DNA of 64,000 nucleotides from Turritopsis dohrnii (Eukaryota; Cnidaria; Hydrozoa; Anthoathecata; Oceaniidae), in contig BQMF02000001.1 in NCBI GenBank assembly GCA_027922465.2, positions 2,170,001 through 2,234,000 on the forward strand, written 5' to 3'. Each line of letters begins with the position of its first letter. Within the stretch, counting starts at the first letter, position 1. Position numbers and translations under genes: made by a program. Below are positions 1 to 64,000 of this stretch, one piece after another. The notes beneath the pieces are model-generated. The model was given only the letters and a program-made list of their open reading frames with translations, did not search any database and had not been told where the DNA came from.

Positions 1-542
1 ACAAGGTTTCCATGCATCCGGGGATGCATACACGCGGAGGTTTAATGACATAACTGCGGGAGAACCCAGAGTATCCAGGTGTGTTGACGATTCACTCCTC
101 TACGACAGCGACATCAAAGCTTCATTCTGGCATACCTTTGAGTACTTGAAGTTGTGCGCGGATAACGGAATCGTTTTCAATAAAAAGAAGTTCCAGTTTG
201 CACAGGACACAGTCGAATTTGCTGGTTTTGAGATCACGGTCCTGGTTCGGTACCGTGAACCAGTTAGCGTATTCGTTCGCGCAAGCCAAGGTGATGGAAC
301 CGTTTCGAGCACTCCTTTCAGCGAAAAAGTTTTACTGGGACTCGTGTATTGATGACATTTTCCAGCGGTCAAAGGACAGGATTATCTCCCTCGTCCAAGA
401 AGAGGCTAAGACCTTGGTCCCTAATCGTCCAACCTGCCTGGCCACGGATTGGTCAAAATCAGACATCGGCTTCCACCTCACGCAGAAGCATTGCCAATAC
501 TCTGCACCCTACCACCCTGAGTGTGGAGAAGGACATTGAAAA

Positions 543-983
543 TTGGTATTTGCTGGGTCTCGCTTCACCACGGACACCGAAAGCAGATATGCACCAGTCG
601 AGGGCGAGGCTCTAGCTGTAACTTATGGTTTGCAGCGATGTCGTATGTCTGTGATGGGGGCCCCGCATCTCATCTTGGCCATTGACCATAAGCCGCTGGT
701 TAAGATCCTCAATAACCGGGAGTTGAGTTCCATCACCAATCCACGCCTTATGAAGTTTAAGGAAAAGACGCTGATGTACCGCTACGAAATCATCCATGTG
801 CCGGGCAAAGCTAGTACCATGAAGGTAGTCGACATCGTATCCAGGAACCCAACAAGCCACGCGGATGAGGAACAGCCAGCCTCCTGCGAACCAGCCATAA
901 ATGTCTTTGCCCGTCGACAGTCAGGCAGGATCAAGACAATTAATTGGCAAGGAGTAAACGAACGATCGATCGGGAATGCTTAA
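543..983 (+). pseudogene. RNase H domain fragment of Ty3/gypsy pol
   Basis: The 146-residue open frame carries the RNase H domain that normally follows RT. It shows SRYAPVEGEALAV, AIDHKPLVKIL, and a tail with YEIIHVPGKAS followed by DIVSRNP, the usual end of this domain (canonical form H-x-PG-K-x-N-x-x-AD-x-LSR). The Asn/Ala of that last motif are replaced here, one sign of decay. In a living element the domain removes the RNA strand during reverse transcription. The frame stops at 983, while the integrase part continues in an overlapping frame from 944. Confidence 0.85.
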
Positions 984-1642
984 CACTGGCAAGATATATC
1001 ACCAACGGGTTCCCGGAGTCAAAAGACGCAATGATACCTGAGGTGCGTGCATACTGGTCAATGCGAGATGACCTGTACATGATTGGTAGCGTCCCGTTCA
1101 AGGGAAAGAAAATGCTAATCCCACGGGCACTAAGGAAGACTGTAAAAGAGGGCCTACACGCAGCTCACCAAGGAGTTAGCAGCATGCTATCCAACGCACG
1201 TGAAAGACTGTTCTGGCCCGGACTTGATGCTGTTGTGCGCCTATACAGAGCACAATGTCGTCAGTGCAACGAGCAAGCTTTCTCCCAATCTAAGGAGACA
1301 CCAATTCAGCCGTCACCACCGGAATTTCCTTTCGAACACACTGCCATGGATCTATACAAGCTTTCTGGTTTCTCGAACCTCGTCTATGTTGACGCCTACT
1401 CAGGATGGGTTGAAGTCGCAAACCTGACTAACGGCACCTTTAACTCCATCAGGAGGGTGCTGCTGCCGTACTTCGCAACCTTCGGAGTCCCAGTAGAAAT
1501 CGCTACCGACGGAGGGCCACCTTTCGACTCGAAAGATTATACGGATTTCTTGGATACCTGGAACATCCAGCGAAGGTTATCGTCAGCCTACTATCCCCAA
1601 AGTAATGGGAGGGCGAAGGCTGGGGTGAAAATAGCAAAGTGA
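944..1642 (+). pseudogene. Integrase (zinc finger and DDE core) fragment, catalytic Glu lost
   Basis: The 232-residue frame contains an HHCC zinc-binding domain (KEGLHAAHQG, then CRQC) and the retroviral-type integrase core. The first two acidic residues are visible in TAMDLYKL and ATDGGPPFD. Where the third catalytic residue, Glu, is expected after QSNGRA there is Lys (QSNGRAKAGVK), and a stop follows within a few codons at 1640-1642. The fragment is therefore doubly inactive. It overlaps the RNase H frame by 40 bases in a different register, meaning a frameshift in what was one polyprotein. Confidence 0.88.
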
Positions 1643-1696
1643 ATCCTCCTCGGCAACGTTGACTCCACCACTGGGAGACTAGACAACGACCAAGCC

Positions 1697-2266
1697 GTGA
1701 GAGCCATTTTGACCCACCGTAACACAACATGTCAGCAAACTGAGATATCCCCCGCCGAGGCCCTGTTCGAGAAACCCATCAGAGAGCACCTGCCACTACA
1801 GCAGATCCAGCTACGAAGGGAGTGGAAGATGATTGCGGACAAACGTGAAGAGGCCCTGGCGAAACGTCATCTTCTCCAGTTACCGCAACCGGAACTCAAA
1901 CAGCTCACACCATTAAGGGTTGGCGACTCTGTGCAAATACAAAACCAGCACGGGAGCCACCCTAAGAAGTGGAACAGCACCGGTGTCATCGCGGGTACCT
2001 TACCAAACCGGCAATACCGTGTCATGGTTGATGGTAGTCGACGAGTGACGTTACGCAATCGTCGTTTTTTACGAAAGATCATGCCCGTATGTCGTGAACA
2101 ACGACAAATGGTGGAGGCTGAACCACCGTTACCCGTGGTAGAAAGAAAGCCTGTCGAAGAAACGGATTCGAGACGGGTGATTCCACCGGGACAGGACCTC
2201 ATTATCCCAACATTGCCAGTAGCGATGATGCCCACTACCCCCACACCAACCGAAGACGTGCATTAG
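1697..2266 (+). pseudogene. Integrase C-terminal region of Ty3/gypsy pol
   Basis: The 189-residue frame continues the integrase after the stop at 1642. It includes the linker typical of gypsy integrases (TEISPAEALFEKPIREHLP), a coiled stretch, and an SH3-like C-terminal fold near LRVGDSVQIQNQ...KKWNSTGVIAG. The frame runs to a natural-looking end at 2266, after which the 3' untranslated part and a polypurine tract follow. It is not independently functional. Confidence 0.8.
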
Positions 2267-2402
2267 CGTCGAAGACACCACAAAATGTGCGCACTATTCA
2301 TCCCAGGAGAGGAGATAGGGAGAGACGTCCAAGAAGGCCTCTCTCTCCGAAGTTGACAGGACAGTCCCATGACGACCCCTAGAGCAAACATTGTGAGTCC
2401 CT

Positions 2403-2540
2403 AAAAGGAGGCATGTAGAGTATATATTTATAGAGTATATATAACCACGGCTCTCTTGTATACAACGTGCTTATTGATAAGACGTGTTCATAGTGCTCCT
2501 TGACTCAGTGTGTATTCGATAACTCTTGCTGACCAAATCG
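2403..2540 (+). repeat. Putative polypurine tract and start of 3' LTR
   Basis: AAAAGGAGG (2403-2411) followed by CA and then TGTAGAGTATATA from 2414 has the layout of a polypurine tract next to the TG that opens an LTR. A TATA-like run (TATATATAACC) lies about 30 bases into it. The 5' LTR is outside the window and no second copy is present, so the right boundary is a guess and the call rests on position after integrase. Confidence 0.45.
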
Positions 2541-5353
2541 ATGAAGTACTGGAATTTCACTGCAACCATCACGCCTTCGATGCCTTGCAAAGTGCTCCTC
2601 CAGAGGGTTCTGCGAGAATTTTTCTGACAGCAAAAATTATATATACATTATATATACATTGTATAAAAACGAAGAAGCTACATGTTGATGAACGTGACGC
2701 GTTTCAGTAAAAACCTTTTTCAAACGTTATATATACATTATCTATATTTCAAACATAAATAGGAGACAAAACTTTTTGTTAGTACTACTAGTTTCATTAA
2801 TACATAATACAGATATACATACAAATGCACATGCGTCATGTGTTAAAATTTTTCATGGGTTCAAAATTACTTTCTTCACTGAAGGCGTGAAACACAACTA
2901 CACATTGAAGCACTTAAAATGCCCTACTTTTATCATATTTCTTATGGAGAAGATGAATAATAAATTTTACATAATGCAAACAACAACATAACACAAAACC
3001 ATATACCAAGGCATATATACAAAGACAACTAACATCCCACTATAATACATAACAAATGTATATGCATGTAGTGTCATGTGCAAAAACTTTTTACAGGTTC
3101 AAAAACATTGGAGCTGAACCGAATAAAGGTTTCGTAAATTATTTTTTACCGTAGTGACATGAAACACAACCAAACATTGAAACTTTTAAAATGCCATATA
3201 TTGACGGAAATCATGTTTTTAATATAGATTTAATGTATAAACGAATAACAATATAACACAGATTTCTATACCCAGGCATAAGCAAACACTGAACAGATAG
3301 CAGTACAAAATAAATTGAAACAAATTGATTCCTTCTAACTTTTGTGCCAAATCTCTGCTGGACAGAATTTTCGAAATGAATAATCTCTTCTTCACTAACC
3401 ATCATCATCATGATTTTAAACCACGAGGTTCATTTTTTGTTTGTTACTAACTTTTTATATTATGATTGTCTCAAATAAAAAAAAATTTCAAATGTATAAT
3501 GATACAAATGATACATATGTAGCTAGGTAAATAGATAAGAAATTCCTTTCTTGTCACAGCAGGATTCAAACCATGGTGCAGGAAAGCTAAAAAATACAAC
3601 AACCAAGCCAAAAACATCACAGACAAGTCTGAAAATAATGTCCGAATGTACCTAGCAAAACAATAAAACTAACAGCCATTTTTATAAACACGAAAACTGT
3701 TGAAAAATACCAAAACTAAAAGTATGACTCCTTTAGGAGTTCCTAAAGCTTCAGACTTGAAACTTTCAGAAAAGATAAATAAACTATCTCTCTGTTTCGT
3801 GTAGCTTAGGCATTTTTGAGGCGCAAATATTAACTTCATAACATGCAGAGACGCTGTGCCATGATTTTCTTCTCTTTTCACTTTTCACTTATTTTCATCT
3901 TCTAGCAAACTCACAGACATTTTAAAAACGATTAAACATCGTTGTCTGTGGCTTTGAACAATGAATAAAAGTGTTTTAAAAGCTAATGAGTCTTAATTCC
4001 TCTGATATTTCAATTTTCCGGTTCGTCTCAACAAAAATCCAGTGAAATGCGAGAGACGCGCTTTGGTATGAAAGGGATGCCGACACAATGGATTTTAACA
4101 ATACAATTGAATAGCTATTGAAATGAGTTGTGAGTCCTTCTCTTTTTATACGTCTATGGTCTTCTGAAAGTAAGTTTTTGTCTTTGAAATTTTTGAGTCC
4201 TTACTCCTAAGCTTCTGCTGTAACTACCTTTTTGTTGTGGTTTTGGCTAAGTTTTTTATTAACTGAGGTTTACTGTGATGATGATGATGATGATGCTTTT
4301 GAAACTTTTTTTTAATGAATTTGTCGCGAAAATGAAAATGGAAGGGGCTACGCTTCATCTGGCATACAATTCTCGATCATATAAGGCAAATTTATGGAGT
4401 TTGATGTTGTTATTTTTATCAAAACAGTTTATACATTCATCCGCTGAGGAGGATTTCAGTTTAAATTCATTTTCGTTTTCAATGTTTTGCCACTATTAAA
4501 GATGGCTACCAATGCCTCATTTTAAAATGCCGAGTCAGACATCTAGCGCTTCGCTTATATATCATTGGTCTTCACTGACTGAAAAAAACATGGCGTATAC
4601 TTCACTGAAGACTAGCCTCTATTCTTATGTACCTTAGCTAGGCCAAATTTTAATACTGAACCGCGGCTATAAAAGTGAACGAGGAAAAGGAAGAAAAGAA
4701 GAAGGAAAGGCCGGTTTTAGCGTATATTTCGCCCTGTGGGGAAATATATAACAAGTAATAACTTGTTATACACATGTCAGTTTTTAGCGATTCAAACACC
4801 ATCAGAAAGATAATTCTGTAAACTATCTGATATTTCAAAAAAAACTTTGTATTTATGGATGGTTAAGAAGTTAAAAGGGATTTTCTAGAGTTAACGGATC
4901 ATTAAAACTATATTGACGATTAACGAAAAAAACAATAAAACATCAATATCTCTTTAAACCAAAACATTTTTTTTAACACAGAAATTTTATATTTTTTTAA
5001 CACATAATTTTTATTCCCAGTTGAAAATCAAAGATTCATTATTATTTGAATAGATTCATGTTCAAAAACAAAGACACATAGACTCATTAAAGAAGGTGTT
5101 AATCGATCATTAAGAAAGTAGTGATGCATTAGTTGCCAAAAAACTGTTATAACTTGGAAAATATAAATTTTCAATGTCTAATTTTTATATCTCTAGAAAG
5201 CCAACAAAATGCTCTTTTTAATGGTATAAAAACCGCTAAAAACAAATCCCTTTATGAAAAGTTATTAGATGTTAAACCTTCGGGCTAAATTTCTCAGGAA
5301 CACCCGTATGTTTTTAAATATCAATTTGGGGGTCTCAGTGCAAAAATAAAATT
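2541..5353. other. AT-rich intergenic DNA with diverged dispersed repeats; no gene seen
   Basis: No open frame here looks like a protein. Two diverged units, about 2776-2993 and 3000-3200, share the order AATACATAA...CATGTG...CTTTTT...TGAAACACAAC...ACATTGAA...AAAATGCC. Related pieces recur near 54720-55020, so this is a dispersed repeat. A (GAT)n microsatellite lies at 4277-4295. Two adjacent small palindromes sit at about 4722-4765 (TATATTTC / GAAATATA, then AACAAGT / ACTTGTT). Confidence 0.6.
4277..4295 (+). repeat. (GAT)n microsatellite
   Basis: Six consecutive GAT/ATG units in otherwise unique AT-rich sequence. A shorter complementary CAT run lies at about 3399-3411. Confidence 0.8.
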
Positions 5354-6932
5354 AACAAGATGCCCTTGCAGGCACAAGGATTTCTGCAAAATCAGCTGAA
5401 GTATGAAAAAAAAAGACTATGACATTCTTGAAATTTAAGAAAAGTTTAATCCGCAATATATATTTATTAAATTTCTGATCATGTACTCCCCAAAAATCTG
5501 GAAAAAACATAATTGTCACTATGCAAAACTTGATTAACCAATAAACTTGATTATATCTTAATGGCATAATGTTCTTTATTTTGTTGGTACGAAATAATAT
5601 TAAGGATTCAGTGATCAATTCAGATAAGACAATGAGTATGCATGTAAGTCAATGTAAATGTTATGAATTTTTAATGTCTTGTCAATCTTCCTAACAGAAT
5701 TCCTAATTCACAAGGACAAAAAGGAAAGCGTAGATTTTAATGATACTAAATACATCTATATATACATACAAAATCAACATACATAACTGAAAACAGAAAT
5801 TTGTACTTTAATTCGAGTAACAATATGTCATTGCCATCTTTTTAATTTAAAAACATGCATTATCTGAACTAAATTTCATGAAAAGATTATAAAAATTGAT
5901 TCAGAAACTTAAAAAGCAATAAATTTTTAATTACGCATACACGCCAGGGCATTATGAAAGCATAACTGACACAGTACGAACCTTACATTAACTCCTAATA
6001 AACTTAACGAACAAAATAACATCAAATTTATATGCTTTCAGATATCACTGTGATTATGTATGTACGGTCAATCTTCCTAATTATGAAAATACTTCCCAAA
6101 CACAAGAAGTAAATAAAGATTAGGATTATGAAAAATATGACCTAAACTATAACTGAAAACAGAAATTTGCGTTAAAAGATGTCCAGTATTTAGAATTTAC
6201 AGACAATCAAGGTAAGTTTCAATTTGCTATCGTAAATAGTAAGTCCCCATTCCTAACTCAGGACATTGATAATACAGCCAAGAACTATACAAGTATATAA
6301 GCTGAAATAGCTAGAGAAACATCAAACATAAAATGAGATGCACAGGCAGAGGGTAGACAAGACATTCCTTGTATGTTGTTGGAGCTGAAGAGGAAACTGA
6401 GCTGAGCTGTATATATCCAGAGCTTAAAAAGCACTACAGCCCACACATGAAACAAACGGTATTTTGTATCTAGAAAGGCTTAAAAGAATCCCAGACATTT
6501 TCCAAAATATAAAAGTTGCACAAACTGTTTTTACGAAACATTGAGAACTTGTTTTTAAAAAGGAATGAACGTAGTAGAATCATTGTAAGATAATTATAAA
6601 TTTCTACCTTTTACTTTTTGGTTTTGAAAGTGTAAATCTTCTTTTAAATCTATTCAGTATTGATTAATCAATGTGGAAGTCTATGTGGGTTTCTTCGGTT
6701 TCTTCTGCCATTATGCAAACGGCGTGCAAACGTAAAGTCGAAAAATACCCGGATGATCACATGGCGGAAATCAAGCCAATAGACTGTCGCTATTGAAGTT
6801 AAGGTGGCTATATTAGCACCCTTTCGTAGAAATCGGGCATTATGCACCAATCACGATTGAGACGGCTTTTTTCTGAACCAATGAAATTTAAGAAACAAAA
6901 ATGCGTAGGTTTGGACAGTAAGATGAAAAAAA
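5354..6932 (+). repeat. Unclassified ~1.6 kb interspersed element, copy A
   Basis: The unit opens with AACAAGATGCCCTTGCAGGC and closes with GGTTTGGACAGTAAGATG plus an A-run. An almost collinear second unit starts directly at 6933. Internal landmarks shared by both are CATGTACTCCCCAAAAATC (5479 and 9098), AATTCCTAATTCACAAG (5700 and 9291), a block near 5870/13205, and a near-identical block at about 6690-6870 against 13945-14135. The opening has a short hairpin (TGCC...GGCA). No protein-coding frame was seen, so it is non-autonomous or decayed. Confidence 0.75.
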
Positions 6933-7066
6933 AACAAGATGCCCTTGCAGGCATAAGGATTTCTGCAAAACCAGCTGAAGTATGAAAAAAGAAAGACATG
7001 AAAGCTGAAGCTGAAGTATGAAAAAAGAAAGACAATTGACATTCTTGAAATTTAAGAAAGGTTTAA

Positions 7067-9077
7067 GGGGGAAACACCCCCAAAATTCGTAAAAATTTCG
7101 AAATTTTGATTTTGACGGTTTTCGGTACTTTAAACACTGTAGAATACGATGGACATATTGATTTTTTCATAATTGTATCGGAAAAGTGATAATTAAAGAC
7201 TTTTGTGATACAAGGTAGTAACCACTTCCTTAGTTATGCCCATAGCAACCGTTTGTTTATCTTGTTTTAGCCCCCCAAAATAAGTACTTTTCGCAGTACA
7301 TCTCTTCCACCCTTTAATATCTACTTTGCTACTTGATTTGTATTATCGAGTCTAAACACATTTTTGGAGTAACGGAGGTAGCAAAGTGAAAATCCATGCT
7401 TTTAGTTGTTGTCACTCTGTTAGAAGAAAAGTGAAAATTTTGTCATGTCTGATCGTGTAAAAAAATCAACTGTATATAGAAAGAAAAGAAAAGGTTTTAA
7501 AGGTACGCCGTCGTGGTCAAAATCTGTAAATAATGTAAATAGACGTGTAGATAATGATGTAAATACTGCTGAAGAAGTAGAAGATTCCCATACTCCAGAT
7601 GAGAGCAAACAACATGGACCATCAACTCCAAAGAAAACAATTTCAAGTCACAAAGTTCAGCAAATAAATTCCAGTACACCAAGAAAATTCAAAAATATAA
7701 CTGGATATAGACTAATAGACACTGAAATTCTGTCATCAATTATCAACAAGTTGGTTTGTTGTGTTTGTTTTCAGGAATCATTGACGTTGCATGAAAATAT
7801 GTCAGCACGAAAAGGTTTATGTTCTTCTCTTTTCATCCAGTGTAACAACTGCAACTATAGAGAGAATTTTACAACATCAAAGAAAGTGGGCAAGAGATTT
7901 GATGTTAACATCAGATCAGTGTACACTTTCAGAGCATGGGGACAAGGACACTCGGGAATGGAGAAATTTATGGCATTAATGAACATGCCACAACCGATGA
8001 CTACGAAAAGTTACGATAAAGTCGTAGAGTCTCTGTTGAATGCAACGAAACAAGTTGCTGAAGAAACCATGTCAGATGCAGTTGAAGAAATAAGAGAAGA
8101 GGCTGCAAAAGATGAAATGGACATTGCTAATATTGGAGTTTCTGTTGACGGTGCATGGACAAAGCGTGGATACTCTTCAATCAATTGTGTCGTCACTGCT
8201 ATTTCCTTGTTTCACCTAGAGCTGGGTGTTTACGATGCAGTGGCCAATTTTAACATTGGCAGAAAAGCCAGTGTTCTTATTTATGAGAACATGAATATGA
8301 TTCCAGGAAAGTATATGTCATATGGATGTTCTCGTTTGAATAATAAACGTTTATCAAGTTCTAAATACAAAAACAATTCGAAAAATAAATTGCGAAGAAA
8401 GATTCTGCGTGGTCGAAGGTTAAAAAAATCAGATAAAGACACTGAGAAAGAAGGAGAAACATATGCACCTGGAGGATTTTAAATTTGAGATATTTTACAC
8501 TTTTATAGATGTGTAATCTTGTTGTTTTAACTGGTTTTCTCATTTAATATAGAACATTTTTTTCTTCTTTCGTGTTTAAACGTGATTTCTGAAGAATCAG
8601 TTTTTTTGTACGCCGGGAAGGATATCTCGTGATTGGCTAATCAAAACTTCACCAAATTTTCAGTGGAAGTTCATTGCATCTGTATCTACATTTTAAATGA
8701 TTTAGATTTTGATAAGAAGAATTCTAACTTTGTAAAGTATGTCCAATCTCACTAAGTTTTCTAACATTAAAAATTCAAGAAGTGCTGACTCAGCAGAAGC
8801 AAAATTTTCAAAAATCTAAATCATTCATAATGCACAATCACCTTTTTAAAACTTCTTTACAAAGTTTGAGCTTCAGAGCATGTTATAATCCAGAGATATC
8901 TTTCCCGGGACAAAAGACCTTTTTTCCTTTTAAGACTTGTTTTCATGGTTACCATGGCAACCAGATACCATTATGAACCATTTTTTGAAATAGATTTTGA
9001 TATTATACAACATGATTGTAGTCATTTACATTTTTATTATAATTAAAAAAAAAAAGTCACCAAAGGGTGTTTCCCCC
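7067..9077 (+). mobile_element. Kolobok-like DNA transposon with 13-bp TIRs and TTAA duplication
   Basis: The element begins GGGGGAAACACCC at 7067-7079 and ends with the exact reverse complement at 9065-9077. TTAA flanks both sides (7063-7066 and 9078-9081). The paralogous sequence at about 5430-5500 reads straight through a single TTAA, which gives an empty site. TTAA duplications with G-rich termini are typical of the Kolobok superfamily; piggyBac shares the TTAA but not this transposase. The element is about 2.0 kb and holds one open frame at 7445-8482. Confidence 0.85.
7445..8482 (+). CDS. Internally deleted transposase of the Kolobok-like element
   Basis: The 345-residue frame from ATG 7445 matches, from memory, the N-terminal half of a transposase family annotated in animal genomes as 'Mutator-like transposase domain'. 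It shows a basic start, a Cys cluster (LVCCVCF and IQCNNCNY), MNMPQPMTTKSYDKV (about 180-193), then NIGVSVDGAWTKRGYSS (229-245), probably around the first catalytic Asp. Straight after VVTAIS (about 254) it jumps to LGVYDAVANFNIGRKASVL, which belongs near the C-terminus of the family. The middle, with the remaining catalytic residues, is missing, yet the frame stays open. The tail is rich in Lys and Arg. It could still bind DNA, but transposition activity is unlikely. Confidence 0.7.
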   Translation: MSDRVKKSTVYRKKRKGFKGTPSWSKSVNNVNRRVDNDVNTAEEVEDSHTPDESKQHGPSTPKKTISSHKVQQINSSTPRKFKNITGYRLIDTEILSSIINKLVCCVCFQESLTLHENMSARKGLCSSLFIQCNNCNYRENFTTSKKVGKRFDVNIRSVYTFRAWGQGHSGMEKFMALMNMPQPMTTKSYDKVVESLLNATKQVAEETMSDAVEEIREEAAKDEMDIANIGVSVDGAWTKRGYSSINCVVTAISLFHLELGVYDAVANFNIGRKASVLIYENMNMIPGKYMSYGCSRLNNKRLSSSKYKNNSKNKLRRKILRGRRLKKSDKDTEKEGETYAPGGF

Positions 9078-9435
9078 TTAATCATTTCTGCAGATCATGT
9101 ACTCCCCAAAAATCTGGAAAAAACATAATTTTCACTTTGCAAAACTTTATACCAATAAACACCAATAAACTTGATTATATCTGAATGACGTAATGTTCTT
9201 TATTTTGTTGGTACGAAATGATATTAAAGATTCAGTGATCAATTCAGATAAGACAATGTAAGTTACTGTAAATGCCTACCATCCTAATAGAATTCCTAAT
9301 TCACAAGCACAAAAAGGATGTATATAGATTTTAATGATACAAAATACATCTATATATACATACAAAATCAACATACATAACTGAAACAGAAATTTGTGCT
9401 TTAATTTGAGTAACAATATGCCATTGCTAACTTTT

Positions 9436-11609
9436 GTATTCCTGCGTAAGCAAGGAATACTTTGAAACCGTTCGTGTTTCTTTTGTTTTTTGTTTTTTTT
9501 CACTGTCCAAACCTAGACCAATTTTTGTCGATGGGAAATAGCCACTCAAATCATTAATGTTCCCAACTTACATTCTTTTTATGATTTAACGGTCTAAACT
9601 CACACTATATTCATTGTATACAAGTACTTTGCTTGAAAAGACTCTAAAAGTGTAAAATATAAGCTCTAGTGAAAGGAATAATTAACATATGGCTAAATCG
9701 CAGATGCCAAGGTGGAAATGTTGTTTCACGTGAGTCTTATGCAACGTTCTTACGTTTTCCGTAGTTGTTTTAAAAATGGAAGCGAAGAAGCATGCGTAGA
9801 TCTGTGAAAGTTTCTTTGTTGAATATATGGATATAGAAGAGGTTGTAGTACGGCTGTAAAACTTAAAATAATCAAGAACATTTATGATCCAAACTGATAA
9901 TCTACGTGAAACTAATATTCTTAGTAGTCATTCTTGATAAATAAGCAGTTCTTGATGCTTCAAAACAGATATGAACGACTACCAATAGGGTATGTTTACA
10001 TCGATTTAATGCGTAAGGTTTCTATTAGTCTTTCTAAATATAATGCAATTTTTTAATTCATGTTCCTAGATAAGCTACCCTGTTTTTATAAAGCTCTGGA
10101 ATCATGAAGCACAGCTCATCTTCCTCATCAACTGCTACCTATTTTATTTATCATTTGATGACCACTTTTTTAATTGACTAGTCGAATTTAAAATATTGTA
10201 TGATTTTAAAATTTGTATACTATCAAGCTGACGATAAAAAGGAAACACAGATATTTTTATTATTTCGCAAGGCCAAGTAAAAGTTTTTATTATGAAGTTC
10301 AGGTACAAACAACATAAAGATTTTCATACTGTATAGTTTTAAAAGGAGTATTTTGAAACGTCCACGGAAGAGTGTTCTCTAATGGATTTTTAAACTGACG
10401 GTGTTCCTTTTTGAGCTTGATCTCCGGCAAAATTTTTCAAAGTCTCTTAACTTTTATGATGCTCTCGGGAATGTAATTAAATGAATTCGAAGTTTAAGCA
10501 CAGACTTTTCTTGACGCGAAAAACTTTTTATTACTTAACAAGAGCCAGATGGCGCAAAACGGTAGCAGCAATTTTACTTAATGAAAAGTTACTACAAAGT
10601 TCTTTGAGGCTTGTGTTTTTTTTATATTTCACTGGTGGAAAACAGGCATAAACGATAAATTTGTTAAAATTATTAGTTGGTGTAAAAAGGGTCTAATCAT
10701 AAACCACCAGAAATTAATTTATTAAAGACAAAAGAATTATACATGCGTGATATGAGCTGTATATGATTTTTTTATAAGAAAATTTTTTGTAAGACTATGT
10801 GTAGAAAAAAAACACGCGTTTCGAAAAAAAAAAAAATATGTTTTTAATTATAATTTCATGAAACCAAAAATGAATTCAAACAAATAACTGCCTTTTCGAA
10901 CTAGATCTTTGAAAGCCTTAATACAGAAACATATAGTGTATAGTTAGCTAACAACTGAGGTAATATGAAATTTTGAACTGATAAGCTTTACCGTCAAGAA
11001 AAGCAAAATATCAAGTATTTTCAGTTAGCGTAATGAACTAAAAGTCCCATTTTTATGTAGGGCTATTTGATAAGAATTCATTCTTTCATGGATTAAGCTA
11101 CAAAATATCAGATTATGTACTTTTGAAACAAAATGCAATCTACTTAATGTTTGTTACAGAAAAGCTTCCAAAATTCGAAGGTTGCGTTCCTTCATTAAAA
11201 CTTACATTGCGTTATTAGTAGAGTCTCGCAGACTCTAAATCACAGACTAATTGCCATTTCAGCCGGAGTAGGAGGAGGAGTGGTAGGAGTAGGAGTCCGC
11301 GGGTGTTTTAATACGGTATTCGCTATCGCTACTACCGTAATTACTTCTTGAAGATTCTTTAGGGAATACAACTTTGAATTAAAATCTTTTTTAAAAAATC
11401 TCTAAATTGAAACAAGACTGAAGTTTTATGAGACAACAAAGTTTAATTGTTATCGTTGTTAAGAGGTAAAATGTAAAATACTGCAAACATCATTCTGCAT
11501 TATGCATATCGTTGTAAAGCGTGAACTAACATTCATTTCTTTCAGAAAAGCCTCCAGAAAGTCTTCCAGTCATCCGCAGGAATACTTCTGCCCGGTAGGG
11601 CATCTTGTT
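9436..11609 (-). repeat. Nested element, inner copy 1 (reverse orientation)
   Basis: Read on the minus strand it starts AACAAGATGCCCTACCGGGC (end at 11609) and ends with GGTTTGGACAGTG plus A-run and a hairpin-like TTGCTTACGCAGG tail at about 9436-9520. This is the same end architecture as the host element at 5354-14345, in opposite orientation. A second copy starts immediately at 11610. The block at about 10170-10490 is nearly identical to 12280-12600. No credible protein frame was seen. Confidence 0.68.
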
Positions 11610-13195
11610 TTTTTTTTTCACTGTCCAAACATAGACCAATTTTTGTCGATGGGAAATAGTCAGTCAAATCCTCTAAGTTCCAAACTTACATTTTTTTTAT
11701 CCTTTAAATATCTTAACTCACACTACATTCATTGTGTGCAAGTACTTTGCTTGAAAAGACTCTAAAGGTGTATTATATAAGCTCTACTGAAAGGAATAGT
11801 TGACATATGGCTAAATCGCAGATGCCAGGTAGAAATTTTGTTTCACGTGAGTCTTATGCAACGTTCTTACGTTTTCCGTAGTTGTTTTAAAAATGGAAGC
11901 GAAGAAGCACGCGTAGATCTGAGAAAATTTCTTGGTTGAATATATGGATATAGAAGAGGTTATACGGCTCTCAAACTTAAAAGAATCAAGAACATTTATG
12001 ATCCAAACTGATAATCTACGTGAAACTAATACTCTTAGTAGTTATTCGTGATAAATAAGCAGTTTTTGATGCTTCAAATCAGATATGAACGACTACAAAA
12101 ACGGTATGCTTACATCGATTTAAAAAAATGCGTAAGGTTTCTATTAGTCTTTTTCTAAATATAATACAATTTTCTATTTCATGTTCCTAGGTAAGCTATC
12201 CTGTTTTTATAAAGCTCTGGAATCTTGAAGCACAGCTCATCTTCCTCATCAGCTTATACCCATTTTATTAATCAGTAGATGACCACTTTTTTAATTGACT
12301 AGTCGAATTTAAAATATTGTATGATTCTAAAATTTGTATACTATCAAGCTGACGATAAAAAGGAAACACAGATATTTTTATTATTTCGCAAGGCCAAGTA
12401 AAAGTTTTTATTATGAAGTTCAGGTACAAACAACATAAAGATTTTCATACTGTATAGTTTTAAAAGGAGTATTTTGAAACGTCCACGGAAGAGTGTTCTC
12501 TAATGGATTTTTAACCTGACGGTGTTCCTTTTTAAGCTTGATCTCCGGCAAAATTTTTCAAAGTCTCTTAACTTTTATGATGCTCTCGGGAATGTAATTA
12601 AATGAATTCGAAGTTATTACTATTTACGCCACAGATTTTCCCTTCAAAAGCTAATGTGACAAAGTTTTCATTACTTAATTACTGTTTGAAGATGCTTTAG
12701 GGAATATAACTATGAATAAAAAACTTTTTGAAAAAATCTCTAAATGATGCAAAACAGTGCAGTTTATATGAAATAACAAATATTACTTCTTTCACAGCTA
12801 CAAGATAAACTGTAAAACACAAAGAACATCATACCACATTATGCATATTGTTTTAAACCGTGAACAAACATTCACCTTTTAAAGCACAGATTATTCTTAA
12901 CGCGATAATCTTTTAATTAGTTAATTGCTTCTTGAAGATGCTTTAGGGAGTGCAACTTCGAATGGAAATCTTTTTAAAAAAATTTCTAAATTGATGCAAG
13001 ACTGAAGTTTTATATGAAACAACAAAGTTTAATAGTTATCGTAGCTAAAAGGTAAAATGTAAAATACTGCAAACATCATTCCGCATTATGCATATGGTTT
13101 TAAAGCGTGAACTAACACTCATTTCTTTCTGAAAAGGCTCCAGAAAGTCTTCCTGTCATCCGCAGGAATACTTCTGCCCGGTAGGGCATCTTGTT
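11610..13195 (-). repeat. Nested element, inner copy 2 (reverse orientation)
   Basis: This unit lies head to tail with inner copy 1 and ends with the same CTTCTGCCCGGTAGGGCATC plus TTGTT (13176-13195). It is shorter by about 0.6 kb. A ~210-bp sub-repeat occurs at about 12655-12870 and again at 12920-13125, matching 11335-11545 in copy 1. At its right edge the host repeat resumes with TAATTTAGAAACATGCATTA, matching 5847 in copy A. Confidence 0.68.
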
Positions 13196-14191
13196 TAATT
13201 TAGAAACATGCATTACCTGAACTAAATTTCATGAAAAGATTATAAAGATTTGTTCAGAAACTTAAAAAACATTAAATTTTTAATTACGTATACACACCAG
13301 GGCATTATGAAACAATAACTGACACAACACGTAACTTACATTAACTCCCAATAAACTTAATGAACAAAATAACATCAAATTTATATGCTTTCAGAAATTA
13401 CAGTGATTACGCATGTACGGTAAATCTTCCAAATTACTAAGACTTCCCAAACGCAAAAAGTAAAAAAAGATTAGGATTATGAAAGACCTACACTTACCAA
13501 AATTATCAAACATAACTGAAAGCAGAAATTTGAGTTAAAGGATGTCCAGTATTTAGAATATACAAGTAAATAAGCTAAAATAGCTAGAGAAACATCAAAC
13601 ATAAAATGATGCACAGGTAGAGGGTAGACAGAACATTCTTGTATGTTGTTGGAGCTGAAGAGGAAACTGAGCTGAGCTGTATGTATCCAGAGCTTAAAAA
13701 GCAATACAGCCCACACATGAAACAAAGGATCTTTGGTATTTAGAAAGGCTTAAAAGAATCCCCCAGACATTTTCCAAAAAAAAGCATTTCTTTTCACACA
13801 CTGTTTTTATAAAACATTGAGAGCTTGTTTTTAGAAAAGAATGAACGCAGTATAATCTTTGTAAGATAATTATAAATTTCTCCCCTTCTCCCTTAAATCT
13901 TCTTTTAAATCTGTTCAATATTGATCAATCAACACGTGGAAGTCTAAGTGGGTTTCTTCGGTTTCTTCTACCATTATGCGAACGGCGTGCAAATGTGAAG
14001 TCGAAAAATACCCGGACGATCACATGGCGGAAATTCAGGCCAATTAACTGTCGCTATTGAAGTTAAGGTGGCTATATTAGCACCCTTTCGTAGAAATCGG
14101 GCATTATGCACCAATCACGATTGAGACGGCTTTTTTATGAACCAATGAAATTGGAGAAACAAATATGCGCCGGTTTGGACAGTAAGATGAA

Positions 14192-14345
14192 AACAGAAAG
14201 ACACGGACGATCGTAAAGTATTTCTTGCTTCCGCAGAAATCCAAAAAACAGAAAAACACGGACGATCGTAAAGTATTTCTTGCTTACGCAGAAATCCAAA
14301 AACAAAGACGATCGTAAAGTATTTCTTGCTTACGTAGAAATCCAA
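14192..14345 (+). repeat. Subterminal minisatellite, three ~50-bp units
   Basis: Three tandem units contain GACGATCGTAAAGTATTTCT followed by TGCTTACGCAGAAATCC (first unit TTCCGC, third TTACGT). ATTTCT/AGAAAT in each unit can form a short hairpin. The same module, reverse complemented and diverged, forms the left edge of the inner insertion at 9436, so it belongs to the end of this repeat family. Confidence 0.75.
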
Positions 14346-14837
14346 TAAAAATTTGTATGGATTTAGCGCTTTGAAACAATAAGAACGGTGTAATTAAACT
14401 ACGTGTTGATCGACCATTAAAAATTTAATTACATTTTTCCAAGAAATTTTCCTTATATTTTCAGAAACCACTTTTTCACATTTCACAAAAATATACTAGC
14501 TGAAAGAACTTGAAAATGGCTTTCCATCGATGTAAAAAGTTTTTTGAAATTTGGCATATTCATTTAAAAAAACAGCTTTAAAATTTCCGTTTCCAAAATT
14601 ATAAAACACACGGTACGTACAAGTGAACTCATTACCACTTCATGCTGAAAAGAAATATCGTTGTTGGACTCCTCCCCTTTTTTTGACTGACCCTGAAGAC
14701 ACCTATCAAATCTATATCAGAAACACCTAAGTTTTTGTATTTGAACACATTAATTATTTCTTTAGAGATTGGAGGTGGGGGACGGGATCTTTTAAGCGTC
14801 TGGACTAATCATTTGAATTCTATATTTTATTCAGAAT

Positions 14838-16139
14838 TTATCTTATGACAATTTGCGGATTTTCAAAAGCGCTTCTTCTCCAAAACATTAATGTAAACAA
14901 CATCATGCAGATTGCTGATAGTACCATGCTGACATATTCAGGAACCAGCAACAAATATGTCCCACAAATCATGGCTATGAAAGCGCCACAAAACATAAAC
15001 GTCGTCCTCAAGCCACTGTAATACGACAATTTCGACGAGCAAACCAGTTGTGACAGAATTGGACAAAGGTAAAAATTTCCATAGGTCAATACTAGTGACG
15101 TTGCAGATGTTCCGAAGCCCAACACAAATAACGCGAGTTTGTATCGGAAATAAACAAACGTCAAAATAAAGTACGTGTACAGGACAATTGGGATGCATGT
15201 TACACAAAACAAGTTCATTCTGAATAGAGTTTTCCAAGACAGTTTTACCCATGAAAAAAACGTCATCATCAAAATACTAGCAATGCCACCAACAATAGCT
15301 ATAATGTTAATTTCTTTTATTGTAAGATGTTGAAATTCGATAATGATGATTGTCTGCCATACATCTATTAAGGCCACAGTAAAAAACTGAATGCAGGACA
15401 AAGCTATCACTATTGATAAATCGAGAAATCCTTTGATTGGTCTTTTCGACTCCATACTTTCCTTTTCACTGTTTTCTGCTGGATCAATTACATCGTACAT
15501 TATCGCCTTTAAATCATACATCTTTGACAGGTTATGCATAAAGAAAATACTTGCTGTGAAGGAGAGCACATAAAGAAAAGCTATGAACAAAGATGGAGCG
15601 TTCATGTAGGTAATGTGCCAATCTTTTATGTGGAAATCGATATTAAAGAATGCAAAATTGAATATTGGTCCTATTACTATACCAAGCTCGATTAATTGAG
15701 ACACCATGGCTACTTTTGATGCCACTTGGTCTTTCTCATAGACACGCGATACTTCACTTGCAATAATTGACTGCAGCATAGCACAATTACCGGCCAAAAG
15801 TCTTCCAAATAACAAACACCACAGGGATATACCAGTACTGTATAGTAAATTCCCAAGGATGGCCAAAAAATTGGACAGCAAAACAATTTCTTTTATACAT
15901 CGGTACTTATCCATTATTTTTCCGAACAAGACAGGCAAAACAGATCCACATATACTATAACTGGACAAAATTAGTCCAAAGAAAAGCTTTCGACTGTTGT
16001 GATCATTAGTGATGGATTTTATATACAGCCATAACGTTACTAATATTAATGAATACTCCATACCGGTTAAAACCTGTTGTGCACAGATCACATACAATGT
16101 CGTTCTTCGTTTTTGCAACCACTTCTCTGGTGGTGGCAT
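14838..16139 (-). CDS. Major facilitator transporter, MFSD8 (CLN7)-like
   Basis: A single uninterrupted minus-strand frame encodes about 433 residues from the ATG at 16139 (MPPPEKWLQKR); the frame is open a few codons further with no earlier ATG, so an upstream exon is possible. About twelve hydrophobic segments are visible in two halves separated by a polar loop (DPAENSEKESMESKRP). The stretch NCAMLQSIIASEVSR...VSQLIELGIVIGPIFN matches the TM4-TM5 region of MFSD8/CLN7, a lysosomal membrane protein linked to chloride and ion handling. FGKIMDKYR is the MFS loop 2-3 signature position. Location is probably an endolysosomal membrane, by homology. An AATAAA on the minus strand (14831-14826) lies just beyond the stop. 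An intronless copy among intron-rich neighbours hints at retroposition. Confidence 0.75.
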   Translation of the reverse strand: MPPPEKWLQKRRTTLYVICAQQVLTGMEYSLILVTLWLYIKSITNDHNSRKLFFGLILSSYSICGSVLPVLFGKIMDKYRCIKEIVLLSNFLAILGNLLYSTGISLWCLLFGRLLAGNCAMLQSIIASEVSRVYEKDQVASKVAMVSQLIELGIVIGPIFNFAFFNIDFHIKDWHITYMNAPSLFIAFLYVLSFTASIFFMHNLSKMYDLKAIMYDVIDPAENSEKESMESKRPIKGFLDLSIVIALSCIQFFTVALIDVWQTIIIIEFQHLTIKEINIIAIVGGIASILMMTFFSWVKLSWKTLFRMNLFCVTCIPIVLYTYFILTFVYFRYKLALFVLGFGTSATSLVLTYGNFYLCPILSQLVCSSKLSYYSGLRTTFMFCGAFIAMICGTYLLLVPEYVSMVLSAICMMLFTLMFWRRSAFENPQIVIR

Positions 16140-18839
16140 TCTTATTAACTTAGCTATCTGGAGCAATGCTGTAGGAATTCAGTAAACTACTTGAGAATGT
16201 ATCGAGTTTGTAATATATGTCTCACAACCTTGCATAGCACAGTGGTTTTCGATTCCGATTAAACAAGGTGTTTCCAAATCACGATGATTCATCTAAATAT
16301 TATATGTTCCCATGTAAAGTGTGAACTAATGTATTTTGTTTTTTATGTACATAAGCTTTCGATCTTCAGGAAACGTTAAGATGTTTACTTATGACAAACT
16401 TATTTGTTCCGCACGATTACCTGTCAAATAAGCTTCTAATTATTGATGCAATTAATTTGACTGCAGGGGTGGTTTTTTTATATTGATTCTGAAAACATTT
16501 CAATTATGTTCTAATTCACATTGTTCAAATGAAAATAAAAATCCTTATTTTCTTCGTAATCTCGTTTCAAGACATGGACGATAATCAACAAAATTTTTGT
16601 ACGTAATGGAGTCATCTTCAGTTTCGTACGTATATGCAGTTCATATCTTTCGCACTTTGTTAATTTATATCATTTAAATATTGATCCATGTAATTTACAA
16701 CACAACATAATTCAACTTACAACGGTTCACTTAAGACCTGTCCTTCTGTACCTCAAACTTACGTGATATTTATTAGGTAGGCCAAAACTTTTGATATACA
16801 CGTGTATCTCTACCTCCCAATAATCTTCACATATAATTCTGACATTTTAGTTGCGTGTGATCTACCATAATTTAGGGATGATTTCTTGTATACACAATTG
16901 ATTGTTATACCGACTCCAGGATAAAAACCTCTGGATATCCCGGGCCAAATGGGATTGACTTTGTCTATTTTTCCAGAAGAAACCGCAAAGATAGGTATAA
17001 TAATCTGTGTCGCTCCGGCATTTCCGATATCAAACATCTGCTGCAAGTGCTCATATTATCGGAGGAGGGTGGGCGGGTCGTATGAACCGTACGAAAAGAA
17101 TTGACTTGTGAGTAAAATTGAACACTGTTTTCAAGCATGCGCTATAAATTGCACATGTGTAACTTTCCTCGATTACTCTGAAAATAAGTTTTATTAGTCT
17201 TGGTTTGTTCTAAGAACTTCTTACACTTCCATGGTGAGTTTAATGTTTCTGTTTTCTTAGAGGGATTGCACAAGTACGCAAATATAAAACGGTAGAACAT
17301 CTATTAAATGTCCAATCTGAAGCCCACTAAGAATGGACCTTTCTTAAATTTCTGTCTTAACACTGAGATTTTGGCCGAGCTTCATTTCTAACCTCTTTTT
17401 GTGCAATTCATCGTTGAACTGGCTTTATTGCTTTATAATTTTGTAATGATCTCTATTATTCGCAAGTCCAATTTCAATAATCAGAAGCAATTAGATTATT
17501 AAAAGCGAGGTTAGGCTCGATAACTCCGCCAGAATGCATCGTTTAAACAGAACTTCTGGATACGCAGAAGCGTATTCAGGGCTGTTCAAAAAAAGTGCAG
17601 GGGGTCCAACATTTGGCGATTAGGTTACTTGCACGCTTTCCTGTTCTACTTTAAATGGCTAAACTCTCCTTGATGTTTGACTGAGCTCTAGCTACGCCTC
17701 TGAAAGGTATATTACCAACAGAAAATCAAATAATGGGAAAACGCTTCTAACAAAACTGTTACCTACAGGAGTAAAAATGATTACCATGATGCTGTAGTTA
17801 TCATGTTGTTGTAGTTATCATATTGTTGCAACGATAAAAAACTCTTTCTAAAGGAAGTATTTTAATGCAAAATGCAATGTTTTGATATACAAAAATTTCA
17901 AGCCATAATCGGAGTGCTGCACCCAAAACGAAAGAACATGCCTTGATTGTTTTATGTGGATAATTCCATCACCTCTGTGCTGAAGTGTTCCATTTCAGAA
18001 AACCACTTGCGTTCTTAAAAGAATGCATAAGCAGATTGAGAATCTACTAATTATTACTGATTAACTGATCAGAATTCCTGGTTATTTGTAATAAATTTCT
18101 GATTATTAATAAGTATTCCCTGATTATTAGTTACTGGTTCGTCGAACGAATTACAAATCGAGTAATTTATCAGAAATTTTATAGTTTCAATATGACTAGG
18201 TACCATATAATTATGCCTACTGATCCATTTTTTATGCGAATAATAACTATAATATTAATAACTATAAATAATAACTATAGCCTTATTATTATGATGCCAA
18301 AATATGTGTGCCTGAGCATAAAGGAACTAAAACGCAAAAATGAAAGCATTACAAATTAGGGCAAGCATTACAAATTGGGGCAAGTTATTGCAAATCGGGG
18401 CACAGCATTTTGATGCAAATATTAATATGGTTGATCAAGCCCAAAAGTGTTCAGTGTATAGCTTTAGGGCAAAATTGACGATGTGTACGGGAGTCGGCCA
18501 AAGTGGTTGCTTATTGGAGTTAAGTAGACATTTTTTCCCGGGAATGGCCCGAATGCTTTGAGGTTAGCCAACTGGGAAACTGGAAATTCCTCCTACCTTG
18601 TACGATAACATTGTAAGTTGAACATTTATAGATGAGAATATTGCTTGTTGATACTTTTGAAAATTGTTTATATTCAGATCAAAGCTCCTAAACGCTGCGC
18701 ATCATCTATGCTCACAAGCTGGCATAACTAGGAGGAAGAAAAGTAAAAACTGTGTAGATCCATACATAATTATTTATTCTTCTCCATTCCCCTTTCACTA
18801 ATCTTTAAGCCATATTTATTCAAGTAACTAAGTAACGGA
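16140..18839. other. Intergenic DNA upstream of the MFS gene; no confident gene
   Basis: A 78-residue minus-strand frame at 16810-17046 (GNAGATQIIIPIFAVSSGKI...) looks fairly protein-like and lies upstream of the MFS gene on the same strand, but I do not recognise it and cannot connect it. A short GC-rich patch (GGAGGAGGGTGGGCGGG) lies at about 17060. Near 18340-18405 a ~20-bp unit (GCATTACAAATTGGGGCAA and variants) repeats three times. AT-rich simple runs occur at 18045-18130 and 18235-18290. Confidence 0.5.
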
Positions 18840-19107
18840 AGTTTTTAGTCCTTGGGCTTCCATCCGTAATGGTTGGTTCTTCCGCCCGCCGACTTGCAAC
18901 TATTAGTTGACTTACCGCCAGAGATACGTATAGCATTGCTCTAACTTGCCCGAAGGCCAGTGTGCAGTCAGTCGATGTCTCCTAATGGGCTGACACGCTG
19001 CTTTTAAAGCGAATCGGAGTGGTGTATCGAGATACAACATGACTGGACTCGAACACGGGTCGCTGCTGTCGCACTCAAAGGTACTAACCACTACACCATC
19101 AACTTGC
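18840..19107 (-). repeat. tRNA-derived SINE copy
   Basis: On the minus strand the head reads TGGTGTAGTGGTTAGTACC (about 19098-19080), an A-box/D-arm relic. About 30 bases on comes GTGTTCGAGTCC, a B-box/T-arm relic. The sequence continues past the tRNA part into a non-tRNA body toward 18840. The anticodon arm does not fold like a real tRNA and there is no acceptor stem, so it is a SINE, not a gene. The downstream boundary is approximate. Confidence 0.65.
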
Positions 19108-19929
19108 TGTTGTATTATTATTTACAAACACAACACAAAACAAGAAATACAAGTCCAATGATGATGATGAAATTTATGCTTGCAATGATATAACACCACT
19201 TTTGTTGCACCATAAAATTAAATTCATAACAGGTCCTTTAGTAGAGATTTACTCATTTTGAATTCTCATTACAAGCTTATTATTGTTCATGGAAAATGAT
19301 TCGCCTGGTTCGTATATACAGTGTGTTTCATAATGTTGGAAATGGAAATTTTAAAGTTGTTTTTTTTTTAAATGAATGTACCGAATTTCAAATAAAGAAA
19401 CAAATAGAAACAAATCTCTTCATTTGTTCTTGTTTCACTTTTATAACTTTATATGTGCTATTGAGTTATTTCTAAAAATATAATTATAATTACATAAATT
19501 ATGCTTATTATATATAAAAATGATTTTCCTTATTATCAGTATCGTGAATGAAAAAATTACGCTGTTACTATTTTGTCTGTTGGTGTTACTATTTCAGGTG
19601 TGAAAGACATTATCAGGAGTAATCGATATCAATTTATGAGTTGAGACTAAACTTTATGGTTGTGGTACACTTGAAAGAATGAAACTGCTGAATCATGAAT
19701 AAAACTGCTGAATCAAGCATTTCCAGCCATCTGTGGTTATAAACTATCATTCAATTGAAACATTTGTGACCGATTCAAGAATGTTTTATATAAATTGAAT
19801 TTTGACAATTGATGTTTAAAGTTGAAACATAAAACTGAATGTTGATCATTATATTTGGGTTAATTTACCAGAACAGTTTTGGCAAAGTTTGGAAGATGCC
19901 TGTTATGTATTTCTTGTTTATTTATTAGG
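19108..19929. other. AT-rich intergenic DNA, nothing recognised
   Basis: No coding potential, RNA fold or repeat boundary was found between the two SINE copies. There are only AT-rich simple stretches (for example 19440-19520) and a short direct duplication of AAACTGCTGAATCA at about 19681 and 19701. Confidence 0.5.
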
Positions 19930-20243
19930 TATTGTTTTACGTGGCTGACCACACTCAGTTGCTATTGCATCTGTTTTCCAGGTGGGACCACGGCTTAGGT
20001 TGGAGGCTCCGAAGTATTTAACACTCTCATGAGTGACGCGAACCCAACCAAGGCCCGGTGCTCTCCTGGATGACCTGCTGCAACACCCGATGTATCATCT
20101 ACCCAATTTCCCTCACATGGCATGGATCGACCCGGCACTATAGTACATTCAATCGCGCATGGTGAATCGCCGCCAAGGGGAATTGAACACCGACCTCTCG
20201 CATGAATTCCGAGAGTGATAACCGCTACAATACGGCGCCAGTT
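19930..20243 (-). repeat. Second tRNA-derived SINE copy (tRNA-Val-like head)
   Basis: On the minus strand the head reads CGTATTGTAGCGGTTATCAC (about 20237-20218), very close to the A-box/D-arm of animal tRNA-Val genes. It is followed by a changed anticodon arm (CTCTCG...CGAGAG) and GTGTTCAATTCCCC as a B box. A GC-rich body (GGTCGATCCATGCCATGTGA...) continues to about 19935. It differs from the SINE at 18840-19107, so two SINE families or subfamilies are present. Confidence 0.65.
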
Positions 20244-21588
20244 GTTGGTTTGACTTCCTAGTGCTTCTTTATGCTTTTACAAAACCTATTTTTTTTAATA
20301 GATCGTTTTTATTCAGCTTACTTTTACCACTGTTTCAATCTGTACTTATGCATAAAAGAACTGGAAATTATTGATTCATGATAATTTATAAAGCATTTTG
20401 TTTTCTTTTTTTTCTCCATCTCACATTCACAAAATCAAATCCTTGAATACACGTTATCAGACTATCAAACCCAGCCTCGTCCTGAGTCTTAATATTGTGA
20501 CATTACTTGATAATAAGCTTTAGCTGAAAATTGCTATGGGCCAATTTGTGATAATTTTTATCAATTTACCGCATCAAAACGAGACAGGGAGTACGGTTTA
20601 GTAGAATTTCAACATTTGAAATCGCAATAGAACTAAAACATACATTATATTGATAGGATACATTGACGTAGTTTCAAGAAAACTAACGACAATAACAGAC
20701 ATTCTTTTAGTTTGATATACATATCGTATTCACACATTCAACTCGCTCATTGGAATTTGTCGAATGAAAATCCGGCTTTCACGCATTCCATATTTTCGCT
20801 GGCGAACGGGTGATTCCACGCATCCACTCCGCAACCCTTATATATTTATATATTTATATTCATTATATTTATATATTTATTTATTTATTTTAAAGTTTGT
20901 TTGTTTGACAATATAATATGCTCATCGTTTAACGTCTTAACTTAACGTCAAATAAGCATTTTATTTTTGCAGTGGAATGAGTGTTATCCTTCTTTTATGT
21001 CAACAAAACACCAAACATTGCCAGCATCAATATAACCTAAATATTATTCAACAGTCTAGGTTGGTGAAAAAGTATCACTTACACAACTTAAACAACCCTT
21101 ACCCACAGTTGTTTTGTCATTATGTTTAACAGAAGTCATTGGTTTTGCATAAAAATAAACGTGTCAGATGGAGATCGAGAAATGAACATGTTATTTCAAG
21201 CGCTTTAATTATAGATCAATAAAATCTCGTGATTTTAGGTTTTTGATTGAGCTGCTCAAAACTTTCATATTGACTGTTTGCATTGGAGCAATTTCGAAAA
21301 ATAATCATGGTTTCGGGTTCCTTGATAAAGTCTGCACAAGACATATGCTCGAATTATCTAAAGAGATTTATCGAATTATCTAAAGAGATTGATTGATTAC
21401 TTTGTTATGGCTAGATCGGAATCAACTTTCGTTTTTAAATTTTTTTTTTCGTATTTTAGAAGTTCATTGATAAAGAGATCATAAGAACAGTTTCAAATTA
21501 ACTTTTTGAAGCTTGCAATAGATGGGATTTGGTTTTGGTTTTAGCATAATATTTTTATAGTAAGTAGCAAATTCTTTCTCTATTTTAG
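20244..21588. other. Intergenic DNA upstream of the GH31 gene
   Basis: The stretch is AT-rich, with a (TATATTTA)n/(ATTT)n tract at about 20836-20892 and a duplicated CGAATTATCTAAAGAGATT at 21350-21390. TATTTTAG at 21581-21588, just before the ATG, is a good splice acceptor, so a 5' untranslated exon and the promoter of the GH31 gene probably lie in this stretch. None can be placed with confidence. Confidence 0.45.
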
Positions 21589-21595
21589 GCAAATT

Positions 21596-31543
<9,948 letters not shown>

Positions 31544-31921
31544 ATACGTCATTCGCAACTATTTAAAGACTACAAGGACGAGAAAATCGATAGATGATTG
31601 GTTAATGCAAATGATTATATTTTCATCATGGCGGATTTCCACTGGGTGGACTATTTCGCGCGAAGTGAAATGGTCATTCCTTTGCGAAATGGTCACTGCT
31701 TTCATTGTTTATTTTGGGCAATGCAAAAAAAAAAGGCATTGCAGGAAAACTTCGCTTAGTGGAAATCCACCTCCATAGGCAGTAAACAACAAAACAGACA
31801 CATCTTCATCCCAGACCTTCTCGTGTACTATATGATTATAGACAATGCCTCAAATCTCTCAAATTTAGAATTAGAGAAATCCGACCATGACGCTAGCCTG
31901 ATCGTACCTTTATAACTAACT

Positions 31922-32037
31922 CAGCGGGCAAAATCGTAAAAACTTACTGTGATGAAGAGGATTTTTATTGAAATAGTGTGTATATTTCTGTAGACGTGCA
32001 TTCTTTCGCAGAGATTTTTCAACAAATTTGCCCACTG
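31922..32037 (-). repeat. Small palindromic MITE, copy 5
   Basis: CAGCGGGCAAAATCG at the left and CAAATTTGCCCACTG at the right, with GTGCATTCTTTCGCAGAGA in the core; reverse orientation relative to copy 3. It lies just downstream of the preferred GH31 last exon. Confidence 0.7.
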
Positions 32038-32065
32038 TGAGCGTAAAACTGGAGGAACGCTGTAG

Positions 32066-32194
32066 TAGAAAATAATGCCGCACCGTGGTTTCACTATATG
32101 TCTTTTCCATTCTTCATACTTCGGCTTAATTATTATTAATTTCTAAATCAATATTATTTTCTACGTAAGCACCACGGTGCGGCATTATTTTCTA
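32066..32194. repeat. 129-bp foldback MITE with 23-bp perfect terminal repeats
   Basis: TAGAAAATAATGCCGCACCG plus TGG at 32066-32088 is exactly mirrored at 32172-32194. The centre is AT-rich. A further partial TAGTAGAAAATAAT arm lies at about 32201-32216, suggesting a second decayed end. Confidence 0.8.
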
Positions 32195-32241
32195 ATGCAA
32201 GATTATTTTCTACTACTCCAACAAAATTTTGATGATTTCAG

Positions 32242-32313
32242 GTGGTATTAACCTTTGGCGGATATATATCAGAAGTACGCGAATGTTTGGTAGTTTTTGA
32301 TATTCGAACCTAA
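32242..32313 (+). CDS. Possible alternative terminal exon of the GH31 gene
   Basis: After a TTTCAG acceptor, 24 codons ending in TAA (VVLTFGGYISEVRECLVVF...) would join in frame to exon 17, whose donor is phase 0. The exon at 31481 (VLIIYNMQLKMTDNNVVTWS) resembles the normal GH31 C-terminus better and is preferred. No strong AATAAA follows the 31481 exon, so 3' end choice is open. Confidence 0.3.
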   Translation: MVLTFGGYISEVRECLVVFDIRT

Positions 32314-32934
32314 AAAAAAAATTGAAAAAAAAATTAATATATGTTGATATATGTTAATATATGTTAATATATATTTTAACCATTTAGTTTTTCTTACCAG
32401 ATAAAAATATGCAAAAGAGAGGATTTTTTAATGAAGCATTTTATATTGAAACTGATAAAAATTTTATTAACTATTAATTGTTAATTATTGTAGCGAAGTT
32501 CTTGACTTAGCCCTGGGTGTGTGGATCTTATAAGCTTCTTATTCAACTTTTCTATTTGTTATTTCTACATTTGTTTTAACAAATTTTGAACAAATGCCAA
32601 AGCCTAAAGATTTGATTTGATTTTAAGACTTTGTGGATTGAGTTTTTAAAAAGTATGAAATTTTCATTGTGTTAAGTGATTTTGGTAAATTTTCGTAACG
32701 GTGATGACGTCACTTAATGCGCATATTTCAATTTTAAGTAGCGTCAGGTACACCTGCTGCTATCATGGAGGTAACTGTTCAGAAGAACTTATCCAAATAA
32801 TCACTTAAACGATCACAAATTTAATGGTAATGAACTGTTATGGTGATTGTTAAAAAACTCAGTCAGCAGTTTTCTAGCTACTTTGAAATTCGGTACCAAC
32901 TCGCGTTTTCGGAGACATTTCTTGTGTTTGTTCC
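32314..32934. other. Intergenic; CRE-like site but no gene seen
   Basis: TGTTAATATATGTTAATATA direct repeats lie at 32340-32375. A palindromic TGACGTCA (CRE/ATF core) lies at about 32705-32712, upstream of no recognised gene. The rest is AT-rich. Confidence 0.45.
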
Positions 32935-33020
32935 TGTTATGTTCAAGCTATGACTTTAAGCACGTATTTATATCACGTGACTACTTTGTAAATAGATTAT
33001 TCTTATGATACTTCTCAAGG

Positions 33021-33049
<29 letters not shown>
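33021..33049 (+). repeat. A29 homopolymer joining LTR and integrase remnant
   Basis: Twenty-nine A residues follow AAGG. In the intact 3' LTR the same place has only AAAACGG. The run marks the deletion joint. Confidence 0.85.
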
Positions 33050-33053
<4 letters not shown>

Positions 33054-33415
33054 CATCGTACGAATCCGTCAAAGTACATTATGACAAATACGCTAAGAAA
33101 GCAACAGAAAACGCTAATAAACGTTGTACAGCCGAAGCAGAAACATTCAATGTTGGAGACCAAGTTATCTTAAAGCGTGGGAGGAAAGATAATAAGTATC
33201 AAAGTAATTATTTCAATGATAGTTTTACCATCATAGAAGTTCAAAACACTATGTTGACAGTACAAAACGATCGAACCAAACAAAAGTACAAGCGACATAT
33301 AACGTTTGTTAAACATGTAAAATATAACTCGAAGCCGAATAAAGAAAACGCAGAAGTTCAACAGAACCATGCGATCGATCGAAAACAGTATTCATTACGA
33401 TCTCGTTTTTTGTAA
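33050..33415 (+). pseudogene. Integrase C-terminal remnant between the LTRs
   Basis: About 120 codons (SYESVKVHYDKYAKKATENA...FNVGDQVILKRGRKDNKYQS...) resemble the region after the integrase core in LTR retroelements: a coiled stretch, the VGDQV beta strand and an SH3-like fold, then the natural stop. It has no start of its own; the frame is only formally open through the A-run. The core and all upstream gag-pol are deleted. Confidence 0.75.
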
Positions 33416-33841
33416 ATAGGGGGAAGTTGTTATGTTCAAGCTATGACTTTAAGCACGTATTTATATCACGTGACTACTTTGTAAATAGATTATTCTTATG
33501 ATACTTCTCAAGGAAAACGGTCGTTTTTACTTCGTGTAAGCTATCCAATAAAACGTAACAGTTCCCTCTGCTAACAACAACACATTACAATCCCCAGGTC
33601 CTTTTTTTAACAGTTCGTTATCTTAAAAGATGAAAAACAGTTTCATATGTATTAATTCGTGCCATATAACATCGTATGGATAAATATTACAACAACAACA
33701 GCAAATTTTCTTGCAAAAAACTTTTTTCGGAAAATTGATTCCATCTTCAGTGCGTAAAATAGAAAAGAAACCAGTCTGTTTTTTAGAAAGTATTCTCAAC
33801 ACTGCCCCCAAAATATTTGCATCGAGTGTTTCTTCAGACCA

Positions 33842-33939
33842 CAGTGGGTAAAATCATCAAAAAAGTCACTGTGACGAAGTGCATTTTCGTTGAAATGGCC
33901 TGTACACGTACGCGCTTTTCTAAGAAATATTCTCCACCG
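33842..33939 (-). repeat. Small palindromic MITE, copy 6
   Basis: CAGTGGGTAAAATCATCAAA and GTCACTGTGACGAAGTGCAT match the family; the right half is diverged. Confidence 0.55.
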
Positions 33940-34123
33940 TGGTGGAAAACAAAATTGCTTAGAACTGAAAATGTCGGAATAAGGTTTTGCATGTTACGGA
34001 AACATGAAAATGTTGCTGTCGTACAAAACTACAACATCGTTTTCTTTATTATATTGTTTTGATAGTTATATAAATGATAAGCGCATTTTCTTTCCTGGTG
34101 ATGATAAGCCTGTCTATATCACA

Positions 34124-34384
34124 AACACTTTCGTACCGAGGTTCTGTCGGTTCACTGATAAAAGATCTGGGTTCGCGCTTGTCTTACGAACGAAAAAACA
34201 GGTAATTAGTTTCCTCGTGTGCTTGAAAAACATTTTTTTTAGAAATAACTTCTTAAACACTTTCGTACCGAGGCTCTGTCGGTTCATTGATAAAAGCTCT
34301 GGGTTCGAGCTTGTCTTACGAACGAAAGAACAGTTTCCTCATGTGCTTGAAAAACTTTTCTTTTTTAGAAATAACTTCTTCACG
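34124..34384 (+). repeat. Tandem duplication of a ~130-bp unit
   Basis: Unit 1 (34124-34254) and unit 2 (34255-34384) both run from AACACTTTCGTACCGAGG through CTTGTCTTACGAACGAAA to AGAAATAACTTCTT. Unit 1 has a few extra bases creating ACAG|GTAATT. Just after, GTTGGACTCCTCC...TTGACTGACCCTGAA (34410-34442) also occurs at 14662-14695, so this is repeat territory. Unrelated to any known protein by inspection. Confidence 0.75.
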
Positions 34385-34799
34385 AGATAACAACGCCAGT
34401 GGAATTAGTATTGTTGGACTCCTCCACTTGACTGACCCTGAATACGCCTCTGTGGATTGTGGAAAACAATCAAAAATTATTCTCAAATCCAAAAAGGTAC
34501 AACGCTAAAATGCATGAATGAAATACATAATGTCAGAAATCAATGTTAAACTGGTCAATTTCACTTCTAATGCCGTTCTGTTTTGACACTCTTTGATCCT
34601 GAATAGACGGGTGTTGTTTTCCGATAAAAACTATAATAACTCTCAGCTGGCTACCCCCGTCTAATATCAGTTATAATTGAGTATTTCCTTAGCAACGCAA
34701 AGAAAATCAAATTAGGAATGTTGGTAACTCAATAAAAACTGCAAAACTTGATAAAACATCCGTTAATCAATAATCATATCTGTTAACAAAACTTAATAG

Positions 34800-35290
34800 G
34801 TAATACACGTCCAAAATCATCATGAACTCACTTACGCAAGAGAAAAGACCCAACCTATAGATAATGAGATAAAATGGGAAAAGTTATTGAATATTTTATC
34901 AAACATCCGAGAAAAAAATATCTTCGACACTTCTCTTGAAATCCAATTTAAACAACAATGTTTTGCCGAACTACATAATATCCTGTCTACTTTAGATACG
35001 CTTCCCTGCTTCAGCATGTTTTTTGCCAATCACGTGACTTTTTTTAATTGTCTTTATGATAATTTTAATGCATATGCCGGTTCAAAACAATGTAGAAATT
35101 CAAAGTCCGTTAAAATATCAGCGTTTAAAAACACCTTAATGAGAAGATGTATTCATCTGTTCCGTTGGTCGGAAGATATCAAGGCCGTGTTAAAAGCTTT
35201 ATTTTCAATTTTTTTTTTTGTCTTCGCTTCCTTTTTCTATCTTTATTTATATACGCATACGTTTCTTTATAAATCTTTAAAGCATCTATA
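34800..35290 (+). CDS. Candidate exon of an unrecognised gene
   Basis: An open frame of about 163 codons begins right after a possible acceptor (AATAG at 34799) and runs to TAA. The first ~130 residues (DTSLEIQFKQQCFAELHNIL...FKNTLMRRCIHLFRWSEDI) look compositionally like a soluble protein. The last ~30 are poly-Phe/Leu/Tyr and probably intronic. No family is recognised, and there is no good ATG at the start. Possibly part of an unannotated gene between GH31 and ETS, or chance. Confidence 0.25.
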
Positions 35291-36913
35291 ATACGAAAAT
35301 AAGCTTTTAAATAAAGTCACCTGTCTCACTTCCACGTTTGAACAAAACGTCTTTTGTATCTTCTCGATGTGTTATGATCCCCTTCTTATAAACTCTTCTG
35401 TTTTTTGAAGATTACATGTTCGTCTCGGCGGTTTTTTTTACTGTTTTTTTTTGTTATATACCATGTGTTATATGTTTTCATCTGAACTTTATTTACCATT
35501 CTTATGTGACGGTAATTCATGTACGAAATATTTACAGGATAGAACTATTTACGTTAGAAGTAGAACATGCAGAAAGGTAGAGACAAAATACAAAACAATT
35601 CCTGTAAGTCCATTATTGAAATTAACAAAATGTTATCTTTCTTTTGGCGAGTTAAGCTAAGCTGAATTTTTAAACTGTGGGTGGGGTCCATGGAAACGGG
35701 GACTTATTACACAAGTGTGATAAAAGCAAGACCAAGACATGTGGCATTATGTTGCCATAGACCTGGTTCTCTCTGTTTAAGTATATTTTGAAAATTTCAG
35801 ATCAATGTTGCAAAGGACTCAAGTTTCATGTTGTAGTCACATAAAGCTACTTTTTGCGATCAGCTCTTGTCAATCAATCAAATTTCTGCTAAAGAAAACG
35901 AAACAGACATTAAATTCCACGTACGTTTCTCAAAGAAGGCCAACATGTTCATGTTGTTTTTTGATTCAAAAATAAGGAAGCTATCGAAAGCGAGGGAACG
36001 CTTAACGTTGAAATTGAAATTGGAGAATAAAGGGTGCATTAAGAGAACTGTGTGGGAATTCTGCAAAAATTTTTCTCTATCGCCTCAAGGTTGATAGGGA
36101 AATTCTTCCCGCTAAAGAAAGTCACACGGGCATATTAACTTCTCCATTTTTGAGTTAGTAAGCTTTCGGTTTCGCCACGTATCTGCGAAAAAGAAGGTTA
36201 AAAAAAAAGATTTCCAAACGTGCGACACGCAAGAATCCAACAATGGATCAATGAAATGCATTATATTGTGCTGTGAAGGTGTGGTAGTGGATTCAAGCAA
36301 ACCGATCCTTGTTTGAGTCTCATTCTTAGGGATGTAGCAAGACATTTGGAGTGCTTAAAGTATGTAGGCATTACGTCATTTTAGCATTGCACGGCATTTT
36401 TAAGGCGTTTCTAGTCATAATATCAATACGTTCACTCAAAGAAGAATCTCTCACTGTCTCTTTATTCTACCTCACTTTAAAACCGGCATAGCAGCCCATC
36501 AATATCAATGATATTAATATGTAGCAACTATAACAAGTTGTAAGTCAGAAGGTCGAAAGACTTAGTAGCCATTGACTAAATGCATATGCTTATTGCGCAC
36601 TATAATAAGTTGTGAGTCAGAAAGTGGAAAGAATTAAGCACTAGCTACGTTTTAAAAAAAAACAAACACCACCCGGTTTCATGTTTATGTAAGTAGTTTA
36701 ATTTTTTCGCAATACATTGCATTGCGACTCTTGTGAAGTGTACTTATGTAAAAGGTGTACGGAAATCCTTTAAAAAGTCAAAAGTCTTATGAAGTTTTCC
36801 TCTACGAATTCCGAAAGAGATTATTTCTTTTGTTGGCGGAATGGAAATGAATAGATAATGTAATAGTTTTTTATAAAGCTCGGATAGCGATTCCGTTCAA
36901 TTCTATAGTAATT
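35291..36913. other. Intergenic or intronic, no confident feature
   Basis: Only weak exon-like ORFs are present (for example 35867-36090, Lys/Arg-rich). CACTATAATAAGTTGTGAGTCAGAA at about 36600 partly repeats ACTATAACAAGTTGTAAGTCAGAA at about 36527. Confidence 0.4.
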
Positions 36914-37075
36914 TGTGTTATTTCAGATCGTAGGAACGTATAATACTCTTATCTTATGCAAGTCTGATGAAGTCCAACAAGAAGGTAAATTATTTGCTAT
37001 CAATGGATTTTATCAGCTGACTATCAGAACAGGGTCGTGGTCGTCGTCGCCAATGATTTTTAAGTGTATTTCTGG
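36914..37075 (+). CDS. Candidate exon of an unrecognised gene
   Basis: After TTATTTCAG the frame IVGTYNTLILCKSDEVQQEG...NGFYQLTIRTGSWSSSPM reads like protein. Possible donors are AAG|GTAAAT (about 36984) or TCTG|GTCAGT (about 37075). Other exon-like frames are at 35567-35603 and 35867-36090. I cannot assemble them into a gene or name a family. Confidence 0.2.
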
Positions 37076-37196
37076 TCAGTACTATTCAAGTGCAAGGAAG
37101 ACCGAAAGCAAGTCAAAAAAGCCACTGACTTGCTTGCAGACTTACTTTTTTTAACCATATCGTGATGCCCACCCCCGTTCACATAACTGTATAATA

Positions 37197-37605
37197 GGGA
37201 CCTTACGAAACTAAGACGGCAACGTGGACGACGACGTGAGGCAAACAAAAGATTCAATTTACTCCATAGATTTGCTTTAGAATGGAAGTCATTTCACACT
37301 ATACTATTGGGAAATATTTTTAATTTTACTAATATCATTATTAGATTTGCACGTTCTACACACAACGTAAAAAGTAATATTTTGAAGTCGTACTGAAAAC
37401 GAAGACGTGAAAATAGCAGTACTTCCGATAATTTTTCCTTGGTTCCTTCATGATTCTGTCTCTCAAAGTTCAAAAAACAAACTCCAAAGGCATTATAAAT
37501 AAACTTCTTAACTCAAGTGTATAGTTTCTGCTTTTTTGTGATTCATTGAAGATGAATACCTTGTACGTCGTCGTCCACGTTGCCGTCGTACTTTCGTAAG
37601 TTCCC
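37197..37605. repeat. 409-bp MITE with long TIRs and TA duplication, copy 1
   Basis: Starts GGGACCTTACGAAACTAAGA and ends with the imperfect reverse complement (TACTTTCGTAAGTTCCC), about 40 bp of inverted repeat including GACGGCAACGTGGACGACG. TA flanks both sides (37195-37196, 37606-37607). TA duplication suggests mobilisation by a Tc1/mariner-type transposase. No coding frame. Confidence 0.85.
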
Positions 37606-37682
37606 TAATGTCTACGTTAGAGATCAGAATTAAAGGGCGGTCAAATAATAGGGCGTACTAGTTTTAATGTTTGAACCTTCCA

Positions 37683-37780
37683 CCCCAGTGAACAAATTTA
37701 TGGAAAAACCAATGCAAAGGAGTGCATTTCTATAGAAATATACACACTGTTTCAAAATATGCTCTTCATCGCAACGGGTA
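37683..37780 (+). repeat. Small palindromic MITE, copy 7
   Basis: CCCCAGTGAACAAATTTATG...AGGAGTGCATTTCTATAGAA...ATGCTCTTCATCGCAACGGG. The right end is truncated. Confidence 0.65.
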
Positions 37781-39679
37781 TGTTTACATCAACGCATGGT
37801 TTGGCCTCTCATCCGTAAATGTGTTTGATTTCTTCTTTCAATATTCTCACCTTTATACAACAGGGGGACAATAAGTTGCAGAAGTCACACCTTGCCTGTC
37901 ATTCACGTTTTTTAGTAACTTTTGGTCTGGTCCTTTTTATCAGGGATTTGGTTCTCCCTTAAATAAAAATAAATTTTACTATAATAAAAATAATTAAATA
38001 ATTTACAAATAATAGTTTTTCATCAAACAATAATATTTATATGCGAATAATTGAGTTCGAGTAAATAAGTCTACATTAAAGAATTTATCATCAGAAATGC
38101 TTATTGTGATTTCGTTATTATATGGAAACTGGATCGAAAGTAAAGGCCACGTTGTTAAAATCATGAACAATAAAGTGTGCGGGATTTCAATTCAGGCTAA
38201 TCAATTCTATTTTTACTAATTTTCATTTTTGCATTCTTCTGTTGTTTCTCACACATCTGTCCATTCACCCGTGAATTTTTTAAGAACGACATATAAAGCA
38301 ACAAATAAGTTGAAATCGGAAGGGATTTACATTTAAGTAGATTTATTTGTAAATGTAATCTAGGAAGAGTGTTCAAATTTCCCTATGGTACATTGACACT
38401 CCTCCTTCTTGTCTTTTCATTGGATATTTGTTTTGTTGCATTTGAGCAATAACATCACAATAAAGATGCAAAATTTGAGGCAATAATAACAACTGAAGAC
38501 GGAAACCAACCAAGTGTTGATCGTTTTCAAAATTTTAATAATTTTAAATTGGTGGAGGGGGGAGAGACATTCGAGCTTTACCTATGTTCATAGTTATTAT
38601 CACATCAAATTTCGATCTATCAAGTTACTAAGTAGTATATCTTTCATCATATCAACGCCTACCATTTGGGAAAAAAGGATTGTTGTTGATTTACGTAAAT
38701 TTATGTCATAATTAATGTTCCGGTCGCCACTCTTCCGTGGTGTATATTTTTTATCGAGTTTAATTATTTTACATCAAAAGATAGGCATTTATTTCCGAAT
38801 AAGCATGTGAACACTACTTTTTTATTGAAGTAATTTAAGTAGCATATCAAGGATAATAATAGAACAAAAAAAGATTTATAGATACTGTCTATTTTCTCAT
38901 AAGTCCGTGCATTCTTATAATGTGGCTAGTCAATTTCATTTTTCCGACGCTTGTCGGAAATTTCGGTTTTATACAAAGAAATCAAACAGAATTCTATTAG
39001 GGTTGCTATTGTTATCTTTGCACGTCTGTGAGAGGAAATTGAAGTCAAATCTCATATAATATAAAGGAACTTAATCATGATTTATTTATGATTTTCTCAA
39101 TTTGAAAAAAATAAAATTTGCTCGTATAAAAAAATGAAAGGAAAAGAAAAAAAACACCTTCTTAGTTCATAAGTTCCGTTCAGTGGCTCTTGATGAATAT
39201 CTATACATGCATGAAATATTTTTTTTTTATATAAAAAAACTGTTTTAAGAACTTTGACTGTTTTAATCCAGTAACGTTTTTGAATTGTTTGTGTTCTTTT
39301 AATATCTTTGTAGGTCACACAGTGCATAACCAGTCAACCATGAGATTGTAACATTAGAGGAAGTCAGCGAAAGGACAGGAAGTTGCATGATTAATATATT
39401 TTGAAAAGCGATTTTTAAATATTTGTTGTTCGTTTATTTTTTTGTTTTATTCTGAAATGATGCACAAAGTTTAAAGTCGTTTATGTGTGAAAAGGCTTAG
39501 TTTATTCCAAAGAAGAGAAACCTACGAGGAAATTAGAAAGAAAATTATTTTTTAAAAGACATTTTATTCGTTGGATATCAAAGATTTAATATATTAAAAA
39601 TAAACACACAGACGTTGTGGTGGAAACTTTAACATAGTGGAGAAAGTTGTCTTTGGGATTTGCAAAGAAGATAAAGAAA
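37781..39679. other. Region upstream of the ETS gene; no feature boundary seen
   Basis: AT-rich DNA that should include the promoter and 5' untranslated region of the ETS gene. No TATA box or untranslated exon can be assigned with confidence. A-rich tracts lie at 39105-39160. Confidence 0.4.
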
Positions 39680-42600
39680 ATGATTGGTCATGATTGTCCT
39701 GATGCTTTACCTGTTAAATTTGAACCAAACTTTTCGGATGAAGACATCCAACAGTACGTTGAAGACAGAGAGATTATCTCAGGTAAACGTTTTTAAACTT
39801 TCGAATATTTTGAGAGATAAATTTATTTGGTTTTTATCGATGAAAAGCTTCCATGTCACCGTGGAAATGATTTAAAAAATGGTGCCTTTAAAATTTTGTT
39901 TTGTTTCTTTTTTCTACTATATACGACACAGGAAGATAACGGAGAGAAAATCTTTTGAGAAAAAAAAATTAATTCATCATTATTTTTTGTTGACATAACA
40001 AGTTGTTTAATAACGTTTCAAAAACCATAAAATTGAAAATAAATAAATAAATAATGTTTCTAAGCAACGAAGTTTAGATGGGACCTAATGCTATTACGAA
40101 GCCGGCCACCCCCTCTTCTTATTTATTTCTAGTGTCGTGTTTGTTTATTTTCCTCTTACAAAAATATAAGTCACGTTCAACTTTCTTGAGTCAATCATAA
40201 ACAAAGGATTTCGGAATTTGAAGTTGGCAATTTAGTTTTAATTAGATGTCCGGATTCTTATTGTAGCGGACTTCCTTTTATTGCAAATTAAACCGACAAG
40301 CTGTGTGAGCCATCTAATGACATCAGCTAATCTCATCTTTTGTTCGCACGTAAGAGCAATATATCGCTATTCTTTGTTGTTGGACATTTCTTTCTTTTTT
40401 TCTCACTATTGTCTTAATTAAAAGTTGCTATACACAATACAACACGTTGACGATGACTTTTCACAAAGGCAATTCTAGTAACTGGCGCAGGACTTCCCTT
40501 GAATCTTACGCAAGGATCGTCCTATAATTACCCTAGTGAATATAGCCACTGAATAGAAGGATTAGCGATTTCATGAATGCTAATTACTTGCCAATGCACT
40601 AATTAAAAAATATCATGTTTAGATAGCTGGCTCTTAATAAATTATACGTTAATTAGAAAATGTTACGAGACCTAGTCAATTAGGTTCCAACATGCGTCAT
40701 CAATGATATTTCCGGTCGCCTTAGTATTGGGCGTTTTCGAGTGAGGCTTTTGGCTTGAGGCGTTCTTTTCGATTTTAAAACGCTTGATTAAAGTGTCTCC
40801 TTTTATCGTTTGAAACAACGAGACATGGCCATAACCTCCATGTCCCAGCTCGAAACAACAAAGATTTGACCAGAAAGAATCGGGACACCATCAAATCATT
40901 ATTATGTTGTTTCATCGTTTTCTTGAATGTTTTTTCGTTTATCATTTTTTTTTTTTTTTTTTGAAAATCTTAATTAACAACAACAACAACACCTCGAAAA
41001 AGAGAAACGACGTTTAACGTCAGTAGACACGGCAAAATTTCGTAATCATTATCATTTCGTATTTTTTTGTGCGTGCGTAAATCGAACATTAATCATTTAA
41101 CATTTTGTCAAAAAAAAACCTATCAAGATGGTTACCAACAAACTTCACTCTCTCACGTGTAAAAAAAAATCCAATTTGCACGTAATTAGAAATTTCCTGT
41201 TCTTTGATCATTTGCGGCCTAAAGGGATAAAAAATAAACCACTTTGAAATTGGCTTGCCATCAACTATAATGGCAGACACGTCGTTGTGGTTACGAATTT
41301 AGAAATAGCAGTACATGTGTTTCCCATGGTCTTTTCGAACTTGCGCGAAACTCTTCTCGGAGAAATTTCTGAAAGTAACAAGGAATAAAAACAAACGATG
41401 AAAGTTTTTACCATCAACGTGCTAATTCGCGCGCGTCAAAACAATAGGGAACTTACGAAAGTACGACGGCAACGAAGGCGGCGACGTACAAGATATTCAT
41501 CTTGAATGAATTACAAAACAACAGAAATTGTACACTTGAGTCAAAAAGTTTGTATATAATGCCTATGAAGTTTGTTTCTTAAATTTTGAGAGACAGAATT
41601 ATGAAGGAACCAAGGAAAATTTATCCGTAGTACTGCTAATTTCACGTCTTCGTTTTCAGTACAACTTCAAAATATTACTTTTCACGTTGTGTGTAGAACG
41701 TGCAAATTTAATAATGACATTAGTAAACTTAAAAACATTTCCCAATAGTATAGCGTGAAACAGACTTCTATTCTAAATCAAATCTATGAAGTAAAGTGAA
41801 TCTTTTGTTTGCGTTGCGTCGTCGTCCACGTTGCCGTCATAGTTTCGTAAGGTCCCTAATATGTTTCCGAAAAACACTGATCACCTCAAATCTTACTTAC
41901 GCACCACATGACCTGTGTTTATTAGGAATTACGAAATTGTCCCATAAGTTTCAAAATGTTTTTGTAAAGTTAATGCCGTTACTCAAATATTTATGACACA
42001 CGGGATTGTTTTAATGATAGAATAGGGTTTCAAGCCACTCTGTTGATACATTTTACTGTATTTGTTATACAGATTTCGAAATTGAATCTGCTAAAAAACG
42101 TAAATAATGTTATATCAGGCAACAGAGTCTCAAAGCTAGTTATTTCGGAACGAAAATTTGCTTTAGTTCTCGTTTTCTGTTGCAACATTTATGCAACAGA
42201 TGTTCTATTAACACGAAAAGAGGTTTGCCAGTACATCTGAGGACAAAAAAAGCTACGTGACCTTTTTCAACGGAAGCCATATGTTCACTTTGACCCAGGT
42301 CGTTTTTCCGTTGCCAGTTCATTAAAATGACAATGAGAACCGGGGACGAACTTGTGAATCGCCTCCACCTTCTATTTTTACCTTAAGTTTTGTGCGCAAA
42401 ACTTCGTTTGCCGACCATGACGGAATTGCTTATCACGTTTCAGACGCAGATTTCCGATGACGTTTTTAACACATTCTATAAAGCCGGAAATATTTTCCGT
42501 TAGAATGCCATCATAATAAAACTTCTATCCTGCGAAAATATTGATCTTTGGCATATCTGCCGGTTATTTGTTTTCAAAAAAAAAATTTTGTTTGCATTCC

Positions 42601-45600
42601 GAAAATATTAGTTTCGCAAAAGAAAACAACAAAATTATGAATTTATGTTGATAAGGTCATTCTAAAACGTCCGTCTTTTTTATGAAAATTACATTGAGGA
42701 TTTTTTTTTTTTTACTTTGCCCCTGATTTAGTCCAATCAGAATTAATCTCTGTAATATTTTGCCTCTATTCCATGACGTGGTGTTGAATAGATCGATGTT
42801 TGGCAACGAGAGTTTGGCCGTAGGTTATATTAAAAATTGATCCCCAATTCAAAAATCGGCCGAGGACGCTCGTTATGTCAATTTTGTTTTGTAAAGGATT
42901 TATAAAACGCACTGGATGTTTGATTGAAAAAGCTTAATTTTATCACAGAAGTCGAAAAAAAAGAACTGGATATGTTTCTACGGATCTACAGTGTGTCCTA
43001 GATGCCAGACGCGTTGGAAGGACAGGGTGTGGCCATGGTGTGACGCATTTCCAATCCTTTCTCGTCGTTTTCCTTGTCAAACCTTTGCTTGGCAAACAGA
43101 CGTCATCCATGATTTTTTGTAATTAATCATTTTGATTTGATCACGAGGTCGAAGTTATTAAAAAAACCTGAGATAAAGTCCGAAAAACTGTCCGGTTGAA
43201 AGTAAGAAACAAAATCTTCACGTGGATAAATCTTCGAACAAAATTATGTACAAACTTAAAAAACAATGTGTAATAAATTTATGTAAAGAGTAAAGTTGAT
43301 GTCCCCACATCAGGCATTTTCCTCTATTTCTTAAAACAGAAACACTAAAATGATCTAAGAAACTTTGCCTTTCAAGGCCGATTTCTTACAGCTTTTATTT
43401 TATTTATTTATTTATTTATTTACGAATGTTTACCCAGGATAGCCTCTTCAGTTCCGTAAGGTACTGTTATCAATGAGGGTCCTGCGAAGGAGGTCCTAGA
43501 GCATTTAAAGCCCCCATTTGGGCTACGGAAGTTGTAATGACAGGAACCGCTCAACTAGACAACCACCCTAGACATCATTCCTACTCTACTACTGTTTTGA
43601 TTATTGTCATGCAAGGTATTTTAAACATAGAAACCATAATAAATTATGTAACATAGCCTGTGATATGATGGATGCATATCATAGCCTCATTGTAAGTGAA
43701 CTGAATATATTTTGATGATACTCGGTATGGTGTGATATGATATCATTTGATGATATTCGTAAAATTTTCCACAATCGAAAACCACATGTTAGATGATGTG
43801 AACAGGGACAGACCGTGTTATAGAAAAGACTGTTTCTCGAGTGACTGAAAGCTTCAGATCAAAATTTAAAGAAGCTCTCGGACTAAATCATTTCTTCCAG
43901 AAATCGAACTGCTATTATCATTATCCTATCGGAAAATAATACGATAGCTTATGACCTTTTATTTGTGTCTGTTAAAAAAAATTGTCCTATTTTTGAGGAA
44001 AACAACCTATTTTTTGCGATATGGAGTGAATAATTTTCATTCCTTTTTTTATATTGTGAAATGGTCTATTCATTTCATGATAGTTTGGTGGACATCAGGC
44101 TTTAAGTATTTCAAGCATGATTTTCTATCGTCAATTTGTAAATCGTCAACGGTGATATCACAAAGCCTCGAAAGCCAAAGTGATATCCCTATCACTGCCA
44201 AATGACGAAGGTTTTATATGCATAATTCAATTCTTATTTTTATTATTGTTTGACAACAGGTCCACGACGTTCAGTTCATTTATGGGAATTTCTACTCGAG
44301 CTTCTGATGGACGAAGCTCAATCGCCAGTCATCCAGTGGACAGATGAAGTGAACGGAGAATTCAAGCTAAAAAGCAGTGAAGATGTTGCTAGGAAATGGG
44401 GTCAGCGAAAACATAAGGAAGGCATGAACTATGACAAGCTGAGCAGAGCACTGCGGTATTACTACAGCAAAAATATCATAAAAAAGGTACGGTAAAGAAT
44501 AGGATTTGTTAGACACTGTATGCGTTTTGTATCCAATGTCAGTATGTGTTTAAGCATACGATATTTCATACCGAAGAAACCATCTTTAATAACGTTCTAA
44601 CATGCATACCTTCACCGGTTGTGATGTAACGTAGAAAGGATGTCAGAAAAGAAAACACATTCACGTTACCATTTAGATCGTTTCATTTAAGATCGTTTAC
44701 CAATAGGGTACAGTAGATTGTCACCATTTGTGTACCTATATCTGTAGACTTTCTATAAGTGGATCCAGGGTTGTGGAGTGAGAGTGGGAGAAGTGCAGTA
44801 TGATAAAATTTGTTCTCAATCTTAAATATCCATTAGGTCATTACCACGTTTTACTTCTCTATTCCAAATAGCTCAACTCTTCTTGAATGAATCCAACTCT
44901 GTTGTTTTGCTGCATGTATTGTTCGTCGATATTCAATTTGGCCTTTTTAGTTTTGTAAATTGATATGAAGGGAAGCGGAGTAAGAGGCACTCTATTCATG
45001 TCGAAATGAAACCATAATGTAGTAACATCGATAAAGCCTTTCGTAGGTGTTGGCAAGTTTTTGACAATATTATTTCATCTCTTTGAATCAGTGAATATGC
45101 TACCACGTATAACAAATTGCAAGACCAGAAAAACGCAAGAAATACCATGCTTCCAAACACAAAACAGCCGACAGTACGGTTTTGTTTGTCAACCGTTGTC
45201 AGATAATAGACAGATATTCGAAATGAATTTCATAACGTCGTTAATATATGTCTTTATCTTGTTTAGGTCAGTGGTCGTAGATTCGTGTACAAGTTTGTGC
45301 CATCCCCTGAAATGCACGCAGCTGTCAATGCTATCAAAGCTCACATGTTAAGGACCGGGCAAAAGGTCATTCCCACTGGGCCGTTTCCTCACCTACAAAC
45401 GCAAGATAAAACATCACTTATGTCTTCTACGAACAATGCCAAACCCTACGGTTTTTTTCCTAATTCGCGTAATTCTATTTCACCGCGTTTGGCTGCACCA
45501 AAATATTCCCTCTCGACATGTCATTCACCGGTACGCTGCCGGAGTCCACACCGACACGAAGCTGAAAGGTACGGAAGCCCACAGCGACATGACAGCGATA

Positions 45601-46727
45601 GTTACAGAGCTCCACGTCGACATGATGACGACAGGTACAGAGCTCCACATCGACATGAAGGTGAAATGTACGGTGAAGATAGAAAATTGTTTCGACCACA
45701 CCCATATGGATTTGAGTACATGTCGAAAATGAATCTATACAACGACGAAGAGCGGATTTTGCATCCCGGTAGAGCGGCTAATTTCCGAACACGCCATCAT
45801 TCTGAACGACAGTTACGTCAATCCGAACGTGAAATGGATTTATATCGAATGACGTCACCTACGGATTATCCCGAACACAAAACTTGTCATATCTCCTACG
45901 CAGAAGATAAAAAAATCAGAGAGCTGTACAGTCACAGTCATTCCTCCTCCTTTGGTGTACATTATACAGACCGGGATGATGTGATGCTGCGAAGAAAGGA
46001 AGAAATTGCTAAGCACAACGAAAAATACGAGTGCGACAATTCTAAAAATGGCTTTATCGATTTGTCAGCTACCAGGCATCATAAGCTCCCTTTACCACAC
46101 GTTGTTCGACAAGAATTTGACAGGCATACACGAAATCATCAAAATGCTTCGCCGAAATCACATCGTGTACAAGACATCATCGACTATCCCACTCGCCACC
46201 ATCATGAACGACATTACTCTTCTTCGATTTACGAGACTCAAAAACGAGAATTGAGAATGGAACCTTACTGTTATATGTATCGTCGCTACGCACCCATGGT
46301 CGACGCTGCCACGCAAACAAGTGGCGAACATAAGGAAAGAGACGCGTCATCAGAATTCGACACAAGGCCGCTGGAAACTGAAGACGCCTTTGTTGGCGAC
46401 GAACTTAAAGTTGAACGTTCACCGTCGGCGACATCGTCGTCACCTCTTAATATCAAAGACAGGATGTCGGAAGGGTCACCCGATGTATTCAGCAGTGCTG
46501 AAATGAATTCTCCCATATCCACACCCAACTCTTTGATTCATCATCCTCTAACGCCCGTCATGACGCCCATTCCACAACAGGTTTTAACATCCACTCAATG
46601 CAAGTGTGGTTGTATGGATAAAGTAGATTATCCAATCGCAAGTAGCGTTGCCCATAGTAACTCAAGTGTTCACGTGACTTCAGTGGCAAATGATACAGTT
46701 GTGGTTTTCCCCAAGGAAGTTTATTAA
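39680..46727 (+). CDS. ETS-domain transcription factor (ELK-like winged helix)
   Basis: Three exons (39680-39782, 44260-44486, 45267-46727) encode 596 residues. Exon 1 gives a short acidic start ([20 protein letters not shown]) ending in phase 1. Exons 2 and 3 carry the ETS domain at about 40-123: [31 protein letters not shown], the recognition helix [14 protein letters not shown], then [17 protein letters not shown] across the second junction. The two Arg that read GGA cores are present in RALRYYY. The domain is N-terminal and the KxSGxxFVYKFV ending resembles the ELK/GABPA groups. No Pointed domain is seen. The tail is low-complexity, His/Arg/Ser-rich, with four 11-residue repeats (203-246) and a Ser/Pro-rich stretch ([22 protein letters not shown]) that could be MAP-kinase sites. 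It is presumably a nuclear activator or repressor. Exact orthology is unsettled. Confidence 0.88.
41447..41856. repeat. 410-bp MITE with long TIRs and TA duplication, copy 2 (inverted)
   Basis: Starts GGGAACTTACGAAAGTACGA and ends GTTTCGTAAGGTCCC, with TA on both sides (41445-41446, 41857-41858). Its interior (TCAGTACAACTTCAAAATAT, CACGTTGTGTGTAGAACGTG) is the reverse complement of copy 1 at 37197-37605. It lies in ETS intron 1. Confidence 0.85.
43391..43575 (-). repeat. Retroposon 3' tail (SINE/LINE) ending in (TAAA)n
   Basis: On the minus strand, unique-looking GC-richer DNA ends ATCCTGGGTAAACATTCGT followed by (AAATA/TAAA)n. CCTGG-TAAACATTC plus a tetranucleotide tail is the 3' end of CR1/L2-clade LINEs and the SINEs that use them. 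The 5' side fades near 43575. It lies in ETS intron 1. Confidence 0.6.
45543..45674 (+). repeat. Coding minisatellite, 4 x 33 bp, in the ETS gene
   Basis: Encodes four 11-residue units of the form (S/A)P-x-RH-(E/D)-xxx-Y-(G/R): [44 protein letters not shown]. Frame is preserved because the unit length is a multiple of three. Confidence 0.9.
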
Positions 46728-47019
46728 AGTTGACGGTTAAACGATTTCCTATTGGAAATGTAAAGGACTTATTCGTGCAGATGTTATATTGAGAAAAACG
46801 TTGTGTAAATAAGATGGCTTCCTGTTTTGTGTTTCTATCGAGATGAATCTCTTGTTTATAACTCGATTTTTAAAGAAAACATATAAAAGAAACAGGTTTA
46901 TGTTTATGCTATGTTCGCCCTATCGTTCCGGGGAGATGAAACGGTCAAAAAATTGATTTTCTATTCTTTCATGTCGTCATTTAATTCTCACTCGTGTTTC
47001 TCACTCACTCCTGTCATAA

Positions 47020-47025
47020 AATAAA
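47020..47025 (+). terminator. Poly(A) signal of the ETS gene
   Basis: AATAAA about 290 bases after the ETS stop codon, the first good signal downstream. Confidence 0.6.
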
Positions 47026-50000
47026 TTGAAGTAGATAAAACTTATTGTATATTTCAAACTCGACGGTAAAGTCTTATCAAGGTAGAAGTGTCTATGAGTC
47101 ACACAACTACACTCAAGATGTGACACATTTGTCTACTTTCACATCAATGCATCATCGATCAAATTTGTCAATGGCTTTTAAGCCATTCTATGACTTTACC
47201 GTCTCCACAAAACAGGTAATCCACAGGTAGCTCAAAGCCAAGGCCAGTTCCTTTGTTCACCCTCTTGCCTGTGACAGCAACACGATTACAATGATTCACC
47301 TTTTCCGAAAGGCAATCATCGAAGACTAAAGAAATTGGCGATAGCAATATATTAAGGTGATGTTGAATGAGTTAATCGTTAGAGTTGAGACATTAAAACT
47401 GAAAAGGTTAAGGCAAACACACATCAATGACTTCTTTAGGAAATGAATATTTACTAGCATGTAGCTTTAGCTAAAAATGCCCCCGCGCTCAAGCATTCCA
47501 ATTTGTACACACAGCAAGCTATACATTGCAAGACTATACAACGGAGACGAAAACAAAGAAAAACTTTGTTACTTTTTGTTATGTCTTAGTCCTATGTCAC
47601 ACTGATGCTAATTTATACCTTTCAAAAAGTGTAATTAAGGCTTAACAAGTAATATCAGAAAGCATTGGCTACAAACAAAAGAAATGTGTGAACTGAAACC
47701 ATGGATACGTAATTTATAATCAAAACAAGAAACAACTAAGTTGTTAAAAGATTTCCGTAACTTAAGCATGACATGCTTGTAATTTTAATTTGATAAAAGA
47801 TGTTGTTGTGATTACTTTTCATTGTCAAAAATAAACTTTTTTCTAAGGGATTATACACTTCATTATGTATGTATGCTGCTTTCTCTCTCTTTCCATATAT
47901 ATAAGTCCTGTTAAGTACAATAACAAATTTGCAGAGTGAAAATAAATATATACAATGTAAAATTGCTTAATTTATATACATAAAAATTAAAAAAATAAAA
48001 ATCGTCAAGAACTATTCAATAAGTCGACAGAAGTAAAATTTCAAATTCACTGGGCAATTACGTAATAACTTTTTGATCCTTATGTTCTTCCGTGGTCTAA
48101 AATACAGAGCAGTTTTCACACAGCCACAGAGCTTTGCTTTATTTGCAACAAACAGAATAAGGCAGGATAGGTGTGACCTTTACTCTGTTGGCTTTCCTTA
48201 ATATACTGCATCGTGATTGTTCATTTTGCTTTTAAATGACTTATTCAGCCATGGGCAAGGACGTCACTTAATTTTCTTTTCTATTACCAGGGCATAGTTA
48301 TTAAAAATGATCTCATGAATTTGGTATGGTCTTGTTAATGTTTATTGTTTTGTAGACTGTAAACCAATCGACATCTCGTAACTGCTTCAAAGTGTATCAA
48401 TTTACTGTTTTTAAATAATGTCTGGATCATCATAGGTACCGACACAAACTCTCTTCAAGATTACATCGTTTCTTTTTTCAAAGACTGCACAACATAATTA
48501 AAATCATTATTGAAGGCTTTTGACAGATATTTTGTTGTCAGCCAAGCAATACATGCAGCATGTAAGAAGACTAGGATGGGAATTCTCTTTTGTGAAAATA
48601 TCTTAATCCATGATATTTTCATTCAATATCTTGTCTTCCCAATTTATTTGTTTCATATGTCAATGTATACAATTCATAACCATCGATTAAATACAAATCT
48701 TGAGATTCGGCATCAGATAAATGAGTCTTCATACACAGTATAATATCAATGTTATGATATTCCTTCTCTTGTTATTATTATCAACAACCTGTATATAAAA
48801 TTCTCAAAATTCGACTGTAAATCACGTATATTTTGTTATACAAACGATAGTCCTGTCTCTTTACAAGTCACATGCAGTTCTTTAATTATGAAATGATCTG
48901 TACGTAAACTTTTCCAACATTTCCAGATAAAAGTACCAAGCACAAAACACAAGCACGACCTTCCACGCGCCACCATATTGTTTTTACATGCTTTCGGTTC
49001 AGCTTTAGCCTGTCAACATTTTACATTATCATCACAGCGGAGATATGAAAATCACAGGCTAGAGCATTACCCTGATAGATAGATAGATAGAGAAATAGAT
49101 ACGCCGCCGAAATGAATAAGATTATCCATTCCATGGAAATCTTAATAAGATAAACATTTGTTAAAGAAATTCTGTAAGAACCAAAAGAAAGAAAAAAAAA
49201 CTTTTTAAAAAAAAATTAAAGCGAAAAATCAATTAGAAATCTGCGTTTCAAACTTTGATTCGAAACAAGAAATAGCCAAAGTTTACATAAAAAACAAGAA
49301 AAAAATATAAGAAGGTTTTATTGATCATGATCACACCCGGTTTGGAGGACAGAAAAAAGAAGAAAAACACGAAGAACGACAATTTGTAGGCTTTCTTGCA
49401 TACACAGATATCCAATTAAAATCTTTTTAAGGCAAGATCCGCCAAAAATCAATGCATTGAATAAAATTTATCGAATGAAAGATTTAGAGCTAAAACATAT
49501 ATACAAAAATAAAATGTTGTTGGCAAAATTTCAGATTTCAAGCTGTGCTTCAAAATCCTAATCGTTCACTGCACTAAAACAACACAAAAGTAATATGAAA
49601 AATGTCTTTCCTACAAAAATTACATCACGAGAAAGACCAAAAAAAAAGGATTCCATCGATATAAAATTTATAAAAATTAATTGGATATTTTCTTCAAAAA
49701 TGCGATGAAAATTTTTGTTGCCAATTTTTTGAAACACACTGTATAGAACAAATGTATAGAAAAATAGTTTCGTGTAAACAAAACATGATTTTCTGAATCC
49801 TGCTAATAAACAACAGTTCGGCTTTAAGGAATATTACATTACAAACAATTTTAAACTTATCATATAGGGGACCATTTTTTACATTTGGAAATGGTTTTCC
49901 GATTTTCAAAAAGTAACTCTGATTATTAACTTCAAAAATTGGCTAAAATCATTCCAAAAAAGAATACAAACGATCTTGAAAAGGTCGATCTGCAAAATGC

Positions 50001-50177
50001 TGCAATGAAAGTATATAAAAGTATAAATTAATAATCAGCAATAATCAGGTGCATTTGTATTCTTAAAATACCAAAAATTAAACGAAACCGATAAGTTCAT
50101 CTTGCCTAGTATAGCAAGTTTTCAATTCCTATAAATTTGTTCTCGAAATGTTGATGAAAATAATAATAGTAATAATA
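47026..50177. other. AT-rich intergenic DNA, no gene seen
   Basis: Open frames here are short and without protein character. A small (GATA)n microsatellite lies at about 49073-49090. AT-rich poly-A runs are frequent at 49180-49320. No repeat boundary was recognised. Confidence 0.5.
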
Positions 50178-51540
50178 TTAATACGTACCAAGTTTTAACT
50201 TCTCCATCTTTGTGGACTTCCGACTTTTGTTCCCCAATACCATGCCATCAAGGATTATAACTGGTGCTGTTACAATAAGTGCGTTTGTCGTATGCTCTTC
50301 CTTACTCGCACTGCTCTCGATCACATGAAGAACCTTTGCTTTATCAGAGCTCAAAAAAGGTTCCCCATCTTGTGCAAACATTGACTTTGGTACCACTGAC
50401 GATTCGTATTCGCCAATCATTCCCTCTAACTCGTGTTCAGGTCGTTTCTTTGCAGCAATGAGAAATCGGGACAGCAACGTGGGTTCTTCTTTGGGTTGGA
50501 CAATCTTTTAGCCTACTTTGGTCTTGATAGATTTCGCTATAGTTCGAAATGTTTTTAAATTTTGTTTTTTGATTGGTGACCACAAAGGTGTTGACTTATT
50601 AATTAGAAAATTCTGTTTCAAATAGTTCCAACTATCGGCATAACTTTGTTCAATCTCTTTTATCGTAACCAAGGTAGAATTGCGTGTGACGAGTGACGAA
50701 AGATGTTAAGTGCAGATTCCAGTTTCCTTCACGGTTTACGAGAACAAAATTGAAATTCGTACGTGGTCATGTAGTTGCGCAAAAACAGGGCTTCTTTAAT
50801 CAAAGCTTTCAAAGACTTCCAGTAAACCACTGCGTTCAAAGGCTGCTGTAGATGCCTCAACACGAGCTCTTGTAATTTCTTCAAGGTTGATCAGCAGTAA
50901 AGAATTGGTCATTTCTATCAGTTGTTGACTTGCTTCAGGGTGTTTTTTCAGGAATTTTTTAAGTATATCTTACACAATGACAAGTAAAGGACCATATGCG
51001 CTTCCATTGCTCTTTTCATATGCTTGTCTTCCAGAATCTGCCCAAGAAGAGTTGTTGTGACATAAATTCCAGCTTCGACCAGGTACCTTGTATATACTTT
51101 CCGATGGACTTTAAGGAATGCAAAAGCTCGCCAAGTCTGATAAAGTTGTCCTTTATCTCTTTGCGTTCTCGCATCTGTAAACACTTAGAGTAAAGCTGCA
51201 AATCCAGTGTAATAATGGTTTTGCTCCCACCCGTGACAGCAACATTGATTCCTTGTGCAAGTTTGAGCGAATGATAGGCAAGCCTTGGCATATGGTAATT
51301 CCAGGAACATGAGATGGATTCCATGCTGGTAAGGGACATACAAATGTTTTCTTTGATAACTTGGTAGATACTCCAAAGACGATCAGATTTGCAACTACCA
51401 GATAAACTAACCAAAGAAAATTCTTCCGGTCCAAAGGTCGGAAATGATTCATTTACTTTCTTGTTCCACAAATGTAAGCCTACACCGACGCTAAAAGGTT
51501 TATCAACAACCTCCCAAAAATTCGTGTCAGGAGAGCTCTT
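50178..51540 (-). pseudogene. Decayed copy of a multicopy cnidarian-type gene of unknown function
   Basis: Broken minus-strand frames run in order. The first (51471-51016) reads NESFPTFGPEEFSLVSLSGS, DRLWSIYQVIKENICMSLTS, SWNYHMPRLAYHSLKLAQGI. It shifts near 51060 into VEAGIYVTTTLLGQILEDKH-MKRAMEAHMVLYLS, then on toward 50178 with several stops. From memory this ordered set of blocks is common in many copies in Hydra, anemone and coral assemblies as uncharacterised proteins, probably carried by or amplified with mobile elements. At least three frameshifts separate the pieces, so it is a pseudogene. Its function and transposon association are not known to me. Confidence 0.6.
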
Positions 51541-51549
51541 GTAGGTTTA

Positions 51550-52121
51550 GGACCGCGGAGCAGAATTTTGTGTGGGGGATGACTAATTAGAGCCAAGAAA
51601 ATGTGCTATATTTTAGGTAAAACATTTTCAAAAAACCTCTCAAATCTGCTGCGCTGGTCAAACGAACGCAACATTTCATGCAACATTCGATGCAATACTG
51701 TTGCGTCACTTGTTGCATTCGTTTGACACCGTTGTTGTCTGATGTTGCACGGCCATGCAACAATGTTGCATGACTACACAGCAAAATGAACATGTTCATT
51801 TTGTTGTAACTTGTGTTGTAATAAAGTTGGAACCCTTTTTATGATGTTGCATTTATTTGACATATATCAAAACATCTTTTTTCTTAAAACATTTTGAACG
51901 TTAAATCGAACGTCAAATCGAATCGTTACCATGATGGTATCTATTTTGAAAGCACTTTATTTGATTCCGTAAATGAAATGTTTTAGACAATGTTGCAAGA
52001 AAATCACCAGCCCCTCATTAAAAAGCGAATGCAACATTTTTGCTAAATAAATATTGTATCGAATGTTGCATGAAATGTTGCGTTCGTTTGACCAGCGCTC
52101 CAACCTGCTGCTCCGCGGTCC
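51550..52121. repeat. Inverted-repeat element (MITE) with GGACCGCGGAGCAG ends
   Basis: GGACCGCGGAGCAG at 51550-51563 is mirrored by CTGCTCCGCGGTCC at 52108-52121. An inner arm, CTGGTCAAACGAACGCAACA plus TTTCATGCAACATTCGATGCAATA (from about 51655), is mirrored from about 52097 downward. Between the left outer and inner arms lies ~80 bp with no partner on the right, perhaps a secondary insertion. TGTTGCA motifs are abundant inside. It abuts the pseudogene at 50178-51540. Confidence 0.75.
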
Positions 52122-53190
52122 CTGGGTTTCTTGCCGTTTGCTAACTTTTTATTGGTCTATTTTCAAAGTAAAGTTTTTATACATTTTTCACCTATTTTTA
52201 AAGTTCTTTTTGATGCATGGTGGAAAAAAATTGATATTTTTGAAAAAACATTTTTAATTTTATGGCAACCGATGGCGTCATGTCACGTGACATGTGAGGT
52301 GACCCAAAAGTGACACCTACATAGATTTTGATCCTCAAGGGGTAAAAAATGCGCGCCACACAAAAACTATTTGGGCTGCTGACCTTCATTTCATGCGTAT
52401 ATCATTTTCAAGATGGTAACCAACCAACAACATAAACGTGAGGAGGGGGAGACCATGTGGTAAAATTGAAGAATTTATAAGCATTATTATTTCGGCAAAA
52501 CAGATATCCCTCCTTTCATAATTTATTTCCAAAATACCTCATAGTACAAGCGTGTACAAAGTCTTTGCCTGTCTGATTCATTTGAATCTCTCTAACTGCT
52601 CTTCATCTTCTGAGAAATATATCGCCAACTTTCATGCAATTTTGATTAGTTTCACATATTTTACTAGTTTTTTTTCGTTGCAAGAAGGAAAACGTTACTC
52701 TGCGAACACATTATATGCCTTCACAGACAAAATTTTTAAGAGGCAAAATTTTAATAATCTCAACAATTTTGTCTGCCAAATTTTTTTTGTTGGACAGATG
52801 AAATTGTGCTGCATTTTTTCAAGTTCAAAATTAGGTGCAAGAACTTTCCTTAATAACTTTATTTAATGAATGGAAATCTGATATTATGAGCAGTATAGTC
52901 AAATGTTTGAAATATTAAACAAAATTTGTCTGCACTTTACTAATGGCTTTGGTGATATGGCTACTAAATAAACCTTTTCCTGATTAATTTGGCTGCTGTG
53001 TCAGAAAAATTACTGCATATAATAACTGCCGAAAATTTGACTGAAAGTTATGTTTGCCAAATATATATATATATTTGCAGAAACTTAATAATCTGTAGAA
53101 ATTTTAAATATCTTATTATAATACTCCGCGCTGTGTGTCACACTTTTATTTTAGAGAGTGATATATATATTTAGTTTTAATTTACGGTCA
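52122..53190. other. AT-rich intergenic DNA, nothing recognised
   Basis: No protein-like frame and no bounded repeat; a (TA)n run lies at about 53061-53074. Confidence 0.5.
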
Positions 53191-53317
53191 TCGTCCTCTT
53201 ATGTGCGCGTAAAACCACGTAGAGGCGAGAGACACTTTTTTCACGATCATTCCAAAAGCACGTGGCATCATTTGACGTCAGTTTTTTTATGATCACGGGG
53301 AATCATTACATTGCATC

Positions 53318-53600
53318 CCCAATTGAACGCGACGATTTGGGGAAATATCTCGAGAACAAATAGGGAAAACTGACGTTTTTTAGGGTCCGCGATATGGGTG
53401 ACGGGGTGACGCAACATTTGGGCCTAAATTTTATTTGGTACTGCGGATATGACGTCATCACAATCTTTGATCGACGACATCTCTGCAACGGTTGATCGTA
53501 GCAAAACGATCCCATACACTTTTTTGATCAGTTTTTCGAGCTCTACAACATGAGCACACTTTTGAGTTGTGATTTTATGATTTATTTTTCCGTCACGGGT
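53318..53600 (+). repeat. Helitron-related repeat fragment 1
   Basis: Shares blocks with the Helitron at 55449-55907: AACTGACGTTTTTTAGGGTC, GATCGACGACATCTCTGCAA, AAAACGATCCCATACA and TTTTTCGAGCTCTACAACAT. No terminal hairpin with CTAG was found. Confidence 0.65.
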
Positions 53601-53699
53601 TACGTACACGGAAATGGCGTATTTCACACATCTCTTTCGAAGTTAAACTCGGTAAAAAGTTTTACTCGGGATACTAGTATATAATTATTGTAATTGACA

Positions 53700-53965
53700 T
53701 AGATGTCAGTTTTTTCCATGACATCGCCTTCCCAATTGAACTTGGTGTTTTGGGAAAAACATCTGGGCCAATAAGAATAACTGACGATTTTTAGGGTCTG
53801 TGATATTGATGAAAGGGGAGAGAATTTGGGGGGATGGGGCAGTGACATCATTGAAATATTTGGTCAGTAATATGTCAGTATTGGTTAGTCGTAGGGAAAG
53901 ACTCCAGGCATTTTTTTTTGTTTTTTATTATTTGTTTTTGTTTTTTGAGCTCTACAAAAGAAGTA
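53700..53965 (+). repeat. Helitron-related repeat fragment 2 (diverged)
   Basis: AATAACTGACGATTTTTAGG, GGGGGATGGGGCAGTGACAT and GAGCTCTACAAAAGAAG align with the same order in the Helitron at 55449-55907, with more substitutions than fragment 1. Confidence 0.55.
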
Positions 53966-54073
53966 CATTTTTGTAATTATTGTGGTCTTTTGAGCCATCA
54001 TTTTCAAAATTAAAACCTGTATAAGTTGAACATATTTGCACAACCACTTGTTAAAATGTTGCAATATTTACCT

Positions 54074-54575
54074 TATTTCCTCTAATAAATACCGCTTTCT
54101 GATTAACGCTGCCCTTTATTAAACACCGCACTTATAACCAGACACATAAAAATGGCATTTTATTAGAAGACAGGCTAAACAAGAAGTAGTTTAAAAAGTT
54201 TAATAATTTTTTTATTTGTTTTCTATCAACAAATTCTTCCATTCATAAGTAATTAATTATGCGGGAACATTCACACTAATTTCTCATTTCTTTTAAAATG
54301 CTACGAGCCAAGCTTGTAGTAGTAAATGGTAAATGTACCACTAAAATTTCACTGTCTCACATCTTGCATACTCCAATCGCATGAAAAGGATTCATCTTGT
54401 TCAGCACTGGATTAAGATCTATTGTTTAAAACATTTGCAGATAATAATTTTGTAACAGATTTTAGGAAAAGAAAGTATATAAACACCGCCCTCTAATGAA
54501 CACTGCTTTCTATTAAACATCACATGCAAAAGCAGGAATTTGTAATAAACACCACAACATTTATTAGAGGAAATA
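54074..54575. repeat. MITE with ATTTCCTCTAATAAA terminal repeats
   Basis: ATTTCCTCTAATAAA near 54076-54090 is mirrored by TTTATTAGAGGAAAT at about 54560-54574. Inside, AAACACCGC or near variants recur (54121, 54482, 54547), giving subterminal repeats. No coding frame; the superfamily is not determined. Confidence 0.65.
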
Positions 54576-54719
54576 TAGTAGTTTTAAAAGATAGGAGTAC
54601 AGTTTTAGCTAGTAATGGACTGAACGTCTAGAAGAAGTTGGGAGTATACTAGCACATGTGCATGTAATTGCATGCCTCTCCTGAAAAAGACTGAAAGGAA
54701 TCAAATATATAACATTAAA

Positions 54720-55020
54720 CTAGTAACCCGGGTAAAATTTTTTTACCAGTTCTAATCAATGTGAGCTGAACCGCAGAAAGGCTTAATGGAAAGAACCAAA
54801 CATCAAAATAATTAAGAAACTAAAGCATCGAAATACTTTGTTCCTGGGATAATTTGTTACTGTGGAGACATGAAACACAATCAAACAATCGGGTAAAATC
54901 TTTTTTTACCAGTTTTAATCAATGTGAGCTGAACCGTAAAAAAAGGTTTAGTAAAATAAATTTCCCCTGAAAACATGAAAGAACCAAACATCAAAATAAT
55001 AAAAAAAATGAAAACATTGA
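54720..55020 (+). repeat. Tandem pair of a dispersed repeat
   Basis: CGGGTAAAATTTTTTTACCA at 54728 and CGGGTAAAATCTTTTTTTAC at 54890 each lead into AATCAATGTGAGCTGAACCG. Related, more diverged units lie at 2776-3200. Confidence 0.6.
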
Positions 55021-55448
55021 AACCTAATATTCCCTCCTTTTCCACCACAAGCTGAGCCAATCAGATTACGCTTGATCACTGGTACTTTTCCTGAATGCTT
55101 TGAAGTCAATCTTAAAATAGCAAATGGAATCCTAGCAAAAATAAGCTATATATCATTTACCACTTGATGACACACCTACAATATTGTTGTCACGTCTATT
55201 CACCAACATAGAAACTAAATTACTATCCTCCCCATGATAAATATCTCATTTTAGGCAACAGGAAAGTCTTCTTTAGAATTTTCTAGGCATTTTAAAATTT
55301 TCTCACATATGTTCTTTTTAAAATACATAACATTTTCATCTCTAATACACATGACATACTTACTTTTCATAAATTTCCTTCATATCCAGACATGCTGCTA
55401 GATGGTTTATAATCCCCCACTAGTCAACTCCACTGCCTTTAGATTGCA

Positions 55449-55907
55449 TCTATATATTAATAGCCGATTCTCTGTTTGTTTGTTTGTTTGTAAGTCACGC
55501 AAAATGGTAGGTGAGCTGTGAGAGAAATCATTTCTTATTTTTTACGCGACGTCAGTGTGAAGCCATTCCATTGAGACCCAAATAGAACGCGACGTTTAGG
55601 GAAAATTATCTCGGTAACAAATAGGGATAACTGACGTTTTTTGGGGTCCGTGATACAGGCGATGGGGTGATGAAAAATTTGGGTCTAAATATTTTGGGGG
55701 GACGGGTCTGTGACGTCATCAAAACTTTTGATCGACGATATCTCTGTAACGGTTGGTCGTAGCGAAACGATCCCATACATTTTTTTGATCAATTTTTCGA
55801 GCTCTACAACATGGACACAGTTATGATTGCAAATTCCTTAATTTTATTTTTCGTGAACTCAACGCAGGCTGAACATGGGCGGCGAGCGACGCCGCCTGGG
55901 CGGCTAG
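55449..55907 (+). mobile_element. Non-autonomous Helitron with intact ends
   Basis: The 5' end TCTATATATTAATAG starts right after an A, and the 3' end CTAG (55904-55907) is followed by T, the A|T target of Helitrons. Seven bases before CTAG a perfect hairpin is present, GGCGGCG-AGCGA-CGCCGCC (about 55879-55897). There are no terminal inverted repeats or target duplication, as expected for rolling-circle transposons. At 459 bp it has no Rep/helicase coding capacity. It lies 275 bp upstream of the ELP4 start codon. Confidence 0.85.
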
Positions 55908-56181
55908 TTTCATTAAAATACTGGTCACATGAGTCATAGAACAATTGCTGAATCTCATTAAACTGTATACGTTTCAAGTGCATCATTTTCAGTTAAAAAG
56001 AGATTTGATTTCATTTCATCAGTTAAACATTCTTCCCATTCTTCCCGGTTTATTAGAAACATGATTGGAACCTGCCAATTAACTGGCCCTGTCACACTTA
56101 TTGCAAGATTGTCTTTATTATCCTATTATTTCAAACTCTTAGAATTCAAATTTCCTTCATCAATAATACTTTGAGAAAAAT

Positions 56182-59100
56182 ATGACGACAAGCTTCAAGA
56201 AAAAATCATCTACAATAGGCCGGTTGCAATTACCTGTTGGAACAAAACCTTCTCTGCACAACAATCAGTTACTTATAAGTTCTGGCATCCCATCACTTGA
56301 TGTTTTACTTGGTAATTGGAGACATTTTTTCCCCTGTATTTGCTTTGCATTTGTTGTCTGATGCGACAAATTAACATCCTCATATTTTCAGGTGGAGGTT
56401 TAGCCGTTGGGACAGTGTTACTTTTAGGTAAAGAATAGTTTGATTGTTTCTTATTATAATGATTTTTTTTTTTTTTTTTTTAAAGTCTACACCATCCACA
56501 AAATATAGGTTGTATGTATATAAGATAAAATTCTACCACAATTTTAGATAACAGGTTTTCCCTGCCACTAAATTAAATGCTGTTTATGTTAAAAGCTAAC
56601 AGAATGTTGTTGGAAGGAGAAAAGCAGTTGAGGGCCTACTTCATACTAGGTCGAGTTTTTAGGGGAAGGAGGTTCTTTCAAATATTTTGTGGAAGCTTGC
56701 AGCTAAAGCTTTTCTTTCTTTATTTTGTTTGGGAAAACGGAATTTTATATTATGACAATTGTTATAATCTTGATAATGTATATAGTTGGTTCTTAGCAGA
56801 TACTAATTGTCCCAGATTCTCTTTTAGAGGAAGATGTATACACGTCATATTCCAATGTTATGCTGAAGTTATTTCTGGCAGAGGGAGTTGCAACTGGTCA
56901 AAGTCTTTTCATTGCATCTGCTGATACTTGTCCTGAAAATATACTAAAGGTATTGATTTATTAACATCATGAAAATTATTTTTTTTATACAACTTCAACT
57001 TTAACATGTAATATGGGAAGACGTTTTTTGTTTAGTCTCTTTAAATCCAAGTTTAACAATTGCTTGTGTTAGGACCTTCCCTCTAGTACTGCTGAAATAT
57101 CCATTAACGCAAATGAAACTAAGGATGAAGATCTAAAGATTGCTTGGAGATATCAGAATATACCGAAAGTGTCTGTGAGTTCTTTTTAGCATTTTTGTTT
57201 TAATGTAGACATTCTATTGCCTCTTGTTTTGAACTAATGGATCCAACATCTGGTTGTGTTTTTACAACTTTTCATTTTTTGTCTTATTAAAAAATCTGAA
57301 TTTGATGTTGATTATCTTTAGTCACCAAGAGGTGCTTTGCAGTTTGGTCATTACTTCGATCTGTCTGAGACATTGTCAGAAGAACGACTAAACAGTGTGA
57401 AGTACACGTGCTTTCAACCGGATAAAACCTCATCTTGGTAAGAATGAAACTAAAAGATTTCTTTCTCTGTGTTGCTTCTTTCTAAATGTTATTGAAGACT
57501 ACTTTGGCAACATTCTTGATGAGGTTCTACTATATACCAGCTATTCACGATGAGTATCATAAAAGTGCTTCACTCATATCTTTCTCCTGTTTTTTTCCTT
57601 CGTGAGCCATAATTAGGATTATACCATCTCTTTTTATTATAAGGAACACGTTTTGCAATAGCGGTGCAAAGTTTCTTATCATTTTGGTTAAGTGTGTTTT
57701 TAAAAAATAAGTGTTTTTCTAAATCAAAGAGGTTCAGTGAAAGTATCTAGATATGAAATGTTTATCTCATACAGGTCTTGGAAAATGCCTCATGCCTTTT
57801 AAGAGTTCCAGGGGGTTGTTTTATAGAAAGATTTGTTAAGGCTGGTATTACACTGTTAACGTTTGCGTTTTTGTTTTTTTGTTGTTTTTTTTTTGCAAGT
57901 GAGAAGACAGTGATCAATCCATATTACAAAAGATTGTTGCTTCGAATAAAAGATGTGATTTCGAAAACTCACTCCACCGAGTCAAAGGTATGCTGGCCAG
58001 GAAGAAGTGTTGTAATGTAATGTTTTTAGCCAACACACTAAGTTTCCATTATACAAGCATATAGTTTCTATAGGTGAAAATATCGAGTATAAGTAGGTGG
58101 CCCATTGTAAAGAACATCATTGTAAAGAACATCATTGTTATGGAGAGATTATTATTCATTATCAGAAGAAGGACAAGATATCCTCTGACATGATTTTTCT
58201 GAAGAAGGATTCTATATTAGCAATAACAGCCCTCTGAATTAGGAACAAAGACTGACAGCGAAAAAAGATCATTATTTACGACGGTAAAAAATGCTGCCGT
58301 GTAAGATGTTGACGACGGCAAAACTTCATTAGTTTATTCCTGTAAAAATATTGGTGTAGAATAATGGCTAACAAAACATAAACTAAATAGTTTATAAATC
58401 AATAGTGTTATCTGGAACAAGAAGTTAAAATTGTAAACCGCAGGTGATTTGGTGTGAACTTGTCCTATTTGTTTGATAGTTTAAAAGCAACATAACTGCA
58501 TGTTAACGTTTCTTTACTAAATTTCACGGCAAGCGAAAGATGTCAGAAAGAAAATTTTTGAAAATAAACAGAAGATGTCAGGGGAATTCCCAGGAATACC
58601 CCTGACATATTCAATGTATTCAAAAAACATTGTCGGCAAAATTTTGCCGTCGTAATTTTTATTTACGGCAGCTTCGCGACGGCAAAAGCTGAATGCCGTC
58701 GTAAATTCAGAGGGCTGCAATAAACACAAAACAGGATGGATTGTGGGGCGTATCACAACGTTTTGTTTGATGGCTTAAATCCGAAGCATATGCTTTCTTA
58801 ATCGTCAAATCGCGGAAATTTGTCGTGTTTTTTTTTATTGAAAACTAGGGGGATACATCAAGGGACGTGAGAATATGGTGGATATTTTTAGTGACAGAAA
58901 TCCAAACTTTACTGTTTTCCAGTTGTCCCGCTGGAAAAAGTATATGCATCAAGACTCCGCTTTTTATCTGTGGATTTTATGTATGTTTTAGAACTTCAAT
59001 ATTAAAACTCAGGGAAAATGCAATGAACATTCATTGTAAATAATCCTGAACAGTCTGAAGGAAACTTGTTTCACTATTATAGGAAGTCCCACCAATACTT

Positions 59101-60337
59101 CGCATTGCTTTGTCGTCTCTTGGCTCGCCATTCTGGAATGAGGCGCTGTTGTCTTCAGAAGATTATGATCCGTCACTGGCATGGTTTTTGCTGTCGTTGA
59201 AAGCAGTCCTAAGGAAATCCTATGCATGCTGTTTGATTACTATTCCTGTACACTTGGTGGAGGTATATAAGGCTTTTGAAATATGCTGACATCATTTTTA
59301 TTCCTCTTAGCTTTTCTTTATTTGCAACTATAAATTGTTGACGTATTGTTGTCCTTGGAATACTAAATGTGTTTCCCTTCTCTTCGTTTTAGAACGAAGT
59401 TTTTGTTCAACGTCTTGAGGGTTGTTGTGATACCGTCATTAGACTTGATTCGTTCGCTGGATTATCCAATGAATCCAATCTGCTCTATAACGACTATCAT
59501 GGTATATTTCCCAGAATGCTTCCAGACCGTTGATTCCTAGAAAGCTTTGCGCTGTTTCAATGTTTTCTTCTTTTTTCTTCTCCATTTCTTTTTTTAGGTC
59601 TGTTTCAACTGGTTTCGCATACTCAACTGAATTGCATCACCGGTCACGTGATGGATACTTCCGATTTAGCATTCAAGTTGAAACGAAAAAAGTTTTCCAT
59701 CGAAGTAAATGTTTGTTTGTTTTTTTAATGGAGTTTTTCAGGTTGCTATGAGTTATTGAACATGATTGATTGATCGTATTGAGTGAGCAAATTTGCTGAA
59801 AAATCACTGCGAAAGAGTGCATTTCTATAGAAATATGCACACTATTTTAATAAAAATGCTCTTCATCGCAGTGACTTTTTGACAATTTTCAGTAAATCTT
59901 TCACGAGTCATAAACACATACTACTTTTTCACTTGTCGCATTTTCTCCAATAAACGCCGCCTAAAAAAGAATGGAAAAAAGTCCAATATTAGAAGCATTA
60001 TTAGTGATCAACACTTCCATATCAGTAAAGAAAAGGCATTGCCACTGCGATGAAGAGCATTTTCATTGAAGCAGTTCGTATATTTCTATAAAAATGCACT
60101 CCTTCACAGAGAAAATATAAATATCGATAGCGAGTCGGGTTGAATGGTTTCGTAATAATATTAACGTTTTAACTGAAATTTAAAAATCTTTCGTCCGTTT
60201 TCATGACTGATTTTCTGTTCGTCTAGAAACTTCACCTTCCACCTGATATATCGGAAACCGCAAGCCGTTCGAACGTCAATACTGCTTCACATTTATGCAC
60301 TAGTAGCGCACCGGTCAATCATTTGTTGGAATTTTAG
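56182..60337 (+). CDS. ELP4: Elongator complex protein 4 (ELP4 / PAXNEB)
   Basis: Ten exons (56182-56311, 56392-56427, 56828-56949, 57073-57174, 57322-57437, 57900-57987, 59083-59262, 59393-59501, 59598-59704, 60227-60337) give 366 residues with all junctions in frame. The protein matches ELP4: LPVGTKPSLHNNQLLISSGI, PSLDVLLGGGLAVGTVLL, LAEGVATGQSLFIAS, LKIAWRYQ, RGALQFGHYFDLS, LRIALSSLGSPFWN, VIRLDSFAG, NDYHGLFQL and the end [29 protein letters not shown]. ELP4 is a RecA-like ATPase-fold subunit of the Elp456 ring that works with Elp123 in tRNA wobble-uridine modification, mainly in the cytoplasm. It is shorter than the human protein (424, from memory). Exon 6 uses an unusual acceptor (GCAAG|T); an alternative acceptor at 57777 would bring an early stop. 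AATAAA follows at 60344. Confidence 0.92.
58227..58717. repeat. 491-bp MITE with CAGCCCTCTGAATT ends and 6-bp duplication, in ELP4 intron 6
   Basis: CAGCCCTCTGAATT at 58227 is mirrored at the right end (AATTCAGAGGGCTG, finishing at 58717). CAATAA flanks both sides (58221-58226 and 58718-58723). GACGGCAAAA/TTTTGCCGTC motifs repeat in both subterminal regions. A 6-bp duplication does not fit hAT (8) or Tc1 (2). No coding frame. Confidence 0.82.
59788..59895 (+). repeat. Small palindromic MITE, copy 8
   Basis: GAGCAAATTTGCTGAAAAAT...AAAGAGTGCATTTCTATAGA...ATGCTCTTCATCGCAGTGAC; lies in ELP4 intron 9. Confidence 0.68.
60037..60113 (-). repeat. Small palindromic MITE, copy 9 (partial, reverse)
   Basis: CACTGCGATGAAGAGCATTT and AAATGCACTCCTTCACAGAG are the reverse-orientation core; both ends are missing. 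It lies in ELP4 intron 9, about 140 bp from copy 8. Confidence 0.65.
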
Positions 60338-60343
60338 ATCTGA

Positions 60344-60349
60344 AATAAA
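60344..60349 (+). terminator. Poly(A) signal of ELP4
   Basis: AATAAA seven bases after the stop codon. Confidence 0.6.
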
Positions 60350-60418
60350 AAGAGCAACTGCTTGGCGTGTTTACTTAGATTCACCTAGAGTCTACTCAAG
60401 TTAACACCATTTGAAGAC

Positions 60419-60513
60419 AGAAGGTGCTAGCGTTGTCGTGGGTGGAGACAGAAGGTGGTGGCGTTGTGGGTGGAGACAGAAGGTGGTGGCGTTGTCGTGG
60501 GTGGAGACAGAAC
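60419..60513 (+). repeat. Minisatellite, about three units of ~31-34 bp
   Basis: GGTGGAGACAGAAGGTGGTG and GCGTTGTCGTGGGTGGAGAC repeat with a 3-bp length variant; lies just 3' of ELP4. Confidence 0.85.
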
Positions 60514-60789
60514 TCTATTGAAATTGGAGATGTGGTAGTCGTTATGGAAGAAACGCGTTTGTGATCTTTGGAAAAAGTATCGGTCGTCTTGTCGATTGAG
60601 AAGAACTTGTTTCAAATAAAACAGAATGTTGCGTTCATTCAGAGACAGCATAGCATTTTTCATCAAATGTATATATTCAAATAGATCTGTTTGTGGCGAA
60701 AGTACAAGGTCACTTCAGGATAGCCCCTGGAATATGTTTTCGAAATAAAACGCAAATAAATAAAATACGACGTTTGACTTTTAGTAGTC

Positions 60790-61010
60790 AGCGGCGTAAG
60801 CATGCGCAGTATTGAAATCTCGCTCGTCGTTTGTACGATGGCCCTGAAGGTTCATTGATGCGCGCACAAAAATATCCTGCGCACGAAATTTTTTCAGTTG
60901 CGCGCGCATAAAAAATAAAATTTTTACGCACGCACAAAAATTTTTATGCACGCGCACAAAAATTTTTACGCACGCACCAAATTTTATCATACGCGCGCAA
61001 ATATAGAAAT
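60790..61010. repeat. CpG-rich subterminal repeats, probable left end of an integrase/HECT transposon
   Basis: A cluster of (GCGCACAAAAATTTTTACGCACGCAC)-type units, alternating CGCGC and A/T-runs, occupies about 60855-61000 immediately upstream of the integrase gene. Such clusters commonly bind transposase near the ends of DNA transposons. An exact terminus cannot be fixed because the right end is outside the window. GTCAGCGGCGTAAGCATGCG at about 60787 is a candidate start. Confidence 0.5.
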
Positions 61011-61141
61011 CACCGCTTGTTAATTGAAGTTAATAGAAGCCTCGAATTTCGGTCTTGATTTTACACAGATTTCGTGAAAATATTAATAAATATATTTGCA
61101 TTACTATAATACATGCCAATATTATATTAATAGGTAGTGAC

Positions 61142-62431
61142 ATGACAAATGCGAGTGATTTACCTTGCTTAAAGTCCAGTGGGAATTTAAATAGAGATTC
61201 TTTGATAACCTCCTACTTTTCCCAGGGATATCACAATGTAGAAATATTATCTTTTCTGGCAGTTCATCATGATATCTATATAAGTTTGTCAACGTTAAAG
61301 AGGACTTTGTCTCGACTTGGCCTTTACAGAAGACCTCCTGCTGGTACAGAAGATAGGGAAGAAGTTAAAAGGCTGGTTTTAGAAGAACTATCTAACAGTG
61401 GAGGTGCTTTGGGTAAGCCTTCAAACCTTCATTTCGTAGTTATTGTTTGAAATTCTTATCTCTATATCTTGATGTTGCTAGGCTATCGAAAAATATGGAG
61501 TATAATCAGAAATATGGGAGTACCTGTTAAACGAGCTTCCGTGATGGAAATCCTCAGAGAATTAGACCCAGAAGGTGTGAATGGTCGCAGGAAAAGAAGG
61601 CTTAAAAGAAGAGTGTACTCAGTGCCCGGACCTGATCGTCTTTGGCACATTGATGGGTATGACAAGCTCAAACCCTTTGGATTTAGCATCCATGGATGCA
61701 TCGACGGCTTTTCAAGGAGAGTTATTTGGTTAGAAGTCGGGGTGTCTAACAAACAACCTGAAGTAATAGCACATTACTATATTCAAGCAGTAAAACAACT
61801 CAAAGGTGTGCCCACGCGAATCCGTTCTGATGATGGTACGGAAAACAGTATTGTTGAAGCAATACAAATTGCTTTGCGTTCCTCTCACACAGATGAATTT
61901 CAGGGATTGGGGAGTTATATAATTGGCACATCAACTGCAAACCAACGCATCGAGTCTTTTTGGTCTCAATTCAGGTTTGATCGGATTATTTGGTGGCGGA
62001 ATTTCTTTATAGAGATGGTTAATATGTCAATCCTTGATGGTGGTAATCCAGTAATTGTAGAATGTGTTCGCTACTGTTTTATTACTTTAATTAGAAATGA
62101 CCTGACTGAATTTGCACGACGATGGAACAGGCACATTTTAGCTCCAAGTAACAATTGTATTTTACCACGTGGACGCCCAGATGTCTTATATTTTGTTCCA
62201 CAACTTTATAGTAGTCAACCATTTAAAAAGAACATTGACATGGATGAAGTTGAGGAATTTGAAGATCCCAGGTTTTCTATTTGCTTGGAAGATAACTCGC
62301 CACAATTCTTAGAGTTCGCAGAGATAGTTTTGGGAATGAACAACATAGATGGGACTTCACGACCAAAAACATTGAAAGATGCATTTAAAGTTTATTTCAT
62401 TTTGATAGAAGCAGTAAATGAATATATATAA
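61142..62431 (+). CDS. Spliced IS3-like integrase/transposase (IS3EU-type)
   Basis: Two exons (61142-61412 and 61482-62431), joined by a 69-bp GT-AG intron, give about 406 residues from the ATG before TNASDLPCL; an earlier in-frame start cannot be excluded. N-terminal helix-turn-helix segments are visible: NVEILSFLAVHHDIYISLST-LKRTLSRLG (about 41-70) and GYRKIWSIIRNMGVPVKRAS-VMEILRELDPEGV, like the HTH_21 of IS3 OrfB. The rve/DDE core follows: LWHIDGYDKLKPFG (first Asp), RIRSDDGTENSIVE (second Asp), NQRIESFWSQ (Glu). All three are present, so it may be active. The C-terminus has the family block RHILAPSNNCILPRGRPDVL. From memory this protein is multicopy in cnidarians and fish and corresponds to IS3EU-type DNA transposons. 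It faces the HECT-like gene tail to tail. Confidence 0.78.
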
Positions 62432-63021
62432 CAACCTGTGTCTGCACAATAAGGAAACCAAACCAAAAAGGAAAAAACAAATTCTAACTGACCCAATGAA
62501 CGTATGAAATGACCCAAACAATAATAAGCAATAAAAAAACGGAACCCTAAAAGCTATATATAATAAATGAACCAATGATATTTAGTAATGAATATATAGA
62601 ACAAAAACACAGCGCAGCTAACAAGAAAGCTCGCAAAAAAGAAACGAAAATAACAGCAATAATTAAAGTTCTTTAAATAAAAAACATTTGTGACAAAACA
62701 ACAACAACAGATAAACAGTTTGGTTCTAACAAAACATTTGGTCTCTATCCTTAAAGGAGGAAGCATCAAAGTTTTTTTCCACAAAATTTTATTCCTTTAA
62801 ATCTTAGATAATAAAACAACAACAAAAGAAAGCAAATAGTCTCTGAACTGAAACTTTCTTAAGAAAAACTAGCATACTTTAAAGAAGTTATGAAAGGGCT
62901 CGTTACTGGTATTGATGTATATATCATTAGAATGACATTCACATGTTAACTGAAAAACAAAAAATGCATAAAAAAGGGAACATTTTTTCAGTTTTTTAAG
63001 GGTGAAGTTAGATAAAAAAAT
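62432..63021. other. Spacer between convergent integrase and HECT-like genes
   Basis: About 590 bp of A-rich DNA holding both 3' ends. AATAAA-type signals are present on the plus strand (for example about 62562) and TTTATT on the plus strand for the minus gene. No further gene seen. Confidence 0.5.
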
Positions 63022-64000
63022 TTAAACTTTCCCAAAACCAGGTGAATTCAATATGTCTTCTATAATGTTCTGAGAAAAAAATTCACCAGCATATCGTCTT
63101 GATGCAGGGAAATTAATTTTAAACTGACAAGTATTCACTTTCACACGCTCGTTTTCCAAAAAGTCATGATCAAAGAGCAATTCAATTTTGCTTGTGGGCA
63201 AGTACTTTGACCCAGTAAGGAATACTAAAAAATCTTCTAATGAAATGCTTTTCTCTGACCATCTTTCATTTATACCATCTTCTAAATCAACCAAGTCTAT
63301 ATATACCATGCTTTTTACTTTCCCAAAGCCAACTTCGTCAATAAAATTATGTAAGTTGTAAAGAATATCTTCCTCTATTTCGATCTTTTGATCTTCATTT
63401 GAATGGACTGAACTGAAGAGTCCCTTTACATCTTCAGAAGATACGCTTTCATACAAAAACAATTTCATAGATTCTTCTGGGAATTTTCTGAGAACATCTA
63501 GAACTCCTCCACACGAAAGTCCATTCATAAATTTTTGAATTTCTTCAAGTTTCGATGATATGATACAATGATGAGCAATGGTTTTCAAAAGTTTTTCCTT
63601 TTCATCAAAGGATGGCTTAAATTTAGTGTAGCCAAGATCGTAACGTTCATTGAAATCTGTCATGCATTGATTAAATGCAGCTTCATTAGAACAATTGCTG
63701 ACTTCTACCAACTTTTCTCGCAAGTCTACATCAGGAACATCACTTATTGTGCAGTAGCAAGCTTCAGCACCTTCATATTAAAATATGTATTTTTTGTAAT
63801 TTAATGGGTATATTTGAATAAGATAAACATTATAAGTCAATCAAAATCACAATACAAAATTTCCTTACCTGTTATATAACCACTTAGCCCTTTGCTTAAT
63901 TGATGTGGAGTGTCATATCCATGTAACAAAGCCAGAGCAACAAACTGACCAAAGCAATAGTAGTCACCACTTCCAACCTTTAACAAATCATGCACAAAAA
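63022..64000 (-). CDS. HECT-domain ubiquitin-ligase-like protein, C-terminal part (runs off window)
   Basis: Two minus-strand exons are visible: one entering from the right edge and ending at 63869, and 63770-63022, joined by a GT-AG intron in frame (GLSGYIT-G-AEACYCT). The first encodes DYYCFGQFVALALLHGYDTP, a HECT N-lobe block. The second ends with DFLVFLTGSKYLPTSKIELL, then VNTCQFKINFP and IIEDILNSPGFGKV. This is the HECT C-lobe with the catalytic Cys in NTC (codon 63129-63127) and the usual hydrophobic tail. HECT ligases accept ubiquitin on this Cys and pass it to substrates. Closest by memory are G2E3-like proteins expanded in fish and cnidarians. The N-terminal part is outside the window. 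Position next to an integrase suggests transposon cargo. Confidence 0.75.

Follow-up and report, generated by a model that had tools for sequence, protein, structure and literature searches.

The window (the whole 64,000-nucleotide stretch analysed, C1:2170001-2234000) contains most of a transposon which, judged from its sequence, is an autonomous-looking cut-and-paste element of the IS3EU type, composed of a gene for an IS3-like DDE transposase (the integrase below) and a gene for a predicted HECT E3 ubiquitin ligase. The two genes almost certainly belong to one mobile unit. The ligase has probably long been a working component of the transposon and not a chance passenger, because several other families in the genome carry a matching pair, and we consider it quite likely that the transposon has a working ligase dedicated to it. 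The features within the window are as follows.

60828..60833, no strand: left 6-bp target duplication, cgtttg (its right copy lies beyond the window)
60834..64000, no strand: in-window part of the IS3EU-type transposon, 3,167 of 5,337 bp (ends from copy comparison and target duplication)
60834..60981, no strand: left terminal inverted repeat, about 148 bp, starting TACGATGGCCCTGAAGG (from the inverted match to the other end)
60917..60985, no strand: CpG-rich repeats of 20-22 bp inside the terminal inverted repeat
61142..61412, plus strand: integrase exon 1 (ATG at 61142, N-terminal HTH-like part)
61413..61481, plus strand: integrase intron, 69 bp, GT..AG
61482..62431, plus strand: integrase exon 2, with the DDE core (Pfam rva_4) and the stop
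62432..63021, no strand: spacer between the 3' ends of the two genes, without an exact terminal motif
63022..63770, minus strand: HECT exon 2, with most of the HECT domain, the catalytic Cys (motif VNTCQFKINFP) and the stop
63771..63868, minus strand: HECT intron, 98 bp, GT..AG
63869..64000, minus strand: 3' part of HECT exon 1 (ATG at window-equivalent 65174, outside the window)

When the locus with the window element (L009, C1:2229000-2238999) was compared with other copies, the transposon extended over 5,337 bp, from window position 60834, and not from 60790 as given in the first-pass annotation, to window-equivalent position 66170. Its right end is at C1:2236170, so that 2,170 bp of it lie outside the window. 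There, beyond the HECT gene, extension to the right, a check proposed in the annotation, revealed the matching inverted end together with the 6-bp target duplication. The two terminal inverted repeats were 91% identical over 150 columns, and both begin with TACGATGGCCCTGAAGG. The CpG-rich repeats that had been noticed on the outer side of the integrase are present and overall span 60834 to about 61000, but they are the terminal inverted repeat itself, and a CpG-rich subterminal cluster apart from the ends was dropped as a feature. Weak self-matches of these repeats at 41064 and 44798 were inspected and judged to be chance. The outer ends TACGATGG..CCATCGTA are common to L009-L016. Neither sequence had an exact match between the two genes (62431 to 63022), where transposon ends would have contradicted the first-pass annotation, and elsewhere in the window they occurred at 7145 and 33053 only. 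A unit border between the genes was ruled out by this missing exact terminal motif and by the location of both genes inside the repeats at 14 loci.

Other repeats were observed outside the element. A MITE-like inverted repeat (window 59787-60112), with 70-nt arms that are 84% complementary, lies a short way to its left, and pieces of this repeat recur at two places in L017 with 87-91% identity. The left flank close to the element contains a 31-bp tandem repeat of 3.3 copies (window 60415-60512), and a 33-bp tandem repeat of 3.8 copies, whose period is a multiple of three, is located at window 45545-45671.

The search proposed in the first-pass annotation found the same pair with identical outer ends elsewhere in the genome. 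At eight same-family loci (L009-L016), both ends could be read, the 6-bp duplications were exact (cgtttg, cagaac, agtttc, gatttc, gtatat for both L013 and L014, taaaaa, and gaagac), and the HECT gene was inside, whole or in part. L013 and L014 are apparently one insertion copied by local duplication, because they share their flanks, so these eight loci represent seven independent insertions. The two are about 11 kb apart on C128, with identical flanks and target duplication, and the locus itself seems to have been duplicated. Inserted or rearranged stretches were present in L010, L011, L012 and L020, while L015 and L016 were internal deletion derivatives.

Among all 24 longer loci (L009-L028 and L037-L040), both ends and both genes, whole or in part, were found at 14 (L009-L016, L020, L025, L026, L037, L038, and L039). 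The 6-bp duplication was exact at 13 of the 14, including L020 (gtatcg), L025 (cataac), and L026 (TTTAAC), and matched at 5 of 6 positions in L038; the ends of L037 were TATGGTGG..CCACCATA. A counted HECT match was located within the fetched stretch at 22 of the 24 loci. L022, whose nearest HECT match was 8.9 kb off, and L023, where the integrase was preceded on its own strand by HECT pieces, were not counted as clean examples. The HECT-like pieces in L023 (305-1524) may be part of this element or of an adjacent one. L025 had its HECT gene inside the ends, yet on the strand of the integrase. The genome also holds a family in which a C-terminal HECT piece follows downstream on the integrase strand (C335, C452, C376, and C102).

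We searched the whole genome (435.9 Mb, 891 contigs) with two integrase queries (231 rows) and three HECT queries (341 rows), keeping the best-scored candidates, and merged the rows into 222 integrase places and 204 HECT places among the matches listed; the HECT gene is thus multicopy and not single copy. At least 107 of the 204 listed HECT places had a listed integrase within 10 kb, with a median gap of 810 bp, and the pairs were tail to tail in 99 cases, on the same strand in 6, and head to head in 2. By chance, 2.1 pairs would be expected in all, or about 1.0% per HECT place, and when the HECT places were shifted by 50-200 kb in both directions (six shifts), only 0-3 of the 204 were paired. 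Two adjoining elements, or a transposon next to a host gene, might mimic one unit, but with repeats and target duplications enclosing both genes at 14 loci and a chance pairing of about 1% per HECT place, we regard this as extremely improbable.

From the integrase side, 106 of the 222 places had a HECT match within 10 kb and 116 had none among the matches listed, which counts against a dedicated ligase. These counts are lower bounds and do not show a HECT gene in every integrase family; there may be families truly without HECT among the integrase places that lack a listed one. An earlier count with a single HECT query had paired at least 16 of 125 integrases. We dropped it as a refutation of the pairing because it largely reflected query sensitivity: L039 and L040, picked from integrases without a listed HECT match, both had a divergent tail-to-tail HECT gene that passed the Pfam model (L040 was counted without resolved element ends). 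Similarly, L037 and L038, chosen at divergent HECT places without a listed integrase, both had a tail-to-tail integrase inside inverted repeats. These integrases were only about 38-41% identical to that of the window, with HECT still present. In the L037 copy, a stop divides the HECT protein into two frames, and its relatives have longer open frames. When lists of integrase and HECT proteins were used to look for linkage in other species, they gave one 1,574-bp coincidence, which was too short for both genes and was rejected.

The integrase and the HECT-like gene were both where the first-pass annotation had put them, encoding proteins of 406 aa and 684 aa, each in two exons. The break of the window integrase at residues 90/91 was also present in L017, L023, L024, L025, L027, and L028. 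The protein matched Pfam rva_4 (2.9e-37), with weaker matches to rve and HTH_21 below cut-off. The three acidic residues reported before are D148, D207, and E248, arranged as D-58-D-40-E; in an alignment of 22 proteins, D148 and D207 were invariant, and E248 was at least 90% conserved. The closest relative among 120 listed of 1,146 was from the hydrozoan Hydractinia symbiolongicarpus, with 71% identity, which points to a probable cnidarian, perhaps hydrozoan, host. The window integrase had no Pfam match to an HHCC zinc domain upstream of the core, a Ginger1-type H2C2 zinc finger, or a C-terminal OTU or Ulp1 domain.

The HECT protein has an N-terminal region, a CxxC..CxxC knuckle, and a HECT domain. 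The window HECT fragment scored below the Pfam HECT cut-off (21.6 versus 23.9 bits), as did the L037 protein (15.2 versus 23.9), and the full 684-aa protein had no Pfam match. A homology search with the full 684 aa yielded nothing significant among 7,992 candidates scored, whereas one with the 292-aa HECT fragment had found 19, and viral contigs, scanned once, contained no relative. The missed Pfam model and the lack of a significant full-length relative both speak against a dedicated ligase. The HECT label for the window protein was assigned because relatives passed the Pfam model (P0128, P0138, L025, L038, L039, and L040), because a profile of 17 relatives matched PDB sequences of such enzymes, and because of the predicted fold. 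With an E limit of 1, the profile retrieved 46 PDB sequences, every one of them named as a HECT-type ligase, with AREL1, E6AP and others in the lead. The predicted structure of exon 2 (pLDDT 83, pTM 0.55) gave five Foldseek matches with E of 0.001 or less, namely the HECT domains of WWP1, Smurf1, WWP2 (twice), and Smurf2, and the best 50 matches listed were all HECT entries. Their TM-scores by query length were about 0.25-0.5, a plausible range for part of a two-lobed domain. The catalytic Cys noticed earlier stands in T216-C217, which is invariant in the HECT alignment A3, and the T-C motif was kept in all six families examined (L009, L025, L037, L038, L039, and L040). On sequence and modelling grounds, the partner gene product is therefore a predicted HECT E3 ubiquitin ligase.

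A single-sequence fold prediction for the N-terminal region of the relative P0139 was too low in confidence to use (pLDDT 35). By eye, a stretch upstream of the HECT domain in L040 (1819-3450) resembled a UBX-like fold, but this reading was unsupported by Pfam, had no PDB sequence match, and was set aside.

To assess selection, L009 was compared by Nei-Gojobori counts with two decayed copies, L017 and L024; the near-identical copies of the window family had too few changes for a judgement. The dN/dS values were 0.245 and 0.276 for the integrase, and 0.260 and 0.181 for HECT, with similar dS for both genes (0.44 and 0.56; 0.38 and 0.40), and the fragment L028 gave 0.149 and 0.353. Within HECT, the comparison with L024 gave a dN/dS of 0.13 for the catalytic part and 0.25 for the N-terminal part. 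Residues 321-440 of the L017 HECT reached 0.62, which is probably due to a frame break in this decayed copy. These values indicate that the HECT gene is kept by purifying selection between families. Against a dedicated ligase stand the decayed pairs, which were near neutral: 0.69 for the integrase and 0.77 for HECT in L017-L024, 0.53 and 0.69 in L019-L027, and 0.54 and 0.93 (HECT) in L027-L026; such values fit decay after insertion. A further point on that side is the faster change of HECT at greater distance, with a dN of 0.51 versus 0.28 for the integrase in L009-L019, where dS was saturated. Passenger genes do occur on transposons, and the HECT gene might be one, captured and without a role for the element. 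Given the pairing across families whose integrases are about 40% identical, the retained Cys and the constraint between families, we consider this very improbable.

In L037 (937-5284) and L038 (799-5638), the integrase and the HECT protein both start with a short CxxC..CxxC zinc ribbon. For the integrases, the Zn_Ribbon_1 matches were 3.7e-4 and 5.7e-5, respectively; for the HECT proteins, the ribbon was matched by DZR in L037 (0.0044) and recognised by eye in L038 (Zn_Ribbon_1, 0.5). All were under the Pfam cut-offs, and neither protein of the window has a ribbon, which again weighs against a dedicated ligase. The shared ribbon is possibly a common docking or DNA-binding module, and it suggests that the two proteins may be recruited to a common DNA or partner. 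From the conservation, the selection and the ribbons on both proteins in these two families, we infer a functional link between the ligase and the integrase.

We speculated on how such a link might operate. The transposase would bind the repeat-rich ends, cut the element and insert it, and the ligase would transfer ubiquitin to a protein in or near the transposase-DNA complex. Our leading specific step, held tentatively, takes as substrate the stable transposase-DNA complex of the element itself; the transposase would then be removed after strand transfer, so that the host could repair the junctions, or its level would be limited. Alternatively, the ligase may target a host protein of silencing or restriction for degradation, which would keep the element transcribed or accessible. 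VANC of plants is a counter-silencing protein borne on a transposon, and the faster change of HECT relative to the integrase at larger distance is what might be seen in a protein that faces the host. Counter-silencing proteins on transposons also include the fungal TET/JBP genes, found on IS3EU as well according to passages of PMC12730594. The N-terminal, presumably substrate-binding part is nevertheless constrained between near families (dN/dS 0.20 and 0.25), and the presence of a ribbon on both proteins in two families agrees better with a shared site than with a host target elsewhere. Both points are weak, and we hold repressor degradation with the same tentative confidence. It is one of several possible roles, as is stabilisation of the transposase, which the first-pass annotation had also proposed. 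A third idea is that at the cut ends the ligase might guide proteins of host DNA repair or of the checkpoint, a role proposed for the ubiquitin-linked OTU and Ulp1 domains of Ginger1 in passages of PMC2836005; we consider it improbable. As the zinc ribbons suggest a common site, we rank two readings about level, one in which the transposase complex is removed or controlled and one in which a repressor is degraded, with repair third. Between the two level readings, removal or control of the transposase complex is the one to which we would commit, with less than even confidence.

The element agrees with the IS3EU/GingerRoot type in its TA..TA termini, 6-bp duplication, and IS3/IS481-like DDE core without an HHCC zinc domain. 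According to passages of PMC10045372, IS3EU has been in Repbase since 2013, with an IS3-like DDE transposase, TA..TA ends and usually 6-bp target duplications; those passages mention no HECT gene for it, whereas here HECT is the regular partner. Fungal IS3EU elements belong to the same superfamily, have TAYGG..CCRTA ends, and carry an enzyme gene opposite in orientation to the transposase, which is an alpha-kinase gene in TET-bearing elements; their partners in the passages of PMC12730594 are this kinase and a TET/JBP dioxygenase, not a ubiquitin ligase. Ginger1, with Hydra among its hosts, also ties an integrase-like transposase to the ubiquitin/SUMO system, but through modifier-removing OTU or Ulp1 proteases fused to the transposase C-terminus, and it differs in its H2C2 zinc finger, GPY/F motif, and ends (PMC2836005, in part). 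The RAG1-RAG2 or Transib-type system has two proteins per transposon as well, and RAG1 has a RING ubiquitin ligase domain; its transposase family is unrelated, and the RING lies inside the recombinase (PMC4411706, in part). Cellular HECT E3 ligases (AREL1, E6AP, and the NEDD4 group) share the HECT fold and catalytic Cys with the predicted ligase, which is transposon-encoded, only 8-18% identical to the cellular ligases in the fold comparison, and has its own N-terminal region.

A full-text literature search, with subscription papers mostly outside it, did not find IS3EU together with HECT, though a HECT ORF in Repbase is possible. Such a search also found no combination of HECT, terminal inverted repeats, transposase and ubiquitin, and no transposon-borne HECT ligase appeared among the titles and abstract openings listed. 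The published links between transposons and ubiquitin that we found, in passages of two papers, were the modifier-removing proteases of Ginger1 (PMC2836005) and the RING of RAG1 (PMC4411706).

We venture, as a rather unlikely generalisation, that animal IS3EU elements depend on their own HECT ligase as a central part of transposition, which would be brought to the ends beside the transposase, perhaps in some families through the matching N-terminal zinc ribbon, and would ubiquitylate it so that the joined complex is dismantled. In bacteria, the Mu transposase is cleared by a host unfoldase. If true, the ligase would be a self-encoded eukaryotic counterpart of that unfoldase. HECT genes are multicopy in fish and cnidarian annotations, and some of these may be transposon genes and not host ligases. 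The integrase and the ligase form a two-component system for trial in a heterologous cell. A separate ligase gene kept with the integrase across divergent families would provide a natural test of the part of ubiquitin in transposition, and its candidate roles in complex disassembly, host counter-defence, and repair would thereby become testable.
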